A stretch of DNA of 64,000 nt from assembly GCA_022842935.1 (NCBI GenBank), contig JALHOP010000004.1, forward strand, positions 372,001-436,000. The letters run 5' to 3'. Both the position numbers and the translations under genes were made by a program. How positions within the stretch are numbered: the stretch's first letter is position 1; each line of letters opens with the position of its first letter. Origin of the DNA: Myxococcota bacterium. GTDB lineage: Bacteria > Myxococcota > XYA12-FULL-58-9 > JALHOP01. Below the pieces are notes generated by a model, which saw only the letters and a list, made by a program, of their open reading frames with translations, was not told where the DNA came from and searched no databases. Shown piece after piece: positions 1-64,000 of the stretch.

Positions 1-124
1 TGGATGGCTTCTTGCTTGATGCGGTAGTACTTCAGAGCCATGCGGCCGTACGCCAGAGCGACCACCACGAGCGCGGCGCAGAGGGCGAGAAACACCAGCG
101 TTCGCAAGCGGATAAAGCCGCGCA
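1..124 (-). CDS. N-terminus of a membrane-anchored or secreted protein (partial)
   Basis: An ATG at 124-122 on the minus strand opens a frame that runs off the left edge without a stop. The first residues read MRGFIRLRTLVFLALCAALV and continue VVALAYGRMALKYYRIKQEA. That is a short basic start followed by one hydrophobic helix (about residues 8-28), as in a signal anchor or uncleaved signal peptide. Only about 41 residues are visible, so no family can be given. The gene is divergent from the small gene starting at 215, leaving about 90 bases for both promoters. Confidence 0.6.
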
Positions 125-214
125 TGAGCTGAGGCAGGGTTACGGCGGCAGCGACCGCGTGTCAACGCAACAAATCCCCTGGAAGCACCGATACCTTTGA
201 TGTTCGGGGGTTCC

Positions 215-541
215 ATGTCCACTGGTTCGTCCGCCTCTATCGCTTCCCTGCCTCGGCACCTGGTCGACTACCGCGCAGGCCGTGCACTCGCCGAAAGTGG
301 CCAGCCTCTTCCCGAAGGGGCAAGCCCCGCGACGCGGACGGGTTACCACATTCGCCATGAGCCGGCGGCCCATCTGAGCGAGCTTACGCAAGCCTTGCGG
401 GCGCTCCCGGACAATGAGCGGCATATTCTCGGCGTCGCCTGTCTGTCGACGATCGCAAAGCGGCTCCCGATCCCCGCGGAACGCCACGAGCAGCTTGCGC
501 ACGCCGCTCTGGTGTCGGCGTTGCTCACGCTTAGCCGCTAA
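215..541 (+). CDS. Small hypothetical protein (108 aa)
   Basis: A short soluble protein starting MSTGSSASIASLPRHL. It is rich in Ala, Leu and Arg and appears helical, with no signal peptide, membrane segment or motif I recognise. An upstream in-frame TTG/ATG at 197/200 would add six residues; I prefer the ATG at 215 because the extra residues add nothing recognisable. Its stop overlaps the stop of the convergent pbpC by four bases (538-541). It may be lineage-restricted. Whether it is expressed is uncertain. Confidence 0.5.
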   Translation: MSTGSSASIASLPRHLVDYRAGRALAESGQPLPEGASPATRTGYHIRHEPAAHLSELTQALRALPDNERHILGVACLSTIAKRLPIPAERHEQLAHAALVSALLTLSR

Positions 542-3042
542 CGAACGACGATCGCGTGGAGCGGACTCACTGCACCCGTCGCTTCGAGGCGGGCCTGGAA
601 ACTATGGCTGCCCTGCTGAAGCGGCCAGAAGGCGCGATACGGCGCGTCGACGGTGACGAAAGGCTGCTCGTCGATGAGGAATGTCACCGGGCCTGCGGCA
701 TCGTCGACACGTGCTTCGAGTGCTAGTGCCTGGGCCTCGCGCGGCGCATCGACGTCGATGTGGAGCGTCTCGGTCCGGGCCGGACTCAAGAGCGTTACTT
801 TCGCCTTCGGGTACTTCATAGGCGGCCTTGGACATCGCTCCGTGTAGCGCTCTGCGATGCCGTGGCCAGTGGCGATAGCCCAGGCGTCGTATGGGCTCGG
901 GTACACGGTCACATCCTTCTCGGTCGCGTCTGCCAGTGCGCAGCCTTCGGGCACGAGCAAACCGTTACTGGGGTCGACCCGGGTGTGCCGATGCCAGGAG
1001 CAGGTCTCCGTGGGCTCGCTGCCGGCTAGGAACAGCTCGTCGAGGCCTCCCTCGCACGCGGGTCCCCGCTTCATCCCTGAGACTGCGCACACCTGGACGT
1101 GGTTCACTCCCTTGGGCTCCTTGGGGGCAACCGATTGCCCGTTGGTCTGCTCGTTCATCAGGCGCCGCCACATCTGCCCTGCTCCCTCGACGCCGCTCAC
1201 CCTTCGCATCGCTTTACCGGTCGGATCGCCGACCCAGACCCCGATGGTGAGCTGGTCACTGAATCCCACCGTCCAGTTGTCGCGATAGCCCTTGCTTGTA
1301 CCTGTCTTCACCGCCGTCCAGTACGGCGTCGTCAGCACGCTATTCTGACCGAACTGACCGGCGCGGGCATTGCCGTCGCTCATCATGTCCGCGATGACGT
1401 AGGCGACGCGCTCGTCGAGGATCCTCCTGTCTTCTTCGACGGGGGGCTCGCCGCGCAGGATGCGATAGGGCTTCCACAGGCCGCCCCGCGCGAGGGCGGC
1501 GTAGGCGTTGGTGAGATCGACCAAGCGGACGCCGCCGCTACCCAAGGCGAGGCCGAGCCCGTAGTAGCCCGGGCGTCGCGTCAAGGTCGTCAAACCAGCT
1601 CCCGCGAGCATGTCGGCGAACGGGTCGAGCCCGGTCCGTGCCAGCGTATCCACCGCCGCGATGTTGAGGCTCTGCGCGAGCGCTTCGCGATAGCGGACAG
1701 GTCCGTGCGATTTCTGGTCGTAGTTTTCGGGAAGGAACACACCCCAGGTGTCAGCGAACGGCCGCTCGACATCGCTCGCCAGGGTGGCTGCGGTGAATCC
1801 CTTGACCAGCGCGGCGGCGTAGAGGAACGGCTTGAGCGCCGAGCCCGGCTGCCTGACCGCCGTTGCGGCGTTGTATTGACCCCAGAGCGGGTTGTCCTCG
1901 AAGGCTGCACCGACCACCGCGAGGATGTCGCCCGTCGCGTTGTCGATGACGACGGCCGCCGCCGAACGCCCGCCACGCTTGTAGAGGCGGGGGGCCTCGT
2001 CGGCGAGTAGCTCCTGCACCCTGTCTTGAATCGTCGCGTCGATCGTGAGGCCGATCTCGCCAGCCGGCATGGCGCCCCGCGCGCGGAGCTCGGACTCCGC
2101 GAGCGCGAGCGCGTGGATGGCAACTGCGGGTTGCCCCTCGAGCTTCGCCACGAGCCTCTCATCGAGCGCCCGCTCCATTTGCCCATCCGTGAGCATACCG
2201 TTGCGCTGCATGGCCTCGAGCACTTGTCTCGCCCGAGCGAGCGCCCGCTCCGGTGACGCCGCATACGTCGTTGGGCCTTTGGGTAGACCCACGAGATAAG
2301 CTGCTTGCGCGACGCTGAGGGTCTTGGCGGACGAGCCGAAGTAGCGGCGCGCCGCGGCCTCGATACCAACCGCGCCGTTGCCGAAGGGCGCTCGGTTCAA
2401 GAAGGCTGCGAGGATAGTCGGCTTGTCGAACGTTCGCTCGAGGCGGATGGCGAGGTGTGCTTCACGCGCCTTTTGCCAGAGCGACCGACGCGGTACAGGA
2501 TTGCCCTGCATCAGCTCGCGTTCGGCGTTGAGAAGCCGGGCGAGCTGCTGGGTGATGGTCGACCCGCCGCTCACCACGCGCAGGTGCGACACGTTCTGTT
2601 TCAATGCGCGGCCGATGGCGAGCGGGTCGAGGCCAAGATGGTGAAAGAAGCGCTTGTCCTCGACGGCGACGAGCGCGTCGACGACATGCGGCGAGATCGC
2701 GTCGAGCTCGACTGGGGTCATGCGCGCGCCCTGCCCGCCGACCCGCTCTGCGAGCTGCCTACCGTTGCGATCGACCCAGGTGGTCGACTCGACTGCCTGG
2801 GTCGCCAGGCGCTCCTTGCGTACAGGCACGAAAAAGGAGCCGAAGAGGACCGCCGCCACTCCAACCAAAAACGGCATCGACCAGCGCAGCCAGCGCGAGC
2901 GCCAGAGTAGCGTTGTTTGCAAGCGCCACCAGCGGCGTCGCAAGAGATTTCCCCCGGTCGAGCGACGTCGCGCTCGGCCGGCTCGTTCATGTCGCTCGGA
3001 CACCACGTCGCTCTCGTTGGACCCTTGGGGCTGGTCTGGCAC
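538..3042 (-). CDS. pbpC: Penicillin-binding protein 1C, bifunctional glycosyltransferase/transpeptidase
   Basis: Class A PBP that polymerises lipid II and cross-links peptidoglycan in the periplasm. The 834 residues begin at a GTG. A very basic cytoplasmic tail (residues 1-55) is followed by one TM helix (about 56-73). The GT51 domain shows VEDKRFF with the likely catalytic Glu128 and STITQQ at 161-166. The transpeptidase domain has the nucleophile in SALK (Ser401/Lys404), SLN at 458-460 and KTGTS at 579-583. The last ~100 residues match the BiPBP_C region typical of PBP1C. It lies downstream of the SUMF1-like and alpha-2-macroglobulin genes on the same strand; pairing of pbpC with an alpha-2-macroglobulin gene is well known (E. 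coli pbpC-yfhM). The N-terminal tail is longer and more arginine-rich than in E. coli. Confidence 0.95.
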   Translation of the reverse strand: MPDQPQGSNESDVVSERHERAGRARRRSTGGNLLRRRWWRLQTTLLWRSRWLRWSMPFLVGVAAVLFGSFFVPVRKERLATQAVESTTWVDRNGRQLAERVGGQGARMTPVELDAISPHVVDALVAVEDKRFFHHLGLDPLAIGRALKQNVSHLRVVSGGSTITQQLARLLNAERELMQGNPVPRRSLWQKAREAHLAIRLERTFDKPTILAAFLNRAPFGNGAVGIEAAARRYFGSSAKTLSVAQAAYLVGLPKGPTTYAASPERALARARQVLEAMQRNGMLTDGQMERALDERLVAKLEGQPAVAIHALALAESELRARGAMPAGEIGLTIDATIQDRVQELLADEAPRLYKRGGRSAAAVVIDNATGDILAVVGAAFEDNPLWGQYNAATAVRQPGSALKPFLYAAALVKGFTAATLASDVERPFADTWGVFLPENYDQKSHGPVRYREALAQSLNIAAVDTLARTGLDPFADMLAGAGLTTLTRRPGYYGLGLALGSGGVRLVDLTNAYAALARGGLWKPYRILRGEPPVEEDRRILDERVAYVIADMMSDGNARAGQFGQNSVLTTPYWTAVKTGTSKGYRDNWTVGFSDQLTIGVWVGDPTGKAMRRVSGVEGAGQMWRRLMNEQTNGQSVAPKEPKGVNHVQVCAVSGMKRGPACEGGLDELFLAGSEPTETCSWHRHTRVDPSNGLLVPEGCALADATEKDVTVYPSPYDAWAIATGHGIAERYTERCPRPPMKYPKAKVTLLSPARTETLHIDVDAPREAQALALEARVDDAAGPVTFLIDEQPFVTVDAPYRAFWPLQQGSHSFQARLEATGAVSPLHAIVVR

Positions 3043-3151
3043 CAGGCTCTCTCTATCCCAGGCGTCTATCCGTCAAGCTCGGGCAGTAGCGCTCAGCGAC
3101 GCGCGATCGTTTGCGCTGCTAGTTGCCGATATTTTGCTCTTTCGAGAGACG

Positions 3152-3172
3152 GAGGGCCGCATCGCCGCCCTC
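3152..3172 (-). terminator. Weak hairpin between SUMF1-like gene and pbpC
   Basis: GAGGGC (3152-3157) and GCCCTC (3167-3172) form a 6-bp stem with a 9-base loop, about 80 bases past the stop of the SUMF1-like gene. No T-run follows, so it could be an attenuator, a processing stem or chance in GC-rich DNA. The rest of 3043-3248 shows no gene. Confidence 0.2.
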
Positions 3173-3248
3173 ACAGAGCGGGCGCCCCGCAGCACACCAG
3201 GGCGCTGTGGCGGTATGCGCGACCGTGTGAGTTACAGCGTGAGTGGGC

Positions 3249-4247
3249 CTACGGCGCCTTGACCGTTCTCACCGGCCTAAACCCGTACCCAGCACCGCCA
3301 CTGTTGGCGGGATACTGAAAGCGGTGCGTCGCCCGTACGTAGATTGCGTTTTCCTTGTAGCTGGCGCCCCGCATCACACGATCTTGGCCCTCCGATTCGA
3401 GGGCGAGCCCACCGATGACGGGGTCGGTCATGTCTTCTGTGTAGGGCTTGAACTGGTAGGCGTCCCAAACCCATTCCCAGGCGTTACCAAGGATGTCGTA
3501 CAGACCGTAGGCGTTCTTCTTTTTCTTGCCGACGGGGTGCAGCTTGCCTTCACTGTTGTCGTAGTACCAGGCGATCTCACCGGGCTCGCCATAGCGCGGA
3601 TCATCAAGACCACCACGCGCTGCGAGCTCCCACTCGGCGTCGGTGGCCAGCCGGTAGCCGGTACACTCGTAGCCCTTGGGCCATTGAGCGAGGCCACCCT
3701 TGAAGGAGTAGCACGGTTCCAATTTCTCGCGCTTCGAGAGCAAGTTCAAATAGTCGAGCGCCTGACGCCACGTGACACCTGCTGGGGTCTCCAACCCGTT
3801 CTCTGTCTCGAACGATGAGGGGAGCGCACCCGTGACGAAGTACCACTCGCCGAAAGTCACCTCCGTCGCTTTCATCGCGAACGCGTGGGTAAGCGTTACC
3901 GTCGTCCCAAAGACCTCTTTGGCGTCGTCCTTGTTTTCGTCGTTGCCTCGCGCGCCGATTGCGAAAGGCCTGGGTGTGATGGTCACGAAGTCACCGCCGG
4001 ACTTCGGCATGGCGCTCGGCCGCGGCGGTGGCTTGGGGCTGCGTATCGCCTTCGACTTGTGCATGCCCGGAACCGCGCCGCAGCCTTGACCCGGCTGATA
4101 GAAGCCGCCGCCGCTCAGGCATTTCATGCAAGCCTCGCGCTCGCTGCCCAGCGGTTTACATCCGCTGTAGCTGCTGACGCTTCCAGCGAGAGCTTGCGAT
4201 GCTATAGCGGATGCGACGATCGCAGCACCAAGGCAAGCAAGTTTCAT
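3249..4247 (-). CDS. Secreted SUMF1/formylglycine-generating-enzyme-like protein
   Basis: A 332-residue protein with a signal peptide (MKLACLGAAIVASAIASQALA) and a C-terminal SUMF1/FGE-sulfatase fold. Hallmarks are EVTFGEWYFV, GYRLATDAEWELAARGG, YGLYDILGNAWEWVWD, VMRGASY and YGFRPV at the end. The region between (about 23-85) carries CKPLGSEREACMKCL and a proline-rich stretch. Real FGE oxidises a sulfatase cysteine using two active-site cysteines near the RGGS/GFR segment. I see no cysteine pair there, so a non-catalytic or different role (as in PvdO/EgtB-like relatives) is more likely. The start at 4247 is supported by AAGGAG 8 bases upstream. It sits 67 bases downstream of the alpha-2-macroglobulin gene and upstream of pbpC, suggesting an envelope-linked operon. 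Confidence 0.88.
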   Translation of the reverse strand: MKLACLGAAIVASAIASQALAGSVSSYSGCKPLGSEREACMKCLSGGGFYQPGQGCGAVPGMHKSKAIRSPKPPPRPSAMPKSGGDFVTITPRPFAIGARGNDENKDDAKEVFGTTVTLTHAFAMKATEVTFGEWYFVTGALPSSFETENGLETPAGVTWRQALDYLNLLSKREKLEPCYSFKGGLAQWPKGYECTGYRLATDAEWELAARGGLDDPRYGEPGEIAWYYDNSEGKLHPVGKKKKNAYGLYDILGNAWEWVWDAYQFKPYTEDMTDPVIGGLALESEGQDRVMRGASYKENAIYVRATHRFQYPANSGGAGYGFRPVRTVKAP

Positions 4248-4314
4248 GAACGTAACTCCTTGAGTATTGCGAATGCGCGCTTCGAGCGATTTAGGCGCTC
4301 GTCTCCCGCTGCAA

Positions 4315-7300
4315 CTACTTGGCTTTGGCGGGAGCCTCGAGCTTCGGGAGCACCTTGAGCTCGCGACCCTCGGCGCGCCCGCGGATCTCTGGCTGGTACA
4401 TGCGTTCGACGATGGTGCCGGGCGCATAGTAGCTGCCCGGTGTGGTCGCGCGGGTGAGGTACTTGAGCTTCACCGGCCAACGTCCGCCGCCGCTGTTCCA
4501 CAGATAGCGGAACGAGTAGTCGGTGCGGTCGTCGCGCATCTCGCTATAGCGGCTTCGCCACCATGACCAGTCGTTGCCGCGTCCGGTCATCACCTCTTCC
4601 ATCTCCTTGTCGGCGGTGGCGAGGTTGGTGTCGACCGGCTCGAGCCCTGCCGGCAGCGGATCGCTCACCACGACCATGCGCCCGTCTTCGGCGACGTCGA
4701 TGGCGAGGCTCACCATGACGTAGTCGCCGACGCGCACGCTGTCGCCAATCGGCTCGCCCTTCTTGTTGGTGTAGGTGCGCGTGACGGTGAAGCCTTGTGA
4801 CTGCTGCGGCAGACGCGCCGTCGCTGGATAAGCGAAGCTGAAGAAGCCGCCAAAGTAGAGCGGGCCGTTGCCGCTGTTGGTGAGCACCAGGTCGTAGGCG
4901 GGCTTGGTCTCGAGCTTGTCGCGCTTGACGCTATCGACCTTGTCGCCAATCTTCTTGGCGTCGACGAGCGACTCGGCTCCGAGCTTTGCGGTCGCGACCG
5001 GCTGGCGTCCTTCGAGCTTCATGATGCTCGCCGCTTCCGCCAGGGCGAGGAGCGTCTGGGTTGTCGCTTGGGTCGTGTAGTAGTCCTGCTCGCCGTCCAT
5101 GTTGACGAGGCCACGCACGATCATCGGCACCTTGGCGTCGGTCGGCGTCACCTGGAGCATCGCGCGCAATGCGAGCGCGGTCGAGCGCTGGCCCGAGTCC
5201 CAAGCCCACCAGTAACGCTGGGGGTTGTCCGCTGCGAAGGTGACGATGCCGTTCTTCTCAGCCCCGGCGCTTGCGATCTCGGTGATGAGCTTGGTGACCT
5301 TGGTCTCGCCCGCCCCTGCGCGCTTGTGGATGGCGCGCACAAGCTCGGTCTTCGAGAACAGCGGCATACTCGAGCGGCCCTCGAACATGGCGTTTTCTCG
5401 CGCCTGGTCGAAGCGGCCGAGCTCAGCGAGGACACGCAGAGCACTCGCCATGCCAGCGTTACCGTCCCAGCTCTCGCCGTCCGCCTTCATGGACGCGAGC
5501 TTGTTCTGCAGATACTGCGCTGCTGGATCGACGGTCGTGTCAGGGACGCTGTAGCCGTATTTGCGCGCGGTCAACATGGCGTCGAGGGTAAACGCGGTAA
5601 GGTAGGGATCGGACCCGTGGCCGCAGCCCGGGTAGTAGTCGAAGCCGTTGTCGCCGCATCGGTACTTCGGCACGAGCTTCACCCACTCATCGACCCAGCC
5701 TTTGATTTTCTCGCTCGGGATGGACGCAAAGCCGAGCTTCTCGGCGAGCTCGCGCACGGCGATGAGCGGCATGACCTTGCTGGTGCGCTGCTCGAGGCAT
5801 CCATACGGATAGCCCACGAGGCCCCGCATACGCTCTTCTAGCGATGCCACGGGTAACCCGCTCATGTTGAGCTCGAACTTGGTCGGCCGCGCCCCCTCGG
5901 GCAGCGTCAGCGTATGCGTCACGCTACCGCTATCAAGGACACCGGCGATGCCTACGGTCTCGGAGGGCTGCACCCTCTTGACTGGCAACGTGAGCTGGAC
6001 GCGGTCGGCGAACGTCTTGCCGTTCGCCTCCATAGTCGCCTTGAAGATGATCTCCGAAGCGCCCTCGACGTCTTTGGCGGCGATGTTGAAGCGGAACGGC
6101 TCGGTCGCCTTCCCCGCCACCGCGCGCGTCAGCGACTTTTCGCCTTTCACGTTGAAGAGCTTGTCGTCGATGGCCTCGATGGCGACGGTTACGGCCGAAC
6201 CCGCAGGCAACATATGGTTGACTACGACCCCCGCATCGATGCGGTCGCCTGGTCGCACGAAGCGCGGCATAGCCTGTCGCATCATGAGCGTCTTGTTGAC
6301 CTTGAACTCCGCCGAAGCGGACCCAAATTGAGCCCCCTCGGTGACCGCGACTGCCATCACCCGATAGGTGGTCAGGGTGTCGGGCACCTTGAAGCTGTGG
6401 CTCGCTTTGCCGGATGCGTCGGTGACGAGGCTACCGACCCAGGTCGCGACCGGATTGAAATCCTTGCGTAGCTCCGTGTCGTTGTCGCCGCCGCCGCCAC
6501 CGCCATCTTCTTCGCCCTTGGGTGTCGGCTGGATGAACTTGCGACGGCCAAGCACGTGCATGCGCGTGTCGAGCGACAGGACCGAATACATACGCTCCTG
6601 GAAGAGGTCCTTGACGACATCTGGCGTGCGGTACCCGGTGAGCATGAGGACGCCTTCGTCGACCGCGAACAGGTTCACTTCCGCCGACGTCGCTTTGCTC
6701 TGGTAATCGGTGGTGTTGACGGTGACGGCAACTTGCTCTCCCGGTTCGTAGAACGGCTTGTCGGAAGCAAGCTGGACCTTCAGGACGTTGCGCGTCGGCT
6801 TCACGGCGACCTTTGCATAGCCAAGGGCGTACGCCGGCTTGTCGCGCTCCGGGTCCGGGGACAGGCCGCCTTCTGCTTTCACGCGGCCTCGCACGACGGT
6901 CGCCGAGATCCAGACGTTGGGCGCCCATTCGGGAGGAACTGGGATGTCGACGACGCCGTTTGTGCCGAGCGGCATCACCTTGCGCCAGAGGATGTCTTCG
7001 CGCTCGACGGTGATCATCGCCATGGCGTCCTTGAAGGGCGACGCGATGGCGATACGCGCGGTTTCGCCAGCCTCGAGCTCGGGCTTCTCGGGCATGATGG
7101 CGACCTGGTTGCCGCCGTCACTGCGGCCCGAGTAGTAGTCGGGGTCGCCAGTCACCCAGAACCAGGACGAGGCACGCACTTCACGCTTCTTTTCGTCCTT
7201 GGCGGAGACGCGTAGGCGCAGCGAGCCGCCGTGTTCAGGGGTGTACTGGCAGGTCAATATGCCGTTAGCGTCCGTCTTGCCGGTGCAGATCGCCGGCATC

Positions 7301-10167
7301 TTTTTGCTCTCGTGCTGGTAGTCCCAGTACATGAGGCCGCCGGGGCCTTTGCGCTTCACCGAGTACCAGCGTTCCTGCTCGCCGTTCACCGCGACTTCGA
7401 CGCCTCCAAGCGGCTGGTCGGTGGTCGAGACGACAACGACATCGTAACTGAACAGCTTGCCCTTCTCGCGCAGATATCCCTTCGGATCGATACCCACGTA
7501 AAAACTCGCTGGGTGCACGCTTACCGTCGTTTGGCTGCTAACGCTCTGGCCGCTGGCATCGTCCACCGTAGCGGACACAATGAGTTTCTCGAGGCGCGCG
7601 TTACTCGACGCGTCTTTGAGCACGCGGTCGAAGGTGAAGCTGCCGGTGTCGTCGAGGGTTGCGTCGCCCTCGTCGAGGAACTCGGCGTAGTCGGAGCGCT
7701 CGTCGTACCAGGAGTGGTAATCGTAGTCGCTGAACTCGGCTTGCGGGAAACGCTTGCTGTCGAAGCTCGAGCTCTGTCGTCGGAGCGTCCAGTGCGTCGT
7801 GAGGCCGGCTGCCGGGGCGCCGAAGAGATAGTCGGCGTTGACGCGCGCGTGCATCTTGGCGCCGCGCATGTACTGCGGCTTGTCGGTCGCGACCGTGACC
7901 TTCATCTCGGCTCGACGGAACTCGCCGACGCGGAAGCTCTCGCGCAGCATGTCGTCCCCGACCTTGGCTCGGAGCTGATATTCGCCGACGCGGGCGTCTG
8001 TTGGCACAACGAAGCTGCCGCTGATGGTGCCGAACTTCGAGAAGGCCTGCTCGCTCGTGAAGAGCGCATCCTGAGCGCCGCTCTCGTCGTACATGTCTTC
8101 TTCGAAGACCGCCGTGGCGGTCACAGCCCCGCTCGGCGTGGTGAATCCGTCGGGCGACTGGCGGCGCGCAACGACGCGGTAGTAGACGGTTTCACCTGGG
8201 CGGTAGATGCCGCGCTCGGTGTAGATGCTGCCCACGAGCCGTGCCCCGCTTTTTGGCGCGCTGCTGCCCCCGTTACGAAACTTCGACCAGACGAAGGCCT
8301 CGTCGTCGCCCGCTTTGGCGGTCACGAACACGCCACGCGACTGAAGATTTGGTACGCCTCCATTGCGCGCGACCTCAGCGGCGCGAACGACCGCGACACC
8401 TTGGGCGTCTGTTTTGGCGTGGGCCGCGGGCTCGCCCAGGTCTTTCGCCTTGTCGTCGACGATGTAGATGTCGACCTCGGCGTTGGCGATGGGTTTCCCG
8501 TCAGAGAGCTTGGCCGCCATGACGACGAGCTGCTGCGTCGAATACTTGGCCGACAGACCGATGTCGGTGACGTTGAGCAAGCGCAGGACCGGGTTACTGA
8601 CACGCGAGCCCTTCTGGTCGCGCGGCGTATTCTTGAGCACCACGACACCGCCAGCGCCCTTCAAGTAGGGGTCGAGCGGTACAGTGACGGTGGCCCAGCT
8701 CTCTCCTTGAGGCACGTTGATGCTGGTCGCCACGGCGTTGGGGATCTTGATCTCCGTATCGTCGGTCGCGCCCGGGAAACGCTGCGAGCTCTCGTTGCAG
8801 ATCTCGGTGCCCGCTTCTTCGTCCCAGTAGCAGTCAGACTCGTAGTATGCGTAGTAGCTCTCGGACAGCCACCACGGCAGCTCTTCCCAAGCCACCTGGT
8901 CGGCGAGATCTTGCGCGGCGATGATCTTCCAGGCTTCGCGGAACGGCAGGCGCGCGCCCTCGACGTCGAGCTTCGCGGTCTTCCAGACCATCTCTTCGTG
9001 CGCTGGCTTCTCAGCACGCTCGAGCACATTGAACATCGTCTGATGCGCAAAGCGTGGCTCGGCATCGCCGGTCTTCAACGTGAACGCTTTGGGCTCGGCG
9101 AGCGCCTGACCAAAAGCATCGATGATGCCGCCACCGACCGTCAGCGTGTATTCGGTGTGCGCTTTGAGGGCGGGCGTTGGCTCGATACGCACGATACGGC
9201 TGCCGGTCGCCTGCCCCGAACAGTTGAAGCTCTCCACGGCCGGCACGATGGCAATCTTCGCGAGCGCTTGCTGGCAGTCGACCGGCGTCGAGAATTCCAC
9301 CGCGAGAGTTGATGGCGGCACGCACAGGTCGCACGTCGGTCCGTTCAGGATGGTGAGTGCCGGGTACGTGGCCGCCTGCAAGGTCTGCGCATCACTGGTC
9401 GCGCTGCCCGCTCCGCTAACGGCGACGCCGAGTCCCTTGGCTAGGTTGACCTTGAGATTCGCGTGCTCGGGCCAAGGCGAGCTCGGGGTAATGAGGACGC
9501 GATCGGCGGTGTCGCCCCCAGGAAAGGTGAGGGTCACGGGCAGCGTCTTGGCAGTGCCGCCACTCTGCGGCTCACCTTGGACGGTGATGAGCGACTTGAG
9601 GGTCGCGACCTTCTCGGGATAGCGCAGCGTCAGCACGAGGTCGTCGTAGAGGCCGAGCAACGAGACCTGTGCTTCTCCGTCACTTACCATCTGTCGGGGC
9701 GGCGCCCCGTCCGCTTTGGCGGCCTGCCACTCGTCTTTCGTGCGGGCGACCTTCTCGAGCTCGGCGCCACCGTTCTTCTCACTCGTGAAGGCGAAGTTGT
9801 AGCTGCTCTTCAGGACGGCCTTACCGTCGAAGGTGCGCAGGCCGCTGTCGATTTCGACCTCGACCTTGGTCGCCGGCGGTACGGGATCGGTGAACGCGAA
9901 CGCCATCGAGTTCGGCGTCGGAAAGCTCACCTTGCCGGCCAGCTTCGGAGTGATGTCGATGTCGAGCCCCTGCGCCGAGGCGGTGGCAGCATCCGGATCG
10001 ACGATGGGCCGATTGAAATGCACCTCGAAGTAAGTCGGCAAGCCGCGCAAATCACCCGTCGGCGACGCGTGGGTGACCTCGAGAGACTCGCCAGAGTGGC
10101 ACGCCGAGAAAAACGAGCCAACCAGACAGACAACGATACCGGCCCGCAACACGCGAAGCAGATGCAT
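4315..10167 (-). CDS. Bacterial alpha-2-macroglobulin, lipoprotein (YfhM-like)
   Basis: A 1950-residue periplasmic lipoprotein. The start at 10167 gives MHLLRVLRAG and a lipobox FFSAC (Cys23); longer upstream in-frame starts lack a signal peptide. The order is N-terminal macroglobulin/Ig-like domains, bait-region segment (GERGIYRPGETVYYRVVA begins the MG2-like part), A2M domain (YRVMAVAVTEGAQFG), the thioester GYPYGCLEQRTSK with Cys1457, a helical thioester domain and a C-terminal receptor-like domain. By homology the thioester traps proteases that reach the periplasm by covalent coupling after bait cleavage, with PBP1C repairing cell wall. It is the first gene of the minus-strand run A2M, SUMF1-like, pbpC. 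Acidic Tyr/Asp-rich loops (for example YYAYYESDCYWDEEAG) are unusual. Confidence 0.95.
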   Translation of the reverse strand: MHLLRVLRAGIVVCLVGSFFSACHSGESLEVTHASPTGDLRGLPTYFEVHFNRPIVDPDAATASAQGLDIDITPKLAGKVSFPTPNSMAFAFTDPVPPATKVEVEIDSGLRTFDGKAVLKSSYNFAFTSEKNGGAELEKVARTKDEWQAAKADGAPPRQMVSDGEAQVSLLGLYDDLVLTLRYPEKVATLKSLITVQGEPQSGGTAKTLPVTLTFPGGDTADRVLITPSSPWPEHANLKVNLAKGLGVAVSGAGSATSDAQTLQAATYPALTILNGPTCDLCVPPSTLAVEFSTPVDCQQALAKIAIVPAVESFNCSGQATGSRIVRIEPTPALKAHTEYTLTVGGGIIDAFGQALAEPKAFTLKTGDAEPRFAHQTMFNVLERAEKPAHEEMVWKTAKLDVEGARLPFREAWKIIAAQDLADQVAWEELPWWLSESYYAYYESDCYWDEEAGTEICNESSQRFPGATDDTEIKIPNAVATSINVPQGESWATVTVPLDPYLKGAGGVVVLKNTPRDQKGSRVSNPVLRLLNVTDIGLSAKYSTQQLVVMAAKLSDGKPIANAEVDIYIVDDKAKDLGEPAAHAKTDAQGVAVVRAAEVARNGGVPNLQSRGVFVTAKAGDDEAFVWSKFRNGGSSAPKSGARLVGSIYTERGIYRPGETVYYRVVARRQSPDGFTTPSGAVTATAVFEEDMYDESGAQDALFTSEQAFSKFGTISGSFVVPTDARVGEYQLRAKVGDDMLRESFRVGEFRRAEMKVTVATDKPQYMRGAKMHARVNADYLFGAPAAGLTTHWTLRRQSSSFDSKRFPQAEFSDYDYHSWYDERSDYAEFLDEGDATLDDTGSFTFDRVLKDASSNARLEKLIVSATVDDASGQSVSSQTTVSVHPASFYVGIDPKGYLREKGKLFSYDVVVVSTTDQPLGGVEVAVNGEQERWYSVKRKGPGGLMYWDYQHESKKMPAICTGKTDANGILTCQYTPEHGGSLRLRVSAKDEKKREVRASSWFWVTGDPDYYSGRSDGGNQVAIMPEKPELEAGETARIAIASPFKDAMAMITVEREDILWRKVMPLGTNGVVDIPVPPEWAPNVWISATVVRGRVKAEGGLSPDPERDKPAYALGYAKVAVKPTRNVLKVQLASDKPFYEPGEQVAVTVNTTDYQSKATSAEVNLFAVDEGVLMLTGYRTPDVVKDLFQERMYSVLSLDTRMHVLGRRKFIQPTPKGEEDGGGGGGDNDTELRKDFNPVATWVGSLVTDASGKASHSFKVPDTLTTYRVMAVAVTEGAQFGSASAEFKVNKTLMMRQAMPRFVRPGDRIDAGVVVNHMLPAGSAVTVAIEAIDDKLFNVKGEKSLTRAVAGKATEPFRFNIAAKDVEGASEIIFKATMEANGKTFADRVQLTLPVKRVQPSETVGIAGVLDSGSVTHTLTLPEGARPTKFELNMSGLPVASLEERMRGLVGYPYGCLEQRTSKVMPLIAVRELAEKLGFASIPSEKIKGWVDEWVKLVPKYRCGDNGFDYYPGCGHGSDPYLTAFTLDAMLTARKYGYSVPDTTVDPAAQYLQNKLASMKADGESWDGNAGMASALRVLAELGRFDQARENAMFEGRSSMPLFSKTELVRAIHKRAGAGETKVTKLITEIASAGAEKNGIVTFAADNPQRYWWAWDSGQRSTALALRAMLQVTPTDAKVPMIVRGLVNMDGEQDYYTTQATTQTLLALAEAASIMKLEGRQPVATAKLGAESLVDAKKIGDKVDSVKRDKLETKPAYDLVLTNSGNGPLYFGGFFSFAYPATARLPQQSQGFTVTRTYTNKKGEPIGDSVRVGDYVMVSLAIDVAEDGRMVVVSDPLPAGLEPVDTNLATADKEMEEVMTGRGNDWSWWRSRYSEMRDDRTDYSFRYLWNSGGGRWPVKLKYLTRATTPGSYYAPGTIVERMYQPEIRGRAEGRELKVLPKLEAPAKAK

Positions 10168-10418
10168 GGGAGGAGAGCTCCTGAAGAGCATCGACGTTGA
10201 GGGACGCACCATACTCGGGAGCGGAGGTCCAAGTGTATGTGAAAACGACCGCGTCCCTCCGTCTGGTCGGCAGTGTGCCTGGAACGCCACGCCGATCGCG
10301 CGCATGACCCGTTACGCCCCACACTCCCCCGGCCAAACATGCCGAGAGCCAGCGCTTGCCGGCACGTCGGTTGCACAGCTGGTCGACGTCGCTACCCAAA
10401 CCTTCAATGGAGCAAACC

Positions 10419-10859
10419 ATGCAGGACATGCAGAAGAACACCGTCGACCAGCTCAACTCTTTCCTCCGCGGCGAGATCTCGGCCGTCGAGACGTACCGCC
10501 AGGCGCTCGACGCTCTCGCTACGTCCGAGCACAGCAGTAGGCTAGCCGAGTGCAAGCAGTCGCATGAGCAACGTGTTCAGATCCTGAGCAGTGAGATCCG
10601 CAAGCTCGGAGGCGCGCCTGCAATCTCGTCCGGCATCTGGGGGATGTTCGCGAAAGTCGTCGAGGGCGGCGCCAAGACCCTTGGTGAGAGAGCCGCTATC
10701 GCGGCGCTCGAAGAGGGAGAAGACCATGGCAACGCGGACTACAAACGTGACGTCGCAAAGCTCGACGGGCCGGTGCGTCAGGTCATCGAGAGCCAGGTTC
10801 TGCCGTTGCAGCTACAGACCCACGCCGAGATGAGCGCGCTCAAGAAGCAACTCTCATGA
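10419..10859 (+). CDS. Ferritin-like four-helix protein, DUF2383 (PA2169-type)
   Basis: A 146-residue all-helical protein. The N-terminal half matches the PA2169/DUF2383 pattern: LNSFLRGEISAVETYRQALD, then AECKQSHEQRVQILSSEIRK with an acidic/His ferritin-like layout. The second half has ALEEGEDHGNADYKRDV. Family members are ferritin-like bundles of unknown role, often stress-associated. I place the start at 10419 because GGAG at 10409-10412 is six bases upstream; an ATG at 10407 would add MEQT. It is divergent from the alpha-2-macroglobulin gene across about 250 bases (10168-10418), where no other gene is evident. Confidence 0.8.
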   Translation: MQDMQKNTVDQLNSFLRGEISAVETYRQALDALATSEHSSRLAECKQSHEQRVQILSSEIRKLGGAPAISSGIWGMFAKVVEGGAKTLGERAAIAALEEGEDHGNADYKRDVAKLDGPVRQVIESQVLPLQLQTHAEMSALKKQLS

Positions 10860-10903
10860 GCGGTGTGTGGTGCGGCGTCGGTCGCAAACCTAACGCGCGC
10901 GCG

Positions 10904-11644
10904 TCAACCCAGCATCAACGCTGGGCGAGTGACCCCGAACAGCTCGATGGTGGACCCCGTGATGGTCCGCGCCGCGTCGCTTGCGAGATACACCGCGAGC
11001 GACGCGACATCGCCCTGGGTGACCCGTGCGCGCGGGCCGACACCTTGAGTCGTCGCGCTGTCCGGCTCGATGGCCCCCGGGGCGATGGCGTTCACGCGAA
11101 TGTCGTGAGACCGCAGAGCTTCGGCCGCAGCCTTGGTCAGGCCCTCGAGACCGAATTTCGAAGCGCTTTGGGCGGCCCCGTTCGCGTCCGCGATAGCGCC
11201 GTGAACCGACGTGATGTTGATGATACATCCGCCCGTCTTCTGCGCGACGAACGCTCGACCAAAGGCCTGGGTGAGTGCGAACGGAGCGGTCAGATTGGTT
11301 GCAAGTGACGAAGCCCAATCCGCGGCCGTGAGGTCGAGAAACGGCTTGTACACGAACACGCCGGCGCAGTTGACGAGGACGTCGACACGCCCGAAGGCTC
11401 GCCCTGCCTCGGCAGCGACTTGGCTTGCGGTGTCTGGCCCGTTGACGTCGAGCGCGACGCCAAGCGCTTTTTCGCCTCGGCTACACAAGCGGTTCGCTGC
11501 ATCCCGCACGGCGTCTGCCTTACGCGAGACGATGAGCACCTTGGCACCCGCGCCGACGAACGCATTCGCTATCGCGTAGCCGACCCCGCGACTCCCACCG
11601 GTGATGACAGCGACCCGGCCGTTCAAAACCGCTTGGTCATTCAA
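10904..11644 (-). CDS. Short-chain dehydrogenase/reductase, catalytic Tyr replaced by Gln
   Basis: A 246-residue classical-SDR fold. The nucleotide-binding motif is TGGSRGVG (15-22), then NCAG (92-95), Asn117 and Ser146 in NITSVHG. The YxxxK catalytic motif reads QSASK: position 159, exactly 13 residues after Ser146, is Gln (codon CAA), while Lys163 is kept. The C-terminal part PGAIEPDS and GSTIELFGV is normal. Without Tyr the usual proton relay is absent, so it may be a pseudo-enzyme, a binding or regulatory protein, or use altered chemistry. The start overlaps the last eight bases of lepB, so translation is probably coupled. Confidence 0.9.
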   Translation of the reverse strand: MNDQAVLNGRVAVITGGSRGVGYAIANAFVGAGAKVLIVSRKADAVRDAANRLCSRGEKALGVALDVNGPDTASQVAAEAGRAFGRVDVLVNCAGVFVYKPFLDLTAADWASSLATNLTAPFALTQAFGRAFVAQKTGGCIINITSVHGAIADANGAAQSASKFGLEGLTKAAAEALRSHDIRVNAIAPGAIEPDSATTQGVGPRARVTQGDVASLAVYLASDAARTITGSTIELFGVTRPALMLG

Positions 11645-12572
11645 TCCAGGTACCCAAGCGTTTGATGTCGAGACCGTCTTTGCCCCACGACCACCATACG
11701 AACATGGCGCGGCCCAAGACGTTTTGCAGCGGTACCATACCCCAGGCGCGGCTGTCGTATGAGTGATCGCGATTGTCGCCCATCACGAAGATCTGCCCCT
11801 CGGGGACCTTGCGTGGCCCCCAGTTGTTCGAGCGTTGCGACACCGCGGGATCCTCGAGGACAGTATAGGACTTGTCGGCGAGGCGCTCTGTGTAAGCAAG
11901 GCTGTGCTGCTGCGTCCAGGCCGTGCTGTTGGTTTCGCGGTCCCAAACGTCGACCTTGCCTAAGGGTTCGCGGACGACCTCGACCCCGTTGACGAAGATG
12001 ACACCCCGCCGGAGCTCGATGGTGTCGCCAGGAACCCCGATGACGCGCTTGATGAAGTCTTCGTGCGGCTCGTTTGGGAAGATGAAGACGACCACGTCAC
12101 CGTTTTTGGGCGGCGCGAAGTCCACCATACGAATCGACGTGAAGGGGACGCGCAGCCCGTACACCCACTTGTTCACGAAAATCTGGTCGCCGATCGCGAG
12201 CGTCGGGATCATCGACCCGCTTGGGATCTTGAAGGCCTCGAGAACAAACGAGCGCAAGAGCAAGGCGACCAGCACCGCGACGATGATTTGCTCGAGCGAC
12301 TCGCGCCACGCTGGTTTGCGATACGATCCGAGGTCGGCGTCGATGAGCTCGCTCAGGTGGTCGCTTGCGCGCGTGATGCCCTCGACGTTGTCGCCTCGCG
12401 CGAGCTCGGCGGTCTCTTCGGCGCTACCGCGGATAGCCCCGCGGGTGCTCTCGGACACCCCACCCTTGGCCCGTCGCAGGAGCTTGTGAGCCTCTTTCAC
12501 CCGCTGACGGGCAAGGCGTCGCGCGTCGCGCAGCTTAGAGTCGAGCATGAATGGGACCGATACACCCGACAT
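11637..12572 (-). CDS. lepB: Signal peptidase I
   Basis: A membrane serine protease that removes signal peptides from exported proteins. Of 311 residues, about the first 90 form a charged helical N-terminal extension (RRLARQRVKEAHKLLRR). One TM helix follows (about 96-112), then box B with nucleophile Ser120 (KIPSGSMIPTL), the general base Lys175 in DFIKRVIGVPGD, and box E GDNRDHSYDSRAWG. This is the Ser/Lys dyad S26 layout. The extension is longer than in many single-TM homologues. The following SDR gene overlaps by eight bases. With many lipoproteins and secreted proteins nearby this is the housekeeping export protease. Confidence 0.96.
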   Translation of the reverse strand: MSGVSVPFMLDSKLRDARRLARQRVKEAHKLLRRAKGGVSESTRGAIRGSAEETAELARGDNVEGITRASDHLSELIDADLGSYRKPAWRESLEQIIVAVLVALLLRSFVLEAFKIPSGSMIPTLAIGDQIFVNKWVYGLRVPFTSIRMVDFAPPKNGDVVVFIFPNEPHEDFIKRVIGVPGDTIELRRGVIFVNGVEVVREPLGKVDVWDRETNSTAWTQQHSLAYTERLADKSYTVLEDPAVSQRSNNWGPRKVPEGQIFVMGDNRDHSYDSRAWGMVPLQNVLGRAMFVWWSWGKDGLDIKRLGTWIE

Positions 12573-12676
12573 CGTTGTCCTTGAAGCTCAGCAAACAAAC
12601 CACCCGCCTCGGGGCTTATGCTGTAACGGCGCGGGCCTCCGCAAGCCCATGGCGCACGCTGCACGCCTTCCGGCGA

Positions 12677-13240
12677 TCAGCACCCATCGTCGAACGCGCC
12701 GTTGCAGTCGTCATCGGCCCCGTTACCGCACTGTTCCTGCCCAAAGGGGTTGATACTGGCCACGTTGTCGTCACAATCACACGGGGCGTCGTTGTTTGCG
12801 GGGCCGGTTCCGCACAACCGATAGCCATCGCGGTCGAGGTCGTCCGCAAAGAAACTCTCGTTCATGACGACTTCGAGGTCTTGGCGATTGTTTTCTTCGA
12901 AGTCGAGCTCTTCGCCCACCGACACCACGATGCCTTCGTTTTTGTAGCCCTCGGCGCGCACAATGAGCTCGAGGCCGAGACCGAGGCTTGGGATCATACG
13001 CACGATCAAGGGGTCGATGTTGATGTCACGGTCGCGCGTCTCGCGCTCGATGACGTCGACGATGCCTTCGCGGCTACGCGCAGACAGAACCACTTTGTCG
13101 ATGTCGCGGACTGTCGACGCGACACTCAAGTAGATTTCTGTCGGTGCCGTTGGGTCTTTCGCACACGCCGAGAGGGTCAGAAACGTAAGGCACGAGGCCA
13201 CATACGATCGTGGCCAAAGGGGCTGTCGCCTTACGGGCAT
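12677..13240 (-). CDS. Lipoprotein with MopE-type DCDD...DDDCNG motif
   Basis: A 187-residue predicted outer-envelope lipoprotein. The start at 13240 gives MPVRRQPLWPRSYVASC and a lipobox LSAC (Cys26). The middle is a beta-rich domain of unknown type. The C-terminus holds DRDGYRLCGTG followed by DCDDNVASINPFGQEQCGNG and DDDCNGAFDDGC. That Asp/Cys pattern is the MopE-type putative metal-binding motif seen many times in Myxococcota surface proteins, probably disulfide-bonded and calcium-binding. It is divergent from the gene at 13313 across 72 bases. Function unknown. Confidence 0.8.
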   Translation of the reverse strand: MPVRRQPLWPRSYVASCLTFLTLSACAKDPTAPTEIYLSVASTVRDIDKVVLSARSREGIVDVIERETRDRDINIDPLIVRMIPSLGLGLELIVRAEGYKNEGIVVSVGEELDFEENNRQDLEVVMNESFFADDLDRDGYRLCGTGPANNDAPCDCDDNVASINPFGQEQCGNGADDDCNGAFDDGC

Positions 13241-13312
13241 GGCTGGGAAGATGACGTGTGAATGACACCTACGCAAGACGTGTGCGATTCCAACCGATTG
13301 GAGTAGTCTCGA

Positions 13313-13672
13313 ATGGCCATGGGTCACGCCCTCACCCGTATCGCCCACGACGAGCTGCTCGGTGACATCGATGTCGACCGCATGGAGCACGTCATGAACA
13401 GCGAAATCGAAGCGCTGCGCACCGCGACGGGGCTCCTCACGGCATCGCGCCAGAACCTCATCGACCACTTCACCCGCAATAGTCCGCAGAGCATCTTGAC
13501 CGCGATGCGCGACCGCCTCTCGGGCGATCGCTTGCGGAACGTGGCGGAAGCCGTGCGCGCTGTCATGTACCAGCCCGGACAGACCGTCGTACCGAAAGGC
13601 TACGTGATCGAGGTCTCAGAGCGTGGGGCCGTGCGCTTGGTGCAGGGCGCGAACGAGGCGACACCCTCATGA
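13313..13672 (+). CDS. Hypothetical protein (119 aa)
   Basis: A soluble, largely helical protein with no recognised domain. The C-terminal third (QPGQTVVPKGYVIEVSERGA) looks like a small beta hairpin. The start at 13313 has GGAG nine bases upstream; a second in-frame ATG at 13319 is possible. The stop overlaps the start of the small lipoprotein gene (ATGA, 13669-13672), so the two are probably translated together. Confidence 0.6.
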   Translation: MAMGHALTRIAHDELLGDIDVDRMEHVMNSEIEALRTATGLLTASRQNLIDHFTRNSPQSILTAMRDRLSGDRLRNVAEAVRAVMYQPGQTVVPKGYVIEVSERGAVRLVQGANEATPS

Positions 13673-13878
13673 AACACCTGTTTGCGGTGATCGCGGCTCT
13701 CGCGCTCGCGGGCTGCGTCCACACCTCCTCGAACGGCTGCACTGAATACGACCCGTGGTGCGGACCGAAGGTGTGCACGACCGACGCGCGCGGGTGCGTC
13801 GTTTGCACGTGCGAGAGCACGCAGCGCGATGGTCAAGTGGTGCCAGATGGCGTGCCTGACCGGCGCGCGCCTCGTTGA
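13669..13878 (+). CDS. Small cysteine-rich lipoprotein (69 aa)
   Basis: MKHLFAVIAALALAGC is a clear lipoprotein signal (Cys16). The mature ~54 residues contain seven or so cysteines (GCTEYDPWCG, VCTTDARGCVVCTCE), which suggests a disulfide-rich knot. It overlaps the upstream gene by four bases (ATGA) and converges on lepA with 18 bases between. Family unknown; small Cys-rich lipoproteins are common in Myxococcota. Confidence 0.7.
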   Translation: MKHLFAVIAALALAGCVHTSSNGCTEYDPWCGPKVCTTDARGCVVCTCESTQRDGQVVPDGVPDRRAPR

Positions 13879-13896
13879 TTGGTCCGCCGCAGCGGG

Positions 13897-15696
13897 TCAG
13901 TCGGCGCGTAGCACCGCCAAGAACGCTTCTTGCGGCAGCTCGACGCTGCCTACGGATTTCATGCGCTTCTTGCCCTCTTTCTGTTTCTCGAGGAGCTTGC
14001 GCTTGCGGCTGATGTCGCCGCCGTAGCACTTCGCGGTGACGTTCTTGCGGTACGCCTTGACCGTCGTCCGTGCAATGATGCGCGTGCCAATGGCCGCCTG
14101 CACGGCGACCTCGAATTGCTGGCGCGGAATGATGTCCTTGAGCTTCGAGCAAAGGACCTGTCCGCGGTCGAAGGCCCGCTCCTTGTGGACGATGATACTC
14201 AGGGCGTCGACGACCTCGCCGTTGATCAAGATATCGAGCTTGATGAGATCAGCGGGCTGATAGCCGGCGAGCTCGTAGTCCACCGAAGCGTACCCGCGCG
14301 AGGCGCTCTTGAGCTTGTCGTAGAAGTCGTAGACGACCTCGGCGAGCGGCAGCTCGTAGCTCAACATGACGCGGTCGTGCGCTGCGTAGGTCAAATTGAT
14401 CTGCTTGCCGCGGCGCTCTTCGCACAGCTTCATCAGGTTGCCGACGTACTCTTGCGGCACGTGGATGTTGGCCTTGATGAGCGGCTCTTCGATACGATCG
14501 ATTTCGGTTGTCGGCGGGAGCTTGGCCGGGTTGTCGATGCGCAGCATCTCGCCGCGGGTCGTATGGACCTCGTAGATGACCGTGGGCGCGGTCGTGATGA
14601 GGTCGAGGTTGTATTCGCGCTCGAGGCGCTCCTGGATGATCTCCATATGGAGCAGTCCGAGGAAGCCGCAGCGGAAACCGAAGCCCAGCGCCTGCGAGGT
14701 TTCGGGCTCGAAGCGCGTCGCCGCGTCGTTGAGCTGAAGCTTCTCGAGGGCGTCCTTGAGCTCCTGATAGTCTTTGCTGTCGACGGGAAAGACCCCCGCG
14801 AACACCATGGGCTTGACGTCTTTGAAGCCAGCCAGAGGCTCGGCGGCAGGATTTTCGGCGTAGGTCATGGTGTCGCCGACCTTCGCGAGGTGGATGTCCT
14901 TGATGTTGGCGACGATGAAGCCGACCTCTCCGGCGCGCAGCTCGTCGAGGCGCAACGCGAACGGGTTGAAGGCGCCGACTTCTTGCACCTCGAACACGTT
15001 GTCGTTGCGGAACATCTTTACCTTCGTGCCCTTTTTGACGACGCCGTCGACGATGCGGCAAAGCACGATGACTCCGCGATATGCGTCGAACCACGAGTCG
15101 AAGACCAAAGCCTTCAGTGGCGCGTCGTCGTCACCCTTCGGCGGTGGAACGATCTCGACCACCTTCTCGAGCAGCTCACGAATACCCACGCCCATTTTAG
15201 CGGACACGGGGGTTGCCGCGCTCGCGTCGAGGCCGATGTCGGCCTCGATCTCTTCCTTGGCGCGCTGCACATCGGCACTTGGGAGATCGATCTTGTTGAT
15301 GGCGGGAACGATGTCGAGGTTGTTGTCGAGGGCGAGGTAGACGTTGGCCATCGTCTGCGCCTCGACGCCCTGCGTCGCGTCGACCACGAGAATGGCACCT
15401 TCGCACGCCGCGAGCGACCGCGAGACTTCGTAGGTAAAGTCGACGTGGCCGGGCGTGTCGATGAGGTTGAACTCGTACTTCTGACCGTCGTTTGCGGTGT
15501 AACCTAGGCGCACGGCCTGGGCTTTGATGGTGATGCCGCGCTCACGCTCGAGCTCCATCTTGTCGAGCATCTGATCTTGTTTGGTGCGTTCGTTGACGGC
15601 TTCGCAGACCTCGAGGATGCGGTCGGCGAGCGTGCTCTTGCCGTGATCGATGTGCGCGATGATGGAGAAATTACGGATATGCGACCGGGACGTCAT
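13897..15696 (-). CDS. lepA: Elongation factor 4 (LepA), ribosome-bound GTPase
   Basis: A 599-residue translational GTPase that binds paused ribosomes. P-loop AHIDHGKST is at the N-terminus, switch II is [11 protein letters not shown], and [10 protein letters not shown] supplies NKxD. The LepA-specific C-terminal domain ends with [20 protein letters not shown] and lacks the EF-G domain IV. Length and motifs match the family exactly. It is followed on its 5' side by the unrelated 117-aa gene; no operon partner such as lepB is adjacent, although lepB lies 1.3 kb away on the same strand. Confidence 0.98.
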
Positions 15697-15751
15697 GCGA
15701 AGCGCGGCTCATACCCTAGGCGCATCTGCTCGGAAAGCGCTTCCGTGCGCT

Positions 15752-16105
15752 CTAGAACAGATTAGCGACGTCGCGAACCTGTCTCCACATCGGGTTATTG
15801 ACGCGGCTGAGGTCGTTGGCGCAGCGGTTGTACGCGATGCGCCAACCCTCGCTGCGGGTGATCGCAACGCGGGTCTCCGGGCCCTGTTCGCGGCCAAACA
15901 AGAGACGCTGCTGACGAAAGTCTTTGGTGCTGTCCAGGTCGAAGGTGTCGCGCACCCGGTAGAATGAGCCGACTAAGCCGTGGTCTTCACGAGCCTGCCG
16001 CTCGAACGTGACGGTTCTCCCTGTCACCGTGACGTCGACCTCGGTTGCGGACCACGAACAGGTTGCCTTGACGGTTGTCGGAGCTGGAGCGACGGGGTCG
16101 GCCAT
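15752..16105 (-). CDS. Hypothetical protein (117 aa)
   Basis: A short protein MADPVAPAPTTVKATCSWS with an alternating, probably beta-sandwich N-terminal half (TEVDVTVTGRTVTFERQ). The C-terminal half has RVAITRSEGWRIAYNRCAND. There is no signal peptide. Two cysteines (Cys16 and one near 95) could pair. It lies between lepA and the ribbon-helix-helix gene on the same strand. No family recognised. Confidence 0.5.
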   Translation of the reverse strand: MADPVAPAPTTVKATCSWSATEVDVTVTGRTVTFERQAREDHGLVGSFYRVRDTFDLDSTKDFRQQRLLFGREQGPETRVAITRSEGWRIAYNRCANDLSRVNNPMWRQVRDVANLF

Positions 16106-16219
16106 GGTGGAGCCTCACGTTGGGTGAAAAGAACCCTCTATCGACGGTTCTGTCTTCAGTATCGGCGACGTCGCGATTTCGTTGCTCTATTTCGCATGAT
16201 TCGCCGAATCCGGGGTCGG

Positions 16220-16396
16220 TCAGTCGACGAGTTTGAGCTGCCCAGGAAGCTTGTCGGCGTGCTGCCTGAGTACGAGGTCGATGCCTTCGCGGATGTATTC
16301 GGCAACCGGCACCTTGGTGCGGGCATGGAGCTGCTTGAGTCGGGCGTGTTGCTCCGGCGTCAGGTAGACCGTCGTCGATATCTTCTTGTCCGGCAC
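16220..16396 (-). CDS. Ribbon-helix-helix (CopG/MetJ-Arc type) protein, 58 aa
   Basis: A tiny gene starting at GTG 16396 with AGGG about nine bases upstream. Translation begins MPDKKISTTVYLTPEQHARL and continues KQLHARTKVPVAEYIREGID, ending LPGQLKLVD. It has the ribbon-helix-helix pattern: a short beta strand (ISTTVYL), helix A (PEQHARLKQLHART) and helix B (PVAEYIREGIDLVLRQHA). Such proteins are dimeric DNA-binding repressors, often antitoxins. No toxin-like partner is adjacent: the neighbours are the 117-aa gene and a divergent lipoprotein gene 85 bases away, whose promoter could be its target. Confidence 0.8.
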   Translation of the reverse strand: MPDKKISTTVYLTPEQHARLKQLHARTKVPVAEYIREGIDLVLRQHADKLPGQLKLVD

Positions 16397-16481
16397 GGCG
16401 CGGACCCTACGAGCGCCGCACGCCGGGTGTCAACGCCGCGCCTTCTTGCGCAGCGAGCGCTTCTGCCCCACAACCTTCCGT

Positions 16482-17147
16482 ATGCGGAAGTCCCTTGGGC
16501 TGTTCGTCATCGCTGGCCTATCTGCCTGTAGCGGCTCGCGTAAACCTCCGCCGCAGGCCGCCGCCCTTGAGGCCACGTCCGCAGCGACGGACGACCGCGA
16601 GGCATACGCGAAAGAGCGCAACCTCGAGCTCAAGAGCTTCGATTTGAATCGCGACAAGAAGCCTGACGTCTTCAAATTTTACCGCGTGGCGCCCGACCCT
16701 GCCGCCGCCGGCCAGAGCGTCGAGCAGCTCGTTCGCAAGGACATCGACCTCAATCACGACGGGAAGGTCGACGTCATTCGCCTGTACGACGCCAAGAACC
16801 AGGTCACCGAGGAGCGCACCGACCTCGACTTCGATGGTCGCTATGATGAGCTGGCGTTCTTCGAGGATGCGCGGCTCGCGCGTAAGGAAATCGATCTCGA
16901 CTACGACGGCAAGCCCGAGATGGTTCGCTACTACGCGGACAACAAGCTCGGGCGCGTCGAGACCGATCGCAACGGCGACGGAAAGGTCGACACCTGGGAG
17001 TACTACGAGGCCGGGAAGCTCGAGCGGGTCGGCACCGACAACGATGGGGACGGGATGGTCGACAAGTGGGAACGTCGCTCGGCGGCGAACGCGGCTACGC
17101 CCGAGACGGTGACGGCACCGGCCGATCCCGAGCTAACGGCGCCCTAG
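16482..17147 (+). CDS. Lipoprotein with repeated calcium-loop (DxNxDGKxD) motifs
   Basis: A 221-residue lipoprotein. The start at 16482 gives MRKSLGLFVIAGLSAC (lipobox Cys16). After a linker come at least five tandem acidic loops of dockerin/EF-hand-like form: DLNRDKKPDVFKFY, DLNHDGKVDVIRLY, DLDFDGRYDELAFF, DLDYDGKPEMVRYY, DRNGDGKVDTWEYY and DNDGDGMVDKWE. Each is followed by a short beta strand, so it is probably a calcium-stabilised repeat rod outside the cell. It is divergent from the ribbon-helix-helix gene. Role unknown. Confidence 0.85.
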   Translation: MRKSLGLFVIAGLSACSGSRKPPPQAAALEATSAATDDREAYAKERNLELKSFDLNRDKKPDVFKFYRVAPDPAAAGQSVEQLVRKDIDLNHDGKVDVIRLYDAKNQVTEERTDLDFDGRYDELAFFEDARLARKEIDLDYDGKPEMVRYYADNKLGRVETDRNGDGKVDTWEYYEAGKLERVGTDNDGDGMVDKWERRSAANAATPETVTAPADPELTAP

Positions 17148-17493
17148 CCACGCTCTGAGCTTGCTTCAGGCCGACGCTGGGCACAATCGCGCAACAGGTG
17201 CGCGCGGCTAGCCGAAAGTGCGCGTTACCATGAAAACCAGCGCCACCAAGGCGCAGGCGTCTCACCGCCTGCCCGATAGTACTCCTGCGCGCAGCCGCGC
17301 CCGCGGGGATTCCCAGAACCGCATCACGTCTTTCCTCGAGCCCGGGCCCGGCGCGTCCAGCGCCCGCTACGCCCTGGAGGATGCCCGTCATCAGAGCGGT
17401 GGCGCGCACTTGAACGAAGACGGCTACGACCGCGGCGGCGGACGCGACGCGGGCATCTAGACCCGACGCTCTGCGCACTGGGGTTCGTGCACT
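17148..17493. other. 346-bp intergenic stretch without a confident gene
   Basis: Lies between the convergent calcium-loop lipoprotein and SPOR genes. A plus-strand frame from an ATG at 17230 (75 codons, ending 17460) and a minus-strand GTG frame from 17478 to 17095 are open. Both have poor start signals and composition expected of chance frames in GC-rich DNA, and the minus frame runs into the lipoprotein gene. No clear terminator hairpin with a T-run was seen. Confidence 0.5.
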
Positions 17494-18174
17494 CTACTCC
17501 GCCTTGACGACCCATCCCGCGATATCCGAGGCGACGAGCTGTTGCTTGGCAAGCGTCGCGGCCTCCGAGCTCGGGAACACGCCCAAGCGGACGCGGTGCC
17601 AGGTTCCCTTGCCCGCGATCTGCGTGGCCACCACATAAGGCGAGTAGCCCTTGCGCTTGAGCGACGCGGCGTAGGCGCTCGCCTCGTCTGCGGTCTGGAA
17701 CGAGCTGACTTGGATGGTGTACTCGCCGCTCTTGGCGGGGCCCGTGGCGAGTCCGCCCATGACGTCAGTTGGTGGCGCTGGGGCGGGCTGCGGCGTGGCC
17801 GGGGGAGCGGGTGTTGCGAGGGGCGCAGGCCTTGGCGTCTCGACGGCATCGGTTGCGATCTTCGTCGTGTCCGGAGCTCGCGTCTTCTTGTTGGGCAGCG
17901 GGTCGGCAGACGCGACGGTCGCGCGCTCTCCGTGGGCTTGTGTGAGGCGCGCGTAATACGTCAGCTCGTCGTGGAGCTTGTGCTCGGCGTCAATCTGCTT
18001 GAGCGGATCCGTCGGCGCCTCGTGTTGCGCCACCCTTAGCTTCTCGGCGCGTCGTCCGACCATCACGCCGAGCGCGAAGGTGCAGCCGAGGGCGACCATA
18101 CCGCCCAAGGTGAGCCATACGATTTGCGAGCGCGCGCCGCCCAAGTGCTGCTGGATCTTGCGTACGTCTCTCAA
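17494..18174 (-). CDS. SPOR-domain cell-envelope protein
   Basis: A 226-residue protein starting at TTG with GGAG about six bases upstream. There is a cytoplasmic N-terminus, one TM helix (SQIVWLTLGGMVALGCTFALG, about 16-38), a Pro/Ala-rich periplasmic linker and a C-terminal SPOR domain: EYTIQVSSFQTADEASAYAA, then GKGTWHRVRLGVFPSSEAA. SPOR domains bind denuded peptidoglycan at division septa. Start and argS stop overlap as TTGA, so expression is coupled to argS. The argS-SPOR order recurs in delta-proteobacteria as far as I recall. Confidence 0.9.
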   Translation of the reverse strand: MRDVRKIQQHLGGARSQIVWLTLGGMVALGCTFALGVMVGRRAEKLRVAQHEAPTDPLKQIDAEHKLHDELTYYARLTQAHGERATVASADPLPNKKTRAPDTTKIATDAVETPRPAPLATPAPPATPQPAPAPPTDVMGGLATGPAKSGEYTIQVSSFQTADEASAYAASLKRKGYSPYVVATQIAGKGTWHRVRLGVFPSSEAATLAKQQLVASDIAGWVVKAE

Positions 18175-19883
18175 GAGGACTCCGTTACGTCATCGAGGCT
18201 CATGCGCTCCGGGGCCGAGACGCCCAGGATGCCGAGCAGTGCTCGCAACGTGACACGCAGCCCCTCACAGAGCAGCAAGCGCGCGCGCGTCTTCACCGGG
18301 TCAGCCGAGATGACGCGCTCGGTGCCCTTGTATTGCGAGTAGTAGCTGTGGAACTGCGCGATGAGGTCCTGGATGTAGTGGACCACCTGATGGGGCTCAC
18401 GATTCACAGCTGCGTCGATGACGACCTCTGGCGCGCGTAACATGGTCTTCACGAGCGCTGCTTCTTCCGGGAGCGTCAACGCGTCGAGAGCGCCTGGTGT
18501 GTAAACCGGCCTGGGCACGCCCTGCTCGTCCGCCTTGCGGACAATCGAGCACATGCGGGCGTGGCCCATCTGGGCATAAAACACGGGGTTATCCAGCGTC
18601 TTCTTGGTGGCGAGCTCGAGGTCGAAGTCCATCTGCGCATCGGAGCGGCGCATGATGAAGAAGTAGCGGAACGCATCAGGGCCGACCTGGTCGAGGACCT
18701 CGCGTAGCCACACTGCGGTACCCAAGCGCTTGCCCATGCGTACCGCTTCGCCGCCGCGCGAGATGCTTACGATTTGGATGAGGATGACCTCGAGTGCCTT
18801 CGGGTCGTAACCCAAGGCCGCGATACCGGCGCGAACGCGCGCGACGTAGCCACCGTGGTCGGCACCAAGCACGTTGACCAGTCCCGCGAAGCCACGCTTT
18901 AGCTTGTCTTCGTGGTAGGCAAGGTCCGCCGTCACGTAGGTGGGACGTCCGTCTTCGCGGATGAGAACGCGATCCTTGTCGTCCCCGAAGGTGGTTGAGC
19001 GAAACCACGTCTTGCCCTCTTCCATGAAGATGTGGCCGAGACCGTCCATGCGCTTGACGAAAGCAGGCAGGCCGACGCGGTCCGAGAGCTCACGTTCGCT
19101 CACGAACGAGTCGAACCGCACGTTGAACGCCAGTAGGTCGTCCTTGATGCGCTTCATCATGAGCGCGATGCCCTTCGCCTTGAGCTTGTCGATCCACTCG
19201 CTCTCTGGCTTGTCGAGCAACGCCTCGCCGACTTCGGCGTGAACGCTCTTGGCGATATCGATGATGTAGTCGCCCGGGTAGAAGTCCTCGGGGGCCGAGA
19301 ACGGCCGGCCGCAAAGCTCGCCGTAACGCAGATAGATCGAGCGGGCCATGACGTCGGTCTGATTGCCGAGGTCGTTGATGTAGTATTCGCGCGCGACGGC
19401 AAAACCTGCAGCGTCGAGTAACGAGGCGACCACATCGCCGACGACCGCGCCGCGGCCGTGCCCCAAGTGAAGGGGGCCGGTGGGGTTCGCGCTCACGAAC
19501 TCGACGAGGATCCGCTTGCCGCCGCCATGATTGCTGCGCACGAACGCATCGCCCGCGGCGAGCGCTTCGGCGAAGCTCTCCATCACCGCCTTGTGCGTGA
19601 TGAAGAAGTTGATGAAGCCAGGACCTGCGACTTCACTCTTGGCAATCAGACCACCGCCGTCGCCGACCTCGCGTTGAATGAGCGAAGCAATCTCGCGCGG
19701 ATTCTTCTTGGCGCTCTTGGCAACGAGCATCGCGATGTTGGAGGCGAAGTCGCCGTGCGCTGCCTCTTTTGGGGGTGAGAGCGCTACTGCCGGTAGCTCG
19801 CCAGTCAAGCTCCCCGCGGCATGGAGGCGGGCGAGCGTCTGTTCGAGGTGCTTTGCGAGCTTCGTGCGAATCGAGACGACCAT
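18171..19883 (-). CDS. argS: Arginyl-tRNA synthetase
   Basis: A class I synthetase that charges tRNA-Arg. The 570 residues start at MVVSIRTKLAKHLEQ (19883). The ArgS N-terminal domain is followed by the HIGH-equivalent HLGH in ANPTGPLHLGHGRGAVVGD, the catalytic Rossmann core and the DALR anticodon-binding domain near the C-terminus (AQFHSYYSQYKGTERV). The KMSKS-equivalent segment reads RMGKRLGT (class KMSK-less ArgS type), which is usual in many bacteria. The in-frame extension upstream to 20021 is rejected because it lacks homology. It is followed by the SPOR gene with a four-base overlap. Confidence 0.97.
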   Translation of the reverse strand: MVVSIRTKLAKHLEQTLARLHAAGSLTGELPAVALSPPKEAAHGDFASNIAMLVAKSAKKNPREIASLIQREVGDGGGLIAKSEVAGPGFINFFITHKAVMESFAEALAAGDAFVRSNHGGGKRILVEFVSANPTGPLHLGHGRGAVVGDVVASLLDAAGFAVAREYYINDLGNQTDVMARSIYLRYGELCGRPFSAPEDFYPGDYIIDIAKSVHAEVGEALLDKPESEWIDKLKAKGIALMMKRIKDDLLAFNVRFDSFVSERELSDRVGLPAFVKRMDGLGHIFMEEGKTWFRSTTFGDDKDRVLIREDGRPTYVTADLAYHEDKLKRGFAGLVNVLGADHGGYVARVRAGIAALGYDPKALEVILIQIVSISRGGEAVRMGKRLGTAVWLREVLDQVGPDAFRYFFIMRRSDAQMDFDLELATKKTLDNPVFYAQMGHARMCSIVRKADEQGVPRPVYTPGALDALTLPEEAALVKTMLRAPEVVIDAAVNREPHQVVHYIQDLIAQFHSYYSQYKGTERVISADPVKTRARLLLCEGLRVTLRALLGILGVSAPERMSLDDVTESS

Positions 19884-19951
19884 GAACCAAAGACCTTCCT
19901 CGCCCAGCCTGGCTTCGCGATCGTAAGAGCGCGCGCCCAACTGGTCAAAAA

Positions 19952-20188
19952 TCAGGCGTGAAAACGCGCGGCCAAATACCCGGATAGACAAAGCAAAGCG
20001 AGGCTCGTGGTGATGAGCCACCAGCCGAACACACGCGGCGACATCGTGGTTGCTCCCGCGAGAGAGAAGCCCGGACTGGGCTCACTCCTGACGCGTCCCG
20101 CGCGACGCACGAGGGCGATACCCCCGATGAGCACGAGCAGCTCGATGAAGCTCACGAACGCCAGCAGAAATGCGGCGCGTCCTTGCAT
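19952..20188 (-). CDS. Small two-helix membrane protein (78 aa)
   Basis: Starting at ATG 20188 (MQGRAAFLLAFVSFIE), the protein has two hydrophobic helices (about 5-24 and 52-70) joined by a polar segment with RRAGRVRSEPSPG, and a short tail. Two TMs, no motif. It is 68 bases upstream of argS on the same strand. An upstream ATG at 20248 would add 20 polar residues. Unknown function. Confidence 0.6.
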   Translation of the reverse strand: MQGRAAFLLAFVSFIELLVLIGGIALVRRAGRVRSEPSPGFSLAGATTMSPRVFGWWLITTSLALLCLSGYLAARFHA

Positions 20189-20237
20189 GAGGGCGCCCGT
20201 AGCACGCGCGTTGCGCAAGTGACTAGAGCGTATTCTA

Positions 20238-21335
20238 ATGGGAGGCATGGACGCAGTCTCGGCAGGCCTCTTGAAACGCGCGGCGCTCGATGTGCTCGAG
20301 GCGCGTCCGTTTCGTGCACCGCTCTGGCTGCGCTCGCCGCACGCGCAAACCCTCTTTCCTCATTTTCTGCGCCGTCCGCTGCTACCGCCCCTCCGTCGCG
20401 AAGAGTGGCCGACGGGCGACGGCGACCTGCTCAGCATCCACCACCTCGAAGGGAGCGCCGACGCGCCCCGTGTCGTTCTCCTGCACGGCCTCGAGGGTGG
20501 TCTCACGTCGAGCTACATCAAGGGGCTTCTCGTCGCGCTGCGCACCCAGGGCTACCCAGCAACGGTCATGGAGCACCGCTCCTGTGACGGTCGAATGAAC
20601 AGCGCAAAGCGCTTGTACCATTTGGGAGAGACGACGGATTTAGCGCGGGTCGTCGGCGAGCTCGTGCTCCGCGAGCCGTTCCGTCCGCTGGTCCTGTGCG
20701 GCTTCTCACTGGGCGGCAATCAGGTGCTCAAATGGCTTGGCGAATCGCCAGCCGAGATCCCCGCGCAGGTCCGTGCCGCCGTTGCCGTCTCGCCGCCCTT
20801 TGACCTCATGGTCTCGGGCCCACATATGGATCGCGTCTTGTTTGGCCAATACACCAAACACTTTCTGCGGTCGCTCATCCCCAAGGCGCTCGCCAAGGCC
20901 GAGCAGTTTCCCGACCTCCTCGACGCTGATCGCATTCGCGCCGCCCGTACCTTCAAAGAGTTCGATACGTACGCGACAGCTGCCCTGCACGGGTTCGCCG
21001 ACGCACATGACTACTGGAGGCGCGTCTCGAGTGGCCAGTTTCTGCCTCGTATCGAGGTGCCAACGTTATTGATTGCTTCGGCGGACGACCCCTTCAACCC
21101 GAGTAGCACCCTGCCCCGTGAGCTCGCCGCGCGCTCGCCACACCTCATCGCGCAGCTCACCCGCCGCGGCGGTCACGTCGGCTTCGTCATGGGTTCTCCG
21201 CTCCGTCCGCGCTTCTGGGCAGATGAGCAGATCGTCGCCTACTTAGGCGTTCTACGGAGGCGCATCACCGCGCCAGATACCGCCGCTCGCGTCCCCGACG
21301 TAACACACCCCAGGCACGCAGCCGACGACGCGTAG
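20238..21335 (+). CDS. Alpha/beta hydrolase of the YheT family
   Basis: A 365-residue predicted hydrolase/esterase. Family marks are LRSPHAQTLFP near the N-terminus, VVLLHGLEGGLTSSYIK (oxyanion strand), VMEHRSCDGRMNSAKRLYHLGE, the nucleophile elbow GFSLGGNQVLKWLGE (Ser157), PTLLIASADDPFNPS (acid) and TRRGGHVGFV (His). YheT/EMB8-type enzymes have poorly known substrates. An ATG at 20247 is an alternative start. The last 84 bases overlap the convergent fibronectin-type lipoprotein gene; its tail after RRRITAPDTAARV is therefore translated from DNA used on both strands. Confidence 0.9.
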   Translation: MGGMDAVSAGLLKRAALDVLEARPFRAPLWLRSPHAQTLFPHFLRRPLLPPLRREEWPTGDGDLLSIHHLEGSADAPRVVLLHGLEGGLTSSYIKGLLVALRTQGYPATVMEHRSCDGRMNSAKRLYHLGETTDLARVVGELVLREPFRPLVLCGFSLGGNQVLKWLGESPAEIPAQVRAAVAVSPPFDLMVSGPHMDRVLFGQYTKHFLRSLIPKALAKAEQFPDLLDADRIRAARTFKEFDTYATAALHGFADAHDYWRRVSSGQFLPRIEVPTLLIASADDPFNPSSTLPRELAARSPHLIAQLTRRGGHVGFVMGSPLRPRFWADEQIVAYLGVLRRRITAPDTAARVPDVTHPRHAADDA

Positions 21336-23270
21336 CTCGAGCTCGCCCACCGTGCGCCAGAACCAACGCTGGCCATCGAAGGTTTGGGCCACCAAACCAG
21401 CCTCGCTCTCCGCGCCGACATCAACGATGCCGACCGCGATGCAGTTGCGAAAGTCGATGCATTGCACGTCGTTGAACACAGCGCTCGCGGGCACGTCGTT
21501 TCGACGCGCAAACACCACGTCTTCGGGTGCCCTAGCGCTCTCCCCCGCCTCGACGCCGTTGACCGTGACAGCACCCACGCAATACGCGCCAGCCGCGTCG
21601 TAGCTGCAGTCCGCCCCCCCGACCTCGCCCGGCCCAAAGAGCGTGAAATCCGCGAAAGGGACCTCGCCGATCAGCAGACCTTGCGTCCGGTTGGGAGCGG
21701 TCCCGCTGCCGTCGCCCGCGATGATGACGGCATTGCTCCCGGGACGGCCGCGCACGCTACGCCAGACGAAATCGGATGCGGGAGGTAAGGTTGCACTCAC
21801 CGCGGTGAAGTCAGCGGCGACCAAACTGGTCGTGTAGGCGAGCGTTGCGACGCCCGACACGTTGGCGACGCTTAGACACCCAAGCGGGTCGACGCCGTTT
21901 CCGCAGGCCAGCCAGCGCGCCGGCCCAATCGCAACGCCGGTGGCCGGGCCGATGCGCTTCCTCGTGACCTCGGGCGTGGTGCCGAAGCTCTGCGCGATAC
22001 GCACGGCGTTGCACGTGTCGGCACGCGCGAGCACGCAGTCTTCGGCGATGCACTGAACACTGGTGACGCTGACGTCTGTGGTCGTGTCATCGCCGACGTC
22101 CGCGCAGTCCCTGCCGCCCGTCAAGGCGCTCGCATAGTCGAGCACCGTGAAGTCGTTTCCGTTTACCGTCCGTCGGAGCGTACCGCTCACGGTGCCCGCG
22201 AGGACGTGGGCGCTGCTCGCCACCGCGAACGAGAGCACACGCTCACCCGCACCGGCGCCGACTTCCAGCCGCTGGAAGCGGTAAAGCGGCCCGACCGTGT
22301 AGCTCCCGGGGGTCGACTCCTTGGCGTAAAGGAAGCGCCGCACCGATACCTTGCCGGTCTTCGCGCCGGTGGGCACCCTCACCGTCAAGCTGGTGTCAGT
22401 CGCCGCGTTGACGGCGACCTCACGCTCATCTCCGGGGCCGCTCTCGCCCTCGAAAACGACCGTCAGCTCATCCGCCGCGTCGCCGAAACGCGCGCCGGCG
22501 ATGGTGACCTGCTGCGCGTCGAAGCCATAGTCAGGCGAGACGCTGGTCACCAAAACGGGGTCGTCGGTCGTCGCGCTGATCGGCGAGGAGAGGTCGCCAA
22601 GTCGAAAAACCCCTTTCTCGACGTTCATCTTGAAGGCGTAGGTGGCATTGCTATCGAGGCCCTGTACGGCCACGCTCGTCTCCGCCCCTGTCACGTGGAC
22701 GGATGGTGAGGTCTCGGTCACCTCGGTCGCACCTGCTTCGGAGCGATAGACGTTGAAGCCGCTCGCGCCATCGACGGCATCCCACGCGACCACCACGCCG
22801 CCGCCGCCGATGCGGGTCACGCGGAAATTCGCTGCCGGACCGGGCTTCGTGAGCACGGCGCGCGTTGCACTGGGCGCGCTCTCCTGCCCCGCCCGGACAG
22901 CGATCACGTACACGTAGTAGAGGGTCTCGGGCGCGAGGCCAGTGACGCGCGGGAAGGTCGCGGCTTCACCTACGAACGTGAAGGGTCCGGCCGGGGAACC
23001 GCTATAGTAGACCTTGTAGCTGCAGCAGTCTGCTGGGGCGTCGTGTGTCCAGCGAACGAGCAGGGTCGTCGAGGTGATGTCGTAGACCTGAATGTTCAGC
23101 TGCGGCGCGACAAGCGCCTCGGGTCCCCCGTCGTCCGCGTCGCCCGCGTCGTTGTCTGTGGCATCGTCGTCGGTTCGCGTCGCGTCGAGAACGAGATCCG
23201 TGCCGCCACATGACACGATGTTCGCTGTCCCGAAGGCCGTGAGGGCGGCCACCGTCAACCCGCGGATCAT
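21252..23270 (-). CDS. Surface lipoprotein with fibronectin III-like and IPT/TIG-like domains
   Basis: A 672-residue lipoprotein with signal MIRGLTVAALTAFGTANIVSC (Cys21) and an Asp-rich linker (DDDATDNDAGDADDGG). Two fibronectin type III-like domains follow: TTLLVRWTHDAPADCCSYKV with APETLYYVYVIAV, then GGVVVAWDAVDGASGFNVYR. Next is an IPT/TIG-like domain (TSVSPDYGFDAQQVTIAGAR). The remaining ~330 residues are a beta-rich domain with many Cys and VWRSVRGRPGSN-type repeats, perhaps a propeller. It is likely outer-surface, with adhesion or binding possible. It overlaps the convergent hydrolase gene by 84 bases. Confidence 0.85.
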   Translation of the reverse strand: MIRGLTVAALTAFGTANIVSCGGTDLVLDATRTDDDATDNDAGDADDGGPEALVAPQLNIQVYDITSTTLLVRWTHDAPADCCSYKVYYSGSPAGPFTFVGEAATFPRVTGLAPETLYYVYVIAVRAGQESAPSATRAVLTKPGPAANFRVTRIGGGGVVVAWDAVDGASGFNVYRSEAGATEVTETSPSVHVTGAETSVAVQGLDSNATYAFKMNVEKGVFRLGDLSSPISATTDDPVLVTSVSPDYGFDAQQVTIAGARFGDAADELTVVFEGESGPGDEREVAVNAATDTSLTVRVPTGAKTGKVSVRRFLYAKESTPGSYTVGPLYRFQRLEVGAGAGERVLSFAVASSAHVLAGTVSGTLRRTVNGNDFTVLDYASALTGGRDCADVGDDTTTDVSVTSVQCIAEDCVLARADTCNAVRIAQSFGTTPEVTRKRIGPATGVAIGPARWLACGNGVDPLGCLSVANVSGVATLAYTTSLVAADFTAVSATLPPASDFVWRSVRGRPGSNAVIIAGDGSGTAPNRTQGLLIGEVPFADFTLFGPGEVGGADCSYDAAGAYCVGAVTVNGVEAGESARAPEDVVFARRNDVPASAVFNDVQCIDFRNCIAVGIVDVGAESEAGLVAQTFDGQRWFWRTVGELELRVVGCVPGVCYVGDASGGIWRGDAPP

Positions 23271-23281
23271 ACGCTCTAAAC

Positions 23282-24769
23282 TTACTCGAGGAACGACTCG
23301 TAGACCCGGATATATTGCTTTGCGGTCACGGCGAGCGAAAAGCGGTCGAAGCTCTCACGCATGACCCTCTCGAGGACCCTCCGGCGCGTTTCGTACGGCA
23401 GCCGGTGGAACTCGATGGCCCGCAACATGGCGCCCTCGAGAGCCTCTGGGCTGAACTCCTCGAACACGAAACCGATGCCCGTGTCGTTGTCGAGGTCGAG
23501 CGGCAAGACGGTGTCGGAGAGGCCACCTGTCAGGCGCGCTACAGGCAAGGTGCCGTAGCGCGGTCCCTCCATCTGCGGCAAACCACAAGGTTCGTAGAGT
23601 GAGGGCATGAGGACGAAGTCGCTGCCCGCCTTCCCAATCTCGCTTAGGTCCTCGCGGAAGTAGCGCTGCGCGATGCGGCCCTGAGAGGCCAGCGCGAGCT
23701 TCTGGAACTTGCGCTCTGTCTCGGGCTCGCCGTTCGCGACGATGGCGATCTGGGCGCCGTGCTGATCGACAATGCGTTTCGCGATGGCGAGCAGGAGCTC
23801 GGGGCCCTTCTGATCGTACAAGCGCGACGGCCACAGAAAAATGGGCGCCTGCGCTTCCTGACGCAGACCCATGCGCTCCTGGAAGAGCACCTTGTTCTGG
23901 GACTTCTTTTCCATCACGTCGGTCTCGTCGTACGCCACGATGTGCTTGGCGAGCCGGGGGTCGACGGTGTCGCTGGGCGCATTCAAGATACCCAGGGCGC
24001 GGCCATTCTCGTCCTTCACGCGAATCGCAGTGCGCACGGACGGCGGCACGATGCTCGCGAACTCACCCCGCGTAATCTCGTGTAAGAAGGTCGGCGAGAC
24101 CGTGTTGACGACGTCGGCGGCGTGGATGCCGCTGGCGGTGAAGTCGACGCGGTTGCCGTTCCAGTTGTCGCGCCACGCCTCGGGGAAGTTCTCCAGGTAG
24201 AGGTGGGCCATGAAGCGGCGCACGTCGATGCCCATGCGGTCGATGGCGGCTGGAGAGTCGTATTCGGTAAAGACGTTATGCAGCGTGAAGATGCTCTTGA
24301 TGCGCTTCTCGCGCGCCGCCGCTGGCACGAGGCCGGTCATCCAGTCGTTGCAGTGGACGACATCGGGGCGCAGCTCGTCGAGCAGCTGGTTGATGATGTA
24401 GCGCTGAAAGGCCTCAGCGCGGCGCACGCGTGGGTGGGCAGCGCTGTCTTCGTAGACCGCGTGCAAATTCGAGAAGGCGCTGTCGGAGACGAGGTGCACG
24501 CCCTTGCGCTGAAGGAGCGGCACGAGCAGGTCGAGCTCGCGCGCGGTGACGTTCGCGAAGTCACGAAATTTGGCGTCGTATTTGGGCAGCACGACGTGCA
24601 GCTCGAAGCGCTCATCTTCGTGGAGGTAACGGATGAGCCCAGCCGAGATGTCTCCCAAGCCACCGCCCTTGGCGCGGATGGTGTGCGCCGCGTTGCCCAT
24701 CCCCTCCGGGAGCTCGGTGATCTCCGGAGTGCAGATGAGGATGCGGGGCCTTTTGCGGCGTCGTTGCAT
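23282..24769 (-). CDS. glgA: Glycogen/starch synthase (GT5)
   Basis: A 495-residue GT5 enzyme that adds ADP-glucose (or another NDP-glucose) to the non-reducing end of alpha-1,4-glucan. The donor-binding motif KGGGLGD lies at 34-40, preceded by an unusual insert (ICTPEITELPEGMGNAAHTI). Further marks are VVHCNDWMTGLVPAAA, FTLHNVFTEYDSP, the C-terminal SLYEPCGLPQMEG and LTGGLSDTVLPLD. No other glycogen gene is adjacent. It ends 12 bases upstream of the start of the surface lipoprotein gene on the same strand, so co-transcription is possible though functionally unexplained. Confidence 0.9.
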   Translation of the reverse strand: MQRRRKRPRILICTPEITELPEGMGNAAHTIRAKGGGLGDISAGLIRYLHEDERFELHVVLPKYDAKFRDFANVTARELDLLVPLLQRKGVHLVSDSAFSNLHAVYEDSAAHPRVRRAEAFQRYIINQLLDELRPDVVHCNDWMTGLVPAAAREKRIKSIFTLHNVFTEYDSPAAIDRMGIDVRRFMAHLYLENFPEAWRDNWNGNRVDFTASGIHAADVVNTVSPTFLHEITRGEFASIVPPSVRTAIRVKDENGRALGILNAPSDTVDPRLAKHIVAYDETDVMEKKSQNKVLFQERMGLRQEAQAPIFLWPSRLYDQKGPELLLAIAKRIVDQHGAQIAIVANGEPETERKFQKLALASQGRIAQRYFREDLSEIGKAGSDFVLMPSLYEPCGLPQMEGPRYGTLPVARLTGGLSDTVLPLDLDNDTGIGFVFEEFSPEALEGAMLRAIEFHRLPYETRRRVLERVMRESFDRFSLAVTAKQYIRVYESFLE

Positions 24770-24846
24770 GGATGAGAGCGCGGTAGATTAAGACCTACCC
24801 TGGCCGAGCGCTCGTCACAACCGTTCTGCCCGCGCACCGCCCTGCA

Positions 24847-26400
24847 CTAGGCAAAACGCGAGGCGGAGCGAGCGTGCAGCGCAGCAACCCCAGCGATGCT
24901 CGCGTCGCCGAGATTCGCCGCACTCGTTACCTTGTTTGCGCGCAGTTGCTGTTGGCCGAGGTAGCGCTGCAGCGAAGCAGTCTCGGCGTCGAGTCGGACG
25001 AGGTCGGCGCGCTGCGAGCCATTGAGCAGCTCGTCCATCAGCCGTTCGAGGCGCTGACGGGCAGCGAGCGCCTGCTGTACGTTTGGAAGCCCGCCGGCCA
25101 AAATCGCCTCACCACTACTGGCTGCGGTGTTGCTACCAGCTGCGTAGGCGGCCGACGCCTCGCGGCTGAGAGCGTAGACCGTCCCGCTCGTCGGGTCCCG
25201 ATAGGTTGGCCGCCCAACACCGCTCTCGGCGTGGTTCTTAGCGACTCTCTGCCCAATGACGAGGACTTCTTGGGGCGTGATCTCAACGGGGCGCGGGATG
25301 TCCCGCTCCATGCGGCGGATCGCAGACCCCCGATCGGCTGCGGAATAGGCGTTCGCGGAACGCAGCTCTGCGACGCCACGCGTGCGCATTTGCTGGACGA
25401 TGCGTTGAATCTCTTCCACCGAGGCGTTCAACGGGATGGTGCCGTCCTCGATCATGCGCGCGATCTCTTCGCGCTCCGAGACGTTGCGCACGGTGCGACC
25501 AATCTCGCGCATCACCCCGACCTGACCCATGAACTCTGGGAAGCGCTTCTGGAGAAATGCTCTGGCCTCCGGTGGAAGCAGGGTCGGATTGTCGATGATT
25601 TGCTGGACGATGTTTGGCATCGCAGCCAAACGTTGTTCACGTGAGAACATCGCGATGGTGCGCTCGCCGGGAACGTTGGCGGTGGCATCGGTGATGCCGT
25701 TGGCCTTGAGAACTTCCCGCGCCATCGCCATGTCGGCGATGCGCATGATCATGGGAAGATTGAACTCGTTGCCGCCCATGCGCTCATTGAGCTCTTCGAC
25801 CAACTTACGCTGCATTGCCCGTAGCTCGGGGTGGCGCTCGAGGAAGCGATCGCGCCCCACAGCGATGGTGTCCGCGAGGCTCTCGACTGCCGCATTGTAG
25901 TTTCCAGGGACGACGACGGCGTTGCTACCTTGTGCGATCATGCCCTCTGTCTGAGGTGTGATGGTCGAGGCCTGGACGCGCTCGACCGCAGCGAGAGCCC
26001 CGACCGTACCGGGAGCAACGCCCGCCTGATTCGTGGCGGCCACGGCGCCCTCGAGGGCGGGAGCAACAGGCGTGCAGTCGGCGGCGGCTGGCGCGGGCTG
26101 AGCCCCAAGAGCAGGCCCGGGCGCCGCTGCGGGCGCACGCAGAACCGTGACGTCGCCAGCCTGAACCACGCATGCCGCGCCCAGGTTGCTGCCGATCAGG
26201 GCGGCGCGCTGCTTCTCGCCAGTGGTGCGACGGTCGATGGTATCGGCGGGTACCGGAGCCGGGGGTGCAGCAGCGACCGCAACGGGCTCGACCTTGCCTG
26301 CCGGCGGCTCTACCCCGCCCGCCGCGCTAGCTACAGCGCGCCGTTCGCTCGGCAACAGCGGCGGTCGTGCATCTCTCGTGACGGCTGGTGTCCCACTCAT
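24847..26400 (-). CDS. Unknown protein with Ala/Pro-rich N-terminus (517 aa)
   Basis: A 517-residue protein that I do not recognise. Residues 1-125 are Ala/Pro/Val-rich and low-complexity (VEPVAVAAAPPAPVP). The rest is mainly helical with many Arg/Glu/Gln, for example LPPEARAFLQKRFPEFMGQV and VEEIQRIVQQMRTRGVAEL. The C-terminal helix ends HARSASRFA. There is no signal peptide or TM. It is divergent from the 202-aa gene at 26617, sharing about 216 bases that hold a 17-bp palindrome. The style (disordered start, helical body, no known domain) resembles the 622-aa protein at 51584, but I see no clear sequence match. Confidence 0.65.
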   Translation of the reverse strand: MSGTPAVTRDARPPLLPSERRAVASAAGGVEPPAGKVEPVAVAAAPPAPVPADTIDRRTTGEKQRAALIGSNLGAACVVQAGDVTVLRAPAAAPGPALGAQPAPAAADCTPVAPALEGAVAATNQAGVAPGTVGALAAVERVQASTITPQTEGMIAQGSNAVVVPGNYNAAVESLADTIAVGRDRFLERHPELRAMQRKLVEELNERMGGNEFNLPMIMRIADMAMAREVLKANGITDATANVPGERTIAMFSREQRLAAMPNIVQQIIDNPTLLPPEARAFLQKRFPEFMGQVGVMREIGRTVRNVSEREEIARMIEDGTIPLNASVEEIQRIVQQMRTRGVAELRSANAYSAADRGSAIRRMERDIPRPVEITPQEVLVIGQRVAKNHAESGVGRPTYRDPTSGTVYALSREASAAYAAGSNTAASSGEAILAGGLPNVQQALAARQRLERLMDELLNGSQRADLVRLDAETASLQRYLGQQQLRANKVTSAANLGDASIAGVAALHARSASRFA

Positions 26401-26443
26401 CGGCGGCTAAACCTCGGACAGAGTATCGCATTGACGATTATCG

Positions 26444-26460
26444 CAACCCGCGACGGGTTG
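26444..26460. repeat. Perfect palindrome in a divergent intergenic region
   Basis: CAACCCG-CGA-CGGGTTG: two 7-bp arms and a 3-base centre, 44 bases upstream of the 24847-26400 gene start. On the minus strand GATAAT (a plausible -10) follows immediately. It could be an operator or a 5' leader hairpin controlling that gene. Inference only. Confidence 0.5.
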
Positions 26461-26616
26461 TTGCCGAAAAAGTGCGGCTCCTCTCTGACGTCCTGTCCCT
26501 GTCCAGCAAAAAATCCAAGTGAAAACGGAGACATAACAATGGATCCCTCCTCCCGGATTTTTTCCGCAACGCAGCGCCCGATATGGCCGATACAGATCAT
26601 CGATAGGGGGGATTTT

Positions 26617-27225
26617 ATGCTCACCGCGCCCCGCCGCCTCCCGAATCTGGATTCAGGTCTCGCGGTCACCCCGAGTCCTTACCCGTCGCCGCGTTCCAAT
26701 TTGGACGTTCGGCACCGTAACGAGCTTGCCCGCGTCCTCGAAGACGGCATCGTCAGCGACCAAGAGCTGACCGACGCGCGTGACTACTTGGCGAGCGTGC
26801 GGGCCTGGGCAGAGCAAGTCGCCGAAGAGCAGCCGGGTGAGCCAGCGCGGGCCGCGCGAGGGGTCCTCAATCAAGCCAGTTGGTACCGCGCGGCCGTGCA
26901 AGAGGCAGACGGGTTCGTTCAAGTCGACGCTGCGATTCGGCGAAACGACCCCTCTCCCATCAACGACTTGTTGCGCCGAGGCTACGACGACGCGGCCTAC
27001 GGCAGCGCTCTGAACTTCGCCGGGCGTGGACTCAACCCGCTCATCCAGCAAATGGGGATGGCCGATCGCGCCACCATGGCCGTCATCCTCTCGCGCGTCA
27101 CGAAACTCAACGCCTTAGATGAGCGAAGCGTCACCCAGCTCCGGGCGAGCCTACGAAGCCCAATCGACCGAGCGAGCTTCGACCAGCGTTATCCGACCCT
27201 GATGGGGGAGACGATTCTGGTCTGA
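26617..27225 (+). CDS. Unknown helical protein (202 aa)
   Basis: A soluble protein MLTAPRRLPNLDSGLAVTPS with a proline-rich start and a helical remainder (DLLRRGYDDAAYGSALNFAG, MADRATMAVILSRVTKLNAL). No domain recognised. The start at 26617 has a GGGGGG run five bases upstream. An in-frame ATG at 26539, with GGAG about eight bases upstream, would add 26 residues and is a real alternative. It is divergent from the 517-aa gene and convergent with tRNA-Val. Confidence 0.6.
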   Translation: MLTAPRRLPNLDSGLAVTPSPYPSPRSNLDVRHRNELARVLEDGIVSDQELTDARDYLASVRAWAEQVAEEQPGEPARAARGVLNQASWYRAAVQEADGFVQVDAAIRRNDPSPINDLLRRGYDDAAYGSALNFAGRGLNPLIQQMGMADRATMAVILSRVTKLNALDERSVTQLRASLRSPIDRASFDQRYPTLMGETILV

Positions 27226-27240
27226 CCGGCGGGTGCTGAA

Positions 27241-27315
27241 TGGTGCGCGGTGCAGGATTTGAACCTGCGACTTCCACCGTGTGAAGGTGGCACTCTACCG
27301 CTGAGTTAACCGCGC
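27241..27315 (-). tRNA. tRNA-Val(CAC)
   Basis: The minus-strand cloverleaf begins GCGCGGT and ends ACCGCGC-A-CCA with CCA encoded. The D-arm is ACTC...GAGT. The anticodon stem CCACC/GGTGG encloses loop TTCACAC (anticodon CAC, reading GTG). The T-arm is GCAGG-TTCAAAT-CCTGC. All stems pair fully. 75 nt. Confidence 0.97.
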
Positions 27316-27341
27316 ACGAGGTGCTGCCTGAAGGGCGCCGG

Positions 27342-27370
27342 ATATCGCAGAGCGCCCCTTTTCAGGTCAA
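27342..27370 (-). promoter_or_regulatory. Sigma-70-type promoter for tRNA-Val
   Basis: On the minus strand TTGACC (27370-27365) is followed after 17 bases by CGATAT (27347-27342), giving a start about 20 bases before the tRNA 5' end. Spacing and distance fit a stable-RNA promoter. Confidence 0.55.
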
Positions 27371-27428
27371 GACCAAACGTTGGGCGAGACGCGACGCGCG
27401 CCGTGTGAGTCGGCACGGCGCGAGAGGT

Positions 27429-28325
27429 CTACTCGACGATACCGGCGGCACGATCGCGCTCGGCGTTCCACGCGGCCCAATCGTCGCCGGCCATCGCGAA
27501 CGATTCGACCGGGCTCATCTCGCCTGCCTTGGTGACTCTGATCTGCTGCATGGCGCCCGCGACGAGCTCCGTCCACTGCTTCTGCGTGACTTCGGAAGGA
27601 CCCGGAACCTGAACACGTTTGGCCTTGGTATGGCCCGCCTTGGCGTAGATGGGCGCGTTCGAAACCAACACCTGGCCACTGTAGACGCGCACCGTGGTGT
27701 CGCCTGTCGCGTTCTTCTCGGCCGCGAAACGCGTGCCGCGCACGCCTGCGACGGCGTTTTCGGTGGCCACCTCGAAACTCGAGTCGCTCCCGAACAGCTT
27801 GGTGACCGAGGCCCAGACGCGCCCAAAGGTGAGGGACAGCTTGACCTTTTTGGTGCCAACGTCCCCGCGAGCGAACTTCGCCTCTTCGAGCTTGAGCTCG
27901 GAGCCCGGCGCGAGGCGCAAAATCGAGCCGTCCATGAGCTTGGCTTCAAGGCGCGCGCCTGCCCCCGTCTTTAGTCGATCACCGTGATAAACCGGCGCCC
28001 CGACCGCTAAAGCGGCTCCGCCAGAGCCACGCGTTACCGAAGCTTCACCTTCGAGAAACGACACGCTGCCTGCTTGCTTCTTGTCGGCGGCATGCGCGCT
28101 GAACACCGCGAGCGTTACGAAAAATCCGACCAGCGCGGCGATGCCAAGCGCAACTAGCGCGACGACCAGCGGGTGTCTGCCGCCCCGCGCACTCTTCGGG
28201 CGCGGGCGACTGAAGCTCGAGAGATCCGAGCGTTGCTGGGGCATCTTGAAGCCGTCGTCCGTGGAGAGAGGCTCGGTCGATCTGCGGCGTAGCACAGGCG
28301 TCGCGACGATTGGGGTGTCCTTCAT
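27429..28325 (-). CDS. FecR-domain membrane protein
   Basis: A 298-residue protein with a cytoplasmic Arg/Ser-rich tail (1-50), one TM helix (HPLVVALVALGIAALVGFFV, about 51-72) and a periplasmic FecR domain: GEASVTRG, GAPVYHGDRLKTGAGARLEA, DGSILRLAPGSELKLEE, VATENAVAGVRGTRFA and VRVYSGQVLVSN. FecR domains outside iron signalling occur in many secreted structural proteins. No sigma factor or TonB receptor is adjacent, so iron-stress signalling is not suggested. It is the third gene of a minus-strand run with the FlgT-like and LPP20-like genes. A 12-bp palindrome lies just upstream. Confidence 0.9.
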   Translation of the reverse strand: MKDTPIVATPVLRRRSTEPLSTDDGFKMPQQRSDLSSFSRPRPKSARGGRHPLVVALVALGIAALVGFFVTLAVFSAHAADKKQAGSVSFLEGEASVTRGSGGAALAVGAPVYHGDRLKTGAGARLEAKLMDGSILRLAPGSELKLEEAKFARGDVGTKKVKLSLTFGRVWASVTKLFGSDSSFEVATENAVAGVRGTRFAAEKNATGDTTVRVYSGQVLVSNAPIYAKAGHTKAKRVQVPGPSEVTQKQWTELVAGAMQQIRVTKAGEMSPVESFAMAGDDWAAWNAERDRAAGIVE

Positions 28326-28338
28326 GACGTTCTCGAAG

Positions 28339-28350
28339 CCTTTCGAAAGG
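28339..28350. repeat. 12-bp perfect palindrome upstream of the FecR gene
   Basis: CCTTTCGAAAGG, centred about 20 bases before the ATG of the FecR-domain gene and 40 bases after the FlgT-like stop. The position would suit an operator or translation-blocking stem. Confidence 0.4.
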
Positions 28351-28390
28351 TTACGCTTCCGCTAGTTGGCCGCGCGATGGCGCGGCTCGC

Positions 28391-29593
28391 TTATTTGAGC
28401 GCGGCGGTCACCGAGTTCGCGGTGACCTCTTGCACGTCGACCGAGAAGCCCGGGAAGGTCTTGGTCTCGAGCTCATCGGCAAGATCTTGCGCCGACCCCT
28501 TCAGCTCGACTTCGAGCTCGGCCGCCTTGTTCTTGAACGAAAGCTGACGAACCTCTTGGACGCCGCGAACCTGCTCGCGCAGCACTTGCGCGATGCTGCG
28601 CAGGCTCTTCGACTGCTTCACGTTGGTGAGGTTCAGGGTGATGGTCGCGGGACCAGACACTTCCGCCGACCACTGCGCCATGATCTTCTCGAGGAGCTCG
28701 TCGGCGGACTTCTCGGCTGCCTTCTTGAGCGCCAAGGTACCTCCGGTCTGCGGGTCCACGTGTCCGACGGCTTCGCTACGCGTGGCGGTCGCGAGGATCC
28801 GGCCCGTATCGAGGCTCAGCGCACGCAACGAGATGTTGGCGCGCGCCGAATGCATCTGCGTGCCCATGATGGTGCCAACGTCGGTCGCGACCGCTTTACC
28901 GACGATGACCACCTCGGCGCCGCTCTTTCCCGCGAACTCCTTGATCGCGTCGTTGGTGGGCTCGGCGCTGGTGACGCCGGGGCCCGCCGAGATCTTACCC
29001 TGGAGCGCCTGGCGGTCGACGAAGCGAACGCCCTTCTTCATCCAGTGATCCATGAACGTGTTTTCGGCGGCGTCGAGGTTCGTCGCGAAGGTCTTGTTAC
29101 CCCACCAGAAGTTGGCGTCGCCCTGCCCGATGTTTTGCTCGGCGATCATGATGAGCATGCGCGGCATGTTCTTGGCCCGCAGCACGTGCATGATGCCGTC
29201 GACGTCGTTCTTCAGGTTGCCGCTCGAGACTTCGGCGTCAACGTTGACGACGTAGACACCCTGGTCCTGCTTTTCGCTCGTGATCTTGTAGTTGCGCACG
29301 TAGCCGCGCGCCTTGCTGAACACCTTGTCGGACAGCAACTGGAAGTTTTGCGTCACGGTCTCGCTGGTGATCATGGTCCCGACCGACTGCTCGACGGCCT
29401 TGCGCAGGGCGTCGTCGACCGCTTTGTCGCGTGCGTTGGCGATGTCTGTGCCAATCACTGCGGCCTGACCTACCGCGCTCACGCGCTGCGGAGCCTCCGC
29501 TTTCGAGGCCACCTCGGCACTCGCCTCTGCGATGAAGCCGAGGAGCACGGCAGCTATGACACCGACACGTGCCGACCACTTCGTTGCGCTCAT
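28391..29593 (-). CDS. Periplasmic protein with FlgT-like N-terminal domain
   Basis: A 400-residue exported protein. The signal peptide MSATKWSARVGVIAAVLL ends near AEASA. The N-terminal domain fits FlgT_N/LPP20-type: VSAVGQAAVIGTDIANARDK, AVDDALRKAVEQSVG and VFSKARGYVRNYKI. A middle domain resembles the FlgT-like nucleotide-free Rossmann/TolB-like part (MPRMLIMIAEQNIGQGDANF). The C-terminus ends in a small alpha/beta domain (KAAELEVELKGSAQDLADEL). In Vibrio FlgT builds the flagellar H-ring; no flagellar gene is here, so a general outer-envelope role is more likely. The start at 29593 is chosen over 29608 because it gives a cleaner signal peptide. Confidence 0.8.
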   Translation of the reverse strand: MSATKWSARVGVIAAVLLGFIAEASAEVASKAEAPQRVSAVGQAAVIGTDIANARDKAVDDALRKAVEQSVGTMITSETVTQNFQLLSDKVFSKARGYVRNYKITSEKQDQGVYVVNVDAEVSSGNLKNDVDGIMHVLRAKNMPRMLIMIAEQNIGQGDANFWWGNKTFATNLDAAENTFMDHWMKKGVRFVDRQALQGKISAGPGVTSAEPTNDAIKEFAGKSGAEVVIVGKAVATDVGTIMGTQMHSARANISLRALSLDTGRILATATRSEAVGHVDPQTGGTLALKKAAEKSADELLEKIMAQWSAEVSGPATITLNLTNVKQSKSLRSIAQVLREQVRGVQEVRQLSFKNKAAELEVELKGSAQDLADELETKTFPGFSVDVQEVTANSVTAALK

Positions 29594-29649
29594 CCGTCCT
29601 GCCTCCATGTGCGTGCTGCCCCTCGCGTAAGTAGCGTTTCGTCGAAAAA

Positions 29650-30480
29650 CTAGTCGGTGACGATGATCACCTTGCCGAGGCCCAACACTCCCTTGGCGCT
29701 CGCAAGCTTGACGGCGTCGTCCGCGCTGACCACGACGTCGGCGCTGCCTGCCTGCGACAAGCGAACGCCCTTGACCACCAGCGGCTTGCCGGAAACACGC
29801 GTGTCACGGGTCGCTTGCTCGAGCGACTTGCTGTAACTCGCGACGCCGCGCTGCACGAGTGCATCTTTACCGACCATCGCCGGGCCGTAGAGCTCTTTGC
29901 CGCTCTCGTCAACGAGACGCGGCGCGAGAGCTGGCGCGACCTTCAATCCCTTGGCATTGACGATGACTCCAGACGGACCCGCGCTGGCCTCTGCGTTCGT
30001 GGGCGCCGCAACCGCTGCTGCGCCCGCCGGCAAGAGGGCCTCGGCGAGCACGCCGTCCATCGGCACCTGGACGATGACATCGACGCCACCGTCTGAGTAG
30101 TACTTGGTGTCGACCACCTTGAAGTTGCGCACGACGCCTTCGACCTTCGCGCGCACCTCGGGGGACGTATCCATTGCGGCACCGGCGGACTGCCCGCCAC
30201 TGACCCGCACGCCCTTGACCGCTTCGAGAATGTTGCGCAACGCGTCCGCTTTAGCGGCGCGCTCGGCGCCCAGCCGCGCAACGGCGACATTGGCCGCTTT
30301 CAGGTCGGGCGCCCCGCTACCGGTCGCCGTGATCGTCTTGTTTGTCCAGTCGATTTGACCGTGAGCGACCGTTTGCGCGACGGCGTCCTTGACGGGCTCG
30401 TCAGCGATTGCTGAGAGCGGCGTGAGCGTTAGGGTCATGCTGAGGACTGCTGCTTCGATGAGTGAGCGTGAACGGTTCAC
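29650..30480 (-). CDS. LPP20-family-like exported protein
   Basis: A 276-residue protein starting at GTG 30480 with AAGGAG five bases upstream. The signal peptide VNRSRSLIEAAVLSMTLTLT is cleaved near AIA-DEP. The LPP20-like core reads TITATGSGAPDLKAANVAVA, RLGAERAAKADALRNILEAV and KGVRVSGGQSAG. Its C-terminal part (LAPRLVDESGKELYGPAMVG) resembles the repeated half seen in flagellar-associated LPP20/FlgP-type proteins. It is followed by the FlgT-like and FecR genes with gaps of 56 and 65 bases, consistent with one envelope operon. Confidence 0.75.
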   Translation of the reverse strand: MNRSRSLIEAAVLSMTLTLTPLSAIADEPVKDAVAQTVAHGQIDWTNKTITATGSGAPDLKAANVAVARLGAERAAKADALRNILEAVKGVRVSGGQSAGAAMDTSPEVRAKVEGVVRNFKVVDTKYYSDGGVDVIVQVPMDGVLAEALLPAGAAAVAAPTNAEASAGPSGVIVNAKGLKVAPALAPRLVDESGKELYGPAMVGKDALVQRGVASYSKSLEQATRDTRVSGKPLVVKGVRLSQAGSADVVVSADDAVKLASAKGVLGLGKVIIVTD

Positions 30481-30981
30481 CGCGAGCTCCTTACCAACGA
30501 CGTAGACGGCTTGGTCGGACTGAAGCTTCAACTAGGTTCAGGACGCGCGCAACAAGAACGTGAACATGTTGGTGCGATTGTTGCGTCGGTTTGTGATCCC
30601 TCTCACGAACTGGCCTGTGGATTGTGCGCGGGGTCACGCTGAGCGAGATCTTTTGGGGGACGCGACCCCCAAATCTCCGGTGGCCGTTTCCGGCAAGACT
30701 ACTGTTTCCGCTTGGTGGCCCATGCGGTCCGCGTCGTGTCCGTGATTGCGGTTAGGTCGCATCTGCTCGCCCGCTCGGACGTTGACCCCCAGGGGCGTGG
30801 TGAGCGGCGGGTCCGTCTCTAGAACTCCGCTTCGCTGTCGACTGCGCAACGCGTCAAGCGCGCGCCGCGACGGCGGTTTCCTTTCGTTGACAGCGCGCGG
30901 CCAACATCACTATTGCTTCGCCCTTCACGCTCGGGTCGCAGCCTTGTCTCTTGTGGCTCCCCCGGGTTGGAGGCCCCCGCC
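30481..30981. other. 501-bp divergent intergenic region
   Basis: Separates the LPP20-like operon (leftward) from preT (rightward), so it should hold promoters for both. I see one strong hairpin (30652-30673), GGAGG before the preT start and a locally lower GC content. No convincing gene: short frames here lack ribosome sites and homology. Confidence 0.6.
30652..30673. repeat. Perfect 8-bp inverted repeat hairpin
   Basis: TTTGGGGG-ACGCGA-CCCCCAAA: an 8-bp stem with a 6-base loop, flanked by a T on the left and TCTCC on the right. It could terminate transcription, form a leader stem or be an operator for preTA. No long T-run follows on either strand. Confidence 0.5.
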
Positions 30982-32313
30982 ATGACGGCTTTGCCTAGCG
31001 ATCGCTCCGAGAGCGCTTTCGCGGACTACAAAGATCCCTTGACCACCGTACAAGCGGTCGCCGAGGCGAATCGCTGCCTCTATTGCGCCGATGCCCCGTG
31101 CATCAAGGCGTGCCCAACGGGGATCGAGATCCCCGAGTTCATCCGCAAGATCAGCACGGGCAACGTCAAGGGCAGCGCCCGCACCATCTTCGAAGCGAAC
31201 ATCCTCGGCATGAGCTGCGCGCGTGTGTGCCCCGTCGAAGTGCTGTGCGTCGGCGACTGCGTCTACAACGAGATGGACTCGCCGCCGATCCAGATCGGTA
31301 AGCTCCAGCGCTACGCCACCGACATGGCCTTCGAGAAGGGTTGGACCTTCTTTACGGCGGGGGCCGATACGGGCAAGAGCGTCGCCCTCATCGGCGCTGG
31401 GCCAGCGTCCCTCGCGGCTGCTCACTATCTGCGTCGGGCCGGCCATCGCTGCACGATTTATGAGAAGAACGCCCTACCAGGGGGCCTCAACACGACCGGC
31501 GTTGCACCCTACAAGATGCGCGCGGAACGTTCGCTGCAAGAGGTCCAGTGGATTCTCGGCATCGGAGGCATCGACGTGGTGACCGGCATGACTGTCGGCA
31601 AAGACATCACGTGGGAGGCGCTCGAGAAGAAACACGATGCCGTGTTCATCGGTATGGGCTTGGGCGCTGACAGCAGGCTCGGGGTTCCCGGCGAAAACCT
31701 CGCCGGCATCCATGGCGCCGTCGACTTCATCGAAAAGATGAAGGTGGGCAAGGTCGACATCACGAAGGTCAAGCGGGCGGCGGTCATCGGCGGCGGCAAC
31801 ACGGCGATTGACGCTGTTCGTGAGCTCGCCGGGCTCGGCATCGACGAGGTGCTGCTCGTGTACCGCGGCGACGAACCTGGGATGAGCGGCTATGCTCACG
31901 AATGGGAGGTCGCGAAGCTCGATGGCGTGCGTCCACTATGGCGGTCGCTGCCTCTGGAATTCATGGGTTCGGGGTCCGTTCAGTCGATGCGCTACACGCG
32001 GGTCGATGCAGCCAAGAGACCCATCGCTGGCAGTGAAGCCGACATCGCGGTCGACCTCGTCTTGCTCGCCATCGGCCAAGCCAAACTTGGTGAGCTTCTA
32101 GCCGGCCTTGCGGGCCTGAAAGTCGACAAAGGCCGCGTCATCGTCGACGCCGAGGGATTCACTGGTCGCAAGGGCTACTACGCTGGCGGCGACTGTGCCA
32201 ACGGCGGCAAAGAGGTCGTCAATGGCGCTGCCGAGGGCAAGGCTGCGGCGATGGCCATCGACAAGTATTTGAGCTCGTCCGCGAAAGCGGCCGCTGGAGC
32301 GCGCCATGGTTGA
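30982..32313 (+). CDS. preT: Dihydropyrimidine dehydrogenase, NAD(P)H/FAD Fe-S subunit
   Basis: Electron-input subunit of the PreTA enzyme that reduces uracil and thymine to the 5,6-dihydro forms. The start at 30982 has GGAGG eight bases upstream (443 aa). N-terminal Fe-S ligands appear in ANRCLYCADAPCIKACPTGI and CARVCPVEVLCVGDCV. The FAD dinucleotide fold is ALIGAGPASLAAAHYLRRAG, the NAD(P)H fold is AAVIGGGNTAIDAVRELAG, and GYYAGGDCANGGKEVVNGAA binds FAD. This matches the N-terminal half of mammalian DPD. The PreA gene overlaps it by eight bases. It could be mistaken for a glutamate synthase small subunit, but the partner decides. Confidence 0.93.
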   Translation: MTALPSDRSESAFADYKDPLTTVQAVAEANRCLYCADAPCIKACPTGIEIPEFIRKISTGNVKGSARTIFEANILGMSCARVCPVEVLCVGDCVYNEMDSPPIQIGKLQRYATDMAFEKGWTFFTAGADTGKSVALIGAGPASLAAAHYLRRAGHRCTIYEKNALPGGLNTTGVAPYKMRAERSLQEVQWILGIGGIDVVTGMTVGKDITWEALEKKHDAVFIGMGLGADSRLGVPGENLAGIHGAVDFIEKMKVGKVDITKVKRAAVIGGGNTAIDAVRELAGLGIDEVLLVYRGDEPGMSGYAHEWEVAKLDGVRPLWRSLPLEFMGSGSVQSMRYTRVDAAKRPIAGSEADIAVDLVLLAIGQAKLGELLAGLAGLKVDKGRVIVDAEGFTGRKGYYAGGDCANGGKEVVNGAAEGKAAAMAIDKYLSSSAKAAAGARHG

Positions 32314-33577
32314 TTTGACTAGCAATACGGGCGGCATCATCTCCCCGAACCCCTTCTGGCTAGCCTCTGCCCCGCCAACCAACTCAGGCGACCAGATCAA
32401 GCGCGCTTTCGACCACGGCTGGGGCGGCGCGGTCTGGAAGACGTTGGGTCAGCCGATCCAGAACGTGTCCAGCCGTTTCGGCGGACATACGGTTCGGGGG
32501 GTCAAAGCCGCCGGCTTCAACAATATCGAGCTGATCACCGACCGCCCTCTCGAGTCGAACTTCCGGGAGATCATCGACGTCAAGAAGCAGTACCCGAAAC
32601 ATGCAGTGATCGTGTCGCTGATGGTCGAGACCGAGGACGAGTGGAAGGACATCATCAAGCGCTCGATTGATGCAGGGGCCGATGGGCTCGAGCTCAATTT
32701 CGGCTGCCCGCACGGCATGTGCGAGCGCGGCATGGGCAGCGCGGTCGGCCAGGAGCCGAAGATCAACGAGCGCATCACTTCGTGGGCCGTGAAGTATTCG
32801 ACAGTGCCCGTGCTGGTGAAGCTTACTCCCAATGTTGGCAATATCGTGCCGCACGGGCTCGCGGCGAAACGTGGCGGGGCTCACGGCGTATCCCTCATCA
32901 ACACCATCAAGAGCATCATCGGGGTCGACATCGACAATTTCATCCCCGAACCCCGCGTCGACAAACTGTCGTCCAATGGCGGCTATTGCGGACAGGCCGT
33001 CAAGCCGATCGCTCTGCACATGGTTGCCGCGCTCGCGCGGGACCGTGAGTTCGGGCTGCCCATCAGCGGCATCGGTGGCGTGGCCAACTGGCGCGACGCG
33101 GTCGAGTTCCTGCTGCTCGGTAGCAACTCGGTGCAGGTGTGCACCGAAGTCATGCTCCGCGGCTACCGCGTGGTCGAGGACATGATCGAGGGCCTCACGA
33201 CCTACATGGAGGAGAAGGGGTTCAAGAAGCTCGACGACATGATCGGCCGCGCCGTGCCGCAGTACTCCGAGTGGGGCGATCTCAACATGAACTACGAGAC
33301 GGTCGCCAAGATCGACGCCGACAAGTGCATCGGCTGTCAGCTCTGCATGACCGCCTGTCACGACGGAGCGCACCAGTGCATTCACCCGAGTCTGAACGGC
33401 TCGCGGGTGCCGCGGATCGATGAGTCCGAATGCGTGGGCTGCAACCTGTGCCAGATCGTCTGTCCGGTGCCCGACTGCATCAGCATGGTTCAGGTGGACA
33501 ACGGTTGGAAGCCAGGTACCTGGAATCAGTTCACCCGCGGCGAAGCGGAGCTACGCCCCAAGAAGGGATCGCACTAA
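32306..33577 (+). CDS. preA: Dihydropyrimidine dehydrogenase catalytic subunit (FMN, 2x[4Fe-4S])
   Basis: A 423-residue dihydroorotate-dehydrogenase-like barrel that binds the pyrimidine and FMN. The signature FGCPHGMCERGMG contains the catalytic cysteine equivalent of DPD Cys671 (Cys134). PVLVKLTPNVGN, GVSLINTIKS and ISGIGGVANWRDAVEFLLLG complete the barrel. Two ferredoxin-type clusters lie near the C-terminus: DKCIGCQLCMTACHDGAHQC and ECVGCNLCQIVCPVPDC. Its start overlaps preT, so the subunits are made together. In this organism they are split as in E. coli, not fused as in mammals. First step of pyrimidine breakdown. Confidence 0.95.
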   Translation: MVDLTSNTGGIISPNPFWLASAPPTNSGDQIKRAFDHGWGGAVWKTLGQPIQNVSSRFGGHTVRGVKAAGFNNIELITDRPLESNFREIIDVKKQYPKHAVIVSLMVETEDEWKDIIKRSIDAGADGLELNFGCPHGMCERGMGSAVGQEPKINERITSWAVKYSTVPVLVKLTPNVGNIVPHGLAAKRGGAHGVSLINTIKSIIGVDIDNFIPEPRVDKLSSNGGYCGQAVKPIALHMVAALARDREFGLPISGIGGVANWRDAVEFLLLGSNSVQVCTEVMLRGYRVVEDMIEGLTTYMEEKGFKKLDDMIGRAVPQYSEWGDLNMNYETVAKIDADKCIGCQLCMTACHDGAHQCIHPSLNGSRVPRIDESECVGCNLCQIVCPVPDCISMVQVDNGWKPGTWNQFTRGEAELRPKKGSH

Positions 33578-33633
33578 CCCCAGTGCTCGCGTGTGTTGAC
33601 CACGCCACGTGAGGTCAACGGTGCGAACGCGAA

Positions 33634-36600
33634 TCAGGGGAGTGTATACGCCACTTTGAGCTCGAAGAGGTCGACCGCGACGCTCGCGATGGCGGGCCCG
33701 GCAGGCCAATCCGAGATGATGCGAGCACGCACCTTCCCTGCTTCCACTGCGCTGCGGGCGAGCGCTCCGCTGAGGCCGCCGTCGAGAGCCGCGTAGGTGG
33801 TGACGTCGGCTGTGTTCGCGGTCGCGGTGGACCAATGCCCAGAGGGACCACCCGTCCACAACTGCGCGAGCGCCCCTGGCTGCTCGTCGCCTTCCATCGT
33901 GTGACCAATCGCGCCACCTATCGCCGCGATCGCGATGCTCGTGACCCAAGGCGTCTGCACCTGGGCTTGGGCGAGGTCGAAGTTGGCCTGCGCGGCGGCA
34001 CGATACCCCGGCGCGAAACCAGCAAACGTTAGGATGTCGACCGTCGATCCCATGAAGTTGTCAGGAACGAAATGCACGATCTGACCCCGCGCGCGGTCGT
34101 ACGTCGAAGCGCCGTCCGCCACGACGTACACGAAATCGAAAAGGCACGCCGCGGTCGATTCGGGCGTGCAATGTGTTTCATTGAGCTCCGTCCAGGTTGC
34201 CCCGTCCCAGGTCCACGCGTCGTACCGCGGGGTCACACCGGACCTGCCACCGGCCATGACGATCTGGCCGCGGCCGACATCGAAGGTGAACAACATCTGG
34301 CCGCGCGGCTCTGGCCACCCGCTGTCCATTGGGAAGAACGTCCAGACCTGGGTCTGCATGTCGTACTCCCACAGGTCGCCGCTCACGAAGCCGCTCTCAC
34401 TGCCACCGTAAATGACTAGGACATCGCGGGCCTCGTCGTAGGTCATGCCGTGGTCTGTACGGTTCCACGCGCTCGAGGTCCCGGGATAGGGGATCAAGTC
34501 CTGGCGCCACTCCATCGCGGTGTCGCCGCCGACCGGCCGCTGCACCCAGAGGTCGCCGCAGTTGTAGAAGCCACCACCGCCACCACCGCCCGACCCGCAC
34601 GTCCCGCCAGACATGATCATCCAGCGTCGCGTAGGGTCGAAGGTCATGGCGTGGCGATAGCGCGGCGCCGGAAAGAAGGGACCGCCGCCGCTGCACGCGT
34701 CGCCATCGTTCTGGAACCAGCTCGTGCCGCTCCAACGCCACACCGAACAGATCGAAGAATTCTGCGACGTCCCGCTGCCGCCGAACAGCGCGACGCCACC
34801 AAGAAACGGCGTGCCGTCCAGCGTCGCCATGGCGGACTGAATGACCGCGGGCGGGCCACTTAGCGCCGCGCGCCAGCCGTTGCCGTCCCACTGCCACGTG
34901 TCCGTCAACGCAGATGACCCACTCCTGGGGAGACCCCCAAAGAGCACATCCGTCTTCGAGACGGGGTCGTACGCCATCGCGGCAAGCACGCGCGGAATGG
35001 GCCGGACAGGTGGCGGTGGCTGCGAGCCACCGTAGAACTCACCACCATCGAGGGAGCTCGTCGTTTGGCCCACATATCCCCCGCCTGACGACGACAACCC
35101 CGCGTACTCGAACGTTGAAGGCTCACGCGTTTGCGCGACCCACGGCTCCTGCGTCTCCCAGGCGACACCCGTGGTCAACAGCGTATGCGGATTGCTGTCG
35201 AGCTCTCCCGACTGCTTACCTCCGAAACTCGCGACCCACAGGCCGTTGCGAACCGGTACGCCTTGTGTGGCGTGGGCGTTGCCGGCCCGATCGCGCAGGG
35301 CTATCCACACCTTGGGATACGTGCCGTTCGCCAGCGGCAGGTCGGTCGACGTGCCTGCGCTCGCCAGATCGCGTGCCGCGAGCACCGCTCCGAAGCCGAC
35401 GTCTCCATCGCTCAACACGAGAACCGTCGCGTCCGGCTCGAACGTCGCGTTCATGGCAACGCGCGTACTCTCGGTCGCGCTCCCCCACGGCGCCCGCACG
35501 TAACGCATCCCGTCCACGACGCCCTGCGACAACACGGGTGGCGTACGGTCGACACGCAGCGTGCCGAGGCCAAGCTCGGTCGAATTGCCGGCACTGTCTG
35601 CGACCTCCGCGATGACGGAGTAAGCGCCGTCGGGCCGCGACACAGCGGGATGGATCTCGAACGTGAAGAGCTGTCCAATCGCTTGGCCCACGACCACCTC
35701 AGGAGGAGCCAGGGTGTCATTGTCGAGACGGATCGTGGGTGGACTCGCCAGCGTCTCGCTAATGACAAAGGTCAAAGTCACATACGGAGCCCCTCCTTGG
35801 ATGGGGCTCGTCGCCGAGAGGAGCACGTCGTTCGCTGCCAACGAGGCCCGCAAGAACAAGTCACTGCGGCTGATCTGCGGCGTGCCCACGACGAGCGGCG
35901 CCGTGAGATCGACCAACAGCGGTGGCCCCGCCCGAAACGTCGAGTTGCCCGCCGCATCCGTCACGAGCACGGTGACCGGCAGTCCACCTTCGGGCGAGCC
36001 CGCGAAGCTCGAAAGGGTGCAGCTGTAGTCGAAGCGGTTCACGGCGACGGGAACTACCGTACATGGCGGCTCTTGCTCGCCCACGCGCACGCCGACGGCG
36101 AGCGGGTTTGTGCCGAGGTCCTCCGCGAGCGAAAACGTCACGGTCGCAAGGTCGAAGCCCGCGACACCACTCACTGTGCGCGGCTGAACATCGGGGTTCA
36201 CGACGAATTGCGGGGCCGCACCGTCCACCGTCACGGAGCCAAGTTGCGTCGCAAGGCCCGGATTTCCTGCGCGGTCCGCGAACGTCTCGAGCGCAACAAC
36301 GTAGCTCCCATCGACGAGACCACTCGGGAGCGAGCGAGAGAAGGTGTGTTCGGTGAGAGCGACATTGGTCTGCGGCAAGGCGACACGCGTGCTCACGGGA
36401 CCCTGCATGCCGACCACCGCCGGCTGGGAGAGCGGCTCGCTCAGCTCGACGACGACGCCTACGAGCTGCCCCGCCCTTGCGCTGTCGCGGATGAGCTGGG
36501 GCGAGCCAACAACGACGGGTGGCGTAACGTCGACCGTAAAGCAATCGAGGGCGCCCGATGAGAAGACGTTGTCGGCGGCATCGGTCAGCGTCACCGAAAC

Positions 36601-37281
36601 CGTGACGGGGCCATCCGTCGCGCCGGGTGGCACTGCGTACAAGAAGCCATACAGCGGTGGCGTGAACGTGGGGTCCTGGTCGAGTAAGGTCCCATCACTC
36701 GCGAGTAGCTCGGGCGCCCTGCTCAGCTCGTCCGTCACCGTGATGACCACACTGCCGACGGCCCCAACTCCGAGCGGTGTGGGCGGCGGCGTGAACACGC
36801 TCAGGACTGGCGCCGCGAAGTCCAGCGAGACCGGGGAGCCGAGCGTGATGCCGCTTGCTTGGGCGCCACCGAGACCAATGAGGGTACACGCAATCGACGC
36901 AGCCGACTCGGCCGTCGGCGTGTCGAGTGACAGGGTGTAGGTGTAGCGGCGACCTTCGACGCTCGTTCGCGCAAGCGCTCGAGGCGGTGAGGTGCCCAGC
37001 ACGACGATAGGGTCGACGAGCAACGCATCCGTCACCTCGAAGCTGACCTCCAACGGAACCTGGACGCCGATTGCAGTCCGCGAAAGCACGACGCTCTCGG
37101 GAACGACGCCAGGAGCCGTGTCGTTTTGCGCGTCGTCCGGGACGCACAAGCCAATGGCCGGGCGACAGACCATGCCTGCAGGGCATGTCCCGTCCACGCA
37201 GGTGATTTCGGAGCCAGGAGGAACAGCGAGGTCGACACTACATGCGGTCAAGACGAGGCACGCCGCGAAGCTTCGTCGCAT
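33634..37281 (-). CDS. Giant surface lipoprotein: Ig-like repeats plus Kelch propeller
   Basis: A 1215-residue lipoprotein with signal MRRSFAACLVLTAC (Cys14), then CVDGTCPAGMVCRPAIGLCV (Cys-rich). Five or more Ig-like repeats follow, each starting DxTxPxVVGxPQ and containing VTDAAGN (for example DVTPPVVVGSPQLIRDSA, VDLTAPLVVGTPQISRSD). The later half has Kelch-type propeller blades: MAYDPVSKTDVLFGGLP, VALFGGSGTSQNSSICSVWR, MTFDPTRRWMIMSGG, MTYDEARDVLVIYGGSESG and GQMLFTFDVGRGQIVMAGGR. Such proteins are typical of Myxococcota outer surfaces. It sits inside the pyrimidine-catabolism region on the opposite strand from preTA, with no evident functional link. Confidence 0.88.
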   Translation of the reverse strand: MRRSFAACLVLTACSVDLAVPPGSEITCVDGTCPAGMVCRPAIGLCVPDDAQNDTAPGVVPESVVLSRTAIGVQVPLEVSFEVTDALLVDPIVVLGTSPPRALARTSVEGRRYTYTLSLDTPTAESAASIACTLIGLGGAQASGITLGSPVSLDFAAPVLSVFTPPPTPLGVGAVGSVVITVTDELSRAPELLASDGTLLDQDPTFTPPLYGFLYAVPPGATDGPVTVSVTLTDAADNVFSSGALDCFTVDVTPPVVVGSPQLIRDSARAGQLVGVVVELSEPLSQPAVVGMQGPVSTRVALPQTNVALTEHTFSRSLPSGLVDGSYVVALETFADRAGNPGLATQLGSVTVDGAAPQFVVNPDVQPRTVSGVAGFDLATVTFSLAEDLGTNPLAVGVRVGEQEPPCTVVPVAVNRFDYSCTLSSFAGSPEGGLPVTVLVTDAAGNSTFRAGPPLLVDLTAPLVVGTPQISRSDLFLRASLAANDVLLSATSPIQGGAPYVTLTFVISETLASPPTIRLDNDTLAPPEVVVGQAIGQLFTFEIHPAVSRPDGAYSVIAEVADSAGNSTELGLGTLRVDRTPPVLSQGVVDGMRYVRAPWGSATESTRVAMNATFEPDATVLVLSDGDVGFGAVLAARDLASAGTSTDLPLANGTYPKVWIALRDRAGNAHATQGVPVRNGLWVASFGGKQSGELDSNPHTLLTTGVAWETQEPWVAQTREPSTFEYAGLSSSGGGYVGQTTSSLDGGEFYGGSQPPPPVRPIPRVLAAMAYDPVSKTDVLFGGLPRSGSSALTDTWQWDGNGWRAALSGPPAVIQSAMATLDGTPFLGGVALFGGSGTSQNSSICSVWRWSGTSWFQNDGDACSGGGPFFPAPRYRHAMTFDPTRRWMIMSGGTCGSGGGGGGGFYNCGDLWVQRPVGGDTAMEWRQDLIPYPGTSSAWNRTDHGMTYDEARDVLVIYGGSESGFVSGDLWEYDMQTQVWTFFPMDSGWPEPRGQMLFTFDVGRGQIVMAGGRSGVTPRYDAWTWDGATWTELNETHCTPESTAACLFDFVYVVADGASTYDRARGQIVHFVPDNFMGSTVDILTFAGFAPGYRAAAQANFDLAQAQVQTPWVTSIAIAAIGGAIGHTMEGDEQPGALAQLWTGGPSGHWSTATANTADVTTYAALDGGLSGALARSAVEAGKVRARIISDWPAGPAIASVAVDLFELKVAYTLP

Positions 37282-37312
37282 CGATCGCTACGCTACCACA
37301 ACGAACGCCCCG

Positions 37313-38638
37313 CTACCCTTCGAACGCCTCGTCGGTAATCGCGAGGCATTTGTCGATGATCGCGAATCCTTCACGCAGCTGCGCTTCGGTAATGCAAAGC
37401 GGCGGATTGCACGTGAAGTTGTTCCAGCGCGTAAAGGTGAACAAACCGTTGTCGAGGAAGGCCTTGTTGAGCTTGGCCATCGCCGGATGGGCCCCGTTGT
37501 AGGGCGCGAGCGGCTCGTTCTTGCTGTTCTTGCGCAGGTCGACCATGCCGAAGAGGCCGATGCAGCGCGTATCGAGCACCGACTTGTGCTTGGCGGTCAG
37601 CTTGTCCATCTCTTCGCGCATCACCTTCTCGAGCTTGGCAGCGTTCTCGATCATGCCCTCTTCGCGCATGACGGTGATGACCGCTTCAGCGGTCGCCATA
37701 CCGACCGGGTGGTTCGCGTAGGTTAGACCACCCCAGAAGACGTTGTCCTTGAAGTGCTTGGCAACCTTGTCCGACATGCCGACGCAGCCCATCGGGAAAT
37801 ACGAGCTGGTGAGCCCCTTCGCCATGGTCACCATGTCGGGGACGATGTCGAAATGTTCGAATGCGAACATCTTGCCGGTGCGGCCGAGACCGGCCATGAC
37901 CTCGTCGCAGATCATCAGGATGCCGTGTCTCTCGAGGAGCGCTTTGAGACCCTTGAGATAGCCTTTCGGCGGGATGAGCACGCCGTTCGTGCCCGGCACA
38001 GTCTCGACGAACATCGCGGCGATGTTCTGTGGCCCCTCGTACATGATGACTTCTTCGAGGTAGCGCAGGTTGTTTTCAGTCTTCTCGGCGTCGGTCTTTC
38101 CGAACGAGTAATTGTATGGGGTCGGATCCATGACGCGGATGAAGCCCGGCGCGCCTGGCTCGTTGGCCCAACGACGCGGGTCGCCGGTGAGTTGCATCGT
38201 GGCGTTGGTGGCGCCGTGATAGCTGCGATAGCGGCTCAGGATCTTCTGGCGACCAGTCATCAAACGCGCTGCGCGCATCGCGTTCTCGTTCGCTTCGGCC
38301 CCGCCAAGAGTGAAGAAGAACGTGTTGATGTCTCCCGGCGTGATCTCGGCCATGAGCTTGCCCAGACGCGCACGCGGCTCCGTGGTCATGCCGGGGTAAA
38401 CGTAGATGACTTCGTCGAGCGCCTTCTTCATCGCGGCGATCACTTTTTTGTGACCATGGCCGATGAGGACGCTCATCAGCTGCGAGTTGAAGTCGAGGAT
38501 CTTCCGACCATCGGCCGTGTAGATGTAGACGCCTTCGGCTCGGGTGATCGGCATCGGATTCACGTCCGACTGCTTCACCCACGGAGTGAGCGTGAACTCC
38601 TTCGAGAGCCGAACGATCTCTTCGCCTGACATGCCCAT
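37313..38638 (-). CDS. Class III aminotransferase, probable beta-alanine/beta-aminoisobutyrate transaminase
   Basis: A 441-residue PLP enzyme. The start at 38638 lies five bases after the dehydrogenase stop; the frame is open further upstream. Class III features are VLIGHGHKKVIAAMKKALDE, FFFTLGGAEANENAMRAARL, SYHGATNATMQLTGDPRRW, EPV-type segment FVETVPGTNGVLIPPKGYL, ICDEVMAGLGRTGKMFAFEH and the Schiff-base Lys in DMVTMAKGLTSSYFPMG. Next to methylmalonate-semialdehyde dehydrogenase and within a pyrimidine catabolic set, it most likely converts beta-alanine and beta-aminoisobutyrate to malonate and methylmalonate semialdehydes. Substrate is inferred from context only. Confidence 0.88.
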   Translation of the reverse strand: MGMSGEEIVRLSKEFTLTPWVKQSDVNPMPITRAEGVYIYTADGRKILDFNSQLMSVLIGHGHKKVIAAMKKALDEVIYVYPGMTTEPRARLGKLMAEITPGDINTFFFTLGGAEANENAMRAARLMTGRQKILSRYRSYHGATNATMQLTGDPRRWANEPGAPGFIRVMDPTPYNYSFGKTDAEKTENNLRYLEEVIMYEGPQNIAAMFVETVPGTNGVLIPPKGYLKGLKALLERHGILMICDEVMAGLGRTGKMFAFEHFDIVPDMVTMAKGLTSSYFPMGCVGMSDKVAKHFKDNVFWGGLTYANHPVGMATAEAVITVMREEGMIENAAKLEKVMREEMDKLTAKHKSVLDTRCIGLFGMVDLRKNSKNEPLAPYNGAHPAMAKLNKAFLDNGLFTFTRWNNFTCNPPLCITEAQLREGFAIIDKCLAITDEAFEG

Positions 38639-38643
38639 GCTAG

Positions 38644-40188
38644 TTAGCCCATCCACGTCGTGTCGGATTGTACGGTCCACTTGCTCGTGACCTTGCGCGG
38701 CCGCGTCCAGAAGTGGAAGCCGTCCATGCCGGTCATATCGCCGTTGCCGAACTTCGAGTTGTTCCAGCCGCCGAAGGCAAAGGGCTCACGGGGCACTGGC
38801 ACACCTACGTTGACGCCGCACATGCCCGCCTCGAACCTCTCGATGCAGTAGCGCGCGACAGCGCCGTTCGTGGTGTAGACCGCCGCGGCGTTGCCGTAGG
38901 GGTTTTTGTTCTCGACCGCGATAGCGGCATCGACGCTGGCGACGCGCACGATGCTGAGCACCGGGCCGAAGATTTCGTCGCACGCAGCCGGCATCTCCGG
39001 ACGGACGCCGTCGATGACGGTTGGGCCAATCCAGTATCCCTCTTGACCGGCGACCTTGGCGCCCCGGCCGTCGACGAGGATCTTGCAACCCGCCTTCTCG
39101 GCATCGTCGATGTAACGAACGATTCTGTCGTAGGCGTCCTTGTTGATGACCGGGCCGATGTCGACCCCCACCTTGATCTTCTTGGCCTCTGTCACCATCG
39201 CGTCGATGATGTGCTGCGTTTGACCGACGGCGAGCATGACACTCGCGGCCATGCAACGCTGGCCTGCGCAACCATACGCCGAAGCGACCACATTGGTCGC
39301 GGTGAGCGTCACATCGGCATCGGGAACGACGACGAGGTGGTTCTTGGCGCCTCCCAGGCACAACATTTTCTTCCCGGCGGCCGAACCCCGCGCGTAGACG
39401 AGCTTGGCGACCTTGGTCGAGCCAACGAAGCCGACTGCCTTGATGTCGGGGTGGTCGCAGATGGCTTCGACGACGTCACGTCCACCATTGACGACATTGA
39501 ACACCCCGTCCGGCAGCCCGGCCTCTTTGAAGATCTGCGCGAGCTTCATGGCGCCGTACGGAACGACCTCCGATGGCTTCAGAATGAAGCAGTTCCCGCC
39601 AAGGAGCGCTTGCGGCAACATCCAGAGCGGAACCATGACGGGGAAATTGAAGGGGGCGATGCCGGCGACGACGCCGAGCGCCTCCTGCGTGACTTCGCAG
39701 TTGACGCCGCGCGATACGTCGATTTGGCCCCCGGCGACCATATTCGCGAGCGAGGCCCCCATCTCGACGCACTCGATGCCCTTCTCGACACTGGCTTTGG
39801 CCTCGGCGAACGTTTTGCCGTTCTCGTGCGACACCAACCACGCGAGCTCTTCGAGGTCGCGCTGCATGATGTACTTCACGTTATAGAGGACCTGCGAACG
39901 CTCCTTGATCGGCATGGCTTTCCACGCCGGCCAAGCTGCCTTCGCGGCAGCCACAGCGGCTTCGATGTCCGCTGCACCGGACATGGCAACCTGCCCCATC
40001 GCCTTGTTGTGGCGGGGGTTGTTGATGGCCATCGACTGACCATTCATCGCATCGCGGAACGACCCGCCGATCCAGTTGCGGCACGGCACGTACTCGACGA
40101 AATCATACGAGCGCGCACCGAACACGAGAGGGTTGCTGCTGTTGCGGCTCTTGCCGCTGGCTTCACTTGGGCTCGCCACGACCGACAT
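38644..40188 (-). CDS. mmsA: Methylmalonate-/malonate-semialdehyde dehydrogenase (CoA-acylating)
   Basis: A 514-residue aldehyde dehydrogenase converting the semialdehydes from thymine and uracil breakdown to propionyl-CoA and acetyl-CoA. The start at 40188 has GGAG about six bases upstream. Motifs are APFNFPVMVPLWMLPQALLG, CFILKPSE, VGFVGSTKV and the catalytic Cys in GCAGQRCMAASV. C-terminal FGGWNNSKFGNGD is MMSDH-type rather than betaine- or succinate-type. An N-terminal extension (1-35) precedes RNWIGGSF. It is transcribed just before the aminotransferase gene. Confidence 0.93.
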   Translation of the reverse strand: MSVVASPSEASGKSRNSSNPLVFGARSYDFVEYVPCRNWIGGSFRDAMNGQSMAINNPRHNKAMGQVAMSGAADIEAAVAAAKAAWPAWKAMPIKERSQVLYNVKYIMQRDLEELAWLVSHENGKTFAEAKASVEKGIECVEMGASLANMVAGGQIDVSRGVNCEVTQEALGVVAGIAPFNFPVMVPLWMLPQALLGGNCFILKPSEVVPYGAMKLAQIFKEAGLPDGVFNVVNGGRDVVEAICDHPDIKAVGFVGSTKVAKLVYARGSAAGKKMLCLGGAKNHLVVVPDADVTLTATNVVASAYGCAGQRCMAASVMLAVGQTQHIIDAMVTEAKKIKVGVDIGPVINKDAYDRIVRYIDDAEKAGCKILVDGRGAKVAGQEGYWIGPTVIDGVRPEMPAACDEIFGPVLSIVRVASVDAAIAVENKNPYGNAAAVYTTNGAVARYCIERFEAGMCGVNVGVPVPREPFAFGGWNNSKFGNGDMTGMDGFHFWTRPRKVTSKWTVQSDTTWMG

Positions 40189-40323
40189 CGGGGGCTCCTA
40201 TCCAATTCGCAACCTCGCCGACCGCCGGGCCGCGAGCTCGCTCGAGGTTTGGGAGCGCTTGTGTGCCAGAGCCGCCCGCAAGAAACAAGCCGTAAACCGT
40301 GTGCCGGACCGCGTCAGAACGGC

Positions 40324-41382
40324 CTATCTGACGGTGACCGGCAACGGGAAATTGGTGATGGCCGCGCCCTCTTTCGTCGGACGGAAGGTCCAGCCCAACA
40401 TGACCTTCTCGAAGCACGCGCGCAGCGTCGTCCGCATGATCTCCGGGGGGCCGACGACCTTGGGGTCGGTCGTGTTGCCGGTCGGTAGCACGTACCAGTT
40501 CAGTACAAAGGTGTGCCGTGCGGGCTTGATTTCTTTGTTGTTCTTGGCCGTTGTCACGCAAGGGCCGAGCTTTTCCACGTTTGCCTTGAGACCCTTGGCG
40601 ATGTCTTCCTTGCTGAGCGTCGCAGGGAGTGTGGTGGGCGCCGGGGGCGGCGGAGCGTTCGCGGGGTCGAGAAGCAACCGGTAGCCGCGTTGCACCTCGG
40701 CGCGACTCCTTGTCGGGAACTTCCAGCCGTCAATGACGCGCGCGAAGCACTCCGAGGCCGTCGAATGGCCGCTCTGCGCTGGGCTCGTGACTGTGGCCGC
40801 GGTCGCGGTGCCGTCGGCACGGACCAACCAATCGAGGACGATAGGCTCGCCGCGCTCTGCCTTCTTCTCCGCCCCCGTCCAGGCGCGTTCCGCGCAGCGG
40901 TAGAGCTCGAACACATTCGAGCTTTGTGCTGCCTCGATCTCGGTGCTGGTGAGCGGTGCGCTTGGCGCCGCTTCCAGCGAGCGCTCATTCATCCTGGGCG
41001 CGGCTTGTTGGCAGATGCGTGCCAGGCCATCGCCAACGCGGCCAAGCGTGGTCTTGGTGCTGCCTGTAATGTCCATGCCCTGGCCGGTGCTGAGGATCAT
41101 TGTCAGGCTCGACTGCCCGTCTCCGTCGGGTGCGAGCCGCGACTCGAGGACCATGTCCGCCTTGGCGCCAAGCACCGCGTCGGCAGCGCAACGCATGTCG
41201 TTGCACGGCGTATCGAGCCGCGCCATCGCGAAACCGCAGCCCCCCACGAGCATCCCAGGCAATTTGCTGCGTAGTTGCTGTGCCTCGGGAGAGTCGCCGG
41301 CGGGACCAATTGCGACGATACGCGGTGATGCCTGGGCGGCACCGGCGCAGAACACGACGAGGAGGGCGAGAGCATGGCGCAT
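40324..41382 (-). CDS. Periplasmic protein with two AgmX/PglI-type C-terminal repeats
   Basis: A 352-residue exported protein (signal MRHALALLVVFCAGAAQASP). An N-terminal domain resembles a TolB/TPM-like binding module (PRIVAIGPAGDSPEAQQLRS) with four cysteines. Two copies of a domain related to AgmX/PglI follow: the first YRCAERAWTG to CFARVIDGWKFP, the second LGPCVTTAKN to CFEKVMLGWTFRP. The FxxVxxGWxF signature is typical of Myxococcota envelope and gliding-related proteins. It is divergent from the dihydropyrimidinase gene across 77 bases and lies beside mmsA on the same strand. Confidence 0.75.
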   Translation of the reverse strand: MRHALALLVVFCAGAAQASPRIVAIGPAGDSPEAQQLRSKLPGMLVGGCGFAMARLDTPCNDMRCAADAVLGAKADMVLESRLAPDGDGQSSLTMILSTGQGMDITGSTKTTLGRVGDGLARICQQAAPRMNERSLEAAPSAPLTSTEIEAAQSSNVFELYRCAERAWTGAEKKAERGEPIVLDWLVRADGTATAATVTSPAQSGHSTASECFARVIDGWKFPTRSRAEVQRGYRLLLDPANAPPPPAPTTLPATLSKEDIAKGLKANVEKLGPCVTTAKNNKEIKPARHTFVLNWYVLPTGNTTDPKVVGPPEIMRTTLRACFEKVMLGWTFRPTKEGAAITNFPLPVTVR

Positions 41383-41459
41383 GACGCGCCAACATATATC
41401 CGCGGTTTGCCCCTCCCCCAAGGAGCGTGCGAAATCTTCGGGTCGGAAAAGGAGGCCAC

Positions 41460-42851
41460 ATGAAACGCATCATCACGGGCGGCACCGTCGTTACCGCCAG
41501 CGATACGTTTGCTGCCGACGTGCTCATCGAGGACGCCAAGATTACAGGCCTTCTCTTGCCTGGCACGGGTCCCAAAGACGCCGAGGCCATCGATGCAAAG
41601 GGTTGCTACGTGATCCCCGGGGGCATCGACGTCCATACCCACCTCGATATGCCCTTTGGGGGCACCAACTCGATCGATGATTTCGAATCGGGCACGGTCG
41701 CGGCGGCGTTTGGCGGCACGACCACCTTGGTCGACTTCGCGATCCAGGCGAAGGGCACCTCGATGAAGCAAGCCCTCGACACTTGGCACGCCAAGGCCGA
41801 AGGCCGAACCATGGTCGACTACGGCTTCCACATGATCGCGACCGATCTCGCGCCGCAGTACCTGTCCGAGATGGCGGACATCGTTCGTGAGGGCGTCACC
41901 AGCTTCAAGCTGTTCATGGCCTACCCGGGCGTCCTCTTGCTCGACGACCAGTCGATCTTTCGCGGCATGCTGCGCGCTGGAGAGATCGGTGCCACCATCT
42001 GTATGCACGCGGAAACCGGGTTGCCCATCGACGTGCTCGTCGAGCGCGCCCTCGCAGCCGGCCACACGGCGCCGATTTACCATGCCCTCACCCGGCCCGA
42101 GGTCGCCGAGGCGACGGGGACAGAACGCGCGATCGCTCTCGCCGAGATGGCGAACGTCCCGGTTTACATCGTTCACTTATCCGCCCAGCGTGCGCTCGAG
42201 CGCGTCATGGAAGCGCGCGACCGCGGCCTGCCCGCTTTCGCGGAGACCTGTCCGCAGTACCTCTTCCTTTCAGAGGATGACCTGCGCGGCACCGCCGAAG
42301 ACCCGTTCGAGGGCGCGAAATACGTCTGCACGCCGCCGCTGCGCCCGGCGCACCACCACGACCACCTGTGGCGAGGCTTGCGCAACTACGACCTTCAAGT
42401 GGTCGCGACCGACCACTGCCCCTTCTGCATGAAAGGCCAGAAGGAGCTCGGTAAAGACAGCTTCGCCAAGATCCCGAACGGTATGCCTGGGGTCGAGACG
42501 CGCCTACACCTGCTCTACGAGGGCGTCCGCCAGGGACATATCGGCCTGAACCGCTTCGTCGAGATCTCCTCGACCGCGCCAGCCAAGATCTTCGGCATGT
42601 ATCCGAAGAAGGGGACCATCGCGGTTGGCTCCGACGCCGACATCGTGGTTTGGGACCCGAACAAGCAGTTCGAGCTCTCGCACAAGAATCTGCATATGAA
42701 AGCCGACTACGCGGCGTACGAAGGTAAAGTGGTCACGGGGGCGCCGAAAACGGTGCTCTCGCGCGGGGAGACCGTGATCGCGGACACCACGAAGCTGGTC
42801 GGCAAGAAGGGTCGCGGTAAGTTCCTGCGACGAGGAGGATTGGGTGTCTGA
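41460..42851 (+). CDS. hydA: Dihydropyrimidinase / D-hydantoinase
   Basis: A 463-residue amidohydrolase that opens dihydrouracil or dihydrothymine to N-carbamoyl-beta-amino acids. Binuclear zinc ligands are His59 and His61 (GGIDVHTHLDMPFGG), carboxylated Lys150 (VTSFKLFMAYPG), His183 (CMHAETG), His239 (YIVHLSAQ) and Asp318 (VVATDHCPF). The ATG at 41460 has an ideal GGAGG six bases upstream, so the 11-residue upstream extension is rejected. The downstream fasciclin lipoprotein overlaps its stop by eight bases. Step two of the pathway begun by PreTA. Confidence 0.95.
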   Translation: MKRIITGGTVVTASDTFAADVLIEDAKITGLLLPGTGPKDAEAIDAKGCYVIPGGIDVHTHLDMPFGGTNSIDDFESGTVAAAFGGTTTLVDFAIQAKGTSMKQALDTWHAKAEGRTMVDYGFHMIATDLAPQYLSEMADIVREGVTSFKLFMAYPGVLLLDDQSIFRGMLRAGEIGATICMHAETGLPIDVLVERALAAGHTAPIYHALTRPEVAEATGTERAIALAEMANVPVYIVHLSAQRALERVMEARDRGLPAFAETCPQYLFLSEDDLRGTAEDPFEGAKYVCTPPLRPAHHHDHLWRGLRNYDLQVVATDHCPFCMKGQKELGKDSFAKIPNGMPGVETRLHLLYEGVRQGHIGLNRFVEISSTAPAKIFGMYPKKGTIAVGSDADIVVWDPNKQFELSHKNLHMKADYAAYEGKVVTGAPKTVLSRGETVIADTTKLVGKKGRGKFLRRGGLGV

Positions 42852-43638
42852 AACCAAGTGTCTCGCGGTTGGCTTGTTACTCTCTGCTTCGCTCATGGGC
42901 TGTGCCTCGCTCGCCGGCTCGTCCGGGTCGCGGCGCCCCCTCTCGGAATGCGCGCGCGGGCTCGTCGAGCGGGGTTACCTGAGCGAAGAGCAGACGGCGA
43001 AAGCGGACGAGTATTGCGGCACCTATTCGCCCGCTCAGCTCTCTGACGCGCAGCGGGCCGTCGACAACAAACAGGCCCCAACCTTCGCTCAGGCGTTGGC
43101 CCTCATCAAGCGCGCGCCGCCCGTCGCCGAGCCACCTCCGGCCGTCGCCGCTAAACCCGTCGAGCCGACGCCAGCGCCGACTCCCGAGCCCGAACCCGAG
43201 CCGACACCCACGCCCGTTGCGGAGCCGACGCCGGCAGGACCCGCCGATGTGCTAACCGTGGCTGGTGCCTACGACGACCTCAGCACTTTCGTCGGTCTCT
43301 TGAATGAAGCGGGCATGGCCGAGCTCGTGAGCCAGCCCGGCCCATTCACCCTCCTCGCTCCGACGAACGCGGCACTCGCCAAGATGCCGCTACTCGCCAA
43401 GAACAAGGAGCGACTCAAGAAGGTTCTCGCCGTGCACATCATTCAGGGCGACGTGAACACCACCGAGGCGCCGGAAGCGCCGGCGAAGCCCAAGCGCCTC
43501 ACCACGCTCGGCGGCAAGTGGTTCCCCATGCGCACGAAAGATGGCGTCGTTTCGATCGGACGCGCGAAGGTGATCCGCGCCGATGTCGCGGCGGCGAACG
43601 GCAGCATCGAGGTCATCGATGCGGTCTTGCTTCCCTAG
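42844..43638 (+). CDS. Fasciclin-domain lipoprotein
   Basis: A 264-residue lipoprotein starting at GTG 42844, overlapping the dihydropyrimidinase stop (GTGTCTGA). The signal MSETKCLAVGLLLSASLMGC gives lipobox Cys20. A Pro/Glu-rich linker (EPTPAPTPEPEPEPTPT) follows, then one fasciclin (FAS1) domain: VAGAYDDLSTFVGLLNEAGM, GPFTLLAPTNAALAKMP and ANGSIEVIDAVLLP. FAS1 domains mediate adhesion. Coupling to a catabolic enzyme is odd and may be chance co-transcription. Confidence 0.87.
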   Translation: MSETKCLAVGLLLSASLMGCASLAGSSGSRRPLSECARGLVERGYLSEEQTAKADEYCGTYSPAQLSDAQRAVDNKQAPTFAQALALIKRAPPVAEPPPAVAAKPVEPTPAPTPEPEPEPTPTPVAEPTPAGPADVLTVAGAYDDLSTFVGLLNEAGMAELVSQPGPFTLLAPTNAALAKMPLLAKNKERLKKVLAVHIIQGDVNTTEAPEAPAKPKRLTTLGGKWFPMRTKDGVVSIGRAKVIRADVAAANGSIEVIDAVLLP

Positions 43639-43681
43639 TACTGCCGAGGCGCCCTGAAGTTCCAGGCGCGCCTCGGTGACC

Positions 43682-45223
43682 TCAGCGGTACGCTATGGCG
43701 AAATCCTCCGCGGAGATGCTCACGCTTCCGTCGGCTGGTCGCTTCTGCTCGCCGTCTACGGTCTTGCGATAGTTCACGATGGCGCATGTGCGTGTGACGG
43801 TGCCTGCTCCATCGGGTGCGTCAATGACCGTTTGCAGGCTGTAGAGGCAAACCACGTTGTCGCCAGCAATCGTATTCGCGGTCGCTAGGGTCTCGACGAG
43901 GCGGACATTCTCCACCTCGAACGCAAAACAGCTCGTGCCCGGCATCATGGCGCTCCGTGGGGTGCTCGGTGCGAGCGAGCTGTAGCCATACGACCAGGCA
44001 TCGCCAGCCTCGGGATAGATGGGATTCGTGCCGGTGCGGATCTCCTGCGCATCGTTGACGCCATCGCGATCGGTGTCCTGCGTGAGCGTGCGCGCGTCGA
44101 GCGGGTTGGTCCCGAGGTGAAGCTCGAGGTCGTCGGGGAAGCCATCGCCATCTGAGTCGGATGAGGATGGGTCATAGCCAAGCGATGCTTCCGCGCAATC
44201 GAGCAAGCCGTCACCATCGCGGTCTCCGTTGCCGATTTCGAGGCACTGCGAGCGGCAAAGGCCGTCGTTGGGTTGCAGCTCGCGGTCGACCCGATCACTG
44301 CAACCGTCGCGATCGATGTCGGCGTCGGTCGGATGTGGGTCGTCCGCGTCTCGGATGCCGTCGAGGTCGCTGTCGGGCCACAGCTTGTTGTCCCAAACGA
44401 CGCGGCTCAAGTTGACGAGGAAAAAGTCGCGCGACTCGAAGCGCCGCTTGATCTCCGTGAAGGTGATGTCGAAGTCGAGCTGGTCGTCCTGCAGCTCCTG
44501 AAACGAGCCGTTGCCGATGTCTGCCATCGGCTCCAGGAAAGCCGATGGGTCGCCATACTCGCAGCCGCTCACGAAGCCGTCGTAGGTGAGCCTCGTGGTG
44601 CTGAGCTTGAGTTGGAACGGATGCCACGTGGTCGCAAGCCGCAGCAGCGACTCCGTTGCGGCCTGCACGGATTCGATTGGAATGCAGGGGTTCGGCTCGC
44701 CGTCAGAGAGGAACTGAACATCGTAGCGCGTTCGCGCGAGCTCCGACGCGGTGATCGATCGCATGTCGTCCTCGAGGAACTGCGTCGCTTCCCGCAAGGC
44801 TTCGATGTAATTGGTGGCGTCGAGATCTTCGCGGAGCGGCGGAATACCCGTCGCGACGAGGGTGGCCACCTCCGACATGAACGTTGGAGTCACCCTCTCG
44901 GCTTCGCTGTGAAAGCGCACGATGCCGAACGAGATGCTCGGGTTGTTGCCGTACTCCTCGATGACCCGCTGGACGGCGTCTGCGCGACGGTCCATCGGGT
45001 CACTCGTCGCGTTGCTGCCGGAGACGTCGATGACGAACAGGATCTTGTAAGGGAAGGTGACGGACGCCGGCTCAACCGTGCACGCATCGCCCTGGACGTT
45101 GACGACGTTGTCCTCGACGGGGGGCGTCGGGTCCGTGCAGGGCGAAACGCACAGCTCCGCGCTAGTGCAGGCATACACGTTCAGAGCGACCCAGATGAGG
45201 GGTAACAGGCTGCGTAAGGCCAT
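43682..45223 (-). CDS. VWA-domain lipoprotein with thrombospondin-3-like calcium repeats
   Basis: A 513-residue lipoprotein (signal MALRSLLPLIWVALNVYAC, Cys19). After a Cys-rich stretch comes a von Willebrand A domain with MIDAS DVSGS and RYDVQFLSDGEPN. The second part carries acidic thrombospondin type 3-like loops: DSDLDGIRDADDPHPTDADI, GDRDGDGLLDCAEA, SDSDGDGFPDDLELHLGTNP and DTDRDGVNDAQEI. It is likely a calcium-stabilised surface adhesin or binding protein. It converges on the fasciclin gene. Starts at 45241 and 45232 are also in frame; 45223 gives the best signal peptide. Confidence 0.88.
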   Translation of the reverse strand: MALRSLLPLIWVALNVYACTSAELCVSPCTDPTPPVEDNVVNVQGDACTVEPASVTFPYKILFVIDVSGSNATSDPMDRRADAVQRVIEEYGNNPSISFGIVRFHSEAERVTPTFMSEVATLVATGIPPLREDLDATNYIEALREATQFLEDDMRSITASELARTRYDVQFLSDGEPNPCIPIESVQAATESLLRLATTWHPFQLKLSTTRLTYDGFVSGCEYGDPSAFLEPMADIGNGSFQELQDDQLDFDITFTEIKRRFESRDFFLVNLSRVVWDNKLWPDSDLDGIRDADDPHPTDADIDRDGCSDRVDRELQPNDGLCRSQCLEIGNGDRDGDGLLDCAEASLGYDPSSSDSDGDGFPDDLELHLGTNPLDARTLTQDTDRDGVNDAQEIRTGTNPIYPEAGDAWSYGYSSLAPSTPRSAMMPGTSCFAFEVENVRLVETLATANTIAGDNVVCLYSLQTVIDAPDGAGTVTRTCAIVNYRKTVDGEQKRPADGSVSISAEDFAIAYR

Positions 45224-45430
45224 GGGACCCATAGTGCACACCGCGTACCACAGTGTGTGCTATCGCCTACTGAACCCCATGTCCTTGAAATCCTTGCGCC
45301 CGCACCCGCAGCCTGACGGCGTGACATGTCGTCACTTCTCACCACTTTCGCGGACAGCCGATGTCTCTGCTCCCCACTCGAGGCAGGACGTCACGGCGCC
45401 TCGCGTCGCCTCCCGTCAGTGCGAGACGCG

Positions 45431-45829
45431 CTAGCGCCGCAAGCCGTCGACGCTCCAGATGCCCGCTCCGCGGCAGGCAACGGCGAGGAAGATAAAACAC
45501 AGGAGCAGCGCGGCGAGTCCCTGATTCACGGTCGGCAAGAAGTTGCTGTCGAACTGGAACTTCCAGTGAAACTGGATATACGCAACAGCCATCTGGCCGC
45601 TGCTGATGAAAGCAGCGACGACCGTGAAAAGTCCGATCGTGATGAGCAGGCCCGCGACGATCTCGATACACCCGCCGATCCAGATCTGCGACCCGACCGG
45701 CGGCTGCGGGAAACCGGCGACGACCGGGAAAACCTTTGGAACACCCGCCATCAGGAACGAGAGCCCAGAGATGATGCGGAGCAGCGCGTAGGCTTTTGCC
45801 TCGTGCGGCGCGAGGAACTTACCGAGCAT
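45431..45829 (-). CDS. DoxX-family membrane protein
   Basis: A 132-residue four-helix membrane protein of the DoxX/SURF4 type: ALLRIISGLSFLMAGVPKVF, then GGCIEIVAGLLITIGLFTVV and AALLLCFIFLAVACRG. These proteins are linked to redox or sulfur metabolism in some bacteria, but most are uncharacterised. It lies 25 bases downstream of the beta-ureidopropionase gene on the same strand, so it may be part of that transcript. The 189 bases to the VWA gene hold no visible gene. Confidence 0.85.
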   Translation of the reverse strand: MLGKFLAPHEAKAYALLRIISGLSFLMAGVPKVFPVVAGFPQPPVGSQIWIGGCIEIVAGLLITIGLFTVVAAFISSGQMAVAYIQFHWKFQFDSNFLPTVNQGLAALLLCFIFLAVACRGAGIWSVDGLRR

Positions 45830-45854
45830 GGTGGTCTCCCCCCGTGTTGCTTGG

Positions 45855-46727
45855 TTACGTCTTCACCAACTCGTCGTAGGCCTCGGGCCTCCGGTCGCGG
45901 AAGAACTGCCAGGTCTGACGGACCTCGTTGATCATGTCGAGGTCGAGGTCGGCGACGACCACCTCGTCTTTGTCTTCGCTCGCCTCCGCCAGGATCTGAC
46001 CACGTGGGTTCACGAAATAACTGTGACCGTAGAACTTGCCGATGTTCCACGGCGCCTCGGTCCCAACGCGGTTGATGGCGCCGACGTAGTAGCCGTTGGC
46101 CACCGCGTGGGCGGGCTGTTCGATCTTCCAGAGATACTGCGACAGACCCGCGACGGTCGCCGACGGGTTGAAGACGATCTCGGCGCCATTGAGGCCGAGG
46201 CAGCGCGCGCCCTCGGGGAAGTGTCTGTCATAGCAGATGTACACGCCGATGGTCGCGTACTTGGTCTTGAAGACCGGGTAGCCGCCGTCACCCGGCTTGA
46301 AGAAGAACTTCTCCCAGAAACCGCTGGTCTGCGGGATGTGCTGCTTTCTGTATTTGCCTAGGTACTTGCCGTCGGCGTCGATGACCGCCGCAGTGTTGTA
46401 ATAGACCCCGCGGATGTCCTCTTCGTAGACCGGCACAACGATGACCATGTTGTGCTTCTTGGCGAGCCCCTGCATGATCTCGGTCGTCGGGCCAGGAACC
46501 TTCTCCGCCGCCGCGTACCAGCGTTTGTCCTGGCTGGGGCAGAAGTACGGGCCGTTGAAGATCTCCTGCAGGCAGAGGATCTGGACGCCCTTCTTTGCCG
46601 CCTCTTCGATGAGCGGCAAGTGCTTGTCGAGCATCGCCTTCTGAATCTCGGCGACAGGCTTCGACTCGTCGTTGATGGGGTTTGCGCACTGAATGAGACC
46701 GCAACGTACGACCGACGTCTTGGACAT
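45855..46727 (-). CDS. Beta-ureidopropionase / N-carbamoyl amidohydrolase (nitrilase family)
   Basis: A 290-residue nitrilase-superfamily enzyme hydrolysing N-carbamoyl-beta-alanine and N-carbamoyl-beta-aminoisobutyrate to the beta-amino acid, CO2 and ammonia. The catalytic triad is Glu55 (LQEIFNGPYF), Lys128 (YRKQHIPQ) and Cys165 (VYICYDRHFPEGAR). The segment TSGFWEKFFFKPGD and long C-terminus resemble bacterial beta-ureidopropionase rather than simple C-N hydrolases; N-carbamoylputrescine amidase is the alternative. Pathway position, between dihydropyrimidinase and the transaminase, supports the assignment. It is 130 bases from the transporter gene on the same strand. Confidence 0.9.
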   Translation of the reverse strand: MSKTSVVRCGLIQCANPINDESKPVAEIQKAMLDKHLPLIEEAAKKGVQILCLQEIFNGPYFCPSQDKRWYAAAEKVPGPTTEIMQGLAKKHNMVIVVPVYEEDIRGVYYNTAAVIDADGKYLGKYRKQHIPQTSGFWEKFFFKPGDGGYPVFKTKYATIGVYICYDRHFPEGARCLGLNGAEIVFNPSATVAGLSQYLWKIEQPAHAVANGYYVGAINRVGTEAPWNIGKFYGHSYFVNPRGQILAEASEDKDEVVVADLDLDMINEVRQTWQFFRDRRPEAYDELVKT

Positions 46728-46856
46728 GGAGAGGCTCCGCGATGCGATGAGGTGCGCGTAGCTACCTGGGGCCGCCCGTCCTTGTAAAGTCCAGGGTGGC
46801 GCGCATCACCAAGCCGGGCTGAAGCCAGGCCCACGAGCGGTGTCGACATCGCGGCC

Positions 46857-48410
46857 CTAACGCGACGCGACGATGCTCCCAACGCCGTGTCTATCCGGCA
46901 CCAAGCGCTTGCCCACGAAGTACAGCCCGCCCGCAAGCAAGAAGCCCGTGAACCAGGCGTAAACGTAGAGGGAATCCCAGAAGGCTGGGACGCTCCCCAC
47001 GGCATGGGTGCTGTGCAGGAAGCCCGGCACGTTCGGCGCGACGCCGACGATCAGGGCGGCCATGGCGAGCCAGCTCACGCCGCGATACCGTCCCGCGGGT
47101 CGGTAGAGGTCCGGAACATCGAGCTCGGTCTTACGAAGTAGCCAGTAGTCGACCACCATGATGCCGGCGATGGGGCCAAGAAGGGCCGAGTAGCCGATGA
47201 GCCAATTGAAGATGTAGCTGTCCGCTGAAGCGAGTAGCTTCCAGGGCAACATCAAGATGCCGAGGATTCCGGTGATGAGGCCGCCGGTCTTGAAGGAGAT
47301 GTGGCGCGGCGCGAGGTTTGCGAAGTCGTTCGCCGGGCTTACGACGTTGGCTGCGATGTTGACCGACACTGTTGCGATGGCCACGCCGAGTAGCGCAATG
47401 ATGGCGACGATGATGCGAACGCCAGGGCTCGCGATGACCTGGCTTTGCGGACTCGTAAGCTGCGCAAGCAAGTGAATTGGGTCCCAGAGTTTGCTGACGT
47501 CCGTGCCTGCGAGGATCACTTGCGAGGCGCTGGTGATGACGACCCCCATCGCGGAGAAGGCGATCATCGTCGTGGGTAAGCCCAGCGTTTGCCCGAGCAT
47601 CTGCTCGCGCTGACCTTTGCCGAAGCGCGTGAAGTCCGGGATGTTCAGCGAGAGCGTCGCCCAGAATCCCACCATGCCCGTGAGTGACGGCACGAAAACC
47701 TTCCAGAACTCGCCAAGGCTTGCGAACTTCGAATCTTGCTCGAAGATGGGACCTAGTCCGCCAGCGCGGACGAGGACCCAGCCGAGCAAGACAGCTGCGA
47801 GCACGAGAACGATTGGCGCAGCCCAGTTTTCGAAAACCCGTACCGCGTTCATGCCCCGATAGATGATCCAGATATTGAGCGCCCAGAAGATGGCGAACGT
47901 GATCGCGGACGGGAGCGTTAGGCCCAAAACCTGCGCCCCGCTACCAAGCTCGCCGTAAGCCGGCCACAATGCTTCGAGAAACGTACGCACTGCTTCGCCG
48001 CCGATGTACGTCTGAATGCCGAACCAGCCGCAGGCCACGATAGCGCGCAAGACCGCCGCGACATTGGCGCCGATGGTACCGAAAGAAGCGCGCGCCAACA
48101 CGGGGAACGGAATGCCGTACTTCGTTCCCGGGTGCGCGTTGAGCAAAATGGGGGCGAGCACGATGAGGTTGCCCAGGGCGATGGTGAGGAGCGCTTGCCA
48201 CCAGTTCATGCCCACCGCGATGAGACCGCCGGCCATCATGTAGGTCGGGATGCAGTGCGCCATCGAGATCCACAGCGCCGCGAAGTTGTATGTCGTCCAG
48301 GTGCGGCTCGACGGCGGTGTCGGGGCGAGGTCGGCGTTGAACAGCGGGCTGCTCGCGACGTCCGGAGGGAGCATCGCGAGAACTTCCTGGGTGAGCTGGG
48401 CGTCGTGCAC
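46857..48410 (-). CDS. NCS1-family nucleobase/allantoin/hydantoin transporter
   Basis: A 517-residue permease, about 12 TM helices, starting at GTG 48410. NCS1 signatures are RTWTTYNFAALWISMAHCIP, TYMMAGGLIAVGMNWWQALL, PVLARASFGTIGANVAAVLR and VDYWLLRKTELDVPDLYRP. NCS1 proteins import uracil, thymine, hydantoin, allantoin or cytosine with Na+ or H+. Next to the beta-ureidopropionase gene it most likely imports pyrimidines for the catabolic route, but the substrate cannot be read from sequence. No transcription regulator is adjacent. Confidence 0.92.
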   Translation of the reverse strand: MHDAQLTQEVLAMLPPDVASSPLFNADLAPTPPSSRTWTTYNFAALWISMAHCIPTYMMAGGLIAVGMNWWQALLTIALGNLIVLAPILLNAHPGTKYGIPFPVLARASFGTIGANVAAVLRAIVACGWFGIQTYIGGEAVRTFLEALWPAYGELGSGAQVLGLTLPSAITFAIFWALNIWIIYRGMNAVRVFENWAAPIVLVLAAVLLGWVLVRAGGLGPIFEQDSKFASLGEFWKVFVPSLTGMVGFWATLSLNIPDFTRFGKGQREQMLGQTLGLPTTMIAFSAMGVVITSASQVILAGTDVSKLWDPIHLLAQLTSPQSQVIASPGVRIIVAIIALLGVAIATVSVNIAANVVSPANDFANLAPRHISFKTGGLITGILGILMLPWKLLASADSYIFNWLIGYSALLGPIAGIMVVDYWLLRKTELDVPDLYRPAGRYRGVSWLAMAALIVGVAPNVPGFLHSTHAVGSVPAFWDSLYVYAWFTGFLLAGGLYFVGKRLVPDRHGVGSIVASR

Positions 48411-48438
48411 GCGCGCTTTTAGCGTTGGGACCCTGTAG

Positions 48439-48458
48439 TCCGCAACTGCGGCTTGGCG
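48439..48458. repeat. 20-bp repeat copy 1 upstream of a calcium-loop gene
   Basis: TCCGCAACTGCGGCTTGGCG, containing the perfect CCGCA-AC-TGCGG palindrome. A second copy with one mismatch lies at 49456-49475. It is about 95 bases upstream of the 48553 start and 29 bases upstream of the transporter start on the other strand. Confidence 0.55.
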
Positions 48459-48552
48459 TGGTCGGTCTCACCGGTTTCGGCGGGCGACCATCCCACCTAC
48501 CGTACGCGCAATGTAAGCGAACCCGCGGCGACGAGACGAACGTACCACCGCC

Positions 48553-49347
48553 ATGACCGCCCTGCTCGTTGCCTGGACCCTCGCAACTACCGCGCTGCCC
48601 GATAGTGTCCTCAGCGCGAAGCCAGCAACCCGAAGCGACCAGACACACAACGCAGCCCAGTGCGCTCGCGCTACGCCCGACACCTTTCGCTTGGTCACGT
48701 CGATGGCCAGTCGTGACCACCTTTGCTACGCGGTCAGAAACGGATTGATACGGTTGGTCGTTCGGCGTGAGCCCGTCGGCGCGGCGCAAGTAGGCTTTCC
48801 GCAGCCCGACGAGCCCCGGACGAAGAGGTCGAAGATCCTCGTGCTCGAGGCAAATCTCACCGACCTGCGTCGCGACAGCGATGGTGACAGCTTGAGCGAC
48901 CTCGAAGAGCGCCGGTTGTTTCTCGATTGGGACGACCGTGAGACCGACGACGACGGCATCGATGATGACCAGGACACGATGCCGAACATGCCGCGCGGAC
49001 GCCATCCGACTCTCCTCGCGGAGTACCTCGGGCGCATGCTGCCGGTCGTCCTCGGCCACCCCAGCACAGCTACATCTGGCGCCGAGGTCGTGTTCCTGGT
49101 CGCCAATAGAGCAGCAATCACGGGCCTCCGCTCCGACCGACGAATGGTCGTCATCGAGCCCGACGCGTGTCGCGAAGCCGTCAAACGCTTCGGCATAAGC
49201 TGCGGCCTCAACATCGAGGTGAAACACCGCGACGATGAGACCTACTGGATCACTTGGTGGGGAGGGCACTACGCGCAGCATGATTTCCGAGCCAGACGCT
49301 TCGACGACGGGTGGCAGCTCGACGACATGGGCGCCCTCATGTACTAA
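48553..49347 (+). CDS. Secreted protein with calcium-loop motif (264 aa)
   Basis: The first residues MTALLVAWTLATTALPDSVL form a signal peptide. The N-terminal domain (CARATPDTFRLVTSMASRDH) is unfamiliar. An acidic calcium-type loop pair occurs near 110-140 (DSDGDSLSDLEERRLF, DRETDDDGIDDDQD). The C-terminal domain carries IEPDACREAVKRFGISCGLN and ETYWITWWGGHYAQHDFRAR. The overall family is unknown; exported, probably soluble. It is divergent from the transporter gene across 142 bases that hold repeat copy 1. Confidence 0.7.
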   Translation: MTALLVAWTLATTALPDSVLSAKPATRSDQTHNAAQCARATPDTFRLVTSMASRDHLCYAVRNGLIRLVVRREPVGAAQVGFPQPDEPRTKRSKILVLEANLTDLRRDSDGDSLSDLEERRLFLDWDDRETDDDGIDDDQDTMPNMPRGRHPTLLAEYLGRMLPVVLGHPSTATSGAEVVFLVANRAAITGLRSDRRMVVIEPDACREAVKRFGISCGLNIEVKHRDDETYWITWWGGHYAQHDFRARRFDDGWQLDDMGALMY

Positions 49348-49455
49348 AGCGGACTGCTGTTGGCCTGAGCCACGAACCGACGCACGCGACCCCAGTGTGG
49401 CCGAATGGACCGCTCCGGGAAGGCAGTCTCGGCCTGTGGCGCGGTGACGTGGCAA

Positions 49456-49475
49456 TCCGCAACTGCCGCTTGGCG
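49456..49475. repeat. 20-bp repeat copy 2 upstream of the 49496 gene
   Basis: TCCGCAACTGCCGCTTGGCG, differing from copy 1 (48439-48458) at one base, which breaks the inner palindrome. It ends 20 bases before the ATG at 49496. The other 130 bases of this gap show nothing else. Confidence 0.55.
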
Positions 49476-49495
49476 CCGCCGATATCTTTCCGGGC

Positions 49496-49933
49496 ATGGG
49501 TACAGTGGTCAGCTTCGTGCGCGGTATAGAGGCAAGGGCCGAAGACGTCGGCCGCCGCGGCGGGCTCAATGCGGCCACCGTCACCCTCCCCGACGGCAGG
49601 GTCGTTGCTCAGCGCGCCGCAATCATCCGGCCCCACGAGCGTCGGCATGTCGAGCTCATGGACCGCTACTCTGCGTACACGAACGATGCGGACGTGAGCG
49701 GTGTGCCTTTGCGTATCGCGCATGACGCCTGGCTAGAATGTCGCGCGGCGCTGGTTAGCGTCGGCATCACCGCGACGGGCGTGATGAGCTATGCTGGCGC
49801 ACGCGGTGACTGTCGCAACCTCGCGTTGACGGTTGGTCAGCGAACCGTTGGTCCGTTGTCGATTCTCGACGGTGCGCAGCCGCGCTCGCAAACGGCTATC
49901 GCGTCGGATCTTCGTCGCTTGCTCGGTCACTAG
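49496..49933 (+). CDS. Hypothetical protein (145 aa)
   Basis: A soluble alpha/beta protein starting MGTVVSFVRGIEARAEDVGR with no signal peptide or recognised domain. Notable stretches are PDGRVVAQRAAIIRPHERRH and DRYSAYTNDADVSGVPLRIA. It converges on the zinc metallopeptidase with 21 bases between. Repeat copy 2 lies just upstream. Confidence 0.55.
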   Translation: MGTVVSFVRGIEARAEDVGRRGGLNAATVTLPDGRVVAQRAAIIRPHERRHVELMDRYSAYTNDADVSGVPLRIAHDAWLECRAALVSVGITATGVMSYAGARGDCRNLALTVGQRTVGPLSILDGAQPRSQTAIASDLRRLLGH

Positions 49934-49954
49934 AGCGCAGCCCCTCGCTCCCGG

Positions 49955-50779
49955 CTACAGTTCGGCGGTCGCAAACGTATCGCAGGCCTTCGCGTCCCCG
50001 GCGTCGACCCCCTTCTTGAACCAGCGCGTGCGCTGCGCCGAGGTACCGTGTGTGAAGCTGTCGGGGACGACGCGCCCGCGCGTCTCACGTTGGAGGTTGT
50101 CGTCGCCGACGGCGGAGGCTGCGTTGAGGCCCTCTTCGATATCACCCGCCTCGAGGAGTCCGTAATCGCGTCCTGCGTGGTGCGCCCAGACGCCGGCGAG
50201 ACAGTCGGCCTGCAGCTCGGTACGAACGCTTACCGCGTTGCCACGAGGGCCCTGGCGGGCCTGCGCGGTCTGTTCGAAGATACCGAGGAGATTCTGGATG
50301 TGGTGGCCGACCTCGTGCGCGATGACGTACGCCTCGGCGAAGTCCCCGGGCGCGTGGAAGCGGCGAGCGAGCTCCCGATAGAAGGCGAGGTCGAGGTAGA
50401 CCTGCTGGTCGCGGGGGCAATAAAAGGGTCCCATCGCTGACTCACCCATGCCGCAGGCCGAGTCGACCACGCCGCTAAAGAGCACCAGCTTGGGCTCGCG
50501 GTACCCATCGAGCTGACGACTCCAAACGTCTTCAGTACTGGCGAGCACCTTGGCGACGAACCGCCTCCCGGCGTCGTCGATCGGCGCGCTAGCGCTCGGG
50601 TCCTCGATACTTGCACTCGGCTGCTCCTGCAGCAGCGCACGTGGGTCGACCCCCAGCAGCATGGCAATGACTGCGACGATGAGCGTCCCGCCCAGCCCTA
50701 GCCCACCCAAACGCATGCCGCGGCCCGTGCCGCGACGGTCGACCACGTTACCGCTCTCGCGATAGCCACCGAGCTTCAT
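49955..50779 (-). CDS. ypfJ: YpfJ/KPN_02809-family neutral zinc metallopeptidase
   Basis: A 274-residue membrane-anchored metallopeptidase. The start at 50779 has GGGAGAG upstream. N-terminal MKLGGYRESGNVVDRRG and Gly/Arg-rich GRGMRLGGLGLGGTLIVAVI match the family, with one TM (about 28-45). The zinc site is HEVGHH (His155, Glu156, His159), with FYCPRDQQVYLDLAFYREL upstream and further family motifs (LQADCLAGVWAHH, SFTHGTSAQRTRWFKKGVDA). The start upstream at 50842 is rejected. Periplasmic peptidase activity is expected; substrates unknown. Confidence 0.93.
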   Translation of the reverse strand: MKLGGYRESGNVVDRRGTGRGMRLGGLGLGGTLIVAVIAMLLGVDPRALLQEQPSASIEDPSASAPIDDAGRRFVAKVLASTEDVWSRQLDGYREPKLVLFSGVVDSACGMGESAMGPFYCPRDQQVYLDLAFYRELARRFHAPGDFAEAYVIAHEVGHHIQNLLGIFEQTAQARQGPRGNAVSVRTELQADCLAGVWAHHAGRDYGLLEAGDIEEGLNAASAVGDDNLQRETRGRVVPDSFTHGTSAQRTRWFKKGVDAGDAKACDTFATAEL

Positions 50780-50830
50780 GTGCTCTCCCTGAAAGACACA
50801 GACTATGCATGCTGCTAGTTTTGCGCAGCA

Positions 50831-51514
50831 ATGAGCAAGCACCTCCTCGACCGACCCATCTGGAACGCGTTGACGACGCGCTGGGCTCCGCTCGTCGTAG
50901 GCAAGCCGCCTGCCCTGCGAATCGCGCGCGAATACGGTCTATTTGCCGCGACCGCGGATGACTCGCGCGAGTCGCTGTCCGCTTTGGCGGACCTTGTGGC
51001 GCCGCGCGGTGAAACATGGCTGATTGAGACGTACGAGCCACCGGCGCCTCCGCGGGTAAACATCGCGCGACGTATGGAGCTCCTCCAGATGGTCGCGCAA
51101 TCGCTGACCGTGGCCCAGACTGCGGCCCCGCCATGCGTCGAGCTGGGCGATGCCGACGCGCCGGAGATGGCCGCCCTCGCGATGTTGACCAAGCCAGGGC
51201 CGTTTCTTCGGCGGACAAACCGATTCGGAGGTTTCGTCGGTGTCCGCGTCGGCGGTCAGCTCGTGGCGATGGCCGGCACGCGCATGCGCATGCCCGGCTT
51301 TTGTGAGGTAAGCGGCGTATGCACACACCCCGACCACCGAGGTCGTGGCTACGCTGGGGGGCTCATGCGCGTCGTCTGCGAGCGCATCATCGATGCTGGC
51401 GATACCCCCATCCTCCACACCTACGCGGCCAACACCGGCGCCAATGCGCTCTACGCGTCGCTCGGTTTTACGGTGCGAGCACCCGTCATGCTGACAGTTT
51501 TGACGAAGGGCTGA
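50831..51514 (+). CDS. GNAT/FR47-like N-acetyltransferase
   Basis: A 227-residue protein whose C-terminal ~120 residues form a GNAT fold. The acetyl-CoA motif is VCTHPDHRGRGYAGGLM (V/I-x-x-x-P-x-x-R-G-x-G-x-A), and the late motif ANTGANALYASLGF follows. The N-terminal half (DRPIWNALTTRWAPLVVGKP) is a distinct domain seen in the same family. Substrate unknown. It is divergent from ypfJ with 51 bases between. Confidence 0.88.
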   Translation: MSKHLLDRPIWNALTTRWAPLVVGKPPALRIAREYGLFAATADDSRESLSALADLVAPRGETWLIETYEPPAPPRVNIARRMELLQMVAQSLTVAQTAAPPCVELGDADAPEMAALAMLTKPGPFLRRTNRFGGFVGVRVGGQLVAMAGTRMRMPGFCEVSGVCTHPDHRGRGYAGGLMRVVCERIIDAGDTPILHTYAANTGANALYASLGFTVRAPVMLTVLTKG

Positions 51515-51583
51515 ATCGAGCAACCGGCCCTTCAACCCCTCGATAAACACGACAACTAGAAGTCGCTAAATAGGGGTCTGCAC

Positions 51584-53452
51584 GTGTCAACGATCGATAC
51601 ACTCGCTTCTGCCTTTGCCGCCCATCGGGGCGGTCCATCCGAAGCGCTCAAAAATGCGAGCGAAACCATCAACGCCACGGCGATCGACCCCAAGGGCTCG
51701 ATCGAGAGCGCGGTAGCCGCAGTACGCGCCGCCGGCATCAGCAAAGCCGACCTCAACGCCATTCATCAGAACATCGCGACCGGCAGCGGGACCTGGGAGA
51801 GCGCAGGCATCACGGCGCGTGGCCGACTCGCCTCCGTCATCTCGCGCATCATCGAGCGTGATGACGCTTTCGCGTCGCCGCCGATGCGCCGTCGTCCGGG
51901 CGGCTTCGAAGTGCCGGTGACGACCCTCCCGGTCCCCCCACAGCCCAAGCCCGGCATCACGATCGGCAAGCAGTACGAGAGCCAGGTCACTGCCCTCGAC
52001 CGCAAATACATGGAGGCGTTCGAGAAGGCTGGTATCGTCGGCAACCTCACCGGCGCGCGCAACACCCTGACCGCGGGCGCATTGCAGGCGATGGTCGACA
52101 CCGCGAGCAACACCAAGGGATTGAGCCTGCGGGAGTTCTTGATCGACATCGTGATTGGCAGCGCGGCACTCGGCTTCGAGGGTATCACCGCTAACAGCTA
52201 CGACAACGCTGCCGCGGTGCTGATCGCAGCGAGCGAGAAGCAGAAGGCCGCCTCGGAGAAAGCAGGCAAGGGCAAAGACGTCGACGCGCTCAGCGCGCTC
52301 GTCGGCAACACCATCGACAAGGAGAATCGCTCCAAAGCCGAAATCGCCGGCATCTATCGTGCGCTGGACGCAATCTACTTGCAGGACTCCACTGCAGCGG
52401 CTCCCGAGCTCCGCCGCCAACTCACAGGGCGCAGTGTTGGCCGGTCGCTCCAGGGGAGCTACGACTTCCATCTCTCGTATGACGCGACCATCCTCACCGC
52501 CGATCCGCACATCGAAGAGCGGCCGGTGGCAAGTACGCGTAGCACGAGACGCGGTAGCGTCGTGTCACAGAAAAGCGCCGTTGGCGGCCGTGAGCTCATG
52601 CTCGTCGACGACACGTTCGCGAAGGGCCGTTGGGAGAGCCGCACTCTGCGCGAGCTCGTCGCGGCCGACCCGCGCTTCCTCGAGGTTGCGGTGGCTAAGG
52701 AGTTCGACCTTGACGCGTCGCGTGACGTGCTCGTGGTCCAAGGCAAAGACGACCCGCACCCGATCTATCTCGTCTTTTCGAAGGCCGGCGACGGCGTCCT
52801 CACCATCTGCAAGGACTGCGCGTTCCACGACTTCACCGTGCCCGGCCGTCCGGGGGGGGGTGGTGGCGGCGCGCCCATCATGGTCCGTAAGCCCGTCATC
52901 TACATCTACCCGCAGACCGCCATGACGGTCCGCGTGCAACTCGAGGTCGCAGGCAAATACGTTGCGCAGTACCCGAAGATGAACCGCGACGACGGCTGGG
53001 AGGTTCGCGCACAGCCGAACGGCGACCTGCTCGACCCTCGCACAGAGAAGACCTACGCGTACCTCTTCTGGGAGGCCGAGCGAGCCGAGCAGTTCGTCAT
53101 CGACGAGAGCAAGGCATCACTCGTCGCCCGCGAGAGCGTCGTCGATTTCCTCGACAAGATGGCCTCGGCCTATCAGTTGACTCCGCGCGAGCGGACCGAC
53201 TTCGTCAGCTACTGGATGGCCCCCATGCAGGCCAACGCCTTCAGCATGGTCCAGTTTCTCGACGTCGACTACACGTCTTACGCGAAGATGCGTGTGACCC
53301 CTGAGCCCGACAGTATCATCCGCATGTTCATGGTGTTCAAGGCGGCGACTGGTCTTGAGCGAGTCGGCAATCCGTCGATGCCCACCGTCGAACGCCGCGG
53401 CTTCACCGTAGTTGAATGGGGCGGCGCGAATCTCGACGAGCAGGTGAAGTAA
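51584..53452 (+). CDS. Unknown protein with C-terminal KPVIYIYP-type domain (622 aa)
   Basis: Starts at GTG 51584 (MSTIDTLASAFAAHRGGPSE). Residues 1-270 are helical (ALNASETINATAIDP-like repeats, NAIHQNIATGSGTWESAGIT) with short linkers. The middle (270-420) is mixed. A glycine spacer (GGGGGG, about 424-430) leads to a C-terminal domain beginning KPVIYIYPQTAMTVRVQLEV (436 onward), with WEVRAQPNGDLLD and YAYLFWEAE. That segment recurs, to my recollection, in proteins of unknown function. There is no signal peptide. The 164-aa gene follows after one base, so the two should be made together. Confidence 0.7.
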   Translation: MSTIDTLASAFAAHRGGPSEALKNASETINATAIDPKGSIESAVAAVRAAGISKADLNAIHQNIATGSGTWESAGITARGRLASVISRIIERDDAFASPPMRRRPGGFEVPVTTLPVPPQPKPGITIGKQYESQVTALDRKYMEAFEKAGIVGNLTGARNTLTAGALQAMVDTASNTKGLSLREFLIDIVIGSAALGFEGITANSYDNAAAVLIAASEKQKAASEKAGKGKDVDALSALVGNTIDKENRSKAEIAGIYRALDAIYLQDSTAAAPELRRQLTGRSVGRSLQGSYDFHLSYDATILTADPHIEERPVASTRSTRRGSVVSQKSAVGGRELMLVDDTFAKGRWESRTLRELVAADPRFLEVAVAKEFDLDASRDVLVVQGKDDPHPIYLVFSKAGDGVLTICKDCAFHDFTVPGRPGGGGGGAPIMVRKPVIYIYPQTAMTVRVQLEVAGKYVAQYPKMNRDDGWEVRAQPNGDLLDPRTEKTYAYLFWEAERAEQFVIDESKASLVARESVVDFLDKMASAYQLTPRERTDFVSYWMAPMQANAFSMVQFLDVDYTSYAKMRVTPEPDSIIRMFMVFKAATGLERVGNPSMPTVERRGFTVVEWGGANLDEQVK

Positions 53453-53453
53453 C

Positions 53454-53948
53454 ATGAGCTACATGGTGTCGCGTGTCATCGCGGAGCGTCGGAGCGCGGT
53501 CGCCGCCCGCCTCGAGGCTCTTCTCGCACGCGGCACCGTTGATCTCGGCGACCGCTATAGCGAGGCCGAGATGCAGCTTGCGGTCGTTGCGTTTCTGTAC
53601 GACGACGTGAGGGCCATGGCGCCAACCGAGGTACCTCAGAGTCTGCGCGAGCTCTTCGCGACGTTCGCCTACGCGGCGGGCGCACGGCCCGGCATGAGCC
53701 CAGAAGACACGCAGGCAAGACTCGAGGCTTTTCTCGAGGCCTACCCGGCTCGGCCTGAACTCTTATCCGAGCTGCAGGAGCTCACGCGCCAACTCGAAGA
53801 CGAGGAGCGCGAAGCGCTGGCGACGCAAGCCATGGCGGTCACCGGCGCGCCACGTCCGGTCTCGGCGGTTTCCGTTGGTCCGAAGGTTGCTTCATCACCA
53901 TTGGCCATGCGGGAGCTGCACCAGGTCGTCGGGACGGCGTTTCGCTAG
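53454..53948 (+). CDS. Unknown protein (164 aa), partner of the 622-aa gene
   Basis: Starts one base after the upstream stop (TAAC-ATG), giving tight coupling. The sequence MSYMVSRVIAERRSAVAARL is helical throughout with no signal. The middle (RELFATFAYAAGARPGMSPE) and acidic helix RQLEDEEREALATQAMAV suggest a soluble helical bundle. Its stop overlaps the convergent GNAT gene by four bases. No family recognised. Confidence 0.6.
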   Translation: MSYMVSRVIAERRSAVAARLEALLARGTVDLGDRYSEAEMQLAVVAFLYDDVRAMAPTEVPQSLRELFATFAYAAGARPGMSPEDTQARLEAFLEAYPARPELLSELQELTRQLEDEEREALATQAMAVTGAPRPVSAVSVGPKVASSPLAMRELHQVVGTAFR

Positions 53949-54442
53949 CGCGTCAGGTCGAGCTCCCAGGTCTGACTGACGAGATCGTTGCCGAACATGT
54001 GATTGGGCTGCTCGTCGACCAGTTTGTAGCCTTCTGCCGCGTAGATGCGATGCGCCGACGTGAGGATGCTCTGCGTCCAGAGCGTCATCGTGCGATAGCC
54101 AGCCTGCCTGGCGAAACGCGTGCATTCTTGAACGAGCCTGCGGCCGAGGCCGAGACCACGCGCTGCGCGCTCGACATAGAGCAAGCGCAGGCGCGCGACA
54201 CCCGAGCGTTCGCGATGGCGGACAACGAACACGGACCCAAGCATGACGCCGTCCCGTTCGGCTACCCAGCAGTACTCTTTGCCGGCCTCGAAGCCCTCGA
54301 TGAACTCTGCCGTCACTTTGGCGCACAGCGCTTCGTAGCCCGCGTTCCATCCGTACTCCTCGGCGTACACGATGGCCTGGCGGGCTGTGATCATGCCCAT
54401 GTCGCCGATGCGGTGCGGTCGCAGGGTGTATGGCGCGTCCAT
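53945..54442 (-). CDS. GNAT N-acetyltransferase
   Basis: A 165-residue acetyltransferase starting at ATG 54442 (MDAPYTLRPHRIGDMGMITA). GNAT fold: FEAGKEYCWVAERDGVMLGS, then LLYVERAARGLGLGRRLVQE with the acetyl-CoA loop (RGLGLGRRL), and LWTQSILTSAHRIYAAEGYK at the end. It resembles small-molecule or protein acetyltransferases often fused to MarR regulators. It is 69 bases downstream of the VOC gene on the same strand. Substrate unknown. Confidence 0.87.
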   Translation of the reverse strand: MDAPYTLRPHRIGDMGMITARQAIVYAEEYGWNAGYEALCAKVTAEFIEGFEAGKEYCWVAERDGVMLGSVFVVRHRERSGVARLRLLYVERAARGLGLGRRLVQECTRFARQAGYRTMTLWTQSILTSAHRIYAAEGYKLVDEQPNHMFGNDLVSQTWELDLTR

Positions 54443-54511
54443 GGGGGTAGCATGAACGGGTTCGCGGTCGCGGTCCACGCGATCGGCCGGCGCAACCTCG
54501 GGGCCGAATCG

Positions 54512-54910
54512 CTAACGAGCCAGCTGCACAAGGTCCCACAGGTTACCGTAGAGGTCCTTGAACACGGCGGCTGTACCGTATGGTGCGCTGGTCGGCTCGC
54601 GCACGAACGCGATGCCCTTGGCCTTGTAAGCGGCGTGGTCGCGGGTGATGTCGTCGGTGTGCAGGAAGAGGAAGACGCGGCCGCCGGATTGGTTGCCGAT
54701 GAACTTTTCCTGCTCGGCCGTCGCCGCGCGGGCGAGCAAGATCTGCGCGCCGGCGCCGTCGCCCGGCGGTGCAATGACCACCCATCGCTTCTTCTGTTCG
54801 GGGACATCGCTGTCCTCGACGAGCCTGAAGCCGAGCTTGCCAACGAAGAAAGCGATAGCCTCGTCATAGTCACGCACGACGAGGGCGATGCAGGCGAGGG
54901 ATTGGTTCAT
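54512..54910 (-). CDS. VOC-superfamily (glyoxalase/bleomycin-resistance fold) protein
   Basis: A 132-residue VOC domain starting at ATG 54910. Characteristic segments are ACIALVVRDYDEAIAFFVGK, LGFRLVEDSDVP, RVFLFLHTDDITRDHAAYKA and AVFKDLYGNLWDLVQLAR, forming the paired beta-alpha-beta-beta-beta modules. Possible metal ligands are few, so a binding or isomerase role cannot be fixed. A much longer open frame upstream on the same strand is rejected as out-of-frame with the AAC gene. It follows that gene by 10 bases. Confidence 0.9.
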   Translation of the reverse strand: MNQSLACIALVVRDYDEAIAFFVGKLGFRLVEDSDVPEQKKRWVVIAPPGDGAGAQILLARAATAEQEKFIGNQSGGRVFLFLHTDDITRDHAAYKAKGIAFVREPTSAPYGTAAVFKDLYGNLWDLVQLAR

Positions 54911-54920
54911 CGGACGGGCG

Positions 54921-55385
54921 TCATACCGTGCGGTCGACATCGATGTCGAAGTGCATGACGTCTTCGCGCGTGCCGAGCTTCGTATAGAGGGCGATCGCGG
55001 GGTCGTCGCCGTAGTCGGCCTGCACGAAGATGACGTGAGCCCCCCGCTCGGCGGAGATACGGCGCAGCTCGTTGATGAGCGCGGTCGCGAGGCCGCGCCG
55101 ACGGTGCTCCTCGGCGACGGCGAGGTCGTAGATGTAAACTTCGCTGCGCTCACGCTCGAACTTCTCGAGCACGTAGGCGGCGAGGCCGCCGACCACGGTG
55201 CTCTGCTCGAAGGCTGCAATGGCGATGAAGTCGCGCTTGCAGAGCAGTCGCGTAAGGTAGTCGTCACTGGGGACGGCGTCACCGTAGGTCGCCGGATCGT
55301 CGAAGGCGCGGCCGAACATCGGTAGCATCGCCTTGAGATTGACAAGGTCAGCCGCTGTCAAAGCGCGAACGACGAATGGCGCCAC
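54921..55385 (-). CDS. AAC(3)-I-like aminoglycoside 3-N-acetyltransferase
   Basis: A 154-residue GNAT enzyme starting at GTG 55385. Its segments closely follow the AAC(3)-I family: FGRAFDDPATYGDAVPSDDY, FIAIAAFEQSTVVGGLAAYV, FERERSEVYIYDLAVAEEHR, RRGLATALINELRRI and VQADYGDDPAIALYTKLG with MHFDID at the end. The acetyl-CoA loop is RRRGLATAL. AAC(3)-I acetylates gentamicin and fortimicin. Environmental relatives may have other substrates, so resistance is inferred, not shown. It is the first gene of a minus-strand run AAC, VOC, GNAT. It borders the defence island at 55.5 kb. Confidence 0.9.
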   Translation of the reverse strand: MAPFVVRALTAADLVNLKAMLPMFGRAFDDPATYGDAVPSDDYLTRLLCKRDFIAIAAFEQSTVVGGLAAYVLEKFERERSEVYIYDLAVAEEHRRRGLATALINELRRISAERGAHVIFVQADYGDDPAIALYTKLGTREDVMHFDIDVDRTV

Positions 55386-55451
55386 GGTCCCCCCCGGAAG
55401 CCACCTGCGAGGCGGCGCTGCAAAAAAACCTGCGCGACCCGTCCGGCTATT

Positions 55452-55477
55452 CCGTGGGGCTTGTCATGGGCCCACGG
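55452..55477. repeat. GC hairpin between AAC gene and island
   Basis: CCGTGGG (55452-55458) pairs with CCCACGG (55471-55477), loop 12 bases. It could end transcription from the right or from the island side. No T-run. Confidence 0.4.
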
Positions 55478-55951
55478 CTTTGTCGCCACGTCACGGCCGA
55501 TTCGCGCTCACTCCCACTCGATTGTTAAAAGTCACATAACCCATTGATATTACTTGCAAGTATTTTATGGTGGGGAGAAATTGCCGACGCAGAGGCCGTC
55601 AAAATACTACGCTTTTGATTTTAAAGAGAAAATCGCCGGAAAATATTTTTTGGCGTTTCGCCAACTATCGGAGCCAATCGGCCGATTTTCGATCCCACGG
55701 TGCTAAATCGCACACTCGATTCGATCTCAAAAAGTACCGTCAGCACAAGCTACCACGCCTTACTGGAGCGATCCATCCCCGCCAACCAAAAGAGCCGGCC
55801 TGCTCCATTGGCATTTGGTCACGCCATCATTCATGCAAGTCCTATTTCGATCAGCATCGTTGCGTTGGATGACGAGAGCAACCGAACTCTGCGCCGTAGA
55901 TTTCCACTTATGTTCATGTTATGTTCTGAAGGAGTTGCTAAACGGCAATAC

Positions 55952-56035
55952 CGTCCCGGAAAGGACCAATTTTGGGACCGTTTGCAGGTAGGATGAATTC
56001 AGATGCTTGCGTGTCCCGAAACTCTGTCCCAAAAG
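55952..56035. promoter_or_regulatory. Candidate recombinase binding (res-like) repeat cluster
   Basis: Related 11-base units sit just upstream of the recombinase start: CGTCCCGGAAA (55952, plus), CGGTCCCAAAA (reverse strand, 55970-55980), TGTCCCGAAAC (56012, plus) and TGTCCCAAAAG (56025, plus). They resemble the TGTC... half-sites of Tn3/gamma-delta resolvases. TTTTGGGAC (55970) and GTCCCAAAA (56026) form a perfect inverted pair. They could be binding sites for the enzyme and control its promoter. Confidence 0.45.
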
Positions 56036-56041
56036 AAGCTT

Positions 56042-56614
56042 ATGAAAATAGGCTATGTGCGAGCTTCGACCGACGATGAGGACCTGAACCAGCAGCGCCG
56101 AGCCTTGCGCCTCGCTGGCTGCAAGAAGATTTTTGAGGATCGGACTTCCGGCACATCAACCAAGCGCCCAGGCCTCGACGAGGCGCTGGAACAGTGCGGC
56201 TCGGACGGTGTTCTCGTGGTCTGGAAACTCGACCGCCTCGGCCGCTCCCTTTCTCACCTCATCACCATTGTCCAGGAACTCGGCGACAAGGGCTGCGGCT
56301 TCCAATCCCTCTCCGAGAACATCGACACGACCACCGATGGCGGTCGCGGCGTGTTTCACCTAATGGGCTCCCTCGCCGAATTTGAACGGGCGCTGATCGC
56401 AGAGCGCACCAAAGCCGGACTGGCCGCGGCGCGCATGCGTGGTGTCCAAATCGGGCGCCGGAAGGCGATGAATACCGAACAGGTGAGACGCGCGCGCGCC
56501 TTGCTGGAGGCTGGCGAGCGTCCGGCAGATATTGCCCGCACGCTGCAGGTCGGGCGATCGACGCTCTATCGCGCACTCGACGTTCAACATGCCAGGGGAG
56601 GCCAAGCTGCATGA
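56042..56614 (+). CDS. Serine recombinase (resolvase/invertase family)
   Basis: A 190-residue small serine recombinase. The start at 56042 gives MKIGYVRASTDDEDLNQQRR. The catalytic Ser9 lies in RASTDD, with the active-site arginine cluster in VVWKLDRLGRSLSHL, and MGSLAEFERALIAERTKAGL (E-helix). The C-terminal HTH is RARALLEAGERPADIARTLQ with VGRSTLYRAL. Members resolve or invert DNA at short sites and often repress their own promoters. The stop overlaps the methyltransferase start (ATGA, 56611-56614). Confidence 0.95.
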   Translation: MKIGYVRASTDDEDLNQQRRALRLAGCKKIFEDRTSGTSTKRPGLDEALEQCGSDGVLVVWKLDRLGRSLSHLITIVQELGDKGCGFQSLSENIDTTTDGGRGVFHLMGSLAEFERALIAERTKAGLAAARMRGVQIGRRKAMNTEQVRRARALLEAGERPADIARTLQVGRSTLYRALDVQHARGGQAA

Positions 56615-58395
56615 ACGTGGTGCTGTCGAAACCGCTTCGCAAGCCCAAGTCTCTGGACCTAGAGCCGATCCGTATTGAATTGACCCGTGCGCGGATAATG
56701 GCGCGCGCGTGGTCTGAAACTATCCCCGAAACACGGCGCACTGGCCACGCTGCGAGGTTCGCGCGCGCCGCCCTGGAGATATTTGCCGAGGAAGTCGCGC
56801 CGGGGGTGAAATTGAGCCCACCCTTCGCAAATACGAAAGGCAAGCTGGACGCCACGGCGGAGCAACTAGCCGACTCCATGGGCCGCCTTGCGGCCGCTCT
56901 GCCCATCACGGAGGGCTGCAATGCCCTGACCAGCCTCTACACGACCCTCCTGCCCGGCAAGGAGCGCAGCTCCCTCGGGGCGTTCTACACTCCTGCCGCA
57001 TTGACCCAGCGCCTCCTTGATCTGGCAACAGAGGGCGGGGTTGACTGGAAAACGGCGCGTGTGCTCGATCCCGCCAGCGGTGGAGGCGCTTTTCTTCTGG
57101 AAGCGGCCGCAAGGATGCGCGCCAGCCTGGCAGGCAGCGAGCCCGCCTTCATCCTCGCGCAGCTCGGCACCCGCCTTTCCGGCATGGAGTTGGACCCGCA
57201 CGCAGCCTCTCTCTCGCAGGCCGCCTTGGAGATCACTCTTGCCGACCTCGCACGGGCCAGCGGCCGCGATGTGCCTGTATTCGTCAAGGTTTGCGACACG
57301 CTGGAAGAGCAGGCGCATGCGATCTACGACCTCGTTGTCGGCAATCCGCCCTATGGTCGGATACAGCTGACGGCCGCGCAGCGTGCCCGCTATGCTCGTA
57401 GCCTTTACGGCCATGCCAATCTTTATGGCGTGTTCACGGACATAGCGCTGCGATGGACACGGCCCGGCGGCGTCATCGCTTACCTCACGCCGACGAGCGT
57501 GCTGGGCGGGCAGTATTACGCTGCGCTCCGGAAATTGCTGGCCGAGGAGGCTCCACCCGTCGCCATCGACTTCGTCCATGCGCGCAAGGGCGTCTTTGAA
57601 GACGTGCTGCAGGAAACGCTTCTCGCCCTTTATCAGAAGGGCGGCGCCCGCACGCGATTCCAAGTGCATTACCTCAACGTCGACAGCGAGCGGCAGGCGC
57701 GGCTCACCAAGAACGGCAAGGTCGGCCTGCCCGCCGACGCGACCGCACCCTGGCTCGCGCCGCGGGAGCCCGCTCACGTCGCGCTGATCGCCGCGGCCGA
57801 AGATCTGCCGTCTCGGCTGGCTGACTGGGGCTATGAGGTTTCAACAGGCCCGCTCGTATGGAATCGCTTCAAGCCACAAATGCGCGCCAGAGCCGGCCGG
57901 GGCCTCCATCCCCTCATCTGGGCGGAAGCTGTGACCGCCGACGGCCGTTTCGTGTTCCGCGCCGACAAGAAGAACCATGCTCCCTTCTTCAAACCTGAAA
58001 AGGGCGATGAATGGCTGGTTGTCGACCGGAGCTGTGTGCTGGTCCAGCGCACCACTGCTAAGGAGCAGCAGCGCCGCCTCATCGCGGCTGAGCTGTCGCG
58101 GGAATTCATAGAGACGCATGGCGGCGTTGTCGTCGAGAACCACCTCAATATGGTGCGCGCGGTGGGCGTGCCGAAGGTCTCGCCGGCCGCCGTCGCTGCC
58201 GTGCTGAATAGCGAGACGATTGATCAGGTGTTCCGCTGCATCAGCGGCAGCGTCGCTGTTTCCGCCTTCGAGTTGGAAGCCATCCCTCTGCCCCCGGCTT
58301 CCGCCATGGCCCCGATCGAGCAATTGGTCCAGCGGGGCGCGACGCGAGCCGCAATAGAGAAGGCCCTGCGCGGCGCCTATGGACTTAAGGCATGA
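56611..58395 (+). CDS. N6-adenine DNA methyltransferase (Type II, BsuBI/PstI-type partner)
   Basis: A 594-residue N6-adenine methyltransferase. An N-terminal helical region precedes ALTSLYTTLLPGKERSSLGA and FYTPAALTQRLLD. SAM motif I is VLDPASGGGAF (151-161) and the catalytic NPPY lies at 245-248 (VVGNPPYGRI). A C-terminal target-recognition part holds NHLNMVRAVGVPK. In PstI/BsuBI systems the methylase modifies A in CTGCAG; the same target is likely but not proven. Its start overlaps the recombinase stop and its stop overlaps the endonuclease start, both by ATGA. Confidence 0.93.
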   Translation: MNVVLSKPLRKPKSLDLEPIRIELTRARIMARAWSETIPETRRTGHAARFARAALEIFAEEVAPGVKLSPPFANTKGKLDATAEQLADSMGRLAAALPITEGCNALTSLYTTLLPGKERSSLGAFYTPAALTQRLLDLATEGGVDWKTARVLDPASGGGAFLLEAAARMRASLAGSEPAFILAQLGTRLSGMELDPHAASLSQAALEITLADLARASGRDVPVFVKVCDTLEEQAHAIYDLVVGNPPYGRIQLTAAQRARYARSLYGHANLYGVFTDIALRWTRPGGVIAYLTPTSVLGGQYYAALRKLLAEEAPPVAIDFVHARKGVFEDVLQETLLALYQKGGARTRFQVHYLNVDSERQARLTKNGKVGLPADATAPWLAPREPAHVALIAAAEDLPSRLADWGYEVSTGPLVWNRFKPQMRARAGRGLHPLIWAEAVTADGRFVFRADKKNHAPFFKPEKGDEWLVVDRSCVLVQRTTAKEQQRRLIAAELSREFIETHGGVVVENHLNMVRAVGVPKVSPAAVAAVLNSETIDQVFRCISGSVAVSAFELEAIPLPPASAMAPIEQLVQRGATRAAIEKALRGAYGLKA

Positions 58396-59456
58396 GCCTC
58401 CCGTCGCTTCTCCCTTGGAACGAAATCCATGCCCGTCTACCGGTGATTTTTCCGGAGGGATCGGCCAACCGCGATCGCTCGATTTGGGAGATTTCGGCGA
58501 AGACCATCTTCGTTATGATTTACGCCGGTGCTGTGGAAGGAACGGACAACTGGATACGTCCGGATCAGGTCACTCGCATGACCGACCAACAGGCCGGCCA
58601 GACCGGCGACGACGCGCGGCTGGAGTGGGCGAAGGCGTCGATCCGGCCGAGCAAGGCCGACGTGCCGGGCCGCTGGTACGCAGTAAACACGCGGGAATCG
58701 ATCCGCGACGACACGATCCGATATGCGCTTATCCAGAACGGTGCGGTGATCGAGCGGCCTGGATTATCGACGACATCGCCGGCCGGGCGGTATGCGCTGC
58801 AAGCCGATTTCGCGGCGCTGCTGACACCCGATCTGGACGAGGCAACATTCATCGCAAAGGCGGCCGCCTGGCGGGCAAAGCACCTTAACGCCGGCGCGCT
58901 TGCCCGTATCGCTATCGTCCGCAAAGGCGCGGCCGGCGGCGGCGAGTATGAGCTCGTTACTTTTCCGAACGGCGAAACCCGCCGGATGACTACTGGCCCC
59001 AGCGCGGACATCTCAAAGGCCGTTATCGAGGTCTTTGCGCCGAAATTCCTTAAGAAGCCTGGCGTGATCGCCTTGAGCGAGAGCGGTAACAAGGTTGTCG
59101 CGCGGGATGACGAACTGGCCAAGGCGATCGGCCTGACGATCCCGGCCGACAAGAGCCTCCCCGACATTGTGCTGGTAGACCTGGGTCCCGCCCATCCCCT
59201 GCTGGTCTTCGTCGAGGTGGTACACACCGATGGGCCAGTGAATGAAGCGCGCAAGACCGCTCTGCTCCAGATTTCGGAGGGTGCCGGTTTTCCATCCGAG
59301 CACGTTGCCTTCGTGACCGCTTATCTTGATCGCGCTGGCCAGCCCTTCCGCAAGACGGTGAGTAGCCTCGCCTGGGGTAGCTACGCGTGGTTTGCATCTG
59401 AGCCGGACAACCTCATCGTCTTCAGCGGCAAGTCGCTTGCGATCGAGGGCAGCTGA
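58392..59456 (+). CDS. BsuBI/PstI-type Type II restriction endonuclease
   Basis: A 354-residue protein. The C-terminal half matches the BsuBI/PstI endonuclease core: LPDIVLVDLGPAHPLLVFVE, then VVHTDGPVNEARKTALLQIS (PD...E catalytic pattern), FVTAYLDRAGQPFRKTVSSL, and AWGSYAWFASEPDNLIVFSG. The N-terminal half has WIRPDQVTRMTDQQ (a family segment). PstI and BsuBI cut CTGCAG. Overlaps the methyltransferase by four bases, so the modification enzyme is translated first. This is a full Type II restriction-modification pair. Confidence 0.93.
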   Translation: MSLPSLLPWNEIHARLPVIFPEGSANRDRSIWEISAKTIFVMIYAGAVEGTDNWIRPDQVTRMTDQQAGQTGDDARLEWAKASIRPSKADVPGRWYAVNTRESIRDDTIRYALIQNGAVIERPGLSTTSPAGRYALQADFAALLTPDLDEATFIAKAAAWRAKHLNAGALARIAIVRKGAAGGGEYELVTFPNGETRRMTTGPSADISKAVIEVFAPKFLKKPGVIALSESGNKVVARDDELAKAIGLTIPADKSLPDIVLVDLGPAHPLLVFVEVVHTDGPVNEARKTALLQISEGAGFPSEHVAFVTAYLDRAGQPFRKTVSSLAWGSYAWFASEPDNLIVFSGKSLAIEGS

Positions 59457-59557
59457 ATCTCTCGGCCGGCTGCGTTAGGCAAAACCTGTGTTTCTTGCTG
59501 CTAGAGATGAAACCGATAGAAATGGAGATCAGCTAATCGACCTCCGGGGGGAGCACA

Positions 59558-61468
59558 GTGAAAATAAGCCAAGTCCGAATTGAAAACTTTCGATGTGTTC
59601 AAGCCCTTGACGTGGATCTAGAAGACACGACGGTTTTTATCGGCGCCAACAATACCGGAAAGACTGCGATACTCGAAGCAGTCCGGATCGCCCTATCCCG
59701 GCGCTGGGGAAGGCGCGGCACGGGGTTTACCGAGCACGACGTTCATTCGCCCGGTGAGACGCACGATCCCAAGACGGCGCCTCCGGTTCGTGTGCTTCTC
59801 CGTCTGGAAGAAAAGGCGCCCGAACCTTGGGATGCCGACATGGTCGCGGCCCTGGATGATCTAGTCGTATTGAGTGATGCTGGCCGGAACTTGATTTCGC
59901 TGCGCGTAACTTGCGAATGGAACCAGGAGTCTGAGGCTTTCGAGCCAGCGTGGGAATTCCTTGACGCCGCCGGCCAGCCCCTCACGCAAAAATCCCAACG
60001 CGCCACGAACCTGTCAGGCTTCTTCGCTTACGCTCCTTTGTTCTACTTGGCCGCCCTCCGTGACGCCGCCGACGAGTTTGGACCTCGGTCCGCGCTGTGG
60101 GGACGGCTACTCAAGTCCATTAGAATACCGGCCGCTATCGAAGCAGACGTGCAGACGACCCTCGACTGTCTCGATAGCAAGCTACTCGCTGCCGACCCAC
60201 GACTTGCTGATATCGCGAAGACGATTAGCCAGGCAGCCAAAATAGCCGTTGGTCAGAGCGAAGGCGACGCAAGGCTACGAATGCTGCCGATGAACACGTG
60301 GGACCTGATCTCGCGTGCCGCCGTAGTGCTGAAGAACGAAGAACTCCGCCCCTGGCTCCCTCTTGATCACCATGGTCAGGGTCTTCAAAGTCTGTCTGTC
60401 ATTTTCCTTTTCCAAGCTGCGGCGTTTCAGCAACTTGAAGAGGAACAGCCTGGCACCGAACCCATCTTTCTCTTGGAAGAGCCGGAAGCGCATCTTCATC
60501 CGCAAGCCGCGCGGACTCTGTGGGAGCGCGTTAGCGAGCTGCCTGGACAGAAGCTCGTCACGACCCATTCGCCCTACTTCGTTCAGAACGTGCCCTTGCA
60601 CAATCTGCGCCTCGTCCGTTTGCAAGATGGACAAACCGAACTCGCCTTCATGCCTCGGTCGGTTGCCTCCGACTTGCCATGGAACGACGGCGTTACACAG
60701 TTCGCCGCGCACCAAGGCACGATGCTTGTCAAAAACCCTGCCACAGGAAGGATTGACGCTACCACGTGGTTCGATCCGACGATTGCTGAGAAACTGGCTG
60801 GTTGCTTCAAAGCGAATGGCGACCAAGCGGCAATTGCTGGAGCGATTTCAGACCTGCGCCACCGCTCGCGCGGCCTTGTGACGCCGCAAGAGGAGCACGA
60901 GCTTTCTTTCCTTGGTCGTCGCGTCCGGGGCGAGATTTTTTTCGCGCGCCGTTGGGTCCTCGTTGAAGGGCAATCCGAGTACGTATTGTTGCACGCGATC
61001 GGTCGAGCCTTGGACTACCCCCTCGATCGTCACGGCGTCGCCGTCATCGACTTTCAAAACAACGGCGACGCCGCAATCTATCCGGCGCTGGCGACATCCT
61101 TCGCGATTCCGTGGTGGATGATTACGGATGGAGACGGTGAAGCCGTAAAATTTCGTGCGCAGCTCATTAAGCGTGGCTTTGTGGATGCTGACCTCGAGGG
61201 GCGTGTCTCAACGCTCCCACCCCCAAACGACCTGGAAAGCCAACTGATCGCTGACGGACACGAGCAACGACTACGCGCGATTCTGGCTGAGGCAACAACC
61301 AACTCTGCGCTCACATGTCCCCAGGACGAATTTGTAAAGCGACTGAAAAACGAAAAGATCGCCTGCGTGAGCCGCTTGGGGCTTCAAATCGAAACCAACG
61401 CCGACCTAGCATTAAAAATGCCGAAGCCGTTCGTGGACCTCGTTCAATCTCTGAAAGGAGGTGCCTAA
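59558..61468 (+). CDS. gajA: Gabija GajA-like OLD-family ATPase/TOPRIM nuclease
   Basis: A 636-residue OLD-family protein starting at GTG 59558 with GGGGGGAG upstream. An ABC-type ATPase head carries Walker A GANNTGKT (29-36), the signature GQGLQSLSVIFLF, Walker B LLEEPEAHLHPQ and the switch THSPYFVQNVP. A C-terminal TOPRIM domain has RRWVLVEGQSEYVLLHAIGR (Glu470) and WMITDGDGEA (Asp524/Asp526). Together with a downstream UvrD-like helicase this is the Gabija (class 2 OLD) arrangement, in which GajA is a DNA nuclease controlled by nucleotide levels during phage infection. It is somewhat longer than the roughly 580-aa B. cereus GajA. Other OLD systems are possible. Confidence 0.85.
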   Translation: MKISQVRIENFRCVQALDVDLEDTTVFIGANNTGKTAILEAVRIALSRRWGRRGTGFTEHDVHSPGETHDPKTAPPVRVLLRLEEKAPEPWDADMVAALDDLVVLSDAGRNLISLRVTCEWNQESEAFEPAWEFLDAAGQPLTQKSQRATNLSGFFAYAPLFYLAALRDAADEFGPRSALWGRLLKSIRIPAAIEADVQTTLDCLDSKLLAADPRLADIAKTISQAAKIAVGQSEGDARLRMLPMNTWDLISRAAVVLKNEELRPWLPLDHHGQGLQSLSVIFLFQAAAFQQLEEEQPGTEPIFLLEEPEAHLHPQAARTLWERVSELPGQKLVTTHSPYFVQNVPLHNLRLVRLQDGQTELAFMPRSVASDLPWNDGVTQFAAHQGTMLVKNPATGRIDATTWFDPTIAEKLAGCFKANGDQAAIAGAISDLRHRSRGLVTPQEEHELSFLGRRVRGEIFFARRWVLVEGQSEYVLLHAIGRALDYPLDRHGVAVIDFQNNGDAAIYPALATSFAIPWWMITDGDGEAVKFRAQLIKRGFVDADLEGRVSTLPPPNDLESQLIADGHEQRLRAILAEATTNSALTCPQDEFVKRLKNEKIACVSRLGLQIETNADLALKMPKPFVDLVQSLKGGA

Positions 61469-63387
61469 TGACCCCCGAACTCGAAGCGATCCTTGCAAGC
61501 CTCAGTCCAATCCAGAAGGAGGCGGCGGTATGGGGGGATGATTCGGTACTTGTGCTTGCGGGACCCGGATCTGGCAAGACGCGCGTCCTCACCTCTAGGA
61601 TTGCTAAAATCCTCGACGACAGCCGCGGCAAGAACTTCCGCATTCTCGCGCTGACCTTCACGACCAAGGCAGCAGCAGAAATGCGAGAGCGCGTTGAGTT
61701 ACTCGTGCCGGGGTTGACCGAGCGTGCCTTCATGGGAACCTTTCATGCGTTCTGCACGCAGATGCTTCGCCAGCACGGCTCGCACCTCGGAATGTCTCCC
61801 GACTTCGCCATCTTTGATCAGGATGCCGATCGGGAGGCGCTGCTGAGCGATGCTCTTGCAGTCGCAGCGAAGACGGAAGCAGTTGACCCAGACGATGTTC
61901 GCTGGCTCAAAACGATCGATCAGTTAAAATCGCGCCTTGTCGTACCAGAAAAAGCGGCCTCTCAATTTCGAGACGCGCGGAGTGGCGAAGCCATCGCGCG
62001 CGTCTATCAAATTTATGAGCAAGCCTTAACTGAACGCAATTCGATCGACTTCAACGGTCTGATCCTTGGCGCCTGTCGACTTCTGCGAGACGTTCCCGGG
62101 GTGGCGGAACGGACCAGACGGACATACCCGTATTGGCTGATAGACGAGTTTCAAGATACAACACCAGCGCAGTATCGCCTCATCCAGCTCGCCGCTGGCG
62201 ACGGGTTCAAAAACCTATTCGCCGTGGCAGACGATGACCAGATCATCTACCAGTGGGCGGGGGCAAGTTATCGGCAAATAGAAAAGATGCGTGCCGATTT
62301 CCGGCCCGAGTTGATTCAGCTCGTAGAAAACCACCGGTGCCCGCCAGAGATCGTCGGCGCAGCCAACCTTCTCGTAGCCCACAACACCTTTCGTACGCCG
62401 GGAAAGAAGCCCCTTGTGGCAGCTAAAGCTGCGATGCCGAAATCGATCAGTCTGCGCCTCTTCGAGTCAGATAGTGCGGAAAGCGAGGGTTTGGCGACTG
62501 AGATATCCGAAAGCGAGCCGTCGATATGGGGAAAAACCGCCGTCCTCGCTCGTACCCGGTCGCTCCTCGTTCCCATTCAGCAGGCGTTGCAGTCGAAGGG
62601 AGTCAAGGCGGTAATCGCGCAGCGGCGAGACCGTTTCATTTCGCCGCAATTCACCTGGCTGCAGGCCTGCCTGGACCAAGCCCTGCGGCCCACGGACATT
62701 CGCGTCTTCAAAGTGCTAGTAGACGCGGCCAATCGTGTCGCCGGGCAGGACTTAGACCCCGCGATCCTAGCCGCCGAGGCAGAGGCTGCAGGATTGTCGA
62801 ATGTCGAGCATTGGGGAAAAACAAGCGTCGCCCTGAACAATGCCATTGGATCGAAGCTCGGTGCCTTCGCTGTTCGTCTGGCACAATCCCGCACAGCGTG
62901 GCGGCAGGTCGTCAGAGAAGCCATCCCCGTACTCGTCGATTCAGCGACCAGCGCTGAGGGCGTTGTCAGCGATGCGGCAGACGATAAGGCTGCGTGGGAC
63001 ATATGCGTGAAGGAGATCCGGGCTGAAAAAGGTGCCGATATTGATCTGGACGAGCTGATTCAAGGACTGGCGCTGCGCTCCAAAGAACCACCGCGTGATC
63101 CCTCGACCGTTACCCTCCTGACGGTTCATGCCTCGAAGGGACTGGAATTCGATATCGTCTATGTTGCGGGACTCGCTGAATCCGTCATGCCGTCGTGGCA
63201 GAGCGTCAACAAAGGTGGCGCGTCCCCAGAAATGGAAGAAGAACGCCGCAATTGTTTCGTTGCAATAACACGGACTCGGGAGCGCTTAATTTTGTCCCGA
63301 GCAGCAAACTATCGGGGTTGGTCGAAAGGCCCCTCGCGCTTCCTTTCGGAAATGGGCTTTTCTGGAGAGATTGAACCTCTATTATAG
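61468..63387 (+). CDS. gajB: Gabija GajB-like UvrD/Rep-type helicase
   Basis: A 639-residue SF1A helicase. The ATG at 61468 overlaps the GajA stop (TAATG), with AAAGGAGG upstream. Motifs are Q region LSPIQKEAA, Walker A AGPGSGKT (31-38), LTFTTKAAAEMRERVE, the DE box DEFQDTTPAQYRL, VADDDQIIYQWAGAS, HRCPPEIVGAAN, LTVHASKGLEFDIVYVAG and ITRTRERLILSRA. In Gabija GajB senses DNA ends and relieves GajA inhibition. GajB is usually near 500 aa; this longer one keeps full 2A/2B-type domains and may be an active helicase. Confidence 0.85.
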   Translation: MTPELEAILASLSPIQKEAAVWGDDSVLVLAGPGSGKTRVLTSRIAKILDDSRGKNFRILALTFTTKAAAEMRERVELLVPGLTERAFMGTFHAFCTQMLRQHGSHLGMSPDFAIFDQDADREALLSDALAVAAKTEAVDPDDVRWLKTIDQLKSRLVVPEKAASQFRDARSGEAIARVYQIYEQALTERNSIDFNGLILGACRLLRDVPGVAERTRRTYPYWLIDEFQDTTPAQYRLIQLAAGDGFKNLFAVADDDQIIYQWAGASYRQIEKMRADFRPELIQLVENHRCPPEIVGAANLLVAHNTFRTPGKKPLVAAKAAMPKSISLRLFESDSAESEGLATEISESEPSIWGKTAVLARTRSLLVPIQQALQSKGVKAVIAQRRDRFISPQFTWLQACLDQALRPTDIRVFKVLVDAANRVAGQDLDPAILAAEAEAAGLSNVEHWGKTSVALNNAIGSKLGAFAVRLAQSRTAWRQVVREAIPVLVDSATSAEGVVSDAADDKAAWDICVKEIRAEKGADIDLDELIQGLALRSKEPPRDPSTVTLLTVHASKGLEFDIVYVAGLAESVMPSWQSVNKGGASPEMEEERRNCFVAITRTRERLILSRAANYRGWSKGPSRFLSEMGFSGEIEPLL

Positions 63388-63476
63388 GACCGCTTTGCTC
63401 CCCTCCACATCACGGAACCGGGTCTACGCGGTCAGCGTCGTTCTCGCAAGATAGCGTAGTGGCTGGGAGAATAGAG

Positions 63477-63662
63477 ATGTCAGTGCGTGATTTACAAGTA
63501 AAAGAAAGTTGGCGTGTTAACCAACTTCTAAGTCGCTTGGTAAATCGGCTCGGGTCGTCGGAAATGGCAGGCGTACGATTGCGGGAGTGGATCACAAACG
63601 TCGTCCTTGGCGAAATCGAGGGTCCGACCGCAACGCGGGCGGCGTGGGGTGACGAGCGGTAA
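63477..63662 (+). CDS. Small unknown protein upstream of HNH gene (61 aa)
   Basis: Starts at ATG 63477 with GGGAGA six bases upstream (MSVRDLQVKESWRVNQLLSR). It is a helical, charged polypeptide with LREWITNVVLGEIEGP. The stop overlaps the next gene start (TAATG, 63660-63664), which supports translation. No family recognised; it could be a regulator or a small partner of the endonuclease. A GTG at 63459 would add six residues. It is separated from the helicase by about 90 bases. Confidence 0.55.
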   Translation: MSVRDLQVKESWRVNQLLSRLVNRLGSSEMAGVRLREWITNVVLGEIEGPTATRAAWGDER

Positions 63663-64000
63663 TGGTTAAGCTATTCGTCGGCATGACCGATAAAGACTGG
63701 TATGATTACCTCTCCCACCAGCCAGAAATCGAGGAAGTTAATTTTTGGCAGCCGAGCGGACGCACCAAATTCCGCGCGCTTCGCCCCGGTGAGCTCTTCC
63801 TGTTTAAACTGCACAGTCCCAACAATTTCATTGTCGGCGGGGGAATATTTGCCCACGCCTCGCTCGCACCCACATCGCTGGCTTGGGAGGCTTTTGGCGA
63901 GTCGAACGGTGCGAGCTCCCTGCGGCAGATGCGTGAGCGCGTTGCTCGTTACCGGCGTGAGCCTTTCGATCCGCGAGCCGATCCCCAAATTGGTTGCCGA
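63662..64000 (+). CDS. Putative restriction endonuclease N-terminal domain (HNH family), partial
   Basis: The first 113 residues of a gene cut by the window end. MVKLFVGMTDKDWYDYLSHQ, EVNFWQPSGRTKFRALRPGE, LFLFKLHSPNNFIVGGGIFA and LAWEAFGESNGASSLRQMRE match the N-terminal domain of HNH-type putative restriction endonucleases (an EVE/SRA-like base-sensing fold precedes the HNH nuclease). The HNH part is beyond the edge and is not seen. It overlaps the 61-aa ORF by TAATG, so it belongs to the same unit. This type may restrict modified DNA. Confidence 0.82.
   Translation, partial: MVKLFVGMTDKDWYDYLSHQPEIEEVNFWQPSGRTKFRALRPGELFLFKLHSPNNFIVGGGIFAHASLAPTSLAWEAFGESNGASSLRQMRERVARYRREPFDPRADPQIGCR

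Follow-up and report, generated by a model that had tools for sequence, protein, structure and literature searches.

A standing question about restriction-modification (R-M) systems is how they can enter a new cell and not kill it, and the answers so far have come mainly from C proteins and from methylase autorepression. In the window analysed here, by which we mean the whole 64-kb stretch of DNA from a Myxococcota bacterium, a methylase (M) and an endonuclease (R) of the BsuBI/PstI family lie directly behind a gene for a small serine recombinase, and the question is what a recombinase does at the head of such an operon. The reading that we favour, and hold to be reasonably probable, is that the window carries a res-recombinase-M-R operon in which a captured resolvase and its res site autorepress the operon and can still resolve multimers. 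The resolvase would thus probably act as an on/off brake besides its role in recombination, through predicted binding and repression at its own promoter.

Layout of the operon and identity of its genes

The preliminary description had the recombinase, methylase and endonuclease overlapping as ATGA twice, and the ORF coordinates place these overlaps exactly where it did, at 56611-56614 (recombinase/M) and 58392-58395 (M/R). The R-M pair consists of an endonuclease with the BsuBI_PstI_RE domain plus its N-terminal domain, adjoining a methylase that matches Eco57I and N6_Mtase in Pfam, and PADLOC agrees on the type of system. The closest solved structure to the endonuclease is that of SdaI, which we take to recognise CCTGCAGG. 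A recombinase stands immediately 5' of a BsuBI/PstI-type M-R pair in 20 loci (19 of the 105 untruncated loci surveyed, and the Aeromonas plasmid L142), and since so many loci share the arrangement, the adjacency is not due to chance. The possibility that homologous R-M pairs never carry such a recombinase is thereby answered, and the earlier claim survives it. In the first two of the three recombinase lineages described below, all 17 recombinase-to-M junctions that were read have a -4 overlap, as ATGA or, in three of them, GTGA, and the M-to-R overlap is also -4 in most members. The third lineage deviates, with the Shinella recombinase overlapping M by more than 4 bp and M starting 10 bp downstream in the Aeromonas plasmid. 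Where the ATGA overlaps are present, they would couple translation of M to that of the recombinase, and translation of R to that of M.

Table 1. Features of the operon, its upstream region and the surrounding island (window coordinates unless a contig is named)
Feature	Coordinates	Strand	Remarks
Island left end	55508-55522	-	15-bp guaA 3' remnant (I-E-W-E-stop); shared from here in L024, L025
res site I	55952-55979		28-bp inverted half-site pair, presumed crossover site
Candidate core promoter TTGCGT-17-CAAAAG	56007-56035	+	putative start ~56042 (leaderless); hexamers read by eye
res site II	56012-56034	+	two head-to-tail half-sites, 13-bp step, overlapping the candidate promoter
Recombinase	56042-56614	+	small serine recombinase (resolvase/invertase family), 190 aa, ATG start
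N6-adenine DNA methyltransferase (M), BsuBI/PstI system	56611-58395	+	Pfam; PADLOC MTase_II 2.7e-235
Restriction endonuclease (R), BsuBI/PstI family	58392-59456	+	Pfam; PADLOC
GajA, Gabija	59558-61468	+	PADLOC GajA 2.7e-245; separate from the R-M operon
GajB, Gabija	61468-63387	+	2e-238; start MTPEL as in L025
Intact guaA, same genome	C21:1833-2771		adjacent genes, named by eye: tyrosine integrase, AlpA-like

The recombinase belongs to the small serine resolvase/invertase family, having a catalytic domain and a C-terminal HTH in about 190 residues, with the Tyr/Arg/Ser set and the Arg pair, and its Pfam matches to Resolvase (PF00239, 1e-43) and HTH_7 (PF02796, 3e-9) are both above the cut-offs. 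Its fold is settled by homologous structures, the closest being the phage Mu invertase Gin, followed by the Tn3/gamma-delta resolvase. An alignment to Gin and Tn3 resolvase finds its catalytic residues intact, and Y5, R7, S9, R42, D64, R65, R68, R116 and R122 are invariant across 19 recombinases. As judged from omega values of 0.03-0.22 in nine pairs, similar to those of M and R, the recombinase is under purifying selection. In the recombinase tree it clusters with plasmid and Tn3 resolvases, and its nearest plasmid relatives outside R-M loci are resolvases of Tn3 transposons and plasmids at about 52-56% identity. The likeness to a C protein that was first proposed therefore has to be given up: a short XRE-type HTH was expected and Pfam returned no XRE match and a Resolvase domain instead, the protein being a resolvase with a res site and not a relative of the small C proteins of XRE type. 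As a separate observation, the recombinase of Sphingomonas endophytica (L084) reads KLDCLSRS at codon 65 vs KLDRLSRS in its relatives, replacing a conserved catalytic Arg; the rest of the locus hardly differs from L082, and to judge from this codon the enzyme may be a natural catalytic mutant.

The res site and the candidate promoter

Upstream of the recombinase gene, a pattern search found the half-site BGTCCCRRAA four times (55952+, 55970-, 56012+, 56025+) and nowhere else in the 64-kb window. A bare count of four is not rare, 1.5 being expected in 64 kb, and the telling part is the order and position, an inverted pair followed by a direct pair within 83 bp. Site I of this lineage was missed by a general inverted-repeat search and found only with the half-site pattern; it recurs at the equivalent position in L025, L029 and L045, and with a different sequence in the sphingomonad lineage, and it is imperfect in some relatives (L047, L029). 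The second lineage has an identical site I/site II layout built on the half-site TGTCAGAA (GTCAG.. vs GTCCC.. here), and the distance from site I start to site II start is 60-61 bp in both lineages, their recombinases sharing only about 45% identity. The Sin res site likewise consists of site I and a head-to-tail site II within 86 bp (PMC2428073), and the putative res of the window looks Sin-like in its sequence, with an inverted site I and a direct site II in about 86 bp, 5' of the gene. The resemblance extends to the Sin/beta-type resolvases generally, with their total of about 85 bp, the gene beside res and the Ser9 nucleophile, whereas the window's recombinase is nearer in sequence to Gin/Tn3-type enzymes and its res unit leads an R-M operon. 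The third site of the three-site res of the Tn3/gamma-delta type was not found, the four half-sites making up two sites only.

Site II overlaps the candidate promoter in both lineages, despite their different half-sites. In each, a -35-like hexamer (TTGCGN or TTTACA/TTGCRN) lies 5' of site II, and a CARAAT-like hexamer follows 17 bp past it, inside the second half-site of site II; the hexamers are conserved in L025, L047, L029 and L045 and matched in the second lineage. A consensus promoter scan did not call this candidate, which is weak by consensus. Nevertheless, on its conservation, the transcription start of the operon is probably at or near the recombinase ATG, and the message may be leaderless. 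A longer recombinase ORF is open from an ATG at 56003, but among the relatives compared the 39 bp between this ATG and that at 56042 vary at first codon positions and not mainly at synonymous ones; ATG 56003 is probably not the start, since this interval appears to be kept as DNA, namely site II, and not as codons.

These arrangements allow the favoured mechanism to be spelled out. The captured unit would be a resolvase together with its two-part, Sin-like res site, placed 5' of a BsuBI/PstI M-R pair. Resolvase dimers would occupy site II, which straddles -35 to -10, together with site I some 60 bp further upstream, and this occupancy would repress the operon's own promoter. In a newly entered cell, the three genes would all be on until the resolvase builds up, after which expression would settle at a low level. 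The retained catalytic site and crossover site I would mean that multimers or cointegrates of the carrier replicon could still be resolved. There is precedent in Tn3 resolvase, which represses transcription from its res site (PMC7157771). An elaboration that we regard as improbable is that the operon responds to the state of the replicon, res-res synapsis in a multimer or cointegrate altering promoter occupancy and thus shifting restriction and modification; if true, a single switch that follows copy number or multimer state would serve both multimer resolution and post-segregational killing.

The same upstream region bears on the idea that the R-M system is phase-variable through inversion of a promoter segment by the recombinase. 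Its nearest solved structure is that of an invertase, Gin, as such a role would have it; however, the tree places the recombinase among plasmid and Tn3 resolvases, the layout of site I plus site II is that of a resolvase, and the half-site search found only one site I in 64 kb and no inverted second crossover site. We consider inversion barely credible, and an invertible promoter is rejected for the 64-kb window for lack of that second site.

Occupants of the position ahead of the methylase

If the recombinase serves as a controller, the position that it occupies should be of interest in relatives of the R-M pair. The gene immediately 5' of M was classed in the 105 relatives whose upstream region is not truncated, with Pfam run on representatives. 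Resolvases fill the place in 19, HigA-like XRE proteins in 11 and other ribbon-helix-helix (RHH) or XRE proteins in 15, and 60 have no recognised controller, the last figure counting against the controller reading. Other DNA-binding proteins than resolvases thus hold the position in 26 of the 105, and from the gene content of these loci the site 5' of the methylase appears to be an exchangeable controller slot. Among the loci that carry no resolvase, the methylase nearest to the window's group is that of S. aerolata L014, which is 86% identical and is preceded by a ribbon-helix-helix gene, the DNA homology to the window starting 33 bp inside M. The control role put forward in the preliminary description is to this extent well grounded at the level of sequence, because the half-sites overlie the only plausible operon promoter and because HigA-like and RHH regulators fill the slot in relatives.

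The histories of the two genes were compared by means of trees. In the methylase tree, the resolvase state requires five changes, of which at least three are forced by strong branches, and the coupled recombinases make up three lineages in the tree of recombinases. One origin for all of them is ruled out (p-AU 3.6e-44), and a single clade is likewise rejected for the first two lineages (1.3e-7) and for the first and third (0.018). The third lineage, from Shinella and Aeromonas, precedes two different methylases. On these trees, resolvases entered the slot separately in at least three lineages.

It may still be asked whether the M-R pair merely inserted behind a resident plasmid resolvase that only resolves multimers, as a passenger or plasmid-stability module in which control of the R-M genes was never selected. 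Resolvases are very common on plasmids, which speaks against a controller, since some adjacency of resolvases to R-M genes is then to be expected. Plasmid L138, which lacks M-R, offers an empty-site comparison with L064: the two share the resolvase and the gene downstream of it, and in L064 M-R fills precisely the space from the stop of the resolvase to the point at which the shared sequence resumes. Moreover, close relatives of the sphingomonad resolvases lead other cargo (a C5-methylase with Vsr and an endonuclease, a C5-methylase alone, a XamI-type system and a RelE-type module), and the catalytic residues are retained. Set against this are the 26 relatives with other DNA-binding genes in the slot, the repeated captures with a 4-bp overlap arising in two lineages, and the fact that the unit is intact in the window on a chromosomal island, where a need for dimer resolution is not obvious. 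We regard the passenger explanation as possible but rather unlikely. The homology in these cargo comparisons extends, for most pairs, from roughly the left edge of site I to where the recombinase gene ends, so that res and resolvase together can be described as a portable leader unit.

One further locus, L059, has two copies of site I (104-131 and 3565-3592), 3.46 kb apart. Between them lie an XRE gene and one for an AAA ATPase, the latter resembling an RloC-type defence gene. Recombination between the two copies is doubtful, since by our reading their central dinucleotides differ (CT and GA).

Some of the slot regulators other than resolvases have features of their own, palindromes being found by inverted-repeat search in several of their promoters. 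In L015, L016, L026, L028, L032 and L033, a conserved palindrome TGTAAAG-N5-CTTTACA lies some 60 bp upstream of the HigA-like gene and is likely the operator of this controller. In another class of controller, RHH_B, all eight loci (L041, L042, L048, L049/L050, L055, L062 and L079) have CTGCAG, the PstI/BsuBI target, with the first site 35-39 bp 5' of the controller start codon. The expectation is 0.056 per 120 bp, and the count in loci without a controller was 0 of 60. This placement suggests a methylation-sensitive operator at CTGCAG in the RHH_B branch.

Known systems, mobility and the guaA island

That R-M genes occur near recombinases is already known, and close precedents exist in ccd-ResD, in Tn3 toxin-antitoxin modules and in SGI1-type islands. 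A PstI isoschizomer of Rhizobium leguminosarum, Rle39BI, was reportedly described by Rochepeau in 1997 with a resolvase/invertase-like ORF and termed transposon-like; we know of no control role for it. ResD of the F plasmid is a tyrosine recombinase encoded after the toxin-antitoxin genes, whereas the window has a serine resolvase that is first in the operon, ahead of R-M. The two are alike in having a resolvase gene within an addiction-type operon, and ResD (D protein) is, in the account of it given by a later source, both repressor and resolvase (Lane 1986, cited in PMC7157771). Tn3-family transposons also place stability genes at a resolvase-repressed res promoter, but these are toxin-antitoxin genes, not a methylase-endonuclease operon (PMC7157771). 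On SGI1-related mobile islands, the BsuBI/PstI R-M family lies beside a resolvase gene, a likeness of gene arrangement; the sections of that report that we draw on treat the genes as backbone variation and do not describe coupling, res anatomy or control (PMC9035990). In PsaI/PanI, too, R-M genes are near a recombinase (PMC12294265). As in the C-protein systems Kpn2I and Esp1396I, a small DNA-binding gene lies 5' of R-M and would be expected to set expression after entry, but C proteins are XRE-type and act with C-boxes, unlike the resolvase and res of the window. In the literature examined, we found no account of R-M operons headed by a resolvase whose res overlies the promoter, nor of an exchangeable R-M controller slot. 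If control by the resolvase is true, it would extend the idea of a resolvase as a transcription factor besides a recombinase, and would tie plasmid multimer resolution to post-segregational killing. The question of resolvase control over neighbouring stability genes has been raised (PMC7157771), and the window's operon would be a clean test case; as the slot appears exchangeable between resolvases, HigA-like and ribbon-helix-helix proteins, one M-R pair can be tested under different controllers.

The other role first suggested for the recombinase was mobilisation, the enzyme excising or inserting the R-M cassette by site-specific recombination. Homology from cassette to cassette begins at the left edge of site I, even between cassettes with unrelated left flanks, and the flank that L076 has in common with L019 stops just within site I, the outcome expected of a crossover at that place. 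However, the L019/L063 junction lies 26 bp outside site I, and resolvases of such a type act on directly repeated sites within one molecule (PMC9943657). Neither the window nor the island sequence up to the contig end yielded a second res site, and because the window has a single res site, there is nothing for it to recombine with; excision of the cassette by a flanking second res is rejected for this sequence. Mobility is accounted for here without the serine recombinase, because the guaA island carries a tyrosine integrase, and mobilisation by the resolvase, as first suggested, is in our view very improbable.

The island is recognised by a duplicated guaA 3' end and an integrase by guaA, its ends lying on contigs C4 and C21, which are not physically joined, with the motif AAAAGTACCGTCA at both. 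In L024, a Betaproteobacteria MAG, 4515 bp (3121-7635) are 100% identical to window 55512-60026, where the L024 contig ends, pointing either to a very recent transfer or to two bins of one metagenome. In L025 (Mesorhizobium), identity is about 91% over 55869-63434, a stretch that takes in Gabija, and another homologous piece begins at 55508. The DNA left of the guaA remnant differs from the window's in both, and the remnant itself varies between genomes (GAGTGA or GAATAA); separate integrations fit, since the flanks differ and the remnant varies. A copy of the cassette was not found in the 58 nearest genomes searched, with only 8 genomes of the class available for comparison, and the R-M cassette is thus, as far as visible, foreign to its host. 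The Gabija pair, GajA with a TOPRIM domain and a UvrD-like helicase GajB (Pfam, PADLOC), starts 102 bp after R. Over the island as a whole (window 55508 to the end of L127, plus C21:1-1831), the R-M and Gabija genes are accompanied by HipA-like, HNH endonuclease and AbiEi-like genes, these last three named by eye.
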